From Methanomassiliicoccales archaeon (GTDB lineage Archaea; Thermoplasmatota; Thermoplasmata; Methanomassiliicoccales; UBA472), in contig DATKZX010000013.1 of assembly GCA_035527755.1 (NCBI GenBank), forward strand, positions 1 through 49,709: a stretch of DNA of 49,709 nt, in the 5' to 3' direction. Below, piece by piece: positions 1-49,709 of this stretch. Position numbers and translations under genes: made by a program. Positions within the stretch are counted from its first letter, which is position 1; each line of letters opens with the position of its first letter. The notes below the pieces were generated by a model. That model was not told the origin of the DNA. It was given only the letters and a program-made list of their open reading frames with translations, and did no database searches.

Positions 1-171
1 GTGAACGATCTGCTTCCCGTCGTTCTCGGTGAAGTACAGAATGTCGCCCATGTTGACCTTGCCGTACGGTGAACGACGTCCCATTGCCGCCCGACCCACC
101 ATGGTCTTGTCGCCTCGGCGCATGGCCTCCAGGGCGCCTGCCGGTTTGTCAAGGTAAACAATGTGGTCCAT
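1..171 (-). CDS. Partial conserved protein, N-terminus only (PUA/ASCH-like?)
   Basis: The first 57 codons of a minus-strand gene are visible; the rest lies beyond the left edge. The protein begins MDHIVYLDKPAGALEAM, followed by GRRSPYGKVNMGDILYF. A short strand, then a helix, then a 'G.V..GD.lyf' turn resembles the start of ASCH/PUA-like RNA-binding folds, but too little is present to be sure. The ATG at 171 is the only good start: the sequence upstream soon contains stops and the neighbouring MEDS/PAS gene ends at 220. No function is assigned. Confidence 0.55.
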   Translation of the reverse strand, partial: MDHIVYLDKPAGALEAMRRGDKTMVGRAAMGRRSPYGKVNMGDILYFTENDGKQIVH

Positions 172-219
172 CTAGTGAGGGAATGGCGGAGGGGAGATAA
201 ACCAATTACTCGAAAATTC

Positions 220-1743
220 TTACAACGGCCGAAGAACTGAGATGATACGTCGCCCTTCCCCTTGACCCATGAAGATCAGGTAACGCATGACATCGACCCT
301 GGTCCCGTCCTTGCGCTGTAAAGTGGCGGGCGCAAAGATCCGCCCTCCGATGTTGAACCGGCGGTAAGGTTTTACATCCTCGGGCGAATTGACAAAAATT
401 TCCCGAGTGTTCCTCAAAGCTCCCAACTCCTCCCATGAATATCCCATCTCAGAGCAGGCCGATTCGTTATAGAGGTACAGGTTGCCATCGATATCGTGGA
501 CCAGCACTGGACGGGGGTATTTGTTGAGCGTTGTCCCCAACGGACCTTGAGGATCTCGGACCGCCGCCTTCAACTTCGGGGCCAACTCCCAAATTCCGGT
601 GTGGGGGAACTCGGTCACCGGATGCGGCCGGAATATGACCACGATCATTTCCACCATATCGCCCTTGAAGACCGGTACCCGGTGAACCTGAAGCCCCGTT
701 CGTCCGTCCATTAACGTGACCGATTCCTCGGTGACCGTTGTGTATCCATATTGGAAGATCTCCTCGTATAGGTACCGGTTCTCGGCGGGAAGTCCGATGA
801 AAAGCTCGAAGATCGTCTTCCCCTCGAACGCGGTGTCCAACCCCAGCCCTTCCAAGAACTTCACGAAGGCGCTGTTGCCCTGGGTGACCTTCAGCTCCCG
901 GTCCACCATCAATACCATTTCCGTCATGGCGTCCAGCATGATCCTTTGATTGTTCTCCGCCTGTAAAAGGGCGAACTCCACCATCTTGCGTCGGATGTTC
1001 TCCTCGTGAAGGCGCTCGTTCGCGAGAATGAGCTGAGAACGTTCCTCCTCCACCATCATCCTCTGGACGTTCTCCGTCCGGATGGTGTTCAATTGCTGGA
1101 AGAGATCGCGGGAGATATCTGTGGACCCACTCTCTTTTGATGGACGATGAAAGTAATTCTGACAAAGCATCCCCTGCTCGATGATGATAGGGTATGAGGT
1201 CAGTGACCGCATCAACAGCTTAGGCGAGAGGGTGGTGAGGTCGTACATGCAGACCACGGCGATCTCCAGCTCTTCCCTGATCAGGTCCAGCTTTCGCCAC
1301 GTTCCCTCCTCTGGTACCTGTTCAGCCAGCTCCTCGGGCACGTCCATGATCAGACGGGCCCCGGAATATCCCTGCCCCCTTGCCTGATGGACCAGAGCAC
1401 GCATCTGATCGGCGATCGTTTCAAACGAATATTCTTCCATCCTCAGGATGGAGGTGGGAACGACCATTATGCCGGGGTATGAACCGATGTCAAGCCCCAA
1501 TGCTTTGAACCGGTCCTTGATCTCCGACGAGGACGATCGGGACATGAAAACGCACATCTCGTGGTGCCTAACGCCCTCTTTCAACAAGGAGATCACCGTG
1601 TCAAGCATCTCGTTCGAACGATGATAGAACAGGGCGACCTTGTCCCCGGGGCAAATGGATGAAAGGGCGTAGGGCTTGGCTTCGATGAGCGCCTCCCCGG
1701 GTTCCCTTCCACCCTTGGTCATGGAAGAGGCATGCATTATCAT
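220..1743 (-). CDS. MEDS-domain sensor protein with two PAS domains
   Basis: A protein of about 507 aa with no membrane segment, so cytosolic. Residues about 30-210 match the MEDS domain (DcmR-type sensory domain, related to RecA/KaiC folds): a CPGDKVALFYHRSNEML start, then MCVFMSRSSSSEI and ARLIMDVPEEL. A charged coiled-coil segment rich in E and R follows. Two PAS-like domains come next, the second including NKYPRPVLVHDIDGNLY and ending with the stop. There is no kinase or other output domain, so it may signal by protein contact. The frame is open much further upstream, but that part would overlap the divergent gene at 1804. I chose ATG 1743, which has GGTGA 11 nt before it; ATG 1737 and 1722 are alternatives. 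The ligand is unknown. Confidence 0.8.
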   Translation of the reverse strand: MIMHASSMTKGGREPGEALIEAKPYALSSICPGDKVALFYHRSNEMLDTVISLLKEGVRHHEMCVFMSRSSSSEIKDRFKALGLDIGSYPGIMVVPTSILRMEEYSFETIADQMRALVHQARGQGYSGARLIMDVPEELAEQVPEEGTWRKLDLIREELEIAVVCMYDLTTLSPKLLMRSLTSYPIIIEQGMLCQNYFHRPSKESGSTDISRDLFQQLNTIRTENVQRMMVEEERSQLILANERLHEENIRRKMVEFALLQAENNQRIMLDAMTEMVLMVDRELKVTQGNSAFVKFLEGLGLDTAFEGKTIFELFIGLPAENRYLYEEIFQYGYTTVTEESVTLMDGRTGLQVHRVPVFKGDMVEMIVVIFRPHPVTEFPHTGIWELAPKLKAAVRDPQGPLGTTLNKYPRPVLVHDIDGNLYLYNESACSEMGYSWEELGALRNTREIFVNSPEDVKPYRRFNIGGRIFAPATLQRKDGTRVDVMRYLIFMGQGEGRRIISVLRPL

Positions 1744-1803
1744 TGATAAAACATTCACCGCCAACCGGCAAAAGATAAGTCCGCCCTCTACGATCACCCC
1801 TTC

Positions 1804-2292
1804 ATGTGCCTGGTCCCGGACCACGAGATCGAATCGATGCTGAACGATGGCTCCCTGGTCATCACTGATTTTATTCCGGAGGGCCTCACCCCCAACGGAT
1901 ATGACCTGAGGGTGGCCGAAGTGCGTTTGGAAGGGGGGGAGAGCGTGACCGCCGGTACCGTTAGCATACCGCCGGGCAGGCTGTTCTTCGTATCGACCAT
2001 TGAAAGGGTGGAGCTCCCGGACGACCTGGCCGCCCAATTATGGACCCGGACGTCCTGGTTGAGGAAGGGATTGCTTATGGGTCTGGGCAAGATCGACGCC
2101 GGCTTTCACGGCACGTTGACGTTCAGCGGGCTCAACGCCTCCTCCTCGCCGGTGGAACTGCCGATCGGCAGCCGCATGGTGCAGATGGTCCTTGAGCGCA
2201 TGAGCTCCCCGGTGGAGCGTACCTACGCCAAGCGCAGCGGCAACTACCAGGGGCAGCAGGGTATCACATTAAAGCCAGCCGATAAGAAGTAG
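1804..2292 (+). CDS. dCTP deaminase/dUTPase superfamily protein, probably dUTPase-like
   Basis: A 162-aa member of the Dcd/Dut fold, acting in pyrimidine deoxynucleotide metabolism. Seen motifs: NGYDLRV near the start, RTSWLRKGLL, GKIDAGFHGTLT and a C-terminal SGNYQGQQGI loop that would close over the nucleotide. In dCTP deaminases the segment after IDxGFxG carries the catalytic glutamate (LEF or LEI). Here the equivalent residues read FSG, so that glutamate appears to be serine. The aspartate of KID, used by dUTPases, is kept. I therefore favour dUTP diphosphatase activity or a regulatory role over deamination. An A-rich TATA-like box at 1770-1779 sits about 28 nt before the ATG, fitting a leaderless mRNA. 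The 3' end overlaps the convergent trm5 gene by 24 bp. Confidence 0.82.
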   Translation: MCLVPDHEIESMLNDGSLVITDFIPEGLTPNGYDLRVAEVRLEGGESVTAGTVSIPPGRLFFVSTIERVELPDDLAAQLWTRTSWLRKGLLMGLGKIDAGFHGTLTFSGLNASSSPVELPIGSRMVQMVLERMSSPVERTYAKRSGNYQGQQGITLKPADKK

Positions 2293-3279
2293 ATCGGCGG
2301 AGAACACCGAAGCGCTGGGAGAGTAGGTCTTAAGCTCCTCGCTGCGCAGCACCTGGACCTCCACGCCCATGCCCCTGGCCTGCGTGATCAGTTCATCCAG
2401 CACCGCCGGGAACTCGTCCTTTTCGCAGATATGGTAGAAGTGCATGACCCCACCCATCTTCAAACGCGTCAGCGCGTCAGCGAAGAAATCCTTGGCCGTA
2501 TGAGGAAGGTTCATTATCACCCGGTCGGCGCAGGGCAGGTCGAACACCCATTGCCGGGCGTCCCCTTCCAACGGCACCACCCGGTCCACCTTGTTCAACT
2601 GGACGTTGTCCTTCATCAGCTCCACCGCTTCGGGGTTCAGGTCGATGGCGTAGACCAATGAGGGACGGGCCGTCTTGGCGATCATGATGGCGAAGGGTCC
2701 GACACCGGAGAACATGTCCACGACCAGTTCCCCCTCCCTGACCAGGGACGCCACCCTCCGGCGCTCGGTAGCTAGCCGAGGATTGAAGTACGCTTTCCTA
2801 GGGTCGATCTTGAAGCGCAGCCCGTACTCGACGTGCACCGTCTCGCTGCGGTCCTCGCCGGAGATCACCTCCAGGTCCCGTACGCGAAGTTCACCGGCCA
2901 CCCCGTGGTCCATGAACACGGAACGCAGGCGAGGGAACGCCAACATCAGAGCGTCGCCGATGGTCTTGGCATGGGGGATCAGCTCATCGGGCAGGCGTAT
3001 GATGGCTATATCCCCCAAAGTATCGAACGATGTGGGGAGCAACGCCCTCAGCTCCTCTGGCACTTGGCTCAGCACCTTGTAGTCCCGCTCGTCCCTTTCC
3101 CTTTCGCGGAACTCGCGTTCCTCCACCTCCCCGACGTCTGGCCTTGCGGTCACCGGCAGGTAAAGGTGGTCCTGGTCCTTCTCCACGTATAGGGATTGGT
3201 TCAGCAGCCCGTCCTCTAAAAGCTTTTTACGGACCGACTCCCCTTCCCCCTTCCGGACCCTGACGCTAAGGGAACGCAC
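2269..3279 (-). CDS. trm5: tRNA (guanine-37 N1)-methyltransferase Trm5
   Basis: A 336-aa class I SAM methyltransferase that methylates G37 next to the anticodon, preventing +1 frameshifting. Seen: an N-terminal small domain, a central RNA-binding region (YGLRFKIDPRKAYFNPRL), the SAM-binding motif VVDMFSGVGPFAIMIA, the acidic motif AIDLNPEA and the catalytic motif IMNLPHTA typical of Trm5. Length is normal for archaeal Trm5b/c-type enzymes. It is divergent from dphB with only 9 bp between the start codons, so their promoters must lie within each other's 5' coding sequence. It converges with the Dcd/Dut gene. Confidence 0.95.
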   Translation of the reverse strand: MRSLSVRVRKGEGESVRKKLLEDGLLNQSLYVEKDQDHLYLPVTARPDVGEVEEREFRERERDERDYKVLSQVPEELRALLPTSFDTLGDIAIIRLPDELIPHAKTIGDALMLAFPRLRSVFMDHGVAGELRVRDLEVISGEDRSETVHVEYGLRFKIDPRKAYFNPRLATERRRVASLVREGELVVDMFSGVGPFAIMIAKTARPSLVYAIDLNPEAVELMKDNVQLNKVDRVVPLEGDARQWVFDLPCADRVIMNLPHTAKDFFADALTRLKMGGVMHFYHICEKDEFPAVLDELITQARGMGVEVQVLRSEELKTYSPSASVFSADLLLIGWL

Positions 3280-3288
3280 GGTGTTGCC

Positions 3289-4089
3289 ATGGGAGAATTG
3301 ATATTTGTTGGTTTAGGGCTAGGAGGAACGGACGATCTGAGCACCAGGGCCGTGAACGCACTGAAGGGATGCGACCAGGTCTTCGGGGAGTTCTATACCT
3401 CCAAGCTCATCGACTCCACCCCGGACGAACTGGAATCATTGATCGGCAAAAAGATCGTCCGCCTGTCCCGCCGGGAGGTGGAGGAAGAGGAGATAGTGAT
3501 CGAGGCCAGCAAGAAAGGGAAGGTCGCTTTCATCACCGCCGGGGACACCATGGCCGCGACGACGCATGTGGACCTGAAGATACGTGCGATGGAGGACGGG
3601 ATCAAGACCACCATCATCTACGGGATATCCATCTTCACCGCCTGCTCCTCCGCCTTGGGGCTGCAGCCGTACAAGTTCGGCCGGACCGTCACCATACCCT
3701 TCCAGGAGCCGGGGTATACCCCTCTCTCCCCCTACGAGAACATATTCGACAACTGGTCTCGCGGACTGCACACCCTGGTGCTACTGGACATACGCGAGGA
3801 GGAGGAGCGCTACATGACCGCCAACCAGGCCGTGGAATGGCTGCTGGCGGCCGAAAAGGCCGTGGGCAAGGGCATGATCACCGACAAACAGATCATCTGC
3901 GCCGCCGCCCGCGTCGGCTCCCAAACCGAGAAGGTGGCGGCCAATTATCCGCAGGTCATGCTGAACGAGGACATGGGACCGCCGCTGCACGCCGTGGTGG
4001 TGCCGGGCAAACTGCATTTCGTGGAGGCTTACGCACTGGTGAAGTTCGCTGGAGCGCCGGATGAGATCGCCGAGGATCAGAACCTGTAG
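3289..4089 (+). CDS. dphB: Diphthine synthase DphB
   Basis: A 266-aa SAM-dependent methyltransferase of the tetrapyrrole-methylase fold that methylates the modified histidine of elongation factor 2 (diphthamide pathway). Seen: the N-terminal LIFVGLGLGGTDDLS glycine loop, FITAGDTMAATTH (the SAM-binding GD loop), the IYGISIFTA motif and IPFQEPGYTPLSPYENI, all typical of DphB. The ATG at 3289 immediately precedes GELIFVG. The 3' end overlaps the convergent FtsZ-like gene by 13 bp. Together with Trm5 it forms a small translation-fidelity locus. Confidence 0.96.
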   Translation: MGELIFVGLGLGGTDDLSTRAVNALKGCDQVFGEFYTSKLIDSTPDELESLIGKKIVRLSRREVEEEEIVIEASKKGKVAFITAGDTMAATTHVDLKIRAMEDGIKTTIIYGISIFTACSSALGLQPYKFGRTVTIPFQEPGYTPLSPYENIFDNWSRGLHTLVLLDIREEEERYMTANQAVEWLLAAEKAVGKGMITDKQIICAAARVGSQTEKVAANYPQVMLNEDMGPPLHAVVVPGKLHFVEAYALVKFAGAPDEIAEDQNL

Positions 4090-5006
4090 GACAAGAGCAA
4101 TGACGCCTTGACCCTCCGACCCAATGAGGGGTCGTGATGCGTGGTGAACAGCAGACGTTTGATCGGCAGCGCGCTACAGACCTGGTTGACGCATTCCTGT
4201 AAGCTGTCGCGGTCCGTCTCCCCTTGGGTCACCAACAATAGGGCGTTCTCAGGTACGAAGTCCTTGGAAGGGAACCAGGGTGATGACAGAGCCTCTTCCA
4301 CCGCCAAACGCTCCCGGTCGAAACCGAGTCCGTAGCCGATGCCCGCCCGCATCTCCTGGCGCATGAAATTTTCTTTCAATAATGGGAGCGCATTGGCGGT
4401 GAGGCTGTGGCATATCTCCTCCGGCATGGACAGCATGATCTGGTCCATGACCCCGAAGGCCTTGCTCAATGGCAGGTTGGGCGCCAATTTTATCAGCGGG
4501 TCGTTGGCGTATACCGCCACCAGGTCCGCGGAGCCCCTCAGGCGCTCCAGTCCTTCCTTGGCCATTGCCCGGCGGCCTATCCCCTCCACCGAGAACGGCA
4601 GGCAGACGCTGACGAAGGTAAGGGTACTATGATGGGCCAGTCCGGCGATCAGAGGTGAAACGAAACTGCCTGTCTCACCTCCCAATCCAGAAAAGATGAA
4701 CATGATGTCAGGGCGGCCGATAGCCTCTATCAGACGCGCCTTCCATGGAAGGTCCGAAGAGTGCAATGCGGCAGGAGAACTGGTGCGGGCCACGGCCACC
4801 TCTCTGCGTCGCAGGATCACATGTCCCGGTCCCATCGCCCCGGCGTCACCTTCTTGGCACACCGCTAATTTCGTACCGGGCATCTGCGAGGCCATGTGCC
4901 TCCCGGCCCCACCGACCCCAACCACCAGTACATCTGGTCTGGGAAGAGAGGATTGATTGGGGAGCTCTACAACCTCCGGGCGCACGTTCACATTAATGTC
5001 TTTCAT
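4077..5006 (-). CDS. Divergent FtsZ/tubulin-family GTPase-like protein
   Basis: A 309-aa protein that can be followed along the whole FtsZ fold. It has the T1 glycine loop LVVGVGGAGRHMA, a modified tubulin signature FSGLGGETGSFVSPLIAGLA (GGGTGTG in FtsZ), the strand LPFSVEGIGRRAMAKEGL, then NDPLIKLAPNLPLSKAFGVMD and AVEEALSSPWF. A C-terminal sheet matches the FtsZ domain around THHDPSLG. The T7 loop NxDFxD that triggers GTP hydrolysis is not recognisable, and there is no C-terminal SepF/FtsA-binding tail. It is therefore a paralogue rather than the division FtsZ. I chose ATG 5006 because a GTATAG box lies about 40 nt upstream. The herA gene is divergent, starting 66 bp away. Function unknown. 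Confidence 0.8.
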   Translation of the reverse strand: MKDINVNVRPEVVELPNQSSLPRPDVLVVGVGGAGRHMASQMPGTKLAVCQEGDAGAMGPGHVILRRREVAVARTSSPAALHSSDLPWKARLIEAIGRPDIMFIFSGLGGETGSFVSPLIAGLAHHSTLTFVSVCLPFSVEGIGRRAMAKEGLERLRGSADLVAVYANDPLIKLAPNLPLSKAFGVMDQIMLSMPEEICHSLTANALPLLKENFMRQEMRAGIGYGLGFDRERLAVEEALSSPWFPSKDFVPENALLLVTQGETDRDSLQECVNQVCSALPIKRLLFTTHHDPSLGRRVKASLLLSYRF

Positions 5007-5072
5007 AGATATGGCGTTTTCACCGCCCTTGGAGAAATTACTATACCCAATGGTCACCATGGACCGGTCGTT

Positions 5073-6608
5073 ATGAACGATATCGGCAGGGTCTTCGGCA
5101 ACAGCGTGATGGAGCTGCGATTTCGCACCTCGGAGGCGGAAGACCTCCAGGTGGGCGAGATGCTGGTTGTCGAGGAGGGGGACGTCAAGTTCCTGGTGCG
5201 CACCATGGACGTGCTCTTCGGGGCCGACGCTGCCGAAGAGAGCTGGATGGAGAAGGAGGCGGGCGTGGCCCTGCGTCATTCTTCCGAGGCCTACGATTAT
5301 GACGGGGTCAGGTCCAACTTGTACAAGGTGGGGGTATGCACCCCGCTGGGCTGCCTGAAGGATGGCTGCTATCGTAAAGCCAAATCGATACCGCGTCACT
5401 TCTCCCGCGTGCGCCGTGCTGACCAGGTAGACTATGATTTTCTCAAGCCCATGATGGGCGACGTGGAGGTGGGCCATCTGCGCTCGGGGGACCGGGTCAT
5501 GGACTTCCGTGTAGGCATCGAGAGCCGTTCCTTCCCGCACCACGTAGGGATATTCGCCACCACTGGAATGGGAAAAAGCAACCTGATGAAGTCATTGGCC
5601 CTTTCCTGCATGGCCTCCCGACGCTGCGGCTTTCTGATATTGGACCCGCACGGCGAGTACTACGATGGAGGCGAACGGGGTAAGAAGGGGCTCTCCCACT
5701 CCAAACTGGCCGCTGAATCCTTGGACGTCTACGCCTCACGGCGTTTGGAAGGCCCGCACAGCTCCATACACGTTTCCAGCGGTGAGATCGAGATCCCAGA
5801 CCTGGCGAACCTGTACGAGTTCAGCGGTCCCCAGCTGGAGTGCCTGCAGGCGGCGCAGTACCGCTACGGCGAGAGATGGCTGGAGGACCTGCGTGACCGG
5901 GACGTGAGCACCATCGTCAAGGACCTGGGCGGGAAGTTCCACGAGGGCAGCGTCAATGTCATCAAGCGGAGATTGGATTCCATATTCCAATTCGACCTGG
6001 TGACCACGGACCGCAATCTCTCGATGACCAAGGCGGTGATCTCGGCGCTGCAGTCCGGAAAGACCGTCCTGGTGGACACTTCCAACATGTTCGAGGCAGA
6101 GGAGCTGCTGGTGTCCACGGTTCTGGCCAGGGCCGTCTTCGAGCATAACAAGGCCATCTACTCCGACAAGGAGAAGTTCGAAAGATCTCCGCCGGTGCTC
6201 ATCGCCCTGGAGGAGGCTCAGCGAGTCCTTTCCCAATCGAAGGGAACGGTATTCTCGCAGCTGGCTCGCGAGGGACGAAAGTTCAAGGTCGGACTATGCG
6301 CCGTATCGCAGCAGCCCAAACTGATCAACGAGGAGATCATCAGCCAGTTCAATACCTTGTTCGTTCTCGGACTTGCGGACAAACGCGACCGGGACATACT
6401 GAGGAACTCGGCCAAGCAGGACATATCCATGCTGGACAATGAGATACAGATGCTCATGCCCGGGGAAGCCTTGGTCGCCTCGCCCTTCACCCCCTTCGCC
6501 ATCCCCTGCCGGGTGCACCTCTACGAAGAATACCTGGAGGAGATGAACGCCAGGGTCGGAGATATGTCCATTAAGGTAAAGAAGGATGTAGATGACCGGT
6601 TCTTCTGA
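5073..6608 (+). CDS. herA: HerA-type bipolar DNA helicase/translocase
   Basis: A 511-aa hexameric FtsK/HerA-family ATPase that pumps DNA during end resection together with NurA and Mre11-Rad50. Seen: an N-terminal HAS-barrel (MNDIGRVFGNSVMELRF to about residue 80), Walker A FATTGMGKSNL near residues 161-171, LILDPHGEYYDGG just after it, Walker B VLIALEEAQRVL, and a C-terminal arginine-finger region LGLADKRDRDILRNSAKQ. The ATG at 5073 gives the usual HerA N-terminus; the longer open frame runs into the divergent FtsZ-like gene. It is followed 9 bp later by a membrane antiporter gene. No nurA gene is present in the window. Confidence 0.94.
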   Translation: MNDIGRVFGNSVMELRFRTSEAEDLQVGEMLVVEEGDVKFLVRTMDVLFGADAAEESWMEKEAGVALRHSSEAYDYDGVRSNLYKVGVCTPLGCLKDGCYRKAKSIPRHFSRVRRADQVDYDFLKPMMGDVEVGHLRSGDRVMDFRVGIESRSFPHHVGIFATTGMGKSNLMKSLALSCMASRRCGFLILDPHGEYYDGGERGKKGLSHSKLAAESLDVYASRRLEGPHSSIHVSSGEIEIPDLANLYEFSGPQLECLQAAQYRYGERWLEDLRDRDVSTIVKDLGGKFHEGSVNVIKRRLDSIFQFDLVTTDRNLSMTKAVISALQSGKTVLVDTSNMFEAEELLVSTVLARAVFEHNKAIYSDKEKFERSPPVLIALEEAQRVLSQSKGTVFSQLAREGRKFKVGLCAVSQQPKLINEEIISQFNTLFVLGLADKRDRDILRNSAKQDISMLDNEIQMLMPGEALVASPFTPFAIPCRVHLYEEYLEEMNARVGDMSIKVKKDVDDRFF

Positions 6609-6617
6609 GGCATATTG

Positions 6618-8372
6618 ATGGATGCGGAGACGACCTTCCTGCTGGAGATGGCCCTGGTCCTGGTCACGGCCGGGGCCACGGCCGTACTGTTCTCTCGCCT
6701 ACGACTGCCAGTGGTCATCGGATACCTGGCCGCCGGGATCATCCTGGGACCGAACCTTTTCAGTAGCTCGCTCATCTCCGACATAGGTACCATAAGCAAC
6801 CTGGCGAACATAGGCATCGTGCTGCTGATGTTCACCCTGGGCCTGGAGTTCAATCTGCGCCGCCTGCGCAAGGTGGGGTTGTTCGCCGCTCTGGCAGGCA
6901 GCATTGAGATCGCCCTGATGATCGCGCTGGGTTACGGACTGGGGCAGTTCCTGGGCTGGTCTACGGTGCAGTCGGTGTTCCTGGGGGCGGTCATGAGCAT
7001 CAGCTCCACCGCCGTGATCATCAAGGTGCTCTCCGACGCCTCGATGATGCGCAAGGAGTTCGCCGATGCCATCATCGGCATTCTGATCATCGAGGACATC
7101 GCCGCGGTGGTCATACTTACCCTGGCTTCGCCTCTGGCCGCCGGTGATGCTGTCACCTTCAGCAGCATATTGCTGCAAGTGTCCTTCATCGGGATATTCA
7201 TGGTGATAGCTCTGGTGCTCGGTCTGGCGATAGTGCCTAGGATCATGGACCGGGTCTATCGGAACCACTCCGCGGAAACATTGTTGGTGGTATCACTGGG
7301 TCTGTGCTTCGGCATGGCCATCGTGGCTCATTTGTTCGGCCTGTCCGTGGCCATCGGTGCCTTCCTCATGGGCGTGATCGTCTCTCAATCGAAGGCGCAG
7401 GAACGCCTGGAGGAGAGGATCGCCCCCATCAAGGAGATGTTCATGGCCATTTTCTTCATATCCATCGGAATGCTCATCGACCCTTGGCTGGTGATCGACA
7501 ACATCCTGATCGCCATAGTCATAGCCGTGGTCTTCATCATCGGAAAGGCCTTCAGCGTGAGCGTGGGCACGTTCCTCAGCAACAAGGACACCAGGACCTC
7601 CCTGATGACCGGGCTTGGAATGGTGGCCATGGGAGAGTTCTCCTTCGTCATTGCGAAAACGGCGTTCGACCTGGGGGCGGTGGACCAACTGTTCTACTCT
7701 TCCGTCGTCGGCGCTGCGCTCATCACCATGTTGTTCCTCCCCGCCTCTTTCCGCCGGGCGCCGAGGACCATCGATAAATTAAGCAAGTTCATCCCCGGAT
7801 CGGTCAAGGAGACCTTGCGCCGGGTGGACTGCCTGCGCAGAGATATGACCGCTTGGATGAGCGTTCACCTTGACCGCCGCCGGGAGGTGCGCCGCCAGAT
7901 CTTCTGGATCTTCATCGACCTGGTCATCATATTCCTGCTGCAGTTGTTCGCGGTCACCTTCTACGATATCGTAGAGATACTGGGAGCGGACCCGGCCGGC
8001 ATCGAGGCCATCACCTACCTGGCATTCATCTCCGTCCTCATCGCCCTGATGCTTCCCCCGCTGCTGAACATACTCAACCGCATACGGTTCATCGGTCTGA
8101 TGCTGATACGCGGGGTCATGGAGAAGGGGCATTTCGAAAAGGGAGCGGAAGGTCGCCTTTTCAAGGTCTTCGTGGACCTGATCGTGGCCGGCATCGGCGT
8201 GTTCCTTTTCTTCATGTTCATCCCCATCGCCCCCCATGTGGAGATGTTTCCCCTGCTCCCGGTGTTCGGCATCATCATCGGGTTGATCATCTCATACTTG
8301 TTGTGGGACGCCAACAAGAGCGCCTACGACCGCATGTGCCAGATCCTAACGGACGGCTTTAAGGAGGAGTGA
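6618..8372 (+). CDS. CPA2-family cation/proton antiporter (KefB-like, no RCK domain)
   Basis: About 584 aa, an integral membrane protein. Residues 1-390 form a Na+/H+ exchanger domain with about 12 helices. They include PVVIGYLAAGIILGPN, FTLGLEFNLRRLRK, the pore motif SISSTAVIIKVLSDA, EDIAAVVIL with the conserved acidic pair, and GMLIDPWL. The C-terminal 190 residues are not the usual TrkA-N/RCK nucleotide sensor. They hold a basic linker (LRRDMTAWMSVHLDRRR) and at least four more membrane helices. The ATG at 6618 is used; a TTG directly before it is also in frame. It lies between herA and mre11, possibly co-transcribed with herA. The ion carried cannot be read from sequence. Confidence 0.88.
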   Translation: MDAETTFLLEMALVLVTAGATAVLFSRLRLPVVIGYLAAGIILGPNLFSSSLISDIGTISNLANIGIVLLMFTLGLEFNLRRLRKVGLFAALAGSIEIALMIALGYGLGQFLGWSTVQSVFLGAVMSISSTAVIIKVLSDASMMRKEFADAIIGILIIEDIAAVVILTLASPLAAGDAVTFSSILLQVSFIGIFMVIALVLGLAIVPRIMDRVYRNHSAETLLVVSLGLCFGMAIVAHLFGLSVAIGAFLMGVIVSQSKAQERLEERIAPIKEMFMAIFFISIGMLIDPWLVIDNILIAIVIAVVFIIGKAFSVSVGTFLSNKDTRTSLMTGLGMVAMGEFSFVIAKTAFDLGAVDQLFYSSVVGAALITMLFLPASFRRAPRTIDKLSKFIPGSVKETLRRVDCLRRDMTAWMSVHLDRRREVRRQIFWIFIDLVIIFLLQLFAVTFYDIVEILGADPAGIEAITYLAFISVLIALMLPPLLNILNRIRFIGLMLIRGVMEKGHFEKGAEGRLFKVFVDLIVAGIGVFLFFMFIPIAPHVEMFPLLPVFGIIIGLIISYLLWDANKSAYDRMCQILTDGFKEE

Positions 8373-8397
8373 GCATTTTCAGTGAGCCCATCAAATG

Positions 8398-8406
8398 TTT
8401 ATTTAA
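8398..8406 (+). promoter_or_regulatory. TATA box of mre11-rad50
   Basis: TTTATTTAA centred about 29 nt before the mre11 ATG, at the spacing expected for an archaeal TATA box when transcription starts at or next to the start codon. It implies that mre11-rad50 has its own promoter independent of herA and the antiporter. Confidence 0.6.
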
Positions 8407-8430
8407 GGCCTGATGGCTAATCCCCGCTGA

Positions 8431-9543
8431 ATGAGGATAGCGCACATCGCCGACACGCACGTGGGCTTTTCTGCTTACCGGCGCTCTGACCCCGGTTCAG
8501 GGATCAACCAGCGAGAGATAGACGTCTATCAGGCCTTCGCACGCCAGATCGACTCCATCGTAAAGGTGCGTCCTGATCTTGTACTGCATGCCGGCGACCT
8601 GTTCGATTCGGTAAGGCCGTCCAACAGGGCGTTGTCCGTGGTGCTGGAGCAGTTGCTGCGATTGTCGGAGGAGAACATCCCCATCATGCTCATCGCCGGC
8701 AACCATTCCACCCCCAGGCTGAGGGAGACCGGTAGCGTGTTCCGCCTGTTCGAGCACATCGAAGGGGTGCACCCGGCGTATACACCTGGGGCTCACAAAC
8801 TGGAGATGGGGGACCTGCTGGTCACCGCCTTCCCGCATCAGGACCGGGACGGGCTCATCTCCGAACTGCAGAACTGGAAGCGGGGGAAGCACCGCTTCGA
8901 GGTAGGGATGCTCCATACCGGCATACAAGGGCTTTCCCGCTACAGCATGGGCGAGGCGAACGAGCTGAACCTACCTTCATCACTGCTCAACCTGGACATG
9001 GACTACATCGCCCTTGGCCATTTCCACGAAAGGAACGAGATAACCGCCAACGCCTGTTACAGCGGTTCCTTGGAGCGCATGTCGTTCTCCGAGGCGGGGC
9101 AGGAAAAGGGATATTTCCTAGTGGACCTGGAGCGGAGGAAGAGGGAGTTCGTACCTCTGAAGACCAGACCCATGTTCTCGCTGGGACCGTTCAGCGCCAA
9201 GGGACGCAGCGCGGCGGAGCTTCAGCGTGAGCTCGTCTCGGCCCTGGAATCGGTGGATCTCAAAGGTGCCCTGGTCCGTCTGATCGTGAAGGACATCCCC
9301 CCGGCGATCAACCGGTCCCTGGACCAGAACGCCTTGCGTTCGTTGGCCGAGGACGCCGTACATTTGGAACTGAAGTTCGACATCGTGCAGGAAGGTTCCT
9401 CCGTTCAATGGCGCTCCACCTCGCTGGGAGATATGGACCGAGAGTTCGACACCTTCCTGTCCCAGTACGCGGTGGAGGGAGTGGACAAGGAGCGCCTGCG
9501 ACAGAAGGGATTGGAGTACATCCATGGGGGGATGAAGGAATGA
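8431..9543 (+). CDS. mre11: DNA repair nuclease Mre11
   Basis: A 370-aa metallophosphoesterase-type nuclease that works with Rad50 in double-strand break end processing. Seen: motif I IAHIADTHVG with D8 and H10, motif II LVLHAGDLFDS with D56, motif III IAGNHSTPR with N91-H92, then GMLHTGI and ALGHFHERN, together forming the two-metal site. The C-terminal part (capping domain and Rad50-binding helix) is less conserved. Its stop overlaps the rad50 start by 4 bp (ATGA), so translation is coupled. Length is normal for archaeal Mre11. Confidence 0.97.
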   Translation: MRIAHIADTHVGFSAYRRSDPGSGINQREIDVYQAFARQIDSIVKVRPDLVLHAGDLFDSVRPSNRALSVVLEQLLRLSEENIPIMLIAGNHSTPRLRETGSVFRLFEHIEGVHPAYTPGAHKLEMGDLLVTAFPHQDRDGLISELQNWKRGKHRFEVGMLHTGIQGLSRYSMGEANELNLPSSLLNLDMDYIALGHFHERNEITANACYSGSLERMSFSEAGQEKGYFLVDLERRKREFVPLKTRPMFSLGPFSAKGRSAAELQRELVSALESVDLKGALVRLIVKDIPPAINRSLDQNALRSLAEDAVHLELKFDIVQEGSSVQWRSTSLGDMDREFDTFLSQYAVEGVDKERLRQKGLEYIHGGMKE

Positions 9544-11960
9544 GGCTGCGCTATATGGAACTGCGAAATTACCGCAAGTTCCGCGAGGCCAAGATCGAGT
9601 TCCCTGACGGCGTGGTGGCGATCGTTGGACAGAACGGCACCGGTAAGACGACCCTGCTGGAGGCGGTCTCTTGGGCCTTGTACGGAAATGAAAGCTCCGT
9701 GGTACGGAACGGCAAGGAAGGGGTGATCACCACCGGCGCTTCACTGGGCGATACGTGCTCCGTTTCCCTGGAGTTCGAACTGGGAGGGGACGGATATCAT
9801 TTGGTGCGCAGCATGCGTGGCAAAGAAATGCGGGTGGACGCCTCATTGGAGGTCAACGGGGAGCTCGTGGCCAAGGGCGACCGAGCGGTGACCGAGGCTG
9901 TGACCACCAGATTGGGCATGGACCATCGGGCCTTCTTCGTCTCCGTCTTCGCCAAGCAAAAGGACCTCAACGCCCTGGCGAACATAAAGCCAGCGGAACG
10001 TAAGAAACTGGTGCTGCGCATGTTGGGCGTGGATTTCCTCAACGACGTGGTGACCTCGGTGGACCGGGACGCGCGTTCGACGAAGAACCAGGCCGAGCAA
10101 CTGCAGCTATTGCTGAAGGACCAGCAGGGCCGGGACAAGGAGAAGTTGCTCAGGGAGGACATCTCCGTCCACCAGGTCGAGCTGGAGAAGATAAAGGTCA
10201 AAGAAGTGGCGATGACCGGGGAGAGGTTGCAGGCCGCGGCGCTGGTCAGTGAGAGCCGCGCCCTCTGGGAAAATGAGGAAGGACGCTATCGTCTGGATGT
10301 GGCCTTGGAGAGGCGCCTCACCGGCCTGCGGGTCGGCCTGGGATCCCGACGGGAACATCTGGCACGGTTGCAACGGGAGATCGGTGAACTGAGGAGACTT
10401 AGCTCATCACTACCCGGATTGGAGCTGCAGGAGGAGGAATATCAAAAGGTCAGGGCGGAGACGGAGCGCATGAACCTTTTACGGGAGGACTACCTTCGAA
10501 AACAAAGATTGGAGGAGGACATCGGCAACGCCCGTAAGGCCAGGGACGACCTGGAAACGGAAAAGGAGCAGACCGCTCAAGGTCTTTCCCGACTGCCTGA
10601 CGTCGAGGGGCGCCTTTCTACTGTGGAGACCTCCCTGGAAGAGACCAGAGATACCGCTACCACCATCGCCTCCCAGAAGCGCTTGGCCGAATCAGAGCGC
10701 GACCGCCTGCAGCGATCGTTGTCAGAGTCCGCGCAAAAGACCGCCGAGATAGAGGTTTTGGGTGAGGAGAGCAACTGCCCCACCTGCCTGCGCAGGATGG
10801 GGAGGCAGTACGCCGACCTGCTGCGCCGGTACGCGGAGGAGCAAGGGTCCATATCCGACAACCTGGTGGAGCTGGGACGGACCATAGAGGAACTTGAAGG
10901 GCAACGTAGAAAGAACGAACAGCGCAAGAAGGTGCTGGAAGATCGGCGCAAGGAACTCCTGGAGCAATCGAGAAATGTCGCCTCCCTGCGGGAAAGGGAG
11001 CGCAAGATACTGCAATCACTGGATATAATTGCGGAAAGGAACGATGTGCTGAAAAAGGAGCTGACCGCCATGGGCGCGGTGGAATACGATCAGACCGCCC
11101 ACGATCATGCCCGACGGAAAATGATCGATCTGGAACCGGCCCACCTGGCAGTCGGCAAGGCCCAGACCAGATTGGAACGGCTCCCGCTGGCCGAGACCGA
11201 GCAAGGGGGGATGAGTTCTATCCTGACCGAGGAGGAGGGGCAACTGAGCGGCGTCTCCCAAGAAAGGAGCGATCTGAACTTCGATGCCCTTGTCCTTCAA
11301 CAACGGAAGGCAAGATACGAGGAGGTCAGGGACAAGGAGGAGAAGCTGGCCCAGGAGATGGTCCGCGTCGATGGTGAGAAGCGCCGTTTGATCTCGGAGA
11401 TGGAAGGGCTGAACAAAAGATCGGAGGAGCTTGATGAGATCAAGACCAGACATCGGGTCCTGATGACCGACCTGGAGATGCTGAACCGCCTTGGCCAGGT
11501 GATGAGGGACTTTAAGGAGAACGTCATCTCCCGGGTGATCCCGACCCTTTCGAACGTCTCCTCGGACCTCTTGTCGCAATTGACCGACGGCAAGTACGGC
11601 GGCATACGTTTGGACGAGGAGTACCAGATGTACCTGTATGATCAGGGGGAGGAGCACCCGCTGGAACGGTTCTCCGGAGGCGAATCTGACCTGGCCAATC
11701 TCTGCCTGAGGCTGGCGATCTCCCGCATGATCATGGAGCGTTCCGGCAGCCAGATGAACTTCATGGTGCTGGATGAGATATTCGGCTCCCAGGACCAGTC
11801 GCGCAAGCGCAACATACTGGAGACTTTGGGGCAGCTGCAGAAACAGTTCCGGCAGATACTGCTGATCACTCATATCGAAGATGTGAAGGATAATGTCAGC
11901 GCGGTGCTGAAGGTAACAGAAAAAGAGGATGGCTCCAGTGCCGTGGCACTGGAGGATTAG
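9540..11960 (+). CDS. rad50: DNA repair ATPase Rad50
   Basis: An 806-aa SMC-like ATPase. Seen: N-terminal LRNYRKFREAKIEF and Walker A VGQNGTGKTTLLEAV; long heptad coiled coils rich in E, R, L and K between about residues 180 and 660; the zinc hook NCPTC at Cys413 and Cys416 near the middle; and the C-terminal signature RFSGGESDLANLCLRLA followed by Walker B MVLDEIFGSQD. The true start is the ATG at 9540 that overlaps the mre11 stop; the longer open frame within mre11 is spurious. It ends 1 bp before the convergent parvulin gene. Confidence 0.97.
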   Translation: MRLRYMELRNYRKFREAKIEFPDGVVAIVGQNGTGKTTLLEAVSWALYGNESSVVRNGKEGVITTGASLGDTCSVSLEFELGGDGYHLVRSMRGKEMRVDASLEVNGELVAKGDRAVTEAVTTRLGMDHRAFFVSVFAKQKDLNALANIKPAERKKLVLRMLGVDFLNDVVTSVDRDARSTKNQAEQLQLLLKDQQGRDKEKLLREDISVHQVELEKIKVKEVAMTGERLQAAALVSESRALWENEEGRYRLDVALERRLTGLRVGLGSRREHLARLQREIGELRRLSSSLPGLELQEEEYQKVRAETERMNLLREDYLRKQRLEEDIGNARKARDDLETEKEQTAQGLSRLPDVEGRLSTVETSLEETRDTATTIASQKRLAESERDRLQRSLSESAQKTAEIEVLGEESNCPTCLRRMGRQYADLLRRYAEEQGSISDNLVELGRTIEELEGQRRKNEQRKKVLEDRRKELLEQSRNVASLRERERKILQSLDIIAERNDVLKKELTAMGAVEYDQTAHDHARRKMIDLEPAHLAVGKAQTRLERLPLAETEQGGMSSILTEEEGQLSGVSQERSDLNFDALVLQQRKARYEEVRDKEEKLAQEMVRVDGEKRRLISEMEGLNKRSEELDEIKTRHRVLMTDLEMLNRLGQVMRDFKENVISRVIPTLSNVSSDLLSQLTDGKYGGIRLDEEYQMYLYDQGEEHPLERFSGGESDLANLCLRLAISRMIMERSGSQMNFMVLDEIFGSQDQSRKRNILETLGQLQKQFRQILLITHIEDVKDNVSAVLKVTEKEDGSSAVALED

Positions 11961-11961
11961 T

Positions 11962-12243
11962 TCACTTCTGGTCCACTACTTGGATGAGGTGATAGCCGAA
12001 CTGGGTCTTTACCGGTCCGACGACCTCTCCCTTGGCGTGGTTGAAGGCGGCGTCCTCGAACTCCTTCACCATCATGCCTTTCTTGAACCAGCCCAGGTCC
12101 CCGCCCTTGCGTCCGGAGGGACACGTGGAATACTGCTTGGCCAGATCGGCGAAGCTGGTGCCGTTCTTGATCATCTGCAATAGCTCGGCGGCCTTGGCCT
12201 CCTTCTCGACCAGAATATGCGCTGCCCTGACTTCTTTGACCAT
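11962..12243 (-). CDS. Parvulin-type peptidyl-prolyl isomerase (PpiC-like)
   Basis: A 93-aa single-domain parvulin. Seen: RAAHILVEKEAKAAELL, the signature YSTCPSGRKGGDLGWFKKG and the C-terminal TQFGYHLIQVVD. These match small stand-alone archaeal and bacterial PpiC enzymes that catalyse cis-trans isomerisation of Xaa-Pro bonds. It has no signal peptide, so it is cytosolic. It converges on rad50 with a 1-bp gap and lies 44 bp downstream of the P-loop/DRTGG gene on the same strand. Confidence 0.95.
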   Translation of the reverse strand: MVKEVRAAHILVEKEAKAAELLQMIKNGTSFADLAKQYSTCPSGRKGGDLGWFKKGMMVKEFEDAAFNHAKGEVVGPVKTQFGYHLIQVVDQK

Positions 12244-12287
12244 GCCGACGCATGTTCGGAAATGATATTAACATTATTGTTCGACGA

Positions 12288-13286
12288 TCAGCGGTATACC
12301 TCGTCCAGGTCCACGTTCTCCAGCACCGCTTTCTCCACCAGTCTGACCTTCTCCGAATCCTCCGGTTCTATCCTGGCGATGAGGTGCTCCACCATGTCAG
12401 AGGCGGCCAAGGTATCGTATCGCGTGACCAGTATGGGCACCCCCCTCTCGTAGGCTTTGGAGACCACCTGGTTGGCCGGGTAGAGCCCTCCGGTCAATAT
12501 CAGGCAGGCGGTGTCCGTGGACAGCGCGGCCAACTGTATGTCCGAACGGTCACCTCCAGTGATTATCGCCTTATGCCGGTGGCGACGCATGTACTTGAGG
12601 GCCATCTCCATGGTCATGGCACCGATGAACACGTCCTCGACCACGCGGTCCAGGTTCTCCGATCCTACCACCACGTCGGCGGAGAGCGCCTCCACCACCT
12701 CCTTGACCGTGAAGTAGGTCATCTCCGGTATGTGGGGAATGCATCCGAGCACTTTGACACCTTTGCTCTCCAGGAAATTGGCCACGGAGAGGTCGTCGGT
12801 CTTGTTGAGTATTACGCCCTTCAGATTGACCTTGTAATTTTCCATCAACTTCCGCAACATGGCGATCTTGTCCAAGGCGGCCGGGTCGGGGGTGGATATC
12901 AAAACCATATCGGCGCCGATGGCCTCGGCGATGGCCAGGCCCGAGACGTCGTTGAAATAACCGGTGGTGACCTCCCGTGTCCCTTCGATTATTATCAGGT
13001 CACAGTCGCAGGAGGCCTTGTTGTAGGCTGTTAGGACCTCGTCCATGCGCACCGTACGGAAGACATCGTAGGTGAAGGGGCAAAGTATCTCCTCGGGAAG
13101 CTCCAATTTCAACACCTCTCGCATCAGGTAGGCGTCCTGGTCGATGACCCTGTCCCCCTGCCTCATCAATCTTTCCTTAAAGGGCTTGAAAAAGCCCACC
13201 TTGCCGGGATGGTTCTTGGCCAGGCCCAGCGTCACCATGGACTTGCCTGACTTCTCCACCACTGAACCTAGGTATAGAGATCTCAT
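12288..13286 (-). CDS. P-loop (BioD-like) protein with DRTGG domain
   Basis: A 332-aa protein. The N-terminal ~210 residues are a dethiobiotin-synthetase-like P-loop domain: LYLGSVVEKSGKSMVTLGLA is the phosphate loop, DLIIIEGTREVTTGYFNDVS the switch region and GVILNKTDD the base-specificity motif. A DRTGG-type domain follows, with AIITGGDRSDIQLAAL and CLILTGGLYPANQVV. The same pair forms the N-terminal, non-catalytic part of long phosphotransacetylases, thought to sense nucleotides or metabolites. Here it stands alone and its ATG overlaps the stop of the acyl-CoA synthetase by 4 bp. A regulatory role for that enzyme is my inference. Confidence 0.85.
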   Translation of the reverse strand: MRSLYLGSVVEKSGKSMVTLGLAKNHPGKVGFFKPFKERLMRQGDRVIDQDAYLMREVLKLELPEEILCPFTYDVFRTVRMDEVLTAYNKASCDCDLIIIEGTREVTTGYFNDVSGLAIAEAIGADMVLISTPDPAALDKIAMLRKLMENYKVNLKGVILNKTDDLSVANFLESKGVKVLGCIPHIPEMTYFTVKEVVEALSADVVVGSENLDRVVEDVFIGAMTMEMALKYMRRHRHKAIITGGDRSDIQLAALSTDTACLILTGGLYPANQVVSKAYERGVPILVTRYDTLAASDMVEHLIARIEPEDSEKVRLVEKAVLENVDLDEVYR

Positions 13287-15382
13287 TGCCGCTCCCCCTT
13301 TATGGTTACCAAAGCATCCACCGCCGTCACTCCTGTTCCCTCGTCCCCAACCATTACCGGGTTCATCTCCAGCTCCTCTATGCTGGGGAACTCCATGGAG
13401 AGCTGGGACACTTTCAATATCACGTCCACCAGCGCCGGTACGTCCCCCGATATATTACCGCGGGCCCCGGTCAGCATAGGGTATGCTTTGATGGAGCGAA
13501 CCATGCGTCCGACCTCATTGCGGTCCAGGGGTGCTATGCCCTGCGTAACGTCCCGCATGATCTCCACGAAGATGCCACCTAACCCAAAGGTGATGACTGG
13601 CCCGAACTGCTCATCCCTCACCATGCCTACTATGACCTCGCGTCCCTTTATCATCTTCTGAACGGAGACGCCGGTCACCCTGGCTCGGGGCATCTTCTCT
13701 CGGACCTTGCTGAGCATGATCTCGTATGAACGGGTCATCTCCTCGGGCGAATCGATGTTCAGCACCACCCCGCCCACATCGGTCTTGTGCGCGATGTCCG
13801 GCGATTCCACCTTCATGACCACTGGATAGCCGATGCTATTGGCCAATTCGATCGCCGACGGAAGGTCGTGGGCGATACCTTCCTTGGGAGTGGCGATACC
13901 ATACGCACGCAGTATGCGCTTCCCCTCGGCCTCGCTCAATTGGAGGCGCCCCTCCGACCTCACCGAGAATATCACATCCTCCACCGCCTCTCTGTCCGCA
14001 TCCAAGCGCTTGATGGGCAGGGGCTCGGACCTCTCCATGCTCCGTCCATGCTCCATCATGGCGCTGAGCGCCCGTATGCCCCGGTCAGGCGAAGGATAGT
14101 TGGGTATTCCGGCAGCCTTCAGCATATCGATGGATGTCATCATTCCCTTGCCGCCAACGAAGGATGTGACTATCGGTTTCGGGGAGGAACCGGCAAAAGC
14201 GGTGAGCGTTCTGGCCACGGATGTTATGTCCACCAGGTCCGTCGGGGCCAGCAGTGCCAGGACACAGGCTACGTTGGGGTCGTCCATGACCGTGCGCACC
14301 GCGTGATCGTATCTTTCGGCGTCGGCGTCCCCCACCACATCGATGGGGTTGTACAGGCTGGCCGCGGGAGGAAGCTTGAGCTTCAGTTTTTCGACCGTGG
14401 ACGCCTCGAACGTGGCCATTGTTAGACCGAAATCGGAACAGGCATCTGCGGCCATCACCCCCAGGCCACCCGCGTTGGTCACTATGGCCACGCCTTCGCC
14501 CTGCGGCAATGGCATGGTGGAGAAGGCTTGCAGAAGATCGAACAGCTCCTCGATGTCCTTGACCCGTACGACCCCGGCCTGTCTCATGGCCGCATCGTAC
14601 ACCTTGTCGCTGCCTGACATTGCGCCGGTATGCGAAGATGCGGCCTTCGCCCCGCTGCTGGTGCGTCCCGCCTTCAACGCGATGACCGGTTTCACCCTGG
14701 TGGTCAGTTCGGCCTGTCTAAGGAACTCCCGACCGCGATCAGCCCCTTCGATATACATTCCGATGACCTTGGTCTCAGGGTCGTCGCGAAGATACTCAAG
14801 CAGGTGCCCCTCGTCCACGTCCAACTTGTTTCCGACGCTGACGAACTTCGAGAACCCTATATTGATATTGGCCGCCCAGTCCAATACGACCACGCATATG
14901 GCACCGGATTGGGAAGAGATGGCGATGTTCCCCTGCCTCGGCGTCTCGTTGGCGAAGGTGGCGTTCATGTGGTGATGGGTGTTCACCAATCCCAGGCAGT
15001 TAGGGCCCAGTACCCGCATGCCATACTTCTTGGAGATCTCGCCCAGGCGCTTCTCCAGCTGAGCCCCCTCCAACCCCACTTCCTTGAAGCCGGCACTGAT
15101 GACGATGACGGCCTTGACCCCTTTCTCACCGCACTCCTCCATGACCTGCAGGACGAACTTGGCCGGGACGACTATCACTGCCATCTCGATGTTTACAGGA
15201 ACCTCCTTGACGGAAGGATAGCACCTCAGCCCGAGAACCTTCTGATAGCGGGGGTTGACCGGATGCAGTTCCCCTTTGAAACCAGACTCGATGATGTTGC
15301 GCAGGATGATATGGCCCACCTTATTGTCATCCTGGGAAGCACCGATCACCGCCACGCTCGTCGGTTCGAAGAGTTCGCGCAT
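13283..15382 (-). CDS. ADP-forming acetate/acyl-CoA synthetase, fused alpha-beta
   Basis: A 699-aa enzyme interconverting acyl-CoA + ADP + Pi with acid + CoA + ATP, a typical archaeal energy-conserving step. Seen: CoA-binding domain MRELFEPTSVAVIGAS (1-130), succinyl-CoA ligase-like domains with VLGPNCLGLVN, the phosphohistidine motif SSHTGAMSGSD with His251, and VTNAGGLGVMAADA. A C-terminal ATP-grasp domain runs from about 470 to the end, with YPVVMKVESPDIAHKTDVGG and FGLGGIFVEIMRDV. Alpha and beta parts are fused in one chain. A TATA-like stretch (CCTTATTAATC on the minus strand, near 15433-15444) lies about 55 nt upstream. The substrate acid cannot be told from sequence. Confidence 0.93.
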   Translation of the reverse strand: MRELFEPTSVAVIGASQDDNKVGHIILRNIIESGFKGELHPVNPRYQKVLGLRCYPSVKEVPVNIEMAVIVVPAKFVLQVMEECGEKGVKAVIVISAGFKEVGLEGAQLEKRLGEISKKYGMRVLGPNCLGLVNTHHHMNATFANETPRQGNIAISSQSGAICVVVLDWAANINIGFSKFVSVGNKLDVDEGHLLEYLRDDPETKVIGMYIEGADRGREFLRQAELTTRVKPVIALKAGRTSSGAKAASSHTGAMSGSDKVYDAAMRQAGVVRVKDIEELFDLLQAFSTMPLPQGEGVAIVTNAGGLGVMAADACSDFGLTMATFEASTVEKLKLKLPPAASLYNPIDVVGDADAERYDHAVRTVMDDPNVACVLALLAPTDLVDITSVARTLTAFAGSSPKPIVTSFVGGKGMMTSIDMLKAAGIPNYPSPDRGIRALSAMMEHGRSMERSEPLPIKRLDADREAVEDVIFSVRSEGRLQLSEAEGKRILRAYGIATPKEGIAHDLPSAIELANSIGYPVVMKVESPDIAHKTDVGGVVLNIDSPEEMTRSYEIMLSKVREKMPRARVTGVSVQKMIKGREVIVGMVRDEQFGPVITFGLGGIFVEIMRDVTQGIAPLDRNEVGRMVRSIKAYPMLTGARGNISGDVPALVDVILKVSQLSMEFPSIEELEMNPVMVGDEGTGVTAVDALVTIKGERQ

Positions 15383-15504
15383 CTGGAATCATAATGGCTG
15401 GGCGGCGGTCATATCCTTTACGGTCGGCGCAAGATTAATAAGGTGGAGCGACCTGAAGCGTCACGCCATCAGTAAAAATGAGGGTGACCGGTGATCCCTA
15501 CAAT

Positions 15505-15691
15505 AGTCTGGTGGTGCACAGTGCGCCGATAGGTCCCTGCAGGAACTACGATGTGACATCGCGTCATGACTGGAGGACAACCCCGGGGCACGACAACGAA
15601 CCACCCGCCCGGGTCAGTGTGGGGAGCGCGGTCCGCCGCGGCCATGAACCAATCTGTTAGGGCGGGGGGCACACCACCTGAACATTTTTTT
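15505..15691 (+). ncRNA. Candidate structured non-coding RNA
   Basis: No convincing gene fills 15383-15707, but the plus strand has RNA-like structure. CTGGTGGTG at 15508-15516 can pair with CACCACC inside 15670-15680, closing the ends. Inside are CGATG-TGA-CATCG (15549-15561), ACCC-GCCC-GGGT (15603-15614) and CGCGG-TCCG-CCGCG (15627-15640). Seven T residues follow at 15685-15691, as at archaeal terminators. A TTAATAA box near 15435 could be the promoter, though it may instead serve the divergent acyl-CoA synthetase gene. It lacks the conserved cores of RNase P and SRP RNA. A 60-codon frame (15478-15660) overlaps it but has no protein-like character. Confidence 0.45.
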
Positions 15692-15707
15692 ATCGATCCT
15701 CACCATT

Positions 15708-16067
15708 TCATGTGAAGGTCATGCTGTCCATCAAGACCTTGAACATCCAGACCCCATAAATGGATACGGCGAAAAAGCAGACCGTGTACAGGATCATCCG
15801 GGTCAGCGAAACATTTTCCGTTTCATTGTAAACCCTGGTGAGCGCCAGGATCATTGTCCATAATATGAGCAGAAAAAGGACGAACGGGATCATCATGAAC
15901 ATTATGAGTGTGTCCGCGCCATTGGTTAGATAGGACCCCCCGATGCCGAAGAATTGAAAGGCGCAGATTCGAAAGATGAAAAGTCCCATGTAGATCAACA
16001 GTAAGATAAGGAACACCTTGAAAACGGAACGGTGATCGGTCCCGAATTTCACTTCGCCCATGGTCAT
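15708..16067 (-). CDS. Small integral membrane protein, unknown function
   Basis: About 119 aa with three or four hydrophobic helices: KVFLILLLIYMGLFIFRI, LIMFMMIPFVLFLLILWTMI and MILYTVCFFAVSIYGVWMF, separated by short polar loops. I recognise no family. On the minus strand a CTTATATCC box at about 16084-16092 sits 20-27 nt before ATG 16067 and ATG 16061, suggesting a leaderless start at one of these. It stands alone between the RNA candidate and the OB/HD gene. Confidence 0.65.
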   Translation of the reverse strand: MTMGEVKFGTDHRSVFKVFLILLLIYMGLFIFRICAFQFFGIGGSYLTNGADTLIMFMMIPFVLFLLILWTMILALTRVYNETENVSLTRMILYTVCFFAVSIYGVWMFKVLMDSMTFT

Positions 16068-16110
16068 CAATTATTTTTTAGAGGATATAAGGGAATGCCA
16101 GCCCCTTCAT

Positions 16111-17079
16111 TCATTTCAGATAGACACTCCCCAAGTTCCTGTCCTGTACCCAATCGTCCTCGGTGTTGGCCGTCTTCTTGACCGTGATCATCTCCTCTAT
16201 CCGGCTGTCGGTCAGGTCGGCCAGGGCCAGCGCCTGCGCCTCTGGGAACTGCGGCGTTTTCGGCGACCCATAATCGGTAGTACCGTGACTGGACAGCACC
16301 AGGTGCTGCACTTTCAAGGCCAGTTCCGGCGGGAAGCCCTCTATCATCCGGCAGGCGTCCCCTACCATTCCCGAACCTACTACAAGGTGACCGATCAACC
16401 GTCCCTCGTCCGTAGCCCCGATGATGCTGGTCACCACGTACTCGCGCATCTTTCCCAGGTCATGCAATATCGCCCCGGTAACCAGCAGGTCCCGGTCCAG
16501 GTCCGGGTGCTGACCTGCATAGAACTCGCAGAGGTTCGCCACCCTGAGAGTATGTTCCAACAGCCCCCCTATCCAATTGGCATGATGGGTGATGGCTGCG
16601 GGGCAGGAGCAGAACCGTCTGACAAAATCCTCGTCGGTGAAGAAATTGGCCAGCAGCTCCTTGAGCCAGGGGTTCTCCACTTTTCGTATCAGCGAGAAAA
16701 GCTGGGAACGCATGACCTCCACGTCTTGGGTGGTCACGGCCACGAAATCCGAGAGTTCGTACTCCCCTTCCTTGAGCGCGTTCACTGTATCGCCGGAGGA
16801 GGGGTTCACATGGATCTCCAGCGAGTCCTTGAACTCACTGACCCTCCCCTTGACGTGGATGACCGATCCCTTGGAAATGGTCTCCCAGACCCCCTTGACC
16901 TTCTGCTCGTCCTTATCCCCCCAATACTTCAAAGCCAGGTCTCCACCGGAATCGGAGACCCACATCTGGAATGTAAAACCGTTCTTGTATGCCGCCACCG
17001 GTTTCTTGAATCGGACCGCAAAAAGATCGTCCACGGTCCCTCCGGCCTTCAGCTCACTAATGGTAATTGTCTTGCGCAT
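16111..17079 (-). CDS. OB-fold plus HD-domain phosphohydrolase (YhaM-like)
   Basis: A 322-aa protein. Residues 1-110 form an OB-fold: KKPVAAYKNGFTFQMWVSD and GSVIHVKGRVSEFKDSLEIH are typical nucleic-acid-binding strands. An HD domain follows, with AAITHHANWIGGLLEHTLRV, the metal motif TGAILHDLGKMREYV and QHLVLSSHGTTDYGSP. The order matches YhaM-type 3'-5' exoribonucleases and related archaeal proteins, so RNA or nucleotide hydrolysis is likely. The start at ATG 17079 is supported by GGGAGGGG a few nt upstream; ATG 17112 is an alternative. It is 52 bp downstream of the metallopeptidase gene on the same strand. Confidence 0.87.
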   Translation of the reverse strand: MRKTITISELKAGGTVDDLFAVRFKKPVAAYKNGFTFQMWVSDSGGDLALKYWGDKDEQKVKGVWETISKGSVIHVKGRVSEFKDSLEIHVNPSSGDTVNALKEGEYELSDFVAVTTQDVEVMRSQLFSLIRKVENPWLKELLANFFTDEDFVRRFCSCPAAITHHANWIGGLLEHTLRVANLCEFYAGQHPDLDRDLLVTGAILHDLGKMREYVVTSIIGATDEGRLIGHLVVGSGMVGDACRMIEGFPPELALKVQHLVLSSHGTTDYGSPKTPQFPEAQALALADLTDSRIEEMITVKKTANTEDDWVQDRNLGSVYLK

Positions 17080-17131
17080 CTCTTTCCCCTCCCTGCTTAG
17101 CGTTGCGTCCATAAAAAGAATTGGCCTTGGA

Positions 17132-17824
17132 TCATCGAAACTGGGGATCGGCCACGATCTTCCTGAGCCATCTCTCCGCCTCCTGATGATATGGATGGAC
17201 CCTCTCCCTCTCCCGAAACTCCCGATCGTGATAGGAACCGAAACGCAGACCATCCTCCAGATGTAGCAGTTCGTGGTAGAGCACGTAGCTGGGAACATAG
17301 GAGGGGGTTTCCTGACGGTCAAGAACGCGACTTACCGCCACCACCCGCATGATAACGCTGCAGTAGCCCACCCTTTGACGGTTATCACCCTTGGTCCAGG
17401 TAAGATAGGCTTCAGGTACCTTCGATATCAGGCCCATGTCCAGAAGGTCGTTCTGCAGCGCCTGCAGGTCGTGCACATGTCCCTGATGTTGGTAAGACAG
17501 GTTCCTACTCCTTTTCAGATAGAGGGGTTGATTTCTCTGTATGAACTCCGGGCTCAGGAAATGCCGCCTCAGCCGTTCGGAATAGATGTCCTTGGCTCCG
17601 CCACGGCCCATTCGACCGAAAATACCCTTGGCCAGATCGTTAATGAGCTCCGGTCCCGAATCCATCATGTAATCGGTGATGTGCAGTTCAGCGCTACCGG
17701 AGCACCGTTTCCAGGTAGCCTTGAACTCCTTGAATCGTTCCCAATTGGCCATGACCCGGGAGAAGCCGTGCTCCGCTCCAACGTCTGAGAAGCATTGCTG
17801 CAGCTGGCGGTCCTGATCATTCAT
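17132..17824 (-). CDS. Zinc metallopeptidase-like protein (SprT/YgjP type HExxH)
   Basis: A 230-aa soluble protein. A C-terminal HELLH motif in VLYHELLHLEDGLRFG, followed by SYHDREFRERERVHPYHQEAERWL, gives the helix-H-helix layout and third histidine of SprT/YgjP (DUF45-like) peptidases. The N-terminal 120 residues are basic and contain a tyrosine/arginine-rich stretch, LYLKRSRNLSYQHQGHVHD, of unknown role. ATG 17824 is in the overlap ATGAATGA with a possible 63-codon upstream gene; a GTG at 17866 is the longer option. Substrate unknown; a DNA-repair or quality-control role would be guesswork. Confidence 0.72.
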   Translation of the reverse strand: MNDQDRQLQQCFSDVGAEHGFSRVMANWERFKEFKATWKRCSGSAELHITDYMMDSGPELINDLAKGIFGRMGRGGAKDIYSERLRRHFLSPEFIQRNQPLYLKRSRNLSYQHQGHVHDLQALQNDLLDMGLISKVPEAYLTWTKGDNRQRVGYCSVIMRVVAVSRVLDRQETPSYVPSYVLYHELLHLEDGLRFGSYHDREFRERERVHPYHQEAERWLRKIVADPQFR

Positions 17825-18008
17825 GCCGGTGGCACCCCAGTAGGATATGTCCGTCACCTTCTTCACCTACCATCTGAGTCGTTCGGCCGCCATTTAACCA
17901 GTGGGAATAGACGCAGGCTACGCAGGCGCGGTCGTCCGTCGTCTCGTTCATCATATCCGTGATGCTATGGCGAATTGTAACGGTGGTCACCACACCTTCG
18001 TAACGCAC
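17817..18008 (-). CDS. Possible small protein (63 aa) coupled to metallopeptidase gene
   Basis: An open frame from GTG 18008. It contains ITDMMNETTDDRACVACVY with a CxxC pair and a later single cysteine. Support: AAGGAG lies 12 nt before the GTG, a TATA-like AATACATATT lies further upstream near 18027-18037, and its TGA overlaps the start of the next gene by 8 bp in ATGAATGA, a layout typical of translational coupling. I recognise no family, and it could be chance. Confidence 0.38.
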   Translation of the reverse strand: MRYEGVVTTVTIRHSITDMMNETTDDRACVACVYSHWLNGGRTTQMVGEEGDGHILLGCHRHE

Positions 18009-18081
18009 GTTCCGGCATCGCTCCTTGAAAATATGTATTGTGCCTTCGATCCATTCTCAAATTTAGATAATTATCAATAGA

Positions 18082-18089
18082 TTTATTTA
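18082..18089 (+). promoter_or_regulatory. TATA box of DHH phosphoesterase gene
   Basis: TTTATTTA about 30 nt before the ATG at 18116, with no Shine-Dalgarno site between. It fits a nearly leaderless transcript. Confidence 0.55.
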
Positions 18090-18115
18090 GGCTAGAACCC
18101 AATTAATGCCACCGA

Positions 18116-19084
18116 ATGGAATCACATTCCTTCTCACGTGACCACCGGGACAAGCATATAATCACCAGAGGCAACGTCGATGGCATCGTTTCCACGGCCA
18201 TCTTTCTCAATGTTCATCCGGACGCGAAGGTCACCTTCGTCACATCCCCCTCTGCTGGTGCCAGAGCATTATCCTTGGACGGCAGGTCGGAGGATATCTA
18301 TCTCGTAGACCTGGCTCCGGTCCCGGACCTGGTGGAGGCCGCTCGTTCCATTCGCTCGGACCAGACCTTGACCATGGTGGACCATCATCCATCCTCGCTG
18401 TCGATAGAATGCCGCACTCTGGTGAAGGAGGGGGTCAGTGCGGCCAACGTCCTGTTCCATCACCTGCATCCTGACGAGCGCCTGCGGAAGTTGGTGGCGG
18501 TGGCCGACCTGGTGGAGTATATGTCCACACCGCTGCTGGACAGACAGATGCACCGATACGGAAGGGATCGAGTGACCCATGAGTCCATGGTCCTGGACTT
18601 CTCCTGGCGACTGGTCATCGATGACGATCGTTTCCGTTACTATGCGGCCAAGCGTCTCTCGCGGGGCCTGTGGCCATCCCAGGTCGATAGTGTCAAACGT
18701 CGCTACATCCAGGTGGTCAACGAAAAACGCTGGCCTCGGGCGTTGGCCAAGGTGGACCGCGCTCTCAAACTTCGGGGGCCGTTGGGCATCATGGACGAGA
18801 TGAACCGCAACCGCACCTTGTACGGCTTCGGAACCAGAGCATTGGTCGAAGTGGCTCAGCGTCGCGGTTGTGAATATGCGGTCATGATCAATCCCCGGGG
18901 CATTTATTCTTCAGTGTCGGTTCGGGGGATAGGGTCGAGCAGCATCGACCTGGGACGGTTCGTCGAGCAGTTCACCATCGAGAACGGCGTGGATGGCGGT
19001 GGACATCCCAAGAGCGCCGGCGCGCGCATTCCCACCCTTAGCAACCCGCTTTTCCTGGACCATCTGCTGGAAAGGGTGATGTGA
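18116..19084 (+). CDS. DHH-family phosphoesterase (RecJ-like/DHHA1)
   Basis: A 322-aa protein. The N-terminal DHH domain begins with IITRGNVDGIVSTAIFL, in place of the usual DxDG, and has YLVDLAP and the defining VDHHPSS. The C-terminal DHHA1 domain ends in GVDGGGHPKSAGARIP, the substrate-binding GGGHxxAxG motif. These proteins hydrolyse phosphodiester bonds in single-stranded DNA, short oligonucleotides or cyclic dinucleotides. Which applies here is unclear, and the altered first metal motif (NVDG) deserves note. It is monocistronic, divergent from the metallopeptidase operon. Confidence 0.88.
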   Translation: MESHSFSRDHRDKHIITRGNVDGIVSTAIFLNVHPDAKVTFVTSPSAGARALSLDGRSEDIYLVDLAPVPDLVEAARSIRSDQTLTMVDHHPSSLSIECRTLVKEGVSAANVLFHHLHPDERLRKLVAVADLVEYMSTPLLDRQMHRYGRDRVTHESMVLDFSWRLVIDDDRFRYYAAKRLSRGLWPSQVDSVKRRYIQVVNEKRWPRALAKVDRALKLRGPLGIMDEMNRNRTLYGFGTRALVEVAQRRGCEYAVMINPRGIYSSVSVRGIGSSSIDLGRFVEQFTIENGVDGGGHPKSAGARIPTLSNPLFLDHLLERVM

Positions 19085-19143
19085 ACGGTTCATCTGCTTG
19101 ACCCTGTTCGAACGCATGTCGTTGATCGGAGCCATCGAGTTCG

Positions 19144-19605
19144 TCAGAGGCTCATCTTGGTCCTGAAATGATAAAGCAGCATGACCACGCATATCTGTAT
19201 GGCGATGACCGATAGGACCATAGCTAGGATGGGCAGCATTATTTCATTGCTCTCCTTGGCCGGGACCGTGGCAATTATGGAGTTGCCCGGGCCGCTCTCT
19301 CCGTCCTCGTTAACAGCGGTCACGTAATAGATCCGAGTGGTCCCGTCCTCTAGGTTCCCGTCGTGATAGGCGGTTATGGGCGCGGTGACGTTGGCGATGG
19401 GGGTCATGTCGTTCACACCCGTTCCTTGGTAAACGATGTAGTTGGTAGCGTTACCAGAAGGCTGCCACCACAGGTCCACGTAATCCCTTCCTATCTCGAC
19501 CTGCAGGTCTCCGGGAGAGGTAGGCGTCGCCGATAGATAGGGAGCGGCCAGTGAAAGGGCCAGGATCATTACCAAACTGAACGAGAACATGGATCGTATG
19601 GACAT
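19144..19605 (-). CDS. Secreted/membrane-anchored fibronectin type III protein
   Basis: A 153-aa protein. A signal peptide (residues 1-26, MFSFSLVMILALSLAAPYLSA core) is followed by one FN3 domain with VDLWWQPSGNATNYIVYQG and RIYYVTAVNEDGESGPGN. A C-terminal membrane helix, MLPILAMVLSVIAIQICVVM, and a short basic tail (HFRTKMSL) end the protein. The topology is an outward-facing domain on a single anchor. It is probably a cell-surface binding or envelope protein; no partner is evident. Confidence 0.82.
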   Translation of the reverse strand: MSIRSMFSFSLVMILALSLAAPYLSATPTSPGDLQVEIGRDYVDLWWQPSGNATNYIVYQGTGVNDMTPIANVTAPITAYHDGNLEDGTTRIYYVTAVNEDGESGPGNSIIATVPAKESNEIMLPILAMVLSVIAIQICVVMLLYHFRTKMSL

Positions 19606-19655
19606 ACGGAAGTCACCGCTCGAAAATACTGCCTTGACGATATAAAATATTGGCC

Positions 19656-20093
19656 TCAGACGAGCTTCTTACGCATGACCATGTTATTGCCATTGGGGTA
19701 CATCAGATCGTATCCGTGATAGAAATAGAACTCCTTGGCCTTCTCGTTGGTGGCCTGGACGCAAAGTTCCACCCCGACCTTGCCCCCTTCCTTCCCAGCG
19801 GCCTCGATCAGTCCAAGCATGTGCCGTCCGACCCCTTGACGCTGCCGATCTTTGCCCACTTGAAAGGAGGATATGAAGAGGTACTCGTCCATCTCCTCAA
19901 CGCAGTAGTAGCCAACGATCTCCCCTTCATCCTCCAGGACCATGGTGGTCACCTGCTGATCCAGAAGAAGTTCCAGAAGCTTCTCGTCCTTCCATTCCTC
20001 TCCCCAGGAGGCCAATATGATGGCGGCCATGTTCTCTCGGCTCATGGAGACGAGAACGGGTAGGTCGGACCTTTGGAGTTGGCGGCAGCGCAT
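19656..20093 (-). CDS. GNAT-family N-acetyltransferase
   Basis: A 145-aa single GNAT domain. Seen: an N-terminal RQLQRSDLPVLVSMS, EIVGYYCVEEMDEYLFI, and the acetyl-CoA pyrophosphate loop VGKDRQRQGVGRHMLGLIE. The final ATNEKAKEFYFYHGYDLM is typical of RimI-like enzymes. The acceptor could be a protein N-terminus or a small molecule. It lies 50 bp from the FN3 protein start on the same strand. Confidence 0.9.
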   Translation of the reverse strand: MRCRQLQRSDLPVLVSMSRENMAAIILASWGEEWKDEKLLELLLDQQVTTMVLEDEGEIVGYYCVEEMDEYLFISSFQVGKDRQRQGVGRHMLGLIEAAGKEGGKVGVELCVQATNEKAKEFYFYHGYDLMYPNGNNMVMRKKLV

Positions 20094-20309
20094 CGGAGGA
20101 GGAAAGCCTCACGCCTAGAAAAATGTAGGCCGAGACATGATGGTCCCCCTTGGTCTTTGAGAAACCTCATCAAGTGGGAACGTGGAAGCGGATGATCTCT
20201 TCATCTGGACGCTCCAAGCGATCTTTCTTTAATTTGTCCGTGTTCGCGACTTCGATACAATTGTTTAAATATCTGCTGTTATTTTGAAACCCCTAGGAGT
20301 CAGGTATAG

Positions 20310-20633
20310 ATGGTCACTGTAACCGATGAAGCTAGCAAGTACATCGTGGATCTGATCGCCAAGAACGATAAGCCAGGATATGGCATAAGGATATATCTGG
20401 CTGGAATGGGTTGCTCCGGCGCTCAGTTCGGCATGTCCTTTCAGAAGGATGCAAAGGAAGGCGATATAATAGAGAAGCTGGACGGTTTCTCCGTATTCTA
20501 CGACGATGAGACCAAGGAAGCTCTGGACGCCTGCACCGTTGATTTCGTTGAGACCCCCTACGGCTCGGGCCTGGTGGTCAATAACCCCAACGCTAGCGGA
20601 AGCTGCGGGTCCTGCGGTGGCGGTTGCCACTAA
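20310..20633 (+). CDS. HesB/IscA-like iron-sulfur carrier protein
   Basis: A 107-aa protein of the A-type Fe-S carrier fold: VTDEASKYIVDLI, then YGIRIYLAGMGCSGAQFGM and a C-terminal GSCGSCGGGCH. The family uses three cysteines (one in the middle, two near the C-terminus) to hold iron or a cluster; here the tail has three cysteines plus a histidine. A TATA box TTTAAATAT at 20264-20272 and an SD site AGGAG at 20295-20299, ten nt before the ATG, make it one of the few genes here with a clear leader. It is upstream of the helicase gene, which has its own box. Confidence 0.88.
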   Translation: MVTVTDEASKYIVDLIAKNDKPGYGIRIYLAGMGCSGAQFGMSFQKDAKEGDIIEKLDGFSVFYDDETKEALDACTVDFVETPYGSGLVVNNPNASGSCGSCGGGCH

Positions 20634-20655
20634 GACCCTTCCCCAATCCCTTTTC

Positions 20656-20664
20656 TTTTATTAT
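20656..20664 (+). promoter_or_regulatory. TATA box of Hef-like helicase gene
   Basis: TTTTATTAT centred about 25 nt before the GTG at 20685. This spacing supports the GTG as a leaderless start codon. Confidence 0.5.
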
Positions 20665-20684
20665 CGCTAAACCATTCACCCATC

Positions 20685-22247
20685 GTGTATTTTGAGCACC
20701 CCCTGATCAAGAAGCAGAGCGTGCAGCTCCGGGAATACCAGGAGGAGCTGGCTAGCCGCGCTTCGGGATCGTCAACTTTATTGGTCCTGCCCACCGGCCT
20801 GGGCAAGACCGTTGTGGCCGCCATGGTCATCGCCGAGGTGCTTCACAGGAAAGGAGGAAAGGTGCTCTTCCTGGCCCCGACCCGCCCATTGGTGGAACAG
20901 CACCGGCGGACGCTGGAGGCTATGATCGAGGGGAAGCGCATCGGGATGATGACCGGTGAGGTGGACCCGATGGAACGGGAGCTCATCTTCCTGGAGAACG
21001 ACATCATAGCCTCCACCCCCCAGGTGGTGGCCAACGATCTCAAGCATGGTCGTATGGACCTCAAGGACGTCCGGTTGATAATCTTTGACGAGGCGCATCG
21101 GGCCGTGGGCAACTATGCCTATGTGGCAGTGGCCAAGGAGTACATGGAGCACGACGGGCTGGTGCTGGGCATGACCGCCTCCCCTGGCAGCGACAAGGAG
21201 AAGATCAAGGAGGTCTGCCAGAACCTGAACATAAAGGAGATAGAGGTCCGTACGGAAAGGGACAAGGACGTGGCCAAGTACGTGCAGTCCATACGCATGG
21301 ATTGGGTGGAGGTGGAGCTGCCCCCGGAGATGCGCAGGATCGCCGCCATCATCCAATCGTTGTATGAGGCCTACCTCAAGGAGCTGGTGGCCTTGAACGT
21401 CGTCGATAAGGACCGGGTGCTCAACAAGCGTTACCTTCTGGAGATGGCCTCATTATGGCAGGCGCGGCTGCGCGGCGGGGAAAAGACCCGCTCCTTGTAC
21501 AAGGCCATCAGCGTACAGGCCAAGGCCGTGAAGGTGGAGCACGCCATGGACCTGGTGGAGACGCAGGGCATGTCATCTTTGAGAGCGTACCTGAAAAGAA
21601 TACAGGACGAGGCGTCCTCGGAAGTAGGGTCCAAGGCCTCACGGGAGATCGTGGCCTCGGCACAGTTCCAGGACATCATCGAGATGACAGAGGCGGTGAG
21701 GGCGGAGCACCCCAAGCTCTCCAGGGTCATGGGGGTCATCGCCAGGCAGTTGTCCGATAGCCCCTCCTCCAAGATATTGGTGTTCACCCATTACCGTGAC
21801 ACCTGCGAACTGATGACCAATAAACTGTCCCGGGTGGAGGGGGCCAAGGTGGCAAAGCTGGTCGGGCAGTCCGATCGGAAGGGAGAGAAGGGACAGCGCC
21901 AGAAGGAACAGGTAGGCGTGCTGGAGCGTTTCCGGCAGGGGGAGTTCAATGTGCTGGTGGCCACCTCCGTTGGGGAGGAAGGGCTGGACATCGCCAGTAC
22001 CGATCTGGTGGTCTTCTACGAGCCGGTCCCCTCGGAGATACGCAGCATCCAAAGACGGGGGCGCACCGGTCGTTCCCGGGCGGGAAAGGTGATCATCTTC
22101 ATCACCAAGGGCACCAGGGACGAGGCGTACTATTATTCAAGCATGAACAAGGAGAAGGCCATGCGCCGTCGGCTGGAGACCATGAAATCCGAGCTGTCCC
22201 AGGAGCGGCCCAAAGAGGAGAGGCAGCGTACCTTGGGAGACTTCTGA
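20685..22247 (+). CDS. Hef/FANCM-type SF2 helicase with C-terminal PIP box, no nuclease domain
   Basis: A 520-aa superfamily 2 helicase. Seen: motif Q/I LLVLPTGLGKTVVAAMV, Ia FLAPTRPLVEQHR, II LIIFDEAHRAVG, III GMTASPGS, then the insert domain and the second RecA domain with ILVFTHYRDTCELM, NVLVATSVGEEGLDI and SIQRRGRTGR. This is the helicase half of Hef (replication-fork restart, branched DNA). The chain ends about 60 residues after motif VI, so the ERCC4 nuclease and HhH domains of long Hef are absent. The last residues, QRTLGDF, fit a PCNA-interacting PIP box. Start is GTG, judged leaderless from the upstream TATA box. Confidence 0.92.
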   Translation: MYFEHPLIKKQSVQLREYQEELASRASGSSTLLVLPTGLGKTVVAAMVIAEVLHRKGGKVLFLAPTRPLVEQHRRTLEAMIEGKRIGMMTGEVDPMERELIFLENDIIASTPQVVANDLKHGRMDLKDVRLIIFDEAHRAVGNYAYVAVAKEYMEHDGLVLGMTASPGSDKEKIKEVCQNLNIKEIEVRTERDKDVAKYVQSIRMDWVEVELPPEMRRIAAIIQSLYEAYLKELVALNVVDKDRVLNKRYLLEMASLWQARLRGGEKTRSLYKAISVQAKAVKVEHAMDLVETQGMSSLRAYLKRIQDEASSEVGSKASREIVASAQFQDIIEMTEAVRAEHPKLSRVMGVIARQLSDSPSSKILVFTHYRDTCELMTNKLSRVEGAKVAKLVGQSDRKGEKGQRQKEQVGVLERFRQGEFNVLVATSVGEEGLDIASTDLVVFYEPVPSEIRSIQRRGRTGRSRAGKVIIFITKGTRDEAYYYSSMNKEKAMRRRLETMKSELSQERPKEERQRTLGDF

Positions 22248-22286
22248 ACGGTCAGAATTTAATAATCGCGAGTCGTTGGGATTCCT

Positions 22287-24044
22287 ATGCTCTTCCGGGA
22301 ACTGGCCGACACCTACGAAAGATTGGAGGCCACCTCGTCCAGATTGGAGATGACCGATATCCTGGCCGAATCGTTCCGCCACTTCGATCCGGCGGAGATC
22401 GGGATGGCCACCTACCTCACGCAGGGTCAGCTCTACCCAGACTTCCACCCTTTGAAGCTAGGCATGGCGGACAAGATGCTGCTGAAGGCCATAACTTTCG
22501 CCACGGGGGCCAGGGAATCAGAGGTACAGGACCTGATGTTACGGGAGGGCGACCCTGGCCTGGTGGCCCAGGAGATCATCACCAGGAAGAGGCAGACCAC
22601 CCTCTTCTCCGAACCATTGACCTTGCGTAGGACCTATGAGACGCTGGAGTCCATAGCCAAAGCGGAGGGAGGCGGTTCCCAGGACCTCAAGATCAAGCTC
22701 ATGTCCAAGCTGCTGAGCGATGCCTCTCCCTCCGAGGCCAAGTTCCTTTCGCGGGTCATCACCGGCCGCATGCGCCTGGGCGTTTCCTCCATGACCGTCC
22801 TGGACGCACTGGCCGTCGCTTTCGCCACCAAGGAGGACCGGGATGCGGTGGAACGTGCTTTCAACGTCTCATCCGACCTGGGGCTGGTGGCGGAGGAGAT
22901 GGCCTTACACGGCCTGGAAGGGATCACACGGATCAAAGTGGAGGTGAATCGGCCGTTGAGGGCCATGCTTGCCGAGCGCATGTCCTCGCCCGAGGACATC
23001 CTGGAGAAGCTGGGCGGTACCTGCGCCTTTGAGTACAAGTACGACGGGGTCCGGGTCCAAGCGCACATCTCCAAAGGAGACGTGCGGCTGTATTCCCGTA
23101 AGCTGGACGATCTGACATCGCAGTTCCCGGACGTGGTGGCCGGGCTGAAACGGGCCTTCGCCGCCGAGAGCGCCATCGTGGAGGGGGAATGCGTCCCCGT
23201 GGACGTGAACACCGGAGAGTTCCTGCCCTTCCAGGAGGTGTCCCATCGCCGTGGCCGGAAGTACGGAGTGGAGGAGGCGGTCGAGGACTACCCGGTGAGG
23301 TTGTGCCTGTTCGATTGCATCCTGAAGGATGGCGAGGACCTGTTATCGAGGCCCTTCCCGGAGAGGCGTAAGGTCCTGGAATCGTGCGTTACCGAGGACG
23401 ACTCCGTGGTCCTGTCGGAAATGCGGGTGCTCTCCTCGGCCGAGGAGGCACAGAAGTTCTTCCTGGAAGCCATCAAGGACGGGTGCGAAGGATTGATGGC
23501 CAAATCGGTGGCCGATAATTCAGTGTACCGCGCTGGGAACCGCGGTTTCCTGTGGATCAAGTACAAGAAGGAGTACCGTTCCGAGATGAACGACACGGCG
23601 GACCTCGCCGTGGTCGGTGCTTTCGCCGGCAGGGGAAAACGCAAGGGCGTCTACGGCGCCTTGCTGATGGCCACGTACGACGTTCAGGCCGATCGCTTTC
23701 AGACGGTTTGCAAGCTCGGCAGTGGTTTCGACGATGCCAACCTTGCCTCCTTGCTTGAGATGCTGGCCGAGGACCGGATGGCCGAGAGGCATCATCTGGT
23801 CGATTCGAAGATGACCGCCGATTTCTGGTTCCAGCCCCGGCTGGTCCTGGAGGTCAGGGGGGCGGAGATCACCCTGTCGCCGATACACACCTGCGCCTTC
23901 GGGGCGATACGCAAGGACGCGGGGCTGGCCATCCGGTTCCCCCGTTTCACGGGGCGCTTCCGTGATGACAAGGAAGGCCGGGAGGCCACCACCAGCCAGG
24001 AGATGTTGGTCATGTACCAGGCGCAGCTCAAGCAAGTGGAGTGA
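22287..24044 (+). CDS. lig: ATP-dependent DNA ligase
   Basis: A 585-aa replicative archaeal ligase. The N-terminal DNA-binding domain (1-215) includes LGVSSMTVLDALAVAF. The nucleotidyltransferase domain has the adenylated lysine in FEYKYDGVRVQAH (K251), then VEGECVPVD, RKYGVEEAVEDYPVRLCLFD and EGLMAKSV, ending with WIKYKKEY (motif V). An OB-fold follows, with GRGKRKGVYGALLMA and GLAIRFPRFTGRFRDDK (motif VI). Length and motifs are normal. TTTAATAAT at 22258-22266 lies 25 nt before the ATG, so the gene seems to have its own promoter 39 bp after the helicase. Confidence 0.97.
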   Translation: MLFRELADTYERLEATSSRLEMTDILAESFRHFDPAEIGMATYLTQGQLYPDFHPLKLGMADKMLLKAITFATGARESEVQDLMLREGDPGLVAQEIITRKRQTTLFSEPLTLRRTYETLESIAKAEGGGSQDLKIKLMSKLLSDASPSEAKFLSRVITGRMRLGVSSMTVLDALAVAFATKEDRDAVERAFNVSSDLGLVAEEMALHGLEGITRIKVEVNRPLRAMLAERMSSPEDILEKLGGTCAFEYKYDGVRVQAHISKGDVRLYSRKLDDLTSQFPDVVAGLKRAFAAESAIVEGECVPVDVNTGEFLPFQEVSHRRGRKYGVEEAVEDYPVRLCLFDCILKDGEDLLSRPFPERRKVLESCVTEDDSVVLSEMRVLSSAEEAQKFFLEAIKDGCEGLMAKSVADNSVYRAGNRGFLWIKYKKEYRSEMNDTADLAVVGAFAGRGKRKGVYGALLMATYDVQADRFQTVCKLGSGFDDANLASLLEMLAEDRMAERHHLVDSKMTADFWFQPRLVLEVRGAEITLSPIHTCAFGAIRKDAGLAIRFPRFTGRFRDDKEGREATTSQEMLVMYQAQLKQVE

Positions 24045-24085
24045 TGTCAAAAGGTTTATAGCCCCATCCCATATTGGTGAATTCT

Positions 24086-24361
24086 ATGGAGATCGAGCTC
24101 GCAGAGAAGGAAAAGGACTCCATCAAGGTCCGCCTCATCGGTGCGGACATGACCTTGATCACCCCTCTGGTACAGGAATTGTTGGAGGACAAGGATGTCG
24201 CCGAGGTGAAGTACACCATCGGCCACAGCACGTTGGAGGAACCCACCCTGTTCATAAGGGTAAAGACCGGTAAGCCCCAATCCGCGCTTAAGAAATCAGC
24301 GAAGGCCCTGTCCAACGAGTTCAAGGAAGCCCGGGAAGCGCTGCAAAAGGAATTGAAGTAA
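24086..24361 (+). CDS. rpoL: DNA-directed RNA polymerase subunit L (Rpo11)
   Basis: A 91-aa small RNA polymerase subunit that dimerises with subunit D in the assembly platform. Seen: DMTLITPLVQELLEDKDVAE and YTIGHSTLEEPTLFIRVKTG, the family's core, followed by the C-terminal helix. ATG 24086 is chosen: TTTATA at 24055-24060 lies about 28 nt upstream. The open frame extends to a GTG at 24074. truD follows after 5 bp, so the two are probably co-transcribed. Confidence 0.95.
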   Translation: MEIELAEKEKDSIKVRLIGADMTLITPLVQELLEDKDVAEVKYTIGHSTLEEPTLFIRVKTGKPQSALKKSAKALSNEFKEAREALQKELK

Positions 24362-24366
24362 TTTTT

Positions 24367-25668
24367 ATGGTCCAACCTAGCGGGGACCGGGAACGGGACA
24401 TTGGGCTGGAGGTCTTTTTTACTGACACTGCCGGTAGCGGCGGAAAGCTGAAGACCGTGGCCGAAGATTTCGTTGTGGACGAGGTGTCGAAGTACCCTCC
24501 GGCCAAGCCTGACGGGCGCCATTGCGTGGCCAAGGTCACCGCCACCAATTGGGAGACCAACCGATTGGTCAGGCATCTGTCGAAAGCATTGGGCGTCTCC
24601 CGCAACCTCATCGGCTTCGCCGGTACCAAGGACAAGCGGGCGGTCACCTCTCAACTGATGTCCTTCGAGGCGCCGGTGGAGCAGGTCATGGCCCTTCATC
24701 TCTCCCAGGTGATCATCGAAGACGCCTACATGGCCAAAAGGGGAATGAGCATCGGTGACCTGGTGGGCAACCGATTCTCCATCCGAGTACGTGATTGTCA
24801 GATCAGCGGCGAGGAACTGCGTACCTCACTGGAGGGCACTGAAACGACCTTGCGGGAATTGGGCGGGTTCCCCAACTTCTTCGGTGTGCAGCGCTTCGGC
24901 ACGATCCGACCGGTGACGCATCTGGTCGGCAAAGCCATTGTCAATGGGGACCTTGAGCAGGCTGTGCTGCTGTATATCGGCAACCCGAGCGATGAGGAGG
25001 ATGAGCAGTCCCGAACGGCCAGGGAGGCACTGCACCGGGACAGGGACTATGCGGCCGCACTGCGCGATTTCCCTAGGAAGCTCACGTTCGAACGGATGAT
25101 CATCGGCTTCCTGGACAGGAACCCTGAGGACTTCGCCGGAGCCATCTGCGTCCTGCCGTCGAATCTGCAGATGATGTTCGTTCACGCCTACCAATCATAC
25201 TTGTTCAACATCATAATGTCCCAGCGGCTCAAGCTTGGGATCCCGCTCAACTCACCGATCGTCGGCGACGTGGTCCTGCCGGCGGATAAGGACGGCAATC
25301 CCGACCACGACAAGCAGGTGCCCGTCACCGCTATCAACCTGGACCTGGTGGAGCGGCAGGTGCGGGATAGACGAGCTTTCGTCTCCGGTACGCTCTTCGG
25401 CTCCGAATCGGTGCTGGCCGATGGAGAGATGGGTAGAATAGAACGGCAGGTCATCGAAAAGGAGGGGTTGTCCCCCAAAGACTTTTTGGTACCTGCCATA
25501 CCCCACTGCTCCTCCAGGGGCTCCCGGCGGGAACTGATATGCGAGTACCGGGACCTTAAGCTGGATATCGCACATGACGAATATCTTGCCTCGTTCATCC
25601 TGGGCAAAGGCTGCTATGCCACCGTCCTTTTACGAGAGTTCATGAAGTCGGAAATGGGCGACTACTGA
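24367..25668 (+). CDS. truD: tRNA pseudouridine synthase TruD
   Basis: A 433-aa enzyme forming pseudouridine at tRNA position 13. Seen: KTVAEDFVVDEVSKYP at the start, the catalytic-aspartate motif GFAGTKDKRAVTSQ (D89), GNRFSIRVRD, FPNFFGVQRFGTIRPVTHLVG with the family's NxFGxQRFG, and a C-terminal GSRREL. The archaeal TRUD insertion domain (about residues 195-340) is present. It ends exactly where the convergent TPR gene ends, with no gap. Confidence 0.96.
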   Translation: MVQPSGDRERDIGLEVFFTDTAGSGGKLKTVAEDFVVDEVSKYPPAKPDGRHCVAKVTATNWETNRLVRHLSKALGVSRNLIGFAGTKDKRAVTSQLMSFEAPVEQVMALHLSQVIIEDAYMAKRGMSIGDLVGNRFSIRVRDCQISGEELRTSLEGTETTLRELGGFPNFFGVQRFGTIRPVTHLVGKAIVNGDLEQAVLLYIGNPSDEEDEQSRTAREALHRDRDYAAALRDFPRKLTFERMIIGFLDRNPEDFAGAICVLPSNLQMMFVHAYQSYLFNIIMSQRLKLGIPLNSPIVGDVVLPADKDGNPDHDKQVPVTAINLDLVERQVRDRRAFVSGTLFGSESVLADGEMGRIERQVIEKEGLSPKDFLVPAIPHCSSRGSRRELICEYRDLKLDIAHDEYLASFILGKGCYATVLLREFMKSEMGDY

Positions 25669-28600
25669 TCACAGTCGGCTCCAGTCCCTCTCTTCCGGTT
25701 CCGATGGTTCTGGGGATCCCACACCCGTTTCCTCTGGTGCATTCCTTCTTGGCGCGTTATCACCTAAGGTGAAATTGCAGCGCGGACACTTTCCAGAGTC
25801 CTCGCATTCCTTGCACAGCATGCTGGAGCAGTTGGGGCAGACGGAAACGGCCAAGGCTCCGTGGAACAGGCAACGCCTACCCTCGACCTCATCCTTCTTC
25901 TCTGCCTTCTTCTTCCCCGACTTTGGAGGATAGAACGTATCGTAAAGCTCTCTCTCCTCTGAACCGAACAGCCGTACCCCTTCCCGGTCCTGCTGGTCCG
26001 GCGGGCGGGGGCGTTCGTCGGGCAGGAACACCGCGTCGACCTTCTCGGGCCTCTTTCTCTTCGGGCGTTCCACGAAAAGATCATCGGTGCTCCTATGAGC
26101 TTGCGGAGCCCTCTGCCCTTTAGACCGTGATGCTGGTACTGGCCTCTCCCCGGCCTTCAAGGAATTGGTGATGGCGATGATGTTCCGTGCCTTGTACACC
26201 CCGATGTTCAACCCCTCCATGAGGGAGAACAGATTGCGGCGTTCCTCGGGCATGTTCAGCGCGGTGCGCAGCAACTGCTCGGTCTCCTCGTCCGGCATGA
26301 CATAGGTGAAGTCGATGTCGTTGACGCCCTCGATATAACCGAGTACCCTCTTGGCCCGGGCGATGTTCCTATCAGGCAATGACGAATAGACGTCGGCCAG
26401 GGTCATTCCCCCTTGGCCGCTGCGGGAGCTGCGATAGTAGGTCAATAACGCAGTTCGAGATTGCATCTCCAGGGAGCTGAACTCCTCCTCGGATAGCTGC
26501 GATGGGTCGACGTATTCCCGCTGTTCGATGAAACCGAACACATCGTCAAGCATCTGATAGGGCACGTTGCACTCACGGAAGACCTCCTCCTTGCCCATGC
26601 GCCTCCCGTTCCTATACTGGAACTCTAGGACCTTACCGGCCATCTCCGACACTTGGTTCTCGCGCTGCTTTCCGTCGGCCATGCGCAGCCCTTCCGTGGC
26701 GGACGTCATGTTCGGACTGAGCTCCAGGGCCTTCTCGAAAGCACGTTTAGCTTGATCGTGTCGCCCTATCCGCAGCAGAACGAACCCTTTCCCGTTCCAG
26801 GCGGCCGGGTCCTTGGGGTCCAGGCCGATGGCGTTGTCATAGCTGCTCAACACATCTTCGTCCCTTTTTAGCCGTTCGGCCATGTCCGCCCGCTCCATCC
26901 ATCCCCGGCGATTGTGGGGATCTATGGCCAGGGCCTGTTCCAAGAGACGTATGCCATTATCGGTGTTACCGAGCTTGTCCTCTAGCATGGCCATGCTCTC
27001 AAGTACAGTGGCCTCCGACGGGTCCAAGACTAACGCCTTTTCGTAGGAGTCCATGGCATCGTCGTTCCGTCCCATCTCCTCCAGCACTCTGCCCCTGAGC
27101 TTGTAGACACCGAACTCCTCGGTACCGAGGTCCACGGCCCGGTTGAAGCAGAGCAGGGCGTTCTCCATCTCCCCCAAACGATAGAGGGCGTTACCCTTGT
27201 ACTTCCAGGTCTGAGCGTCAGAACGGTCGAAGGCCAGTGCCTTATCGAAAGCCGCTATCGCGTCCTCAATGCGGTTGAGCGAGGCCAGCGCCCTCCCGCG
27301 ATCGCTCTGGTAGTGCGCGGTGTTCGGGTCTAAGGTAACACATTGGTCGAACGCGTCCAGCGCTAGTTCGTAGTTGCGCATCATGAGCAGGGCGCGGCCT
27401 TTGCTGGCAAGAGATTCCACGTCCTTTTGGTCCAATCTGAACGAGGTGTCGAAGGCCTCGGATGCCTCGCCGTACTTGCCCATGGACATGAGCACCCGCC
27501 CCTTACCCTTGTAAAGGAACGCGTCCGTCTCATCCAGGAATATCGCCGCGGAGAAGGTGGAGAGCGCCTCCTCCAACCTGCCCAACTTCTCTATGGCCCC
27601 AGCCTTATCGATGAGGGCCGACTTGTTGCGGGGGTCGATCCCCAATATATCGTCACAGACCTTCAGGATATCTTCTGGTTCTCCCTTGGCCACCACGGCG
27701 GATCGCTTCAACTGCAAGACCTGAATGTCCCCTGGCTCCACATCCAACGCCCGGTCGTAGGAGCGCACCGCATCCTGGTAGTGGTTCAATCTGGAGTATG
27801 CCAGACCGCGATCCACCCAGGCGATCTTGTTCTTGGGATCCACTTTTACGATCTTGTCGCACACCTTTATGATATCCTCATTGCGACCCAGTAGTTTCAG
27901 GCTGTTCTTCTTGGACACCAGCACCTCGATGTCCTTGGGCCCCATTTCCAGAGCCTTGTCGAACGATATGACCGCCTCTTCGTTGCGACCCAGCTTAGCC
28001 AGGACCTGCCCCCGGCGTGCGTGTACGAAGCGCCCTTCCTTGTCCAGTATCGCTGCTTGATCGTAACACCCCAATGCCTCCTCGAACCGTTCCAGCCATT
28101 CAAGGGCTATGCCCTTGCTGATCCAGACGTTCTTATCGGTCACATCCAGGGTGATGGCCTGATCGTAGCAGACCACCGCTTCCTCGAAGCGGTGCAGGCT
28201 TTCCAGACATAATCCCTTCTGGTAGATCAGTTTCTTATCCTGAGGGGATAGCGCTATGGCCTTGTCATAGGCCTTCACCGCCTCCTCGAACCGCTTCAAG
28301 GTGAAAAGGGAGTCCCCTTGGATGCGCCAGAACACCAATTGTTCCGGGTTGTGGATACTGCCAGACACCGCCCGGGCCAAAGCCTCTTCGAAGCGGCCTA
28401 GGGAGAAGAGCCCTACGGATATGCCCTTGGAAGCGTCCACATCGTTGTGGTCCAGGGAAAGCACCTGTCCATAGAGGCCGACGGCATCCTCTTTCTTGCC
28501 CAATCGGTCCAGGGCTACCGCCTTATCGAAAAGGGCGACCTTGTCGTTCGGTGTGATGCGCAGCAACCGGTCGCACACCTCGGACACGTCCTTGTCCTTA

Positions 28601-29994
28601 CCCGCTTGCTTGTAGCATTCCTTCAGGGTCCCCAGCAATGCCGGGTCGTCCGGTACGTTCCTCAACCCCCGTTCCAAGGTCTTTATGGCCTCGCTCACCC
28701 TACCGAGCGCCAGCTGTGATTCGCCCAGGTCCCTTAACGCCTGCACGTGGTCCGGTTTTACGGCCAACTGTTCCTCGCTCAAGACCATGACCTCCGGGAA
28801 GCGCTTCTGCTTTACCAGAATGGTGCGGCGACGGTCCATCAGTTCCAGGTCCTTGGGGAATGACCCCTGCGCCTTGGTCAGTACCTCCAGGGCATCGGGC
28901 TCGGCGCCCATCTTCATCAACATCTCAGCCACGAAGAGCGGGGCGGCCGGATCATTGGGTATCCCGTGCATGAGCTCCTCGGCGGCGGCGTCAAATCCGG
29001 GACGGTCGTTCATGGTCGCTAGGACAGTGCAGCGACCATATAGCGCCTGTACATTCCCCGGTATGACCTCTCTCAACCGATCGTAGGACAGCAGGCTTTC
29101 CTCGTACCTTCCCATCTCGTTCAGAAGAGAGGCCACTTCCATCCATCCCAACGAATTCTCAGGGTCGGTGCGCAGAGCCCGCTTGTAGTGGTCCAGGGAG
29201 TTTGACATGTTCCCGTCGACCCTCGCCTGTCTGGCCACCTTCATGTTGGCCAGAGGATTGTCCTTTTCCCTGTCCAGTACTTCCTCCAATAGGTCCTGGG
29301 CCTCCTCGTTGCGTCCCAATTTTTCCAGGGACTCGACCTTGATCATCATGAGGGTGGTGTTCCTAGGAGCCAGAACCAGAGCCGATTCCAGCTCCGTCAG
29401 GGCGGCCTCGGGATTATCCTTGTGAAGCATAGCCGATGCCTTCCTCCCCTTCCAAAGGGGTATTTCATCGGTCCTCTGCAAAATAAGGTCGTAAGTACTT
29501 TCGTCCAGAGGGTCGGCCTCCAGAGCCTTTAGCAATGCCTGGAACGATTCGGTGGGACGGTTCATGGCATCGAACACCTCTGCCCGGACAACGTGTGCCG
29601 TTCGGTCATTGGGTTGAAGGGACACGAAATCGTCCAGTATCTTGAGGGCGCCCTCATTATCCCCTTGTTTTCGGTATAAAGCAGCATACAACAGAACGCT
29701 GCTGCGGTCATCGGGAGCAGAACGTACCAGTCGTTCCATGACCTCCCTGGCCGGTACTGGGAGACCGCTGCGCATATAGGCATCCGACAAACGGGCCACG
29801 GCATCCCTGTAGATATCCGGACGGGCGCTGGTCTTGCGGTCCATCCCCTCCAGGATAATCCTTGCCTTCACTAGCTCGGCCTTTCCCCGGTCGATCTCAT
29901 TGGATTGAATATACCGGTCCGCGGCGTCCATTGATCGCGAGGCCTTCTTGACGGTCCTCATCTCCCCGTCCATCAAGCTGTCGAATAAACCCAT
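25669..29994 (-). CDS. Giant TPR protein with C-terminal zinc-binding tail
   Basis: A 1441-aa cytosolic protein. From about residue 70 to 1130 it is almost wholly tetratricopeptide repeats, roughly thirty by eye. Many read like KGIALEWLERFEEALGCYDQ, with the TPR small-large residue pattern. A helical non-repeat region (about 1140-1290) and a charged linker (RPKRKRPEK, GKKKAEKKDE) follow. Near the C-terminus cysteines are arranged as CLFHG, VCPNC, LCKEC and KCPRC, suggesting a two-zinc, B-box-like module. It is probably a scaffold for protein complexes; no partner is indicated. The start is ATG 29994, with GGTGG 5 nt upstream; GTG 30003 is also in frame. A minus-strand AGATATTAATTG near 30036-30047 may be its promoter. 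Confidence 0.88.
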   Translation of the reverse strand: MGLFDSLMDGEMRTVKKASRSMDAADRYIQSNEIDRGKAELVKARIILEGMDRKTSARPDIYRDAVARLSDAYMRSGLPVPAREVMERLVRSAPDDRSSVLLYAALYRKQGDNEGALKILDDFVSLQPNDRTAHVVRAEVFDAMNRPTESFQALLKALEADPLDESTYDLILQRTDEIPLWKGRKASAMLHKDNPEAALTELESALVLAPRNTTLMMIKVESLEKLGRNEEAQDLLEEVLDREKDNPLANMKVARQARVDGNMSNSLDHYKRALRTDPENSLGWMEVASLLNEMGRYEESLLSYDRLREVIPGNVQALYGRCTVLATMNDRPGFDAAAEELMHGIPNDPAAPLFVAEMLMKMGAEPDALEVLTKAQGSFPKDLELMDRRRTILVKQKRFPEVMVLSEEQLAVKPDHVQALRDLGESQLALGRVSEAIKTLERGLRNVPDDPALLGTLKECYKQAGKDKDVSEVCDRLLRITPNDKVALFDKAVALDRLGKKEDAVGLYGQVLSLDHNDVDASKGISVGLFSLGRFEEALARAVSGSIHNPEQLVFWRIQGDSLFTLKRFEEAVKAYDKAIALSPQDKKLIYQKGLCLESLHRFEEAVVCYDQAITLDVTDKNVWISKGIALEWLERFEEALGCYDQAAILDKEGRFVHARRGQVLAKLGRNEEAVISFDKALEMGPKDIEVLVSKKNSLKLLGRNEDIIKVCDKIVKVDPKNKIAWVDRGLAYSRLNHYQDAVRSYDRALDVEPGDIQVLQLKRSAVVAKGEPEDILKVCDDILGIDPRNKSALIDKAGAIEKLGRLEEALSTFSAAIFLDETDAFLYKGKGRVLMSMGKYGEASEAFDTSFRLDQKDVESLASKGRALLMMRNYELALDAFDQCVTLDPNTAHYQSDRGRALASLNRIEDAIAAFDKALAFDRSDAQTWKYKGNALYRLGEMENALLCFNRAVDLGTEEFGVYKLRGRVLEEMGRNDDAMDSYEKALVLDPSEATVLESMAMLEDKLGNTDNGIRLLEQALAIDPHNRRGWMERADMAERLKRDEDVLSSYDNAIGLDPKDPAAWNGKGFVLLRIGRHDQAKRAFEKALELSPNMTSATEGLRMADGKQRENQVSEMAGKVLEFQYRNGRRMGKEEVFRECNVPYQMLDDVFGFIEQREYVDPSQLSEEEFSSLEMQSRTALLTYYRSSRSGQGGMTLADVYSSLPDRNIARAKRVLGYIEGVNDIDFTYVMPDEETEQLLRTALNMPEERRNLFSLMEGLNIGVYKARNIIAITNSLKAGERPVPASRSKGQRAPQAHRSTDDLFVERPKRKRPEKVDAVFLPDERPRPPDQQDREGVRLFGSEERELYDTFYPPKSGKKKAEKKDEVEGRRCLFHGALAVSVCPNCSSMLCKECEDSGKCPRCNFTLGDNAPRRNAPEETGVGSPEPSEPEERDWSRL

Positions 29995-30175
29995 ATGTCC
30001 CACCTATACCGACTTCAATGGGGCCCTGACAATTAATATCTTTGTCGGCGCCCCTAGACCATGATTGTCATACGTTTATTTCATAATTGTCTGACCGATG
30101 ATCAATAAACAATAATGATGCCACCATAGTAAGCTACACCCACACTGGCATCTAAACATATATGCCCATAATAAA

Positions 30176-30185
30176 TTATATATAT
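30176..30185 (+). promoter_or_regulatory. TATA box upstream of 62-codon ORF
   Basis: TTATATATAT, the strongest TATA-like sequence in this AT-rich gap. The predicted transcription start is near 30207, at the left edge of a perfect palindrome. The rest of the gap 29995-30175 holds only AT-rich sequence and the probable promoter of the divergent TPR gene. Confidence 0.5.
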
Positions 30186-30208
30186 CATAGGACACTATAA
30201 CTTAATTT

Positions 30209-30226
30209 GTCCGACTAATGTCGGAC
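30209..30226. promoter_or_regulatory. Palindromic operator candidate
   Basis: GTCCGAC-TAAT-GTCGGAC: two perfect 7-bp arms around 4 bp. It sits at the predicted transcription start, 26-45 bp after the TATA box, where a bound repressor would block initiation. It could also form a 5'-leader hairpin in RNA. Confidence 0.5.
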
Positions 30227-30228
30227 GG

Positions 30229-30417
30229 ATGGGATGCGAAATGAGGCGAAATGAGAGCTCGCTTTGGGAACAGCAAAACGATGATCATGCCGTTGAATGG
30301 ATGAAGACCCATACGATCCAAGACCTCAAGCTGATGGCTTTTCAAATGGACCAACAGGGAGAGGATTCGTTGGATATATGGGGCCTCATAAATGATCTGA
30401 GAGTCATGAGCAACTAG
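30229..30417 (+). CDS. Possible small soluble protein (62 aa)
   Basis: An open frame of 62 codons from ATG 30229, or 58 from ATG 30241. It is acidic and amphipathic: NDDHAVEWMKTHTIQDLKLM then DSLDIWGLINDLRVMSN, which looks like two or three helices. It has a strong TATA box, a palindrome at the expected start site and a T-rich stretch after the stop, so it has the outline of a regulated single gene. I recognise no family. Confidence 0.5.
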   Translation: MGCEMRRNESSLWEQQNDDHAVEWMKTHTIQDLKLMAFQMDQQGEDSLDIWGLINDLRVMSN

Positions 30418-30483
30418 GTTCATACGTTCCTGGAACAAGTTCTGGTGGAAAGAAGGACCCCCCTTAGCCTTTCCACTAGCCTC

Positions 30484-30500
30484 TAATTTTTATTTTTTCT
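30484..30500 (+). terminator. T-rich terminator candidate
   Basis: TAATTTTTATTTTTTCT about 65 nt after the small ORF stop and 73 nt before the tRNA gene. T-tracts without hairpins are common archaeal terminators. Confidence 0.45.
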
Positions 30501-30539
30501 CTGGCTATTCTTGCCAGCGTTCTTCACTTTATGAAAGGC

Positions 30540-30548
30540 TTAAAATAC
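30540..30548 (+). promoter_or_regulatory. TATA box of tRNA-Gly gene
   Basis: TTAAAATAC centred about 30 nt before the first tRNA base. Confidence 0.5.
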
Positions 30549-30573
30549 AAAATCTCCATTATGAGCGCACCGC

Positions 30574-30645
30574 GCAGGTGTAATCTAGCGGTTAGGATTT
30601 TAGCCTTCCAAGCTAAACACTCGGGTTCGAATCCCGACACCTGCA
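30574..30645 (+). tRNA. tRNA-Gly (anticodon TCC)
   Basis: A full cloverleaf of 72 nt. The acceptor stem GCAGGTG pairs with CACCTGC and is followed by discriminator A. The anticodon arm is TTAGC-CTTCCAA-GCTAA with anticodon TCC (30612-30614 region). The T arm is TCGGG-TTCGAAT-CCCGA. There is no intron, and CCA is not encoded. Its 3' end from 30634 is the left attachment site of the integrated element, and the gene is left intact. Confidence 0.95.
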
Positions 30646-30646
30646 C
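30634..30646 (+). repeat. attL core (tRNA-Gly 3' end)
   Basis: CCGACACCTGCAC, identical to 34204-34216. It covers the last bases of the T arm, the 3' acceptor strand and the discriminator of tRNA-Gly, the standard target of archaeal tyrosine integrases. Confidence 0.88.
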
Positions 30647-30656
30647 TCCATCTCCT

Positions 30657-30725
30657 ATCCAGAGAATTATTTTCTGGATTCAATCAAAAGGGTAATTACA
30701 AAAACCCTTTTCTTTTTTATTTTTT
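30657..30725 (+). terminator. Two hairpins and T-tract after tRNA-Gly, upstream of Rep
   Basis: First ATCCAGA (30657-30663) with TCTGGAT (30673-30679). Then AAAAGGGT (30686-30693) with ACCCTTTT (30704-30711), followed at once by a T-rich run to 30725. The second unit has the form of an intrinsic terminator for the tRNA transcript. Because both lie directly before rep they are also candidates for part of its replication origin. Confidence 0.5.
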
Positions 30726-30746
30726 CAATTGACCGGAGGGATCATC

Positions 30747-31538
30747 TTGTGCGATGATTCCCCGTCTTCGCTCGTTCCGTATAATGGAAAAAGTGGGCTG
30801 GATGATGAAAAACCTAGAAAAGAGTATGATTTTTCTGATGGTTGTCAAAATTCTTATTCTTTTGAATTAGAGTGCCACGAATGTGGAACGAAGATAGATT
30901 TAACTGTGGGCTGTGGAAAAAGGTTTCCACAACAATGTCCCATCTGTTCTAAAAAATGGAAACGAAAGACTTTTAAGAAATATTATCGAGCAATAACACA
31001 ATTTAAGGATCCTAAATTTTTAACGCTTACCCTTCGATATGATAAGACAAAAATAGAGTTCGTGGCTAAAGACAGGGATATCTGGAGCATGAGGAAAGAA
31101 TTGTTCAGAGTGCTCAGAGAACAGTATCATAAACCCATCAAGGGATGGGTTGCTACTGTTGAATATCCTAATCATATCCATTTGGTGATCGATTCCCCCT
31201 ACATCGACCAGGATTTGATTTCTAGGACATGGCAAACTATTACCGGGGATTCTTTCAAGGTAGATATTCGCCAGGTTAAAAAATATGAATTCAGGAAGAT
31301 GGCGTCCTACTTGACAAAATATATTAGTAAGGCTACTTGTTGGGATGATGTTGATCTGGATCAGTTAAAAGGTTTTCACATCAAAGGACAATGGGGTTTA
31401 AACCCTGGTGTCCCTCCCCCAAACCTATGCCATTATGGCCAAGTGCATAAGGTTGAGCATGAAACAAGTTATTCCAGTCATGCTAATGCTGATCGTCTGA
31501 GACTGTTTTTAAAGGATAGTTTGCCCCCACTTGGATGA
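30747..31538 (+). CDS. Rolling-circle replication initiator (HUH endonuclease Rep)
   Basis: A protein of about 263 aa. The N-terminus has a zinc-finger-like set CHECGTKIDLTVGCGKRF then QCPIC. The three Rep motifs follow in order: motif 1 KFLTLTLRY, motif 2 NHIHLVID with the metal-binding H-x-H, and motif 3 MASYLTKYISK with the candidate nicking tyrosine(s) and lysine. Such enzymes nick the double-strand origin and start rolling-circle replication. No in-frame ATG lies near the start. TTG 30747 is chosen because GGAGGG ends 6 nt before it; TTG 30729 is the longer option. An IS200/IS605 transposase is less likely, as the zinc finger and YxxKYxxK arrangement fit plasmid Reps. Confidence 0.82.
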   Translation: MCDDSPSSLVPYNGKSGLDDEKPRKEYDFSDGCQNSYSFELECHECGTKIDLTVGCGKRFPQQCPICSKKWKRKTFKKYYRAITQFKDPKFLTLTLRYDKTKIEFVAKDRDIWSMRKELFRVLREQYHKPIKGWVATVEYPNHIHLVIDSPYIDQDLISRTWQTITGDSFKVDIRQVKKYEFRKMASYLTKYISKATCWDDVDLDQLKGFHIKGQWGLNPGVPPPNLCHYGQVHKVEHETSYSSHANADRLRLFLKDSLPPLG

Positions 31539-31567
31539 GTAATAGAACCCATCTATCCGGGCATCAT

Positions 31568-32086
31568 TTATTCGAGAATTTTATTAATTTTACTTACTGT
31601 AATATTTTTGGATTTCATTATGAAATTGATTAAATCTTCTTTTTCATCACCATCGAATAAAGGAGAGTAATTCATGTCCAGTTCGGAAATTATTTTTTTT
31701 AATTTGGGTTTTGATAATGTTTTTAATTTTTCCTTTTTTGTAAGTGGTTTTTCATCACCTGTTTTTGTCTTTGTAGCTGTATCAATGTTTTCTTTACTTT
31801 CTTTAATGCCAAAATGTTTTTTCTTATATCTCTCAATAGACATTGTGCCCATACCACGGTTGCAGGGGCCACAAATAGGCCTTAGGTTGTCGATGTGATC
31901 ATTTCCGCCTTTTGATACTGCCTTGTTATGTCCAATTTGAAAATCGGTTATGTGAATAGTTCTGATTTGGCAACAATAGCACTTTCCTTCAGCTTTGTTT
32001 CCGATGTATTTGAACCAGACTGCATCTCTAGTGTTTTTATCGATCTTTCTCCGTTTCGGTTTTTCTTCATCTAACCAACCGAACAC
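31568..32086 (-). CDS. HNH endonuclease with SAP-like C-terminus
   Basis: A 172-aa protein. The HNH core is GKCYCCQIRTIHITDFQIGH, then NLRPICGPCNRGMG: two CxxC zinc pairs flank the H-N-type active site. A lysine-rich linker leads to LSKPKLKKIISELDMNY and DEKEDLINFIM, which resembles a SAP/Rho-N DNA-binding helix pair. It may act in element DNA processing, packaging, or attack on rival DNA. Start is GTG 32086 with GGTGA 4 nt upstream. It converges on rep, with a 29-bp gap. Confidence 0.82.
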   Translation of the reverse strand: MFGWLDEEKPKRRKIDKNTRDAVWFKYIGNKAEGKCYCCQIRTIHITDFQIGHNKAVSKGGNDHIDNLRPICGPCNRGMGTMSIERYKKKHFGIKESKENIDTATKTKTGDEKPLTKKEKLKTLSKPKLKKIISELDMNYSPLFDGDEKEDLINFIMKSKNITVSKINKILE

Positions 32087-32256
32087 TAAATCACCATGGA
32101 AAGTGTATTTTTATAATGAATAAATAAAGATATTTAGAAATTTACTGATATTGAAAATAATCATTTGAAGGAAAAATTAGATGTTATCGAAATGATATTT
32201 TGAACAGTTCTCGATGGGTCTTTAAAAAGATTGGTGCAGAGGCCTATCTTCTCGGG

Positions 32257-32293
32257 CGTGCGTCAGCACGACCGCCAACGGCGCAGAGCGCCG
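32257..32293. other. Two GC-rich hairpins in AT-rich DNA (origin or RNA candidate)
   Basis: CGTGC-GTCA-GCACG (32257-32270) and CGGCGC-AGA-GCGCCG (32279-32293) stand 8 bp apart. They sit in a stretch about 240 bp long between the HNH and membrane-protein genes that is otherwise strongly AT-rich and has no coding frame. Stable hairpins of this kind mark double-strand or single-strand origins in rolling-circle plasmids. A small structured RNA is the other reading. Confidence 0.5.
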
Positions 32294-32324
32294 GTTTTCA
32301 ATAAAACAGTACTGAATGATAAAA

Positions 32325-32600
32325 TTACATTTCTTTGACATATTTTAGAATACCAATCAGTAAACAAACTCCACCAGCAAGAAGAGTAAGATGTGCTGGA
32401 ATAACTAAGAATAGATAGGGTTGACCCATAACTGGAATATGATAAGATCCAACATAAGTTATTACAGTAGAAAAAGCAAATAAATATGTTATATAGCCGA
32501 TTGCAATCAAAATAAATCCATAAACAATAAATCGAATTCCATCTTCACATTTCGGTTTTCTTTTAAATTCGGATTCTAATAAAAGATCATTATCTCTCAA
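32325..32600 (-). CDS. Small membrane protein of the element
   Basis: A 91-aa protein with a charged N-terminus (EFKRKPKCEDG) and two or three hydrophobic helices: FIVYGFILIAIGYITYLFAF and LFLVIPAHLTLLAGGVCLLI, with a short basic tail. I recognise no family. The TTG start at 32600 is preceded by GGATGG with a 5-nt spacer. A virion, immunity or copy-control role is possible but unproven. Confidence 0.6.
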   Translation of the reverse strand: MRDNDLLLESEFKRKPKCEDGIRFIVYGFILIAIGYITYLFAFSTVITYVGSYHIPVMGQPYLFLVIPAHLTLLAGGVCLLIGILKYVKEM

Positions 32601-32659
32601 TTAAACCATCCATAAATGATTTACATCATTCAGCTTATAAGTTGCCCATCTTTTTTAAA

Positions 32660-32864
32660 AATAATTATACAAAATATCAATAATATATTATTGTACAAAA
32701 ATATTAATAATCATATATGTTATTATATAATATACAATTATTAAAAACAATCATATGACCTGATTTGTTGGTCTATTTATGGTATACCAGATATGTGTTT
32801 AAAATATACAATTATATTACATATTTATAGAAACATTTATTAACAATTAGGCCAATTATTTCAT
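32660..32864. repeat. AT-rich region with imperfect direct repeats and a 16-bp palindrome
   Basis: This fills the gap between the membrane-protein gene and the integrase; no gene is seen. It contains a perfect palindrome CAATAATATATTATTG (32678-32693). TACAAAATATCAATAAT and TACAAAAATATTAATAAT are close copies, and ATATACAATTAT occurs twice further on. Such AT-rich iteron-like DNA is typical of replication origins or partition sites, but low-complexity sequence alone could produce it. Confidence 0.4.
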
Positions 32865-32876
32865 GCACTTAAGTGC
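32865..32876. promoter_or_regulatory. Perfect palindrome upstream of integrase
   Basis: GCACTTAAGTGC, a 12-bp perfect palindrome about 110 bp before the integrase start. It is GC-richer than its surroundings and a plausible dimeric-regulator site. Confidence 0.4.
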
Positions 32877-32909
32877 TTAAAAACTGTAATAATACTGACA
32901 CGCTGCCCA

Positions 32910-32961
32910 CGATCTAACTCTGTTCTGTTTGTGATAATTGTTGTGATAAAATGTTAGATCG
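32910..32961. promoter_or_regulatory. Integrase control region: inverted and direct repeats
   Basis: CGATCTAAC (32910-32918) and GTTAGATCG (32953-32961) are 9-bp inverted repeats 34 bp apart. Between them TTGTGATAA occurs twice with a 12-bp period (32929-32937, 32941-32949). The block ends 24 bp before the integrase ATG, so it may hold an operator or arm-type integrase sites. Confidence 0.5.
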
Positions 32962-32985
32962 AACGATCAGGAGAGCAGCAGGTCA

Positions 32986-34194
32986 ATGTCTTTCCCTAAG
33001 AATGACCCGGTTAAAATCGGAAATTCATCATCATTCAATGGGAATGCTGCACCAAAGATAATTACTCCAGAGCCTAATTCTCCTTCTGAGGGTTCGAATG
33101 CCAAGCGCAAAGCTGGCAAAAGTAAATCCTCTGTGGTCAAACGCAAGCCAGGAAAGAAAAGGAAGGGGAGAAGTATGGGCAGATACCCCTTTCTAACCTG
33201 GAAGAGCAAGTATCTTGAGACGATGGGGAGTAATTATACGGAGGCTACTAGAAAGGAGCATGATCGGAGATATCGAAGGATGCACAGGGATATGACAATG
33301 CTGGTTGAGAAGGGAAAAATGACTACCACCAATCCTGAGAAGATGACAGCGGAGGATATTCTAACTTTCATGGGATACCTTAAATCGAAAAAGGTCAAAG
33401 AAAGTGAAAGATGCCATGATCTGTCAGCTTTGAAAAATCTATTTGCCTTTGTCGGTAGTCTAGCCGTGGAACAGTTTAAAATTAAGTATAAAACAATGGT
33501 TCCACAAAGAAGACAGGGACGATATCCCCCGATGCAGGATACCGACTTTGAGGTCTTATTAAAGGCCTCTGAGACGGTCGATAATGACAATTGGAGGCTA
33601 TTGCAGGCCTATGCCATTGTCATTCTTTCCATCTGTGCAGGTCTGAGAAATAAGGAGCTCCGCCTCAGCGATGTCTATGATCTTGACGCTAATGAATGGA
33701 TATTCCATGCTAGGAGGGTCAAGGGAGAAGACACATATGGCCAGGCCAGAGATATTCCGATAAGGCCTGAGGCTCGTAGATTACTCATAAGATACTTGAG
33801 ATTGAGAAAGCGATTAGTTGCCGAAAAAAGACCGGATAACTTGGCTCTCTTTCCAGCATTGGGAGACAAGAGGGATGGGTATTATGTTGGCAACAGTCTG
33901 CAAAAATTGAAGACCTTAGTGGAACAGGACACCGGAATCAAGTTCGATCTGAGGATGTGCCGTAGGACATTTGGACAATTGGCACTCGATGAAGGGATGA
34001 GCATTGAATCTGTGTCTGGTTTCTTGGGTCATAGTAATACAAAGACCACAGAGAACAACTATTGCCGGAGAAAACAGGATTTGGCAATAAAGGAAGCTAA
34101 GAGATTATGGAACGATCAACATGATTCTAGCTCCTTGCCGATTGTAAAAACCCCTCTGATTGAATCTAAATATGAGGTGACTGGATATGTTTGA
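32986..34194 (+). CDS. Tyrosine recombinase/integrase
   Basis: A 402-aa enzyme. A disordered basic N-terminus (KRKPGKKRKGRS) precedes a core-binding SAM-like domain (about 75-170) and the catalytic domain. Seen: the first arginine in ICAGLRNKELRL, then RMCRRTFGQLALDEG in the place of HxxR (the histidine appears replaced by arginine), SGFLGHSNTKTTENNY with the histidine and the nucleophilic tyrosine. It would insert and excise the element at the tRNA-Gly 3' end. It ends 9 bp before attR. An AGGAG lies 12 nt before the ATG. Confidence 0.92.
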   Translation: MSFPKNDPVKIGNSSSFNGNAAPKIITPEPNSPSEGSNAKRKAGKSKSSVVKRKPGKKRKGRSMGRYPFLTWKSKYLETMGSNYTEATRKEHDRRYRRMHRDMTMLVEKGKMTTTNPEKMTAEDILTFMGYLKSKKVKESERCHDLSALKNLFAFVGSLAVEQFKIKYKTMVPQRRQGRYPPMQDTDFEVLLKASETVDNDNWRLLQAYAIVILSICAGLRNKELRLSDVYDLDANEWIFHARRVKGEDTYGQARDIPIRPEARRLLIRYLRLRKRLVAEKRPDNLALFPALGDKRDGYYVGNSLQKLKTLVEQDTGIKFDLRMCRRTFGQLALDEGMSIESVSGFLGHSNTKTTENNYCRRKQDLAIKEAKRLWNDQHDSSSLPIVKTPLIESKYEVTGYV

Positions 34195-34203
34195 GAGTGA
34201 AGA

Positions 34204-34216
34204 CCGACACCTGCAC
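34204..34216 (+). repeat. attR core
   Basis: CCGACACCTGCAC, the direct copy of the tRNA-Gly 3' end at 30634-30646, directly after the integrase stop codon. Confidence 0.88.
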
Positions 34217-34449
34217 CATTTTCCCTTTTATGCCATATCCCTTCACCGACCATTTTTCTATTCATAAAAAATTTCCTGTGGTGACGAACATGAGCGATTT
34301 ATGTTATCCCGCCCATGCAGGCGAAACGGTGAGCTTTCAGAAATGAATGATCTATGATAAGACATACATGATCCACGGCCAGCTGCATAACTGATCTGAG
34401 GATCGTCCGTAAGATCGGAAGTTCATTGGAGCTGTGCAAGAACTATCTG
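34217..34449. other. Intergenic sequence after attR, no gene seen
   Basis: Host DNA that would have followed tRNA-Gly before insertion. I find no credible frame, RNA or repeat here. An 83-codon minus-strand frame at 34352-34603 crosses the arcS terminator hairpin and has a proline-rich, non-protein-like translation. Confidence 0.5.
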
Positions 34450-34498
34450 AAAAAAATGTAAGGCGGGGGAGACGGGGCCTGTTGTCCCCCTCCGCCTT
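34450..34498 (-). terminator. Hairpin-plus-T terminator of arcS
   Basis: On the minus strand AAGGCGGAGGGGGAC pairs with GTCTCCCCCGCCTT (34460-34498, one bulge), followed by TACA and seven T residues (34450-34456 read in complement). It lies about 145 nt after the arcS stop and looks like an intrinsic terminator. Confidence 0.6.
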
Positions 34499-34644
34499 GG
34501 GATGGTCGTCATAGTCAGGGGCACGAAGCCCGTATTTTATGGTAGTTCTTGCTGATATTAAAGGCAAGAAGGGGAGAGGTGAGTGAAAATAGAATGGGGG
34601 CAATAAAAGACTGGCCCACCTTCAATATCAGTGAAAATGTTTAC

Positions 34645-36303
34645 TCACTTTCGCTTGTGCCGCACCTTGACCGCTTCACCCCGGCGCATATCCATCATCT
34701 CCCGGCCGCCCATGGTAGCTACGCCTACGCCGACGACCTTCTCGTTGCGCATGATAGCCACTTCTTCGCCAGCCCTGATGGATTCATCGGCGTCCGCGAC
34801 ACCGACGGCGAAAAGACTTCCCTTCAGTTCAAAGTCTCCCATGACCACCTTGGGCATTACCGGCAATATCGATTCCGCGCCTTCGATGGTCAGGGAGATC
34901 ATTCCCCGCTCCGGGTTAAGCATGCCCCTCTGCTCCTTTCGATGCATGATCTTCATGAAGGGATAGTTGCCCAGGATGTGAGCGTCCTCCAGCAGTGCTT
35001 CGCCCCCGGGCCCGAACTGGAAACCGGATACGGAGGACATGGCCGCCCAGCGGTCCATCGACGGATCGATGCGATCGTAAGTTCCGCAGAGCGCCACCAA
35101 TGTCTCCTTGAGCTTACCCAAGGAAGCGTTGGATGTGGGGGAGCCGTCCGAGGTGATGGTCCCATCCAGCACCTCCTGGATGATGGGACCCTCGTCTCCC
35201 AGATGGATGATGACGTGATCGTAGCCCTGCTTGGCCACGGACAGTGTCATGTCCTGTACCATGGCCTGCTCCTCCCGGTCCCAGTGACCGGTGACGGGTA
35301 TGTCGTACTGCGCTGCCGGATAGAACAGTTCCAGTTCTCGGGGGACCGCCCCTAGTGGTGAGGTGATGATCATCTCTTGGACCACTGCTCCGTTGGGGAC
35401 CTCCCACAGCACCTGACGGAAGAGCCTATGGCTCTTCGACGTGTAGTAGGGCTTCTTGGCCGAGCAGGGGATGAGCAGCAATATCTTACGGTGGTCGGGA
35501 CGATGGAAACGTGTTTTGACCATCTCCCTGAAACGTTTGACGTCCGGTCGGACCAGGGATTGCTTGGCGTTGCAGTAGAAACGTGGACCGACCACCCCGA
35601 AGTCCGTCTCTTGATAGGCGTAATGATCGTCATCGCAAATACGCAGTGCGGCCACGTTCCAAGGGGTGGCCTGGGAACGTAGCTCTGCCAGTTCCCTCAT
35701 CCTGCCCATGGATATCATATGCTTGATCAGACCGATCTCGTTCATCATCTGTTGTCGGTTGAACTGCTTCAGGTCGGTCTTCCCGTCCATAAGCCAGGAG
35801 GCCTTGTCCGCCGATATCGCTCCTTCCGGCAGGGATAACTGCCCCAATGCCGCCCGGTGATCGATCAATGCGCTGTCCACGAGGTCCACGCCAAGATAGA
35901 TCAGTATGGCCAGGTTGGTGGTATCGGCCATGCCGGGAGCGTATATCAGCTTGGAACGTCCCACTTCGCTCCTAAAGGACACTAAGGCGTTCACGAACGT
36001 TCGGGCGTCCCGACGCAGTTCAAAGGCGTTCTTCAAGACGGCGATCTCGGTCGATTCCGGCTCCGGTGACAAACAGCTTTCTTGAAGGAGGTTCCTGGCC
36101 CTCAGCGATGGAACCATCCCATCGCTCCATATCTTTAGGACCTCGCGGTCGCCCATTTTCAGTTCTGGACCTTCCTCGCCCATGCGGACGCTCAGCCCTT
36201 GTTCTCCACCCACCATGAAGACACCAGGTGTCTCTACCGAGCTGTCCTCTAAAGACCATAGGCAACGGCGAGCAGTTCCGGACCGGGCCAGCAGTTCCAA
36301 CAT
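34645..36303 (-). CDS. arcS: Archaeosine synthase ArcS (TgtA2)
   Basis: A 552-aa enzyme converting preQ0 to archaeosine at G15 of archaeal tRNA. The N-terminal half is a degenerate tRNA-guanine transglycosylase domain (YAPGMADTTNLAILIYLGVD). The middle holds the ArcS hallmark LIPCSAKKPYYTSKSHR. The C-terminal 75 residues form a PUA RNA-binding domain (FELKGSLFAVGVADADESI to KVRHKRK). A minus-strand TTTAATAGAT (36321-36330) about 23 nt before the ATG fits a leaderless start. It is downstream of the sulfur-relay operon on the same strand but with its own box. Confidence 0.94.
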   Translation of the reverse strand: MLELLARSGTARRCLWSLEDSSVETPGVFMVGGEQGLSVRMGEEGPELKMGDREVLKIWSDGMVPSLRARNLLQESCLSPEPESTEIAVLKNAFELRRDARTFVNALVSFRSEVGRSKLIYAPGMADTTNLAILIYLGVDLVDSALIDHRAALGQLSLPEGAISADKASWLMDGKTDLKQFNRQQMMNEIGLIKHMISMGRMRELAELRSQATPWNVAALRICDDDHYAYQETDFGVVGPRFYCNAKQSLVRPDVKRFREMVKTRFHRPDHRKILLLIPCSAKKPYYTSKSHRLFRQVLWEVPNGAVVQEMIITSPLGAVPRELELFYPAAQYDIPVTGHWDREEQAMVQDMTLSVAKQGYDHVIIHLGDEGPIIQEVLDGTITSDGSPTSNASLGKLKETLVALCGTYDRIDPSMDRWAAMSSVSGFQFGPGGEALLEDAHILGNYPFMKIMHRKEQRGMLNPERGMISLTIEGAESILPVMPKVVMGDFELKGSLFAVGVADADESIRAGEEVAIMRNEKVVGVGVATMGGREMMDMRRGEAVKVRHKRK

Positions 36304-36349
36304 AAAACGGTGATTACTCTATCTATTAAAAAGGATGGTGAAAGGGGTT

Positions 36350-36709
36350 TCAGAAGGTCGTCACCAAATCGTGCTCGGCGATCACCTGACGGGCCTTTTC
36401 CCAATCGATGACCTCCACGCCCTCGATCAAAGGTACGTCGCCGACCACTTTCAGAAGGTCCTCGCCAACCACGTATATCTTGGCCTCGAAGTCCAGAAGG
36501 TCGGTTATGGCTTCAGCGTTGGATGGCATCTTCACTGCCTCCGGTCTCTGAGCCTTGACGGCGTTAAGCGTGCCTTCCCCCACCAGCAGTACGTCGGATA
36601 CCGGGACCAGCCCCGAGACCAGCATTCCCAATCCTGCCCGCAGACCGGCGAAGGCCTCCTCGAACCCATACGGAGGTTTGGTGACCAATATCAATATGCT
36701 CTCTGCCAT
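36350..36709 (-). CDS. DsrF/TusC-like protein
   Basis: A 119-aa member of the DsrEFH fold: SILILVTKPPYGFEEAFAGLRAG at the start and DVLLVGEGTLNAV after it match the TusC/DsrF type. It lacks cysteine, so it is probably a structural partner in a heteromer with its cysteine-bearing neighbours. It is the last gene of the operon 36350-38071, 4 bp after the DsrE gene. Confidence 0.82.
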   Translation of the reverse strand: MAESILILVTKPPYGFEEAFAGLRAGLGMLVSGLVPVSDVLLVGEGTLNAVKAQRPEAVKMPSNAEAITDLLDFEAKIYVVGEDLLKVVGDVPLIEGVEVIDWEKARQVIAEHDLVTTF

Positions 36710-36713
36710 CTCA

Positions 36714-37070
36714 TCACCTCGCTATGGTCACCATGCGATCGCTCTCCGCAACAAACCTGGACAGGTCGTTGGTGAGGCTTCCGATCTTGGTGCCCTCGAT
36801 CTCTTCTCCACGAGCGATGCCACGAGCCTTGCAACAGGTCTCGCAGACCACCACCTCAAGCCCTTTCTCCAGCAGCTCCTTGGTCTCGTTGCCCACGTTG
36901 GGAAAGCGCTTGGGGTCCTGACCGTTCTTGATAAGCGTCACGGCCTCTCCATAGCCGAAGATGCGCACCCCGTACCCTTTGTCCAAAGCGGCCCGTGCCA
37001 ATTTGACCATGACGTTCGCGTCCATGTTCATCATGGTGCCGGTCCTTACTTGGATCGTCAGTGTCTTCAT
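36714..37070 (-). CDS. DsrE/TusD-like sulfurtransferase subunit
   Basis: A 118-aa DsrE-family protein. Seen: DANVMVKLARAALDKGYGVRIFGYGEAVTLI and, near residue 80, VVVCETCCKARGI with three closely spaced cysteines that could carry persulfide sulfur. The cluster suggests it accepts sulfur from the TusA protein encoded upstream. Confidence 0.85.
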   Translation of the reverse strand: MKTLTIQVRTGTMMNMDANVMVKLARAALDKGYGVRIFGYGEAVTLIKNGQDPKRFPNVGNETKELLEKGLEVVVCETCCKARGIARGEEIEGTKIGSLTNDLSRFVAESDRMVTIAR

Positions 37071-37079
37071 TTCCTCACC

Positions 37080-37379
37080 TCACACCGTTATGGTCTGTTC
37101 GAACCTCTCCATGATGAGGTCGACCGCTTCGGAATAGTCGATGATCTTGAACTCAGGCATTGCCAGAGGTAGACCCCTTGCTTCCCAGTCGTCCTTTATG
37201 ACATAGACATCCTTGACGACCGATCCCAGCTCCTTGCCTTTCTTGGCATTTGCGGCGAACAGCACCGCGTCCTCGAAAAGCAAGGCGGCGCTGGGGGCGC
37301 CCTCGCCCATCGATCTCACCAGGTCGTAGCTGGTGAACTCGTGGGGAGATTTTAGCAATATGAACAATTTGGACCTCAT
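37080..37379 (-). CDS. DsrH/TusB-like or DsrE-fold protein
   Basis: A 99-aa protein: KLFILLKSPHEFTSYDLVRSM then AALLFEDAVLFAANAK fit the DsrH/TusB pattern, with a C-terminal YSEAVDLIMERFEQTI. There is no cysteine. ATG 37379 is preceded by GGTGAT, the recurrent ribosome site in this operon. It is 9 bp from the next gene. Confidence 0.75.
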   Translation of the reverse strand: MRSKLFILLKSPHEFTSYDLVRSMGEGAPSAALLFEDAVLFAANAKKGKELGSVVKDVYVIKDDWEARGLPLAMPEFKIIDYSEAVDLIMERFEQTITV

Positions 37380-37389
37380 GTCATCACCT

Positions 37390-37800
37390 TCAGCCGAGGA
37401 ACAGCTGCATGTCCGAGTCCGCTCCGATGTCCAGGAAGGCTGCGGCACCCAATATGGTAACGCCGTCGATCAGATCTTCCTTTTTAATGCCCATCAGCTC
37501 CATGGAAGTGTTGCAGGCGTACAGGTGAATGCCCAGGTCCTTGGCCATCGTTAACTGTTCTTGGAAGGCCTCTATCCCCATGCCCTTCATCTTTTTGATC
37601 ATCATTCCGGTGAAAAAGCGGAACATTCCTGGCATTTTTGGATTGGACCCCTTCTTCAATAGTCTCAGGCCGAAGAAGGTGAAGAATATGTGGGTATCCA
37701 ACCCCATGCTGGCCGCAGTATTGCCCATCATCATGGACATCATGGCCTTGTCGAAGGTGCCTTCGGACACCACCATCGCGAACTTCTTTGTCTCTACCAT
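37390..37800 (-). CDS. DsrE2-like (PF13686-type) protein
   Basis: A 136-aa protein with VSEGTFDKAMMSMMMGNTAA, DTHIFFTFFGLRLLKK and LYACNTSMELMGI carrying the conserved cysteine. This is the pattern of DsrE2 proteins, which occur next to TusA in archaeal and bacterial sulfur metabolism. It is methionine-rich. The start ATG 37800 follows AGGTGA by 5 nt; ATG 37806 overlaps that site. Confidence 0.84.
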   Translation of the reverse strand: MVETKKFAMVVSEGTFDKAMMSMMMGNTAASMGLDTHIFFTFFGLRLLKKGSNPKMPGMFRFFTGMMIKKMKGMGIEAFQEQLTMAKDLGIHLYACNTSMELMGIKKEDLIDGVTILGAAAFLDIGADSDMQLFLG

Positions 37801-37840
37801 TACCATCACCTACTGTCGATATGATTTGATTCACGTCTCT

Positions 37841-38071
37841 TTATTGTATCTTTTTAATGTAGAAGTAGAACACGTTCCCCTCATCCCTCTGATCTACGAT
37901 CTCGTTCCCGGTCCTCTTGCACCATGCGGGAACGTCCTCTTTGGAGCCAACGTCATCAGCGATGAGCTCCAGCACGGCACCGACCGGCATCTCCTTCATT
38001 TTCTTGGCCAATTTCACGATCGGCATAGGGCACATCAAGCCCTTGGCATCAAGTGTATCGTTCTTTTCCAT
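37841..38071 (-). CDS. TusA/SirA-family sulfur carrier
   Basis: A 76-aa protein: KNDTLDAKGLMCPMPIVKLAKKM holds the family's CPxP motif, whose cysteine carries persulfide sulfur. The C-terminal DVPAWCKRTGNEIVDQ is also typical. It is the first gene of the five-gene operon. ATG 38071 is preceded by GGAG at 8 nt; an in-frame GTG lies at 38080. It likely passes sulfur to the DsrE-type proteins for tRNA or cofactor thiolation; the acceptor is not shown. Confidence 0.92.
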   Translation of the reverse strand: MEKNDTLDAKGLMCPMPIVKLAKKMKEMPVGAVLELIADDVGSKEDVPAWCKRTGNEIVDQRDEGNVFYFYIKKIQ

Positions 38072-38090
38072 TGAACCCACTCCAACGGTT

Positions 38091-38106
38091 TTGCACGGTT
38101 GTGCAA
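38091..38106. promoter_or_regulatory. Operator candidate of sulfur-relay operon
   Basis: TTGCAC-GGTT-GTGCAA, a perfect inverted repeat lying between the operon's TATA box and its expected start site. The divergent TrmB-like regulator gene begins 56 bp away and is the obvious candidate to bind here. Confidence 0.6.
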
Positions 38107-38109
38107 CAA

Positions 38110-38119
38110 TTATATATAA
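38110..38119 (-). promoter_or_regulatory. TATA box of TusA/Dsr operon
   Basis: TTATATATAA, centred about 43 nt before ATG 38071, leaving a leader of about 17 nt with GGAG. The palindrome at 38091 begins right after it on the transcribed side. Confidence 0.65.
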
Positions 38120-38126
38120 CTGTAGG

Positions 38127-38134
38127 TTTATAAG
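38127..38134 (+). promoter_or_regulatory. TATA box of TrmB-like regulator
   Basis: TTTATAAG about 32 nt before the TTG start at 38162, back to back with the operon promoter on the other strand. Confidence 0.5.
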
Positions 38135-38161
38135 CTTTTCTAACTAAAGGAGCGTGGTCTC

Positions 38162-38524
38162 TTGTTACCAGAATCGATCAAAGATATCAACAGCTGTCAG
38201 GATCTGGTACAGTGCGTCTTCAACCTCAACGGGTTCGAGGTGGAAGTGTACGAGAAGCTATTTGAGATAGGACCGGTGAACGCCAACGAACTGGCCGATG
38301 TAATTGGAAAGGACCGCTCCACTGTCTATCGAGCATTGCAGAAGATGCTGTCCTGCGGAATGGTGTTCAGGGAGACCCGGAGCATCCCTCGTGGCGGTTA
38401 TTTCCACGTATACCGGGCCATCGGAAAGAACGATCTGCGTCTGAAGTTGGAAGGATGCGTGGATAATTGGTATGGAAAGATGAAGCTCGCTTTGGACCAG
38501 CTCAGCGGTAATGATTCAGCATAG
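38162..38524 (+). CDS. TrmB-like winged-helix transcription regulator
   Basis: A 120-aa protein: VYEKLFEIGPVNANELADVIG and RSTVYRALQKMLSCGMVFRE form the wHTH of the TrmB family, followed by RGGYFHVYRA as the wing. There is no sugar-binding domain. Cysteines at SCQDLVQC, LSC and EGC could sense redox or sulfur state, but that is inference. The start is TTG with GGAG 9 nt upstream. It is divergent from the TusA/Dsr operon and probably controls it. Confidence 0.87.
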   Translation: MLPESIKDINSCQDLVQCVFNLNGFEVEVYEKLFEIGPVNANELADVIGKDRSTVYRALQKMLSCGMVFRETRSIPRGGYFHVYRAIGKNDLRLKLEGCVDNWYGKMKLALDQLSGNDSA

Positions 38525-38572
38525 GCCGGATCAAAGGGTCGCCTTCATATCGATCTGTATTTATTGGTCCAA

Positions 38573-38625
38573 GGTTTATAATATAAATAATTATATATTA
38601 TATCAATAATATTAATATTATCATC
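38573..38625 (+). promoter_or_regulatory. AT-rich promoter region of pyrBI
   Basis: A run of overlapping TATA-like sequences, including TTTATAATATAAATAATTA, then ATTAATATTATC. This stretch is nearly free of G and C and lies 67-119 nt before the preferred pyrB start. Which box is used cannot be told. Confidence 0.45.
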
Positions 38626-38691
38626 TGAAATTATGAGATGGGTGATTATCCCAAGAGTCAAATACGGTCTCGAAGATTCAACATTGAGAGC

Positions 38692-39621
38692 ATGAGCTTC
38701 ACAGGAATGGACATCGTGTCGATCCGCGATCTTACCCATGAACAGATCGAAGAGGTCTTGGAACGGTCCGAGAAGATGATCCCCTACGCCAGGGGAGAGA
38801 TGAGGTCCAAAGCCCTGGACGGGAAGATATTGGCCACCCTTTTCTTCGAGCCATCCACCCGCACTCGAATGTCTTTCGAGAGCGCCATGATGCGCCTGGG
38901 AGGAAGGATAACCGACCTGGGCGTTCCCTCCATGAGCTCCATATCCAAGGGCGAATCCCTGGCGGATACCATCCGCATGGTGGAGGTCTATTCGGACATC
39001 ATCGTCATCAGACATCCCCGTGAGGGAGCGGCAAGGTTGGCGGCCCGTTTCTCTTCCAGACCGGTCATCAACGCGGGGGACGGCGCCGGGCAGCACCCTA
39101 CTCAGACATTGCTTGACCTTTTCACAATAAAACGGATAAAAAAGGACTTTAAAAAGCTCAAGGTGGTCATGGTGGGTGACCTGAAGTACGGACGGACCGC
39201 TCACTCCCTGGCCGAAGCGTTGAGCTCCTTCGGCGTGGAGCTTACCTTCGTAGCTCCGGCCACCCTGCAAATGCCCAAGGAGACGGTCAAGCAGGTGGAG
39301 AAGATGGGCTGCAAGCCCAAGCTGACCAACCACCTGGAGGAGACCATCGCCGATGCCGATGTCCTCTATGTCACCCGGATACAGAAGGAAAGGTTCCCGG
39401 ACCTGGCCGAATATCAGAAAGTGGCCGGAATGTACCGGGTGGACCGCAAGCTGCTGCGGGAGGCCAAGAGCGACCTCATCGTCATGCACCCCCTGCCCAG
39501 GGTGGACGAGATCGATCATGAGGTGGATGAAACGCCCCATGCCAAGTACTTCGAACAGGCTTTCAATGGAGTGCCGGTGAGGATGGCGCTCCTCAACCTG
39601 GTCCTCGGAGGTGAACTATGA
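38692..39621 (+). CDS. pyrB: Aspartate carbamoyltransferase catalytic chain PyrB
   Basis: A 309-aa chain, the first committed enzyme of pyrimidine synthesis. Seen: the carbamoyl-phosphate site FFEPSTRTRMSFESAM, INAGDGAGQHPTQTLLDLFT, VVMVGDLKYGRTAHSLAEAL and a C-terminal HPLPRVDEIDHEVD. ATG 38692 (MSFTGMDIVSIRDL) gives the family's usual length and N-terminus; the frame is open to ATG 38638. The stop overlaps the pyrI start by 4 bp. Confidence 0.96.
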   Translation: MSFTGMDIVSIRDLTHEQIEEVLERSEKMIPYARGEMRSKALDGKILATLFFEPSTRTRMSFESAMMRLGGRITDLGVPSMSSISKGESLADTIRMVEVYSDIIVIRHPREGAARLAARFSSRPVINAGDGAGQHPTQTLLDLFTIKRIKKDFKKLKVVMVGDLKYGRTAHSLAEALSSFGVELTFVAPATLQMPKETVKQVEKMGCKPKLTNHLEETIADADVLYVTRIQKERFPDLAEYQKVAGMYRVDRKLLREAKSDLIVMHPLPRVDEIDHEVDETPHAKYFEQAFNGVPVRMALLNLVLGGEL

Positions 39622-40079
39622 TGAAGGAGTTCAAGGTGACGCCGATACGAAACGGCACGGTCATCGATCATATCGAATGCGGCATGGCGTTGAAAGTGCT
39701 GCGCATCATCGGCATGACCGAAGGCAAGGTGCAGTCCCCGGTCAGCGTGCTCATGCATGTGCCTTCGAAGAAGGAGGGATGGAAGGACGTGGTCAAGGTG
39801 GAGGATCGCGAACTTGATCCGAGAGAGGTGGACAAGATCGCCTTGATAGCACCTAAGGCCACCATCAACATCATCCGGGATTTCAACGTCGCCGAGAAGC
39901 ACAACGTAGTGATGCCCGAACGAGTCGTCGGCAAGGCTCGCTGCAGCAACCCCAACTGCATAACCAATCAGAACGAACCTATTGAACCTGAGTTCGTCGT
40001 AGAGGGGAAGAACCAGCCAGTGCTTCGCTGTGTCTATTGCGACCGGAATGTGGACGATATAGCCGAGAACTTGCTCTGA
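39618..40079 (+). CDS. pyrI: Aspartate carbamoyltransferase regulatory chain PyrI
   Basis: A 153-aa chain. The allosteric nucleotide domain (FKVTPIRNGTVIDHIECGMALKVL) is followed by a zinc domain with CSNPNC and CVYC, which docks on PyrB. It allows feedback control of PyrB by pyrimidine nucleotides. The ATG overlaps pyrB. Confidence 0.97.
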   Translation: MMKEFKVTPIRNGTVIDHIECGMALKVLRIIGMTEGKVQSPVSVLMHVPSKKEGWKDVVKVEDRELDPREVDKIALIAPKATINIIRDFNVAEKHNVVMPERVVGKARCSNPNCITNQNEPIEPEFVVEGKNQPVLRCVYCDRNVDDIAENLL

Positions 40080-40195
40080 ACGGGCCGAGCCCGCCGGACA
40101 TCTTCCCCGATTTTTTCTTAATGTTGATTCGAGCGACCTATCTTGAAGAAGTCCACCTTTGATATAACCGTTCAACGTTTGATGGGGTGAAGTTC

Positions 40196-40732
40196 ATGGG
40201 CGTATTCATACTGACTGGCATGCCCGGTGCGGGCAAAGAGGAACTTGTGTCCGTCGCCAAAGGGCTGGGGTTCGAGATCAGAAGGATGGGCGATGTGGTC
40301 AGGGCCGAGGCGTTACAGCACGGCATCTCACCTCAAGACCAAGGTGTGGGGAAGTTCGCTCACAGGGAACGCGAGCTCCATGGATACGACATATGGGCCA
40401 AGAGGATTGTTCCCTTGGTGGGCGACGGTGATACGATCATCGACGGCTGCCGCGGGATGTCCGAGGTCAAGATATTCAGAGATGCGTTCGGAGAGCTTGT
40501 CAGGATCATCGCCATCCATAGCGCCCCTTCCACTCGCTACCCACGCCTGGTCAATAGAGGAAGGTCCGACGCGCCCAAGGACCTCAAGGAGTTCGAGGAG
40601 AGGGACCAGCGGGAATTGGGTTGGGGATTGGGAGAGACCATCGCCTTGGCGGATATCGTACTGGTGAACGAAGGCGATATCGATTCTTTCAAAAAGGAGG
40701 CGGCCAAGTTGCTCAAGGAGATCAAGGGATGA
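40196..40732 (+). CDS. UPF0200-type P-loop nucleotide kinase-like protein
   Basis: A 178-aa protein: VFILTGMPGAGKEELVSVA is the P-loop, IRRMGDVVRAEAL the second motif, IIDGCRGMSEVKIF the Walker B region, and RGRSDAPKDLKEFEERDQRE the lid. It matches the archaeal UPF0200 family, related to dephospho-CoA and adenylate kinases; the substrate is unknown. The start ATG 40196 follows GGGGTGA by 5 nt. TTGATATAA at 40159-40167 is the likely TATA box. Its stop overlaps the next start by 4 bp. Confidence 0.87.
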   Translation: MGVFILTGMPGAGKEELVSVAKGLGFEIRRMGDVVRAEALQHGISPQDQGVGKFAHRERELHGYDIWAKRIVPLVGDGDTIIDGCRGMSEVKIFRDAFGELVRIIAIHSAPSTRYPRLVNRGRSDAPKDLKEFEERDQRELGWGLGETIALADIVLVNEGDIDSFKKEAAKLLKEIKG

Positions 40733-41004
40733 AGTTCAAGGTGGAGAGGATCTGCCGTACCGATTCCATGTCTGCGATACCTATGGAGAGGATAAGGTTC
40801 GACCTTAAGGCCTCAGTGGAGACCATAGAGCAGGCAGGACATGCTGTGGAATCTCAGGAACTTTACCTTGCCATCAAGATGGAAGGACTGGACGTGACCA
40901 TCTACCCCAGCGGTAGAATGCTCATCCACCCTCTTAACGACAAGCCTAAGGCCAAGGAGCTGGCGCAGCGGGTTTTCTCCTTTTTGATCGAGGAAACCGA
41001 TTGA
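40729..41004 (+). CDS. Conserved small protein coupled to UPF0200 kinase
   Basis: A 91-aa protein starting MKFKVERICRTDSMSAI, with LYLAIKMEGLDVTIYPSGRM near the end. A beta-rich half with 'tiYpSGrmlihP' followed by a helix recalls one half of a TBP-like or Pcc1-like fold, but I would not assign it. The ATG overlaps the kinase stop (ATGA), so the two are made together. Confidence 0.78.
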   Translation: MKFKVERICRTDSMSAIPMERIRFDLKASVETIEQAGHAVESQELYLAIKMEGLDVTIYPSGRMLIHPLNDKPKAKELAQRVFSFLIEETD

Positions 41005-41111
41005 CCGACGCTCGGACCGTATCGTTATCAAAATAAGCAGCAATCCGGGGGAAACGCCTTCCCAGACTGAAATGGGTCCATCCAGACCTAGCAAATTATT
41101 TATCTGGAGAA

Positions 41112-44100
41112 ATGAATATCAAACGATACGGGGTGGGCATGAGACGATTAGCGGTAGCCGTGCTGTTATTTTTGTTCCTTATCAGTACGACGCTTCCCGG
41201 CACCGCTACACCAGCGTATGGTAGTGCAGCAACCCTCGATTACGAGAACCCAGGAATCGATGATGGAACATCGCTTTTTGATGAGTTCTCTCAAACTTTC
41301 GTCATTAGCGGTGAACCGTTGGACCAAGTGGTCGCTGATTTTAACGGGGATCTTCGCAACGATATTGCGATAATATATGTCAACTCACCAGTTGTTGACA
41401 TTTTCTTTTGTAATCCACAAAATAGCTTTTCCTATACGAATCGTACGAGCGTCAGTTTATCCCCCTACTTTGTAACGGACATAGCGGTGGGAGACATGAA
41501 CCACGACGACCTGAACGATCTTGTGGTGACCTTGAACACCACCAGCAATAATGTGGTCATCCTAAACCAATCGAGTGGTTTCATCGTTTCGAACGAAAAC
41601 AAATATAATACAATCCTAAGGCCACACGGAGTACTCCTGGAAGACCTAGACAATGATACCTTTTTAGATATCGTGACCCTTTTTTCCAGAGATTCCGCCC
41701 CTTTTGATTCTGGAATAAGGATTCATTTCCATTCTGATGATTATGGCCTGGGTGGAGTAGAGATTGATCTTGATAACGTCCTCTATAACATGGACCTGCC
41801 CCGTTACTTCACGCTAGGTAACTTCAATGGGGATGATCTGGTCGATATGATCGTGGGAGACCAAACTACGGGAACGGTGGTCGGTTTTGTAAACGGTAAT
41901 TCCAACGGTCTGATCTGGACCGCCACGACCTCCATCCCTCTGAACAATCCAACCGCTATCATGCTGGAACAACTCGTAAGTGGCGGGTTGAAGGATCTAG
42001 TAATTGCTGAAAAAGGAACCTCCATGCTTAAGTTCTGGCGTTACTCGAACAGCACCAGTTCGTTCGAAATGTACACGAATAAGGGGGACCAGTCCATGAT
42101 ATCATCGTTGGCTGCCATCGATATCAACGGTGATGGAAGGATAGATGTGACGAGTTCATCGACCCTTTACCACAACATCACCGTATTCAACACTCCGATC
42201 TCAGGTTCATACAGCTATTCCAATGCCATCACCTTCCCCACACCCTTGAACCCAATAAGCGTGAAGACGGCGGATATGAACTCGGATGACTTGAGCGACC
42301 TGGTGGTCATTTCCCGGCCCTCGACCGGATATGGAACCGTTTCCATCTATTATCAGAACCTGGATACCGCATCCAACGCCAATGATAATCAGTTCGTGTC
42401 AGGGATATCCGCGGACCTCTCGACGATGGGAGACTTCAACGGAAATGGAAATGCGATCGCGACCTATAACCAGTCCTTATCCATCATCAGATTCATTCGT
42501 GAAGGCAGCCCCAATCTGGCTCAACGATACGTTGGATTGAACCTATCGGCCATTTTGTCGACGGACCTGAACGATGATGGTTATGACGATCTGATCATGG
42601 CCGCTTTCGACACAAAGGATGTCATTGTAATGTTCGGCGCTCCGACCTTCCTAAGCGGAGGAGGGACGACCCTCAATTTGACATCTACCTTTTCTCAGAC
42701 GTTATCCCTTACCAGCGGTGACCTTAATGATGATTCACTGACGGACCTGGTCGTGGGTGGGAATGGAGGAGTGAACATTTTTAATAACTCTGGAACGAGT
42801 GCTCCGTTCTCTGATTCTCAACGCTTTACGCTCGCTTTACCAGGCTCCTCGGTTTCATCGATCGCCACCGGACAATTAGCATGGGACAACGACCACATGA
42901 CTGATATCGCCCTGGTCAATTCCAGCGCATCTCGTATCGAGATATACTATCAACAAGGGGGTTCGACCAGATTCATCGCCAGTGCTCACCAGTACATGAA
43001 TATCATGGCAAATATCAGAGGGCTCGCGGTCGCCGATCTTAATTCAGATGGCCTCGACGATCTTCTGACCTCCACATCTACTATGATGCATTTGTATATG
43101 CAGAACCCCTCATACGAAAATGGGTTTGATCAGAGCCAACCAATAAGGACCGTAGCTATTCCGGAGGGGTCACAATATTTCAAGCTCGGAGACCTGGACG
43201 ATGATGGCCATTGTGAGTTTGCTGTGATAACTAGGAATTCTACCCTAATTGCATACGAATATTCAGGCTCCGGTTTTTCCATTTTGACCCGACAGACCGT
43301 TGGCGCCTCCCCCGTATTGCTCATGATCGGAGACGTGGATGGGGATATCAAGGACGATCTGATCGCGTATTCCGTCCTTTCCCACACCATATCATTCTTT
43401 TACCAGAACAATTTCGCGCCGACCGCGTTCTGGACAGTAGAAGCGGGTGAACACTTTGAGGGGGTTGCCGTCACATTCGATGGTTCATCGAGCTTTGATT
43501 CAGTGTCTGACCAGGCCTTGCTGACGTACGCATGGAACTTTGGCAATGGCCAATATCGTTCAGGGGGCTTGAACCCCTATTACAATTATTCCTACCCGGA
43601 TAATGGGACGTTCACTGTCACTCTCGTAGTGACGGACCAAAGCGGTCTGAATCACACGTACTCGGACCAGATCATCATAGAAGATGTTGGTCCAAAGGCT
43701 GCCCTTTCATACTTTGGAACGACGCTGATGGAGGGTCAGCCGGTCCAGTTCAACGACCTTAGCACCTCCTATCCGGACACAATAACCTCCTGGCATTGGG
43801 ATTTCGGAGATGGTCAGATCTCTTCGATTCAGAATCCACAGAACACCTATGCTGGAAACGGAACTTACGATGTCGAACTGACCGTGACCGACGATGATGG
43901 TAGCATGGATAGCGCCACCATCAGCGTTACGATTAATGATTCAGCACCAATCTCGCTCTTCCAGATCGATACCTCATCGCCTCTGGAAAAACAGATGGTA
44001 TATTTCTCCGACCACAGCACCTTCACCGATGACATCACCTCTTGGTTCTGGACCTTCGGCGATGGAGGGAGCAGCGCCCTGAAGGACCCGACCCATGTAT

Positions 44101-45548
44101 ATGAGAACAACAGGACCGAACCATACCTGGTGACATTATTAGTCACAGATTCCGATGGTAGCACACATTCCAGCAGCAGGACCCTGATTGTCGGGGATAC
44201 GAGTCCGAGCGTGACCGGCCTGTTCACCAGCGATGGCAAGAGTACCTACAATGAATGGGACGAGGTCCGTTTCATAGTGAACGCCACGGCCACGCAGGAT
44301 GTCATCGTACGTTATCAGTGGGACTTCCAGACCAATGGCCTCCAGATGGACAATACCACCTTCAACACCGTGGCCCACCGCTATACCGTATCTGGCTCTT
44401 ACCTGGTCACCGTTAAGGTGTGGGACGCTGACAGCTATTCCGAGATATCCTTCACCCTATTGATCAATGACCCAGCACCATCAGCCGATTTCACTTTCGC
44501 GCCCACCCAGAACGCCGGAGAGGTATCATTCTCTGCCGCTCTGAGCTCGGACACCGAGAACGACCAACCCATACTCCAATACCGCTGGAACTTCGAGGGG
44601 ACCTGGACCTCCTGGAATACTTCGTATGAGATCACGCACACCTTCCTGAACGATGGCCAGTACCCGGTCAAACTGGAGGTCAGGGACGACCATAACACTC
44701 CGGTCTCCAAGACCAGGAACGTGACCATCGACCTGTTGCCACCGGTCATAACAATCTCCAACCCGGTGCTGAAAGGCGAGGTGGGTAAACCAATAATCAT
44801 TCATGTCAATGTCACGGACGTGGTCGGCGTCGAGTCTGTCACGCTGGAATATACCATCGACAATGTCACCTGGACTGTGGCCATGACCCTGGAAGACTCG
44901 GGCTCTTACTTCGGACAGATCCCGGCACAGAACCGTTCCAAAGAGATATCCTACCGTATCATCGCTGAGGACCTGGCCGAGCACGTAGCTACCACCGACC
45001 CCTTCGTCATCTCCGTGGAATACGAAGACTCCAGCCTGTTCATGCTCACCTCCGCCCTGTCTTTGATATGCCTCCTGGCCCTGCTGACATACCTGTTCCT
45101 GTCTCGGCCGATAGTCGACGAGGTCTTCGTAATGTACCACGACGGAACGCTTTTGGCTCACCAGACCCGACGGCTGAAGCCCGGTATGGACGACGAGATC
45201 CTCGGCGGCATGCTCATAGCCCTGCAGAACTTCGTTCGCGATTCCTTCAAGGACGAAAGCTCCACGGTGCTCAGCCGAATGGACTTTGGTGAAAAGAAAT
45301 TATTAGTGGAAAGAAAGGACGATTTCTTCCTGGCAGTGATGCTCAGCGGCAAGAGGGCCGGTTCAGCACCTCAGCGTATGCAGAAAGTCCTGGATAACAT
45401 AGATGATAATTACGCCGGCGTCCTCCGAGAATGGGATGGCGACCTGGAGAAGGTGCGCGGTATAAGGGATGACACCAAGCCAATTTTCCAGCGGGGCAAT
45501 CCCCTGGACCGTTTTAAGCGGAAGGACGGGGATACGGATTCCTTTTAA
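41112..45548 (+). CDS. Cell-surface FG-GAP/PKD protein with membrane helix and cytoplasmic domain
   Basis: 1478 aa. A signal peptide (RRLAVAVLLFLFLISTTLPG) is followed by at least eleven FG-GAP/VCBS calcium-binding repeats such as IDINGDGRIDV and DLNDDGYDDLIMA (to about residue 760), which should fold as beta-propellers. Then come about five PKD domains (770-1200: YAWNFGNG, WHWDFGDG, WFWTFGDG, YQWDFQ, YRWNFEG), an Ig-like domain and one membrane helix (about 1310-1331). A cytoplasmic tail of about 145 residues begins VDEVFVMYHDGTLLAHQTRR; it reads as an alpha-beta domain, perhaps longin/roadblock-like. This looks like a receptor or adhesin coupled to the inside. ATG 41139 is an alternative start fitting the TATA box near 41096. 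Confidence 0.87.
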   Translation: MNIKRYGVGMRRLAVAVLLFLFLISTTLPGTATPAYGSAATLDYENPGIDDGTSLFDEFSQTFVISGEPLDQVVADFNGDLRNDIAIIYVNSPVVDIFFCNPQNSFSYTNRTSVSLSPYFVTDIAVGDMNHDDLNDLVVTLNTTSNNVVILNQSSGFIVSNENKYNTILRPHGVLLEDLDNDTFLDIVTLFSRDSAPFDSGIRIHFHSDDYGLGGVEIDLDNVLYNMDLPRYFTLGNFNGDDLVDMIVGDQTTGTVVGFVNGNSNGLIWTATTSIPLNNPTAIMLEQLVSGGLKDLVIAEKGTSMLKFWRYSNSTSSFEMYTNKGDQSMISSLAAIDINGDGRIDVTSSSTLYHNITVFNTPISGSYSYSNAITFPTPLNPISVKTADMNSDDLSDLVVISRPSTGYGTVSIYYQNLDTASNANDNQFVSGISADLSTMGDFNGNGNAIATYNQSLSIIRFIREGSPNLAQRYVGLNLSAILSTDLNDDGYDDLIMAAFDTKDVIVMFGAPTFLSGGGTTLNLTSTFSQTLSLTSGDLNDDSLTDLVVGGNGGVNIFNNSGTSAPFSDSQRFTLALPGSSVSSIATGQLAWDNDHMTDIALVNSSASRIEIYYQQGGSTRFIASAHQYMNIMANIRGLAVADLNSDGLDDLLTSTSTMMHLYMQNPSYENGFDQSQPIRTVAIPEGSQYFKLGDLDDDGHCEFAVITRNSTLIAYEYSGSGFSILTRQTVGASPVLLMIGDVDGDIKDDLIAYSVLSHTISFFYQNNFAPTAFWTVEAGEHFEGVAVTFDGSSSFDSVSDQALLTYAWNFGNGQYRSGGLNPYYNYSYPDNGTFTVTLVVTDQSGLNHTYSDQIIIEDVGPKAALSYFGTTLMEGQPVQFNDLSTSYPDTITSWHWDFGDGQISSIQNPQNTYAGNGTYDVELTVTDDDGSMDSATISVTINDSAPISLFQIDTSSPLEKQMVYFSDHSTFTDDITSWFWTFGDGGSSALKDPTHVYENNRTEPYLVTLLVTDSDGSTHSSSRTLIVGDTSPSVTGLFTSDGKSTYNEWDEVRFIVNATATQDVIVRYQWDFQTNGLQMDNTTFNTVAHRYTVSGSYLVTVKVWDADSYSEISFTLLINDPAPSADFTFAPTQNAGEVSFSAALSSDTENDQPILQYRWNFEGTWTSWNTSYEITHTFLNDGQYPVKLEVRDDHNTPVSKTRNVTIDLLPPVITISNPVLKGEVGKPIIIHVNVTDVVGVESVTLEYTIDNVTWTVAMTLEDSGSYFGQIPAQNRSKEISYRIIAEDLAEHVATTDPFVISVEYEDSSLFMLTSALSLICLLALLTYLFLSRPIVDEVFVMYHDGTLLAHQTRRLKPGMDDEILGGMLIALQNFVRDSFKDESSTVLSRMDFGEKKLLVERKDDFFLAVMLSGKRAGSAPQRMQKVLDNIDDNYAGVLREWDGDLEKVRGIRDDTKPIFQRGNPLDRFKRKDGDTDSF

Positions 45549-45575
45549 TATCTGCGAATTTTTGGGTGGGACGGA

Positions 45576-46295
45576 ATGATAACGCTAGAACAGGCGGCGA
45601 TCGTGCTCGCCCTGTGCGCGACGCTCTCCCTCCTCTCATGGAAACTGGAGCTCCTGACACTGGACGGTAGCTTGGCCTCCTTCATCATAGGAATGGTCCT
45701 AGGGCTCTTCGGTGGGATAGGTTGGCTGCTGCTTCTGATCGTGTTCGCATTAACTGGCTTTGTGGTCACAAGATACAAGATGGAGTTGAAGATAAGGAAA
45801 GGGGTGCAGGAGGGCCATAAGGGCGAGCGCTCCTACCGCAACGTGGTGGCCAACAGTGCTGTGCTGGTCCTCGTCGCTGTGCTGACCTTCCTGGCCGGGT
45901 GGGAAGGAGAGGTGCCAGCCCTGATCTTCATGAGCGCGATATGCGTCGCCGCGGCGGATACGACGGCCAGCGAGCTGGGCGTTCTCTCCGACAGGGTGTA
46001 TATGATCACCACCTTCAAGCGGGTCCCCCCAGGAGTGGACGGGGGGGTCTCCCTGTACGGCACGTCGTGGGCCATTATGGCGAGCGCCTTTGCCGCTTTG
46101 ATCGGATGGGTGGTCATATTAGGAACTGTGCCACAACCGCTGGTGCTGATCCCCATCGCCATGGGAGTTTTGGGCTGTTTCATTGATAGTGTGATCGGCG
46201 CGACATTGGAAACAATGGGCTGGATCAGCAAGTTGTGGAACAACGTGACCTCCATGGCATTGGGGGCGGCGATTGCCCTGTTGCTGCTCCTCTGA
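45576..46295 (+). CDS. DUF92/TMEM19-family integral membrane protein
   Basis: A 239-aa protein with six or more helices. The family signature is visible: SLASFIIGMVLGLFGGIGW, then AADTTASELGVLSDRVYM and PPGVDGGVSLYGTSWAIMAS, and GCFIDSVIGATLE. DUF92 includes plant phytyl-phosphate kinase, so a polyprenyl-phosphate role is conceivable, but none has been shown by the sequence here. It begins 27 bp after the FG-GAP/PKD gene and may be co-transcribed. Confidence 0.9.
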   Translation: MITLEQAAIVLALCATLSLLSWKLELLTLDGSLASFIIGMVLGLFGGIGWLLLLIVFALTGFVVTRYKMELKIRKGVQEGHKGERSYRNVVANSAVLVLVAVLTFLAGWEGEVPALIFMSAICVAAADTTASELGVLSDRVYMITTFKRVPPGVDGGVSLYGTSWAIMASAFAALIGWVVILGTVPQPLVLIPIAMGVLGCFIDSVIGATLETMGWISKLWNNVTSMALGAAIALLLLL

Positions 46296-46343
46296 ACAAA
46301 CAGTTTTAATTGCCAGCACCCCTATGTAATAGGGGTTGTCGAG

Positions 46344-46829
46344 TTGGTAGGAAAGGAGGAGTTCGGGGCCTTTCTGATAATTCAGGAAGAGGTCAATGTG
46401 GTATCGACCTTCTTGCATCGTTTGGTCGAAGAGGGGCTCGACACGGTCCTGGTATCTCCTCAAGACGTTGACATCACTTCGGACGCCGACATCACCATTC
46501 TGGAACCTGATCGCGAAAACCGGGCCATCAGAACCGATGGCCTGGTGTTCCTGCTGCGACACTTGACCAGTCATCTGAGAAGGGGCGAGGGAAAGGCCGT
46601 GGTCATCTTCGGCTTTCAGGAATTCAAGCAAGGCAACGACTTCTATGATCTTACCAATTTCATCGGTCGTCTATACGAGGAGGCTTGCGTCAATCGAGGG
46701 ATCGTGCTGATATTTACCGATCCTAGGAGTTTCACGCAACAAGAGCTGGCGTTCCTAGAAAGAGAGACCATAGTGCTGGAGAGTCCAGAACAGCTGTTCG
46801 CCTCTACCGGTTCAGAAACAGTTAAATAG
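46344..46829 (+). CDS. DUF835-like protein
   Basis: A 161-aa protein with alternating strands and helices: GEGKAVVIFGFQEFKQGNDFY then FIGRLYEEACVNRGIVLIFT and FTQQELAFLERETIVLES, the pattern of DUF835, a RecA-like domain often tied to archaeal sensors. The start is TTG 46344 with AGGGG 8 nt upstream; a GTTTTAAT box near 46301-46308 fits a short leader. It follows DUF92 by 48 bp. Confidence 0.78.
   Translation: MVGKEEFGAFLIIQEEVNVVSTFLHRLVEEGLDTVLVSPQDVDITSDADITILEPDRENRAIRTDGLVFLLRHLTSHLRRGEGKAVVIFGFQEFKQGNDFYDLTNFIGRLYEEACVNRGIVLIFTDPRSFTQQELAFLERETIVLESPEQLFASTGSETVK
46822..46829 (+). promoter_or_regulatory. TATA box of 5S rRNA gene
   Basis: TTAAATAG about 28 nt before the first 5S base; it overlaps the stop codon of the DUF835 gene. 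Confidence 0.5.
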
Positions 46830-46853
46830 ATAGTTCAGATTCCTGGGATTCAA

Positions 46854-46984
46854 GGATGGTTTGACGGCCATCGCGGCGGGGATACGCCTGGTCTCGTCTG
46901 ATCCCAGAAGCTAAGCCCGCCCGCGTTCTCCGTTGTACTGTGGTGCGCGAGCCCACGGGAAGCCTGGAACGCTGTCAGCCATCC
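46854..46984 (+). rRNA. 5S ribosomal RNA
   Basis: The sequence shows the 5S core: GACGGCCATCGCGGCGGGGA, then TCTGATCCCAGAAGCTAAGC and a closing GCCTGGAACGCTGTC. The ends GGATGG and CCATCC pair as helix I. It is about 131 nt with the terminal stem as drawn; exact ends may differ by a few bases. No 16S, 23S or tRNA gene is next to it. Confidence 0.92.
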
Positions 46985-47056
46985 TTACTTCATTATTCAT
47001 GTTTTATAATTGATGGGGATTCCCATCGAACGCTATTAGAAAAAAGAAAGTCTTTA

Positions 47057-47078
47057 ACAGGGGGTTGCCCCCCTGTTT
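47057..47078 (-). terminator. Intrinsic terminator of giant surface-protein gene
   Basis: AACAGGGGG-TTGC-CCCCCTGTT, nine perfect base pairs. On the minus strand it is followed by AAAGACTTTCTTTTTTC, a T-rich run, 40 nt after the stop of the surface-protein gene. It may also stop 5S transcription on the other strand. Confidence 0.65.
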
Positions 47079-47116
47079 AGGGTTTTATTCTAACGATAGA
47101 TAGTTGACCGCGCGGA

Positions 47117-49709
47117 TTACTGGCCAACCTCCATAATTGGCTCGTTCTCCTCGTGGTTCGCTTCCGACCCTTCGTTGAAGTCTGCGGCATCCTGGTTCGG
47201 GACCTCGTCCTGTATGGTGTCGATTCCGAACCTAATGATGCATACCTGAGTTTCGAGATCGCGGTTCAGGTAATAGCTGCAGGACATGTAGTCGCAGTCA
47301 TCACCCTGATCGCACTCGTGGTCGCAACCATCGCATTCCGAGTCCGTAGGCATGGTGAAGCAGGCGGAATCCTTATCACAGACCCATAGGTCCTGTTCGA
47401 CCGGGCCCCATTGACCGAAGGCGATGGCGGTGTTGCATATCGTGTGCGAGCATCCCCCACAGTCGTCACAGCAGCGATCGCAATCATCGCAGCCGCATCC
47501 GTCTTCGTGGCCGTAACAGTTGCAATCATGGCAGAAGTCGCCCGGTATCTCGTAGGTATAGGTGAATGCCCAACATTCGCCTATATCCAGTATGCCGTCG
47601 AGATCACCATAATCGCAGAGGCGGAACCATTGGTTTAACAGCGTGTCGTATACCGCCACGTTGTACAGTGCAATACCGCCGCAGTTGACCACGTTGATGG
47701 TGTAGGTCAGGAGACCCATGGGCATTCCAGCGCAGAACTCGCCCTCGTTGTAGGAGGCCAGTATCCCGGCCAGGTGCGTAGCGATATTCCTGTCGCAATC
47801 CTGTGGGTCACTGCCTACGGGATGGGCTGCCAGGAACTCCTCGGCGTCGGTTATGAACTCAACATATCCGTCCGGGGCGCCCCACATCAGATCGTTCAGC
47901 TTGGCTGCTATATACTGGTGGGCCAGGATCAGCGTGGCATCGCCTTTCACCGGGGTGTTGAACACCTCCATGTAGGTAAGGCCATCAGGATAGACGGAGA
48001 GGTCCACCCACGGGAATAGGTCGCCTGGGAGTATTCCCAGTCCTACCCAATCACATGGATGGTTCTTCCAGTATCCTTGGGTGTGAGACATGAACTCATA
48101 GAGCTCAGCGCTCATGTCCTTGTCCACACAGATGCAGGGGTTAGCGAAGAAGTTCAGGAAGTTGATATCGCTAACCAGCTGACCGGACCGCTCTAGGGAC
48201 ACTTGGATCTCCGGCGGACTTGTGGCCAGCCATCCTTCCTGCATGCCCTCTATCACGGTATAGTCGCCGATCCTCAGGCCACAGAAGGCATAGTGGCCAT
48301 CCGCGTCAGTAAGGGTCCAGGCGATCATATCGCCGTCCTTCCACAGCTGGATCTCCCAGCCCTCGATGCCTTCCTCGGTGCACATGTCCCAGACACCGTT
48401 CATGTTGGCGTCATTGAACTTGTACCCGCATATGCATCCGTACCGGACGTTCAGGAAGGTCACGTCGGCCCTCGGTCCGTCCAGTACAACTACCTGCGGA
48501 TTGTCGGTGGTGGTGTACCAGCAACATGTCAGCATCTCCCTTACGGTGTACTCGCCGACCCTGAGCTCGAAGCATACCTTGCCCTCCTCATCGGTGACCC
48601 CGCGGGCCACCTCCTGACCATCGTGGCAAACGACTATGGTAACGCCTGGAACTGCTGGCTCACCCTCCTGCCAAACGCCATCCCCGTTCAGATCCTCGTA
48701 CTTGTATACGCATATCCAACCGTTCTGGGCGTTGAAGAAGTTGACGTTGCCTCGTCCTCCGGACTCGTCAATCACTACGACATCTTGGGTAGGCCCGGTG
48801 GCGTACCAGCCCTCTTGCATCACTTCGACCACGGTGTATTCACCGAACTCGAGGTGGCAGAAGCAGTACATACCATTGCGGTCGGTGTGCGTCATCGCCC
48901 ACAGCATACCGTCCTTCCACAGCTGGATCTCCCAACCAGGAACGGCGGTTTCCGTGCACGGATCGAACATACCGTTCAGGTTCTCATCGTAGTACTTGTA
49001 CCCGCAGATCATGCCGAATCGGACGTTGCCGAAGCTTACCATCTGATCGCGGTCCTGAGCGCTGAGAGTTACCCAGACCATACTATCGGTCGAGTTGTAC
49101 CAGCAGCAGTCCATATGGCTTGCTGCCAGGTTCTCGCGGACGATATAGTCACCGAAGCGCAGCAGCTCGAAGCAAACGAATCCGCCTTCATTAGTAACAT
49201 CTGAACGGATCAGTTCGCAGTTCTGCCATACCTCGATGGTCACTCCGGCCACTCCAGGCTCGCCCTCTTGCCATTCGCCATCGCCGTTCAGGTCCTCATA
49301 CTTGAAGACACAGATCTTGCCATAGCGGATGTTCAGGAAGTATTCACTTACCCTTTCGCCGGACTCGTCTATGACCACTTGTTTGAGCGTGGGACCCTCG
49401 GTGTACCATTCGTTGGTTAGGGTCTCCTCGACATAGTAGGTGCCTAGGACCAGGTCGGTGAAGCAGACCAATCCGTACTCATCGGTGACTCCAGAGGCCA
49501 TCTCCATCATTTGGTCATCGTATAGGGTGATGGTTATTCCCGGTACTATCACGTCACCGTCGTCCAGCATACCGTTGCCGTTGATATCCTCGTACTTCAT
49601 CACGCAGATCTGTCCCTTCTCGATGTTCAGGAAGGTGACGTCCACGTGTTCACCGGATTGGCCGATGGTGACCTCGAACTCGGTCGGAGCCACGCTGTAC
49701 CAGCCAGTA
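47117..49709 (-). CDS. Giant SdrD/Cna-B repeat surface protein, C-terminal part
   Basis: At least 863 residues are visible and the frame is still open at the right edge, so the N-terminus and signal peptide are missing. The first ~520 visible residues are SdrD B-like (Cna-B) domains, each with a calcium-type loop such as YEDLNGDGEWQEGEP and a PGVTIEVW or PGWEIQLWKDG core. Next comes SHTQGYWKNHP, found in secreted surface proteins, and a DUF11-like segment (LLTYTINVVNCGGIALYNVAVYD). Within it is a cysteine cluster of about 28 residues (47456-47539; CxxCxC and CC pairs). The tail is acidic and ends MEVGQ, with no membrane helix or sortase motif. Confidence 0.88.
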   Translation of the reverse strand, partial: TGWYSVAPTEFEVTIGQSGEHVDVTFLNIEKGQICVMKYEDINGNGMLDDGDVIVPGITITLYDDQMMEMASGVTDEYGLVCFTDLVLGTYYVEETLTNEWYTEGPTLKQVVIDESGERVSEYFLNIRYGKICVFKYEDLNGDGEWQEGEPGVAGVTIEVWQNCELIRSDVTNEGGFVCFELLRFGDYIVRENLAASHMDCCWYNSTDSMVWVTLSAQDRDQMVSFGNVRFGMICGYKYYDENLNGMFDPCTETAVPGWEIQLWKDGMLWAMTHTDRNGMYCFCHLEFGEYTVVEVMQEGWYATGPTQDVVVIDESGGRGNVNFFNAQNGWICVYKYEDLNGDGVWQEGEPAVPGVTIVVCHDGQEVARGVTDEEGKVCFELRVGEYTVREMLTCCWYTTTDNPQVVVLDGPRADVTFLNVRYGCICGYKFNDANMNGVWDMCTEEGIEGWEIQLWKDGDMIAWTLTDADGHYAFCGLRIGDYTVIEGMQEGWLATSPPEIQVSLERSGQLVSDINFLNFFANPCICVDKDMSAELYEFMSHTQGYWKNHPCDWVGLGILPGDLFPWVDLSVYPDGLTYMEVFNTPVKGDATLILAHQYIAAKLNDLMWGAPDGYVEFITDAEEFLAAHPVGSDPQDCDRNIATHLAGILASYNEGEFCAGMPMGLLTYTINVVNCGGIALYNVAVYDTLLNQWFRLCDYGDLDGILDIGECWAFTYTYEIPGDFCHDCNCYGHEDGCGCDDCDRCCDDCGGCSHTICNTAIAFGQWGPVEQDLWVCDKDSACFTMPTDSECDGCDHECDQGDDCDYMSCSYYLNRDLETQVCIIRFGIDTIQDEVPNQDAADFNEGSEANHEENEPIMEVGQ
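48146..49321 (-). repeat. Tandem ~590-bp super-repeat in surface-protein gene
   Basis: Two copies (49321-48722 and 48721-48146), each encoding a pair of Cna-B domains, one opening KYEDLNGDG and one opening GYK(Y/F). Copies stay close at DNA level, for example around 48345-48400 and 48915-48960 (CACAGCTGGATCTCCCA in both), which indicates duplication of a two-domain unit. Confidence 0.7.

Follow-up and report, generated by a model that had tools for sequence, protein, structure and literature searches.

We confirmed that the window, a 49,709-nucleotide stretch of DNA from a Methanomassiliicoccales archaeon of the genus UBA472, carries an integrated element, a unit of 3,570 bp (repeat-to-repeat spacing) inserted in a tRNA-Gly(TCC) gene. 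From its sequence, this element is very probably an integrative rolling-circle plasmid that encodes both a replication initiator (Rep) and a tyrosine integrase (Int). Beyond what an earlier, sequence-only reading of this DNA had described, we report a conserved Int-att-Rep layout, arm sites beside the attachment cores, a candidate origin and the spread of related elements through the order, which together point to a widespread group of compact, integrative rolling-circle plasmids within Methanomassiliicoccales.

Results

Extent and gene content of the element

The target gene, tRNA-Gly(TCC) (30574..30646, + strand; found by ARAGORN, Rfam tRNA score 68 bits), is intact, the left copy of a 13-bp direct repeat, the attachment core CCGACACCTGCAC (30634..30646, +), having restored its 3' end. 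The right copy (34204..34216, +) begins 9 nt past the integrase stop (34194) and forms the element boundary. Both the placement of the repeat and the 3.57-kb unit size given in the sequence-only reading are thus borne out by coordinates. That reading had allowed that the repeat might be a product of chance; a search of the whole window that tolerated up to two mismatches found no third copy of the core, and by our own estimate the chance expectation is ~0.002 (~10 registers x 12 kb x 4^-13, the location beside int being left out). Chance alone is an unlikely source, and a chance repeat is ruled out by the unique match beside int together with the empty sites described below.

Within these limits the DNA is foreign in composition, with a GC content of 37.1% vs 56.1% in the remainder of the window, as the description of low-GC DNA unlike its flanks had held. 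The earlier count of only four genes between the repeat copies also stands by open reading frames and domains: Rep, an HNH nuclease, a small hydrophobic protein and Int. In an Rfam scan only the tRNA exceeded its gathering score, and PADLOC returned zero defence-system matches, so that a defence-system reading was rejected.

The predicted HUH-type rolling-circle initiator Rep (30747..31538, +) is marked by HIH and YxxxY motifs and N-terminal CxxC pairs. The TTG start at 30747, common to the relative in the close sister genome G001, is preferred over 30729. Numbered from 30729, FLTLTL lies at residue 97, the HUH metal motif is present as HIH at 149 and the catalytic tyrosine motif follows as YLTKY at 194, in addition to two CxxC pairs. 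The domain matches PF23343 (REP_ORF2-G2P) at 3.3e-6, at the cut-off of that family, and a structure model of the protein (pLDDT 36) was too low in confidence to use.

Next to Rep lies a predicted HNH endonuclease (31568..32086, − strand; PF01844 HNH, 1.8e-5), a homologue of which, with 66% amino acid identity, is present in the element of genome G049. This gene also matched the NCBIfam IscB model at 4.7e-8, far below its cut-off; an IscB/IshB-like reading was rejected because the match covers the HNH part only. It is followed by a small hydrophobic open reading frame (32325..32600, −), a putative membrane protein assigned to no family, and by the tyrosine integrase (32986..34194, +; PF00589 Phage_integrase, 4.7e-9). 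Int is of full length, with the catalytic residues R221, K246, R326, H349 and Y359 conserved, and its profile matches sequences of the XerA, XerC and XerD structures; residues and family profile identify it as a tyrosine recombinase, and the integrase is intact as first reported. Int had no match in the plasmid collection, and the viral_contigs set contained zero relatives of the window Rep, Int or HNH protein when each of these was used alone as query.

The target site in related genomes

The order of tRNA-Gly followed by a gene for a 552-aa protein (34645-36303, −) is kept in several relatives. Comparison of related genomes for an empty site, as the earlier reading had proposed, revealed four congeners (G002, G005, G007 and G008) without the insertion, in which left-flank homology breaks off where the tRNA ends, with no element beyond it. 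Another member of UBA472, G003, carries a related 5,318-bp element at the same tRNA site, bounded by a 16-bp repeat; from the core onward, G002 and G008 align with the outer flank of this element at ~86% identity and are therefore precise empty sites. Next to the tRNA-Gly of G009 only an arm fragment was found. The element is thus bounded by a repeat at the tRNA 3' end, with the empty site present in relatives, as in a tRNA-targeted integrative element. The window-type Rep was found in one other genome only, G001; this, together with the four congeners that lack the insertion, disposes of the concern that the same 3.6 kb might sit in all relatives with host-like composition.

Between G001 and the genome carrying the window element (G000), the flanks are 91.8-95.4% identical and the Reps 70.5%, the G001 copy being related to the window Rep but frameshifted. 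Rep is therefore more diverged than the adjacent non-coding DNA, which at sequence level implies turnover at the tRNA-Gly site, whereby the element would have been replaced or acquired separately in G000 and G001. An insertion inherited with the host is ruled out, since the divergence of Rep exceeds that of the flanks.

Two G001 contig ends facing the site (L036 and L152) carry Rep and the hairpin motif described below. No right core repeat was found, and the Int end of the G001 element is therefore apparently gone.

In G002, G003, G005, G007 and G008 a tbp gene lies between tRNA-Gly and the 552-aa gene. It is missing from the corresponding part of the window (34217-34447) and was not found at the tRNA-Gly site of G001; related TBP genes are present elsewhere in both genomes. 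The residual 231 bp (34217-34447) had no match in the loci compared, and to the right of the right core only 13 nt resemble relatives, because the congener tbp is missing beside the tRNA here.

Elsewhere in the window's own genome (locus L042; G000:C6, ~62970-63143), a broken integrase remnant adjoins tRNA-Leu(TAA), a 12-bp repeat lies at a distance of 2,360 bp, and the whole is a decayed sister element.

Arm sites and candidate origin

Just beyond the left core lies the Rep-side arm site (30656..30701, +), identified by sequence recurrence as TATCCAG followed by GATTCAATCAAAAGGGTAATTACAA; it is also found 3' of tRNA-Gly in G001 and G003, and partly in G009. The sequence after the tRNA (TATCCAG, GATTCAATCA, GGG) has an inverted repeat within the last part of the int coding sequence, the Int-side arm site (34142..34190, −). 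The 25-nt local match between the inverted arms scores 30, a score that none of 2,000 shuffles reached, and the cores of other elements are flanked by the same arm pair. On a 3,389-bp contig of G009, int is followed by a tRNA-Leu core and then the opposite arm; this looks as attP should, and a tandem-array junction would look identical.

Between att and Rep, an 8-bp hairpin and a T-rich tract (30686..30726, +) form a possible transcription barrier. A multi-hairpin region further on (32215..32310, +) is a candidate origin or small RNA: as single-stranded DNA it folds with z = -4.9, and none of 200 shuffles was as stable. G000 and G001 each hold a single copy of its motif, TATCTTCTC...AACGGCGC, with differing stem sequences, and the fold of the G001 copy is less convincing (z = -2.0).

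Related elements across the order

Of 150 related genomes, 94 contain relatives of the integrase, and among 147 genomes belonging to the order, 24 encode PF23343 Reps. Twelve Rep-Int units, the window's included, are bounded by direct repeats (3,570, 5,158, 5,283, 5,318, 5,381, 5,442, 6,370, 6,474, 6,499, 6,714, 7,530 and 8,208 bp), and lie in genes for tRNA-Gly, -Leu, -Arg, -Lys and -Ser. The window element is the smallest, the other 11 measuring 5.2-8.2 kb with repeats of 13-28 bp. Being the smallest of twelve favours the earlier view that it is unusually compact, but compactness alone is unexceptional because a small archaeal plasmid that pairs Rep with a tyrosine recombinase, pC2A (PMC9569500), and integrated archaeal elements as small as 2.6 kb (PMC6563490) are known.

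In all twelve units Rep and Int share a strand, Rep opening the unit and Int closing it; in a circle the order would therefore be Int, att, Rep, and excision would join int to rep. For the window element, the coordinates give an Int-attP-Rep circle running in one direction with ~122 nt from int stop to rep start; this distance is 122-234 nt in 10 of the 12, the remaining two (L213 and L216) having uncertain Rep starts. Four (the window, G003, L213 and L216) have the tRNA at their Rep side, the rest at their Int side. Given that the units are related to one another and that some of the limits (L124 and L127) may be junctions between tandem elements, these do not count as twelve independent cases. 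In L124 and L127 a further arm-like sequence lies beyond the outer core copy, which suggests tandem accretion of elements at tRNA-Lys. Between Rep and Int, L117 carries an asparagine-synthase-like protein and L125 DNA methylase-like genes, both read from sequence.

The other 11 bounded elements encode a second Rep family (with PF23343 matches in G003 and G049). This family models well (pLDDT 77); its model bears a weak likeness to viral Rep nuclease domains in the PDB (best E 0.01) and, among predicted viral structures, to microvirus or CRESS initiators (best E 2e-6). Comparing profiles gave no firm connection between the two Rep families (hhalign probability 4.6%).

Discussion

The anatomy of the element suggests that Int would integrate or excise the element by recombining the 13-bp core while bound to the inverted arms that flank attP. 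In the circle so formed Int, attP and Rep would be co-directional, and Rep may nick an origin, perhaps among the hairpins at 32215-32310, to start rolling-circle replication. Integration parts int from rep and regenerates the tRNA, and it may be that this separation silences replication. A comparable arrangement is known from the SNJ2 pleolipovirus provirus, in which excision restores an int-rep replication operon and the origin is of a hairpin type (PMC13107129). In both systems excision would join int and rep (in the window element by prediction), and a hairpin-type origin is shared as far as our candidate holds; SNJ2, however, is a virus with Rep-Arvir rather than an HUH-type Rep, whereas the window element carries no recognised virion gene. 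We tentatively entertain the idea that integration state acts as a replication switch throughout the group, with attP between int and rep, an int-rep operon built by excision, and an SNJ2-like arrangement in which at least two Rep families without a clear sequence match occupy the same slot and Rep is of the HUH type, not Rep-Arvir. Given the Int-att-Rep layout, this model of excision-gated replication lends itself to direct testing, and a replicon of 3.6 kb that brings an integrase with it could seed genetic tools for this methanogen order.

Other explanations deserve consideration. It is rather unlikely, yet not negligibly so, that the locus is a stranded remnant: an element integrated long ago whose genes look intact but which has ceased to excise or replicate. 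Most relatives at the site have decayed (the G001 Rep is frameshifted, Int is broken in G003 and G009 retains an arm only), and the element is present as a single copy in the assembly; a scan of viral_contigs for the exact circular junction (34203 to 30634) gave no match. Against decay of the window element itself, Rep and Int are full-length and retain their catalytic motifs, and the two arms and two cores are likewise intact.

We consider it improbable that the unit is a defective virus or a satellite of one, sharing the virus's integrase and relying on a helper for virion proteins. The integrase family does occur on one 39-kb IMG/VR contig, and the G2P-type Rep family includes filamentous-phage proteins, by family name, yet phage records contained zero matches to Rep or Int. 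Capsid, packaging and spike genes are absent from the element's four genes, and the open reading frames inspected in the window, G003, G049, L107, L117 and L125 elements yielded no recognisable capsid, portal, Zot-type ATPase or spike gene; other genes in these elements include restriction-modification-like proteins. Most improbable of all is a reading of Rep as a rolling-circle transposase of the IS91/ISCR type, and of its surroundings as an ordinary integrase island into which it inserted. The N-terminal CxxC pairs, the YxxxY motif and a weak match to Zn_Tnp_IS91 (E 0.029) would fit such an origin; however, Rep has the same core-adjacent place in G001, a different Rep fills that slot in the other 11 bounded elements, there is one copy per genome, and zero copies with transposon ends were found elsewhere in UBA472 genomes.

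As an integrative rolling-circle plasmid, the window element belongs to a kind already known from pC2A, thaumarchaeal integrated elements and SNJ2, while its family and layout were not found described in the literature searched. A search for plasmids of Methanomassiliicoccales, outside which most subscription papers lay, found nothing relevant, and the element combines features of these three systems in an order for which we found no such description. By description, pC2A of Methanosarcina acetivorans resembles it in being small and archaeal and in encoding both an HUH Rep and a tyrosine recombinase (ssrA), but it is known as a free plasmid, tRNA integration not being described in the portion of the account available (PMC9569500). 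Cryptic integrated elements of Thaumarchaeota are likewise small and integrase-borne, and one of them, NitAQ6f-E2, has a rolling-circle initiator (PMC6563490); they differ in lineage and proteins, and the 2.6-kb NitUzo-E2 has no recognised Rep. The nearest annotated relatives of the window Rep are those of small cryptic Acinetobacter rep plasmids (2-4 kb), with 25-37% identity over part of the length; these plasmids are bacterial and matched via Rep only.
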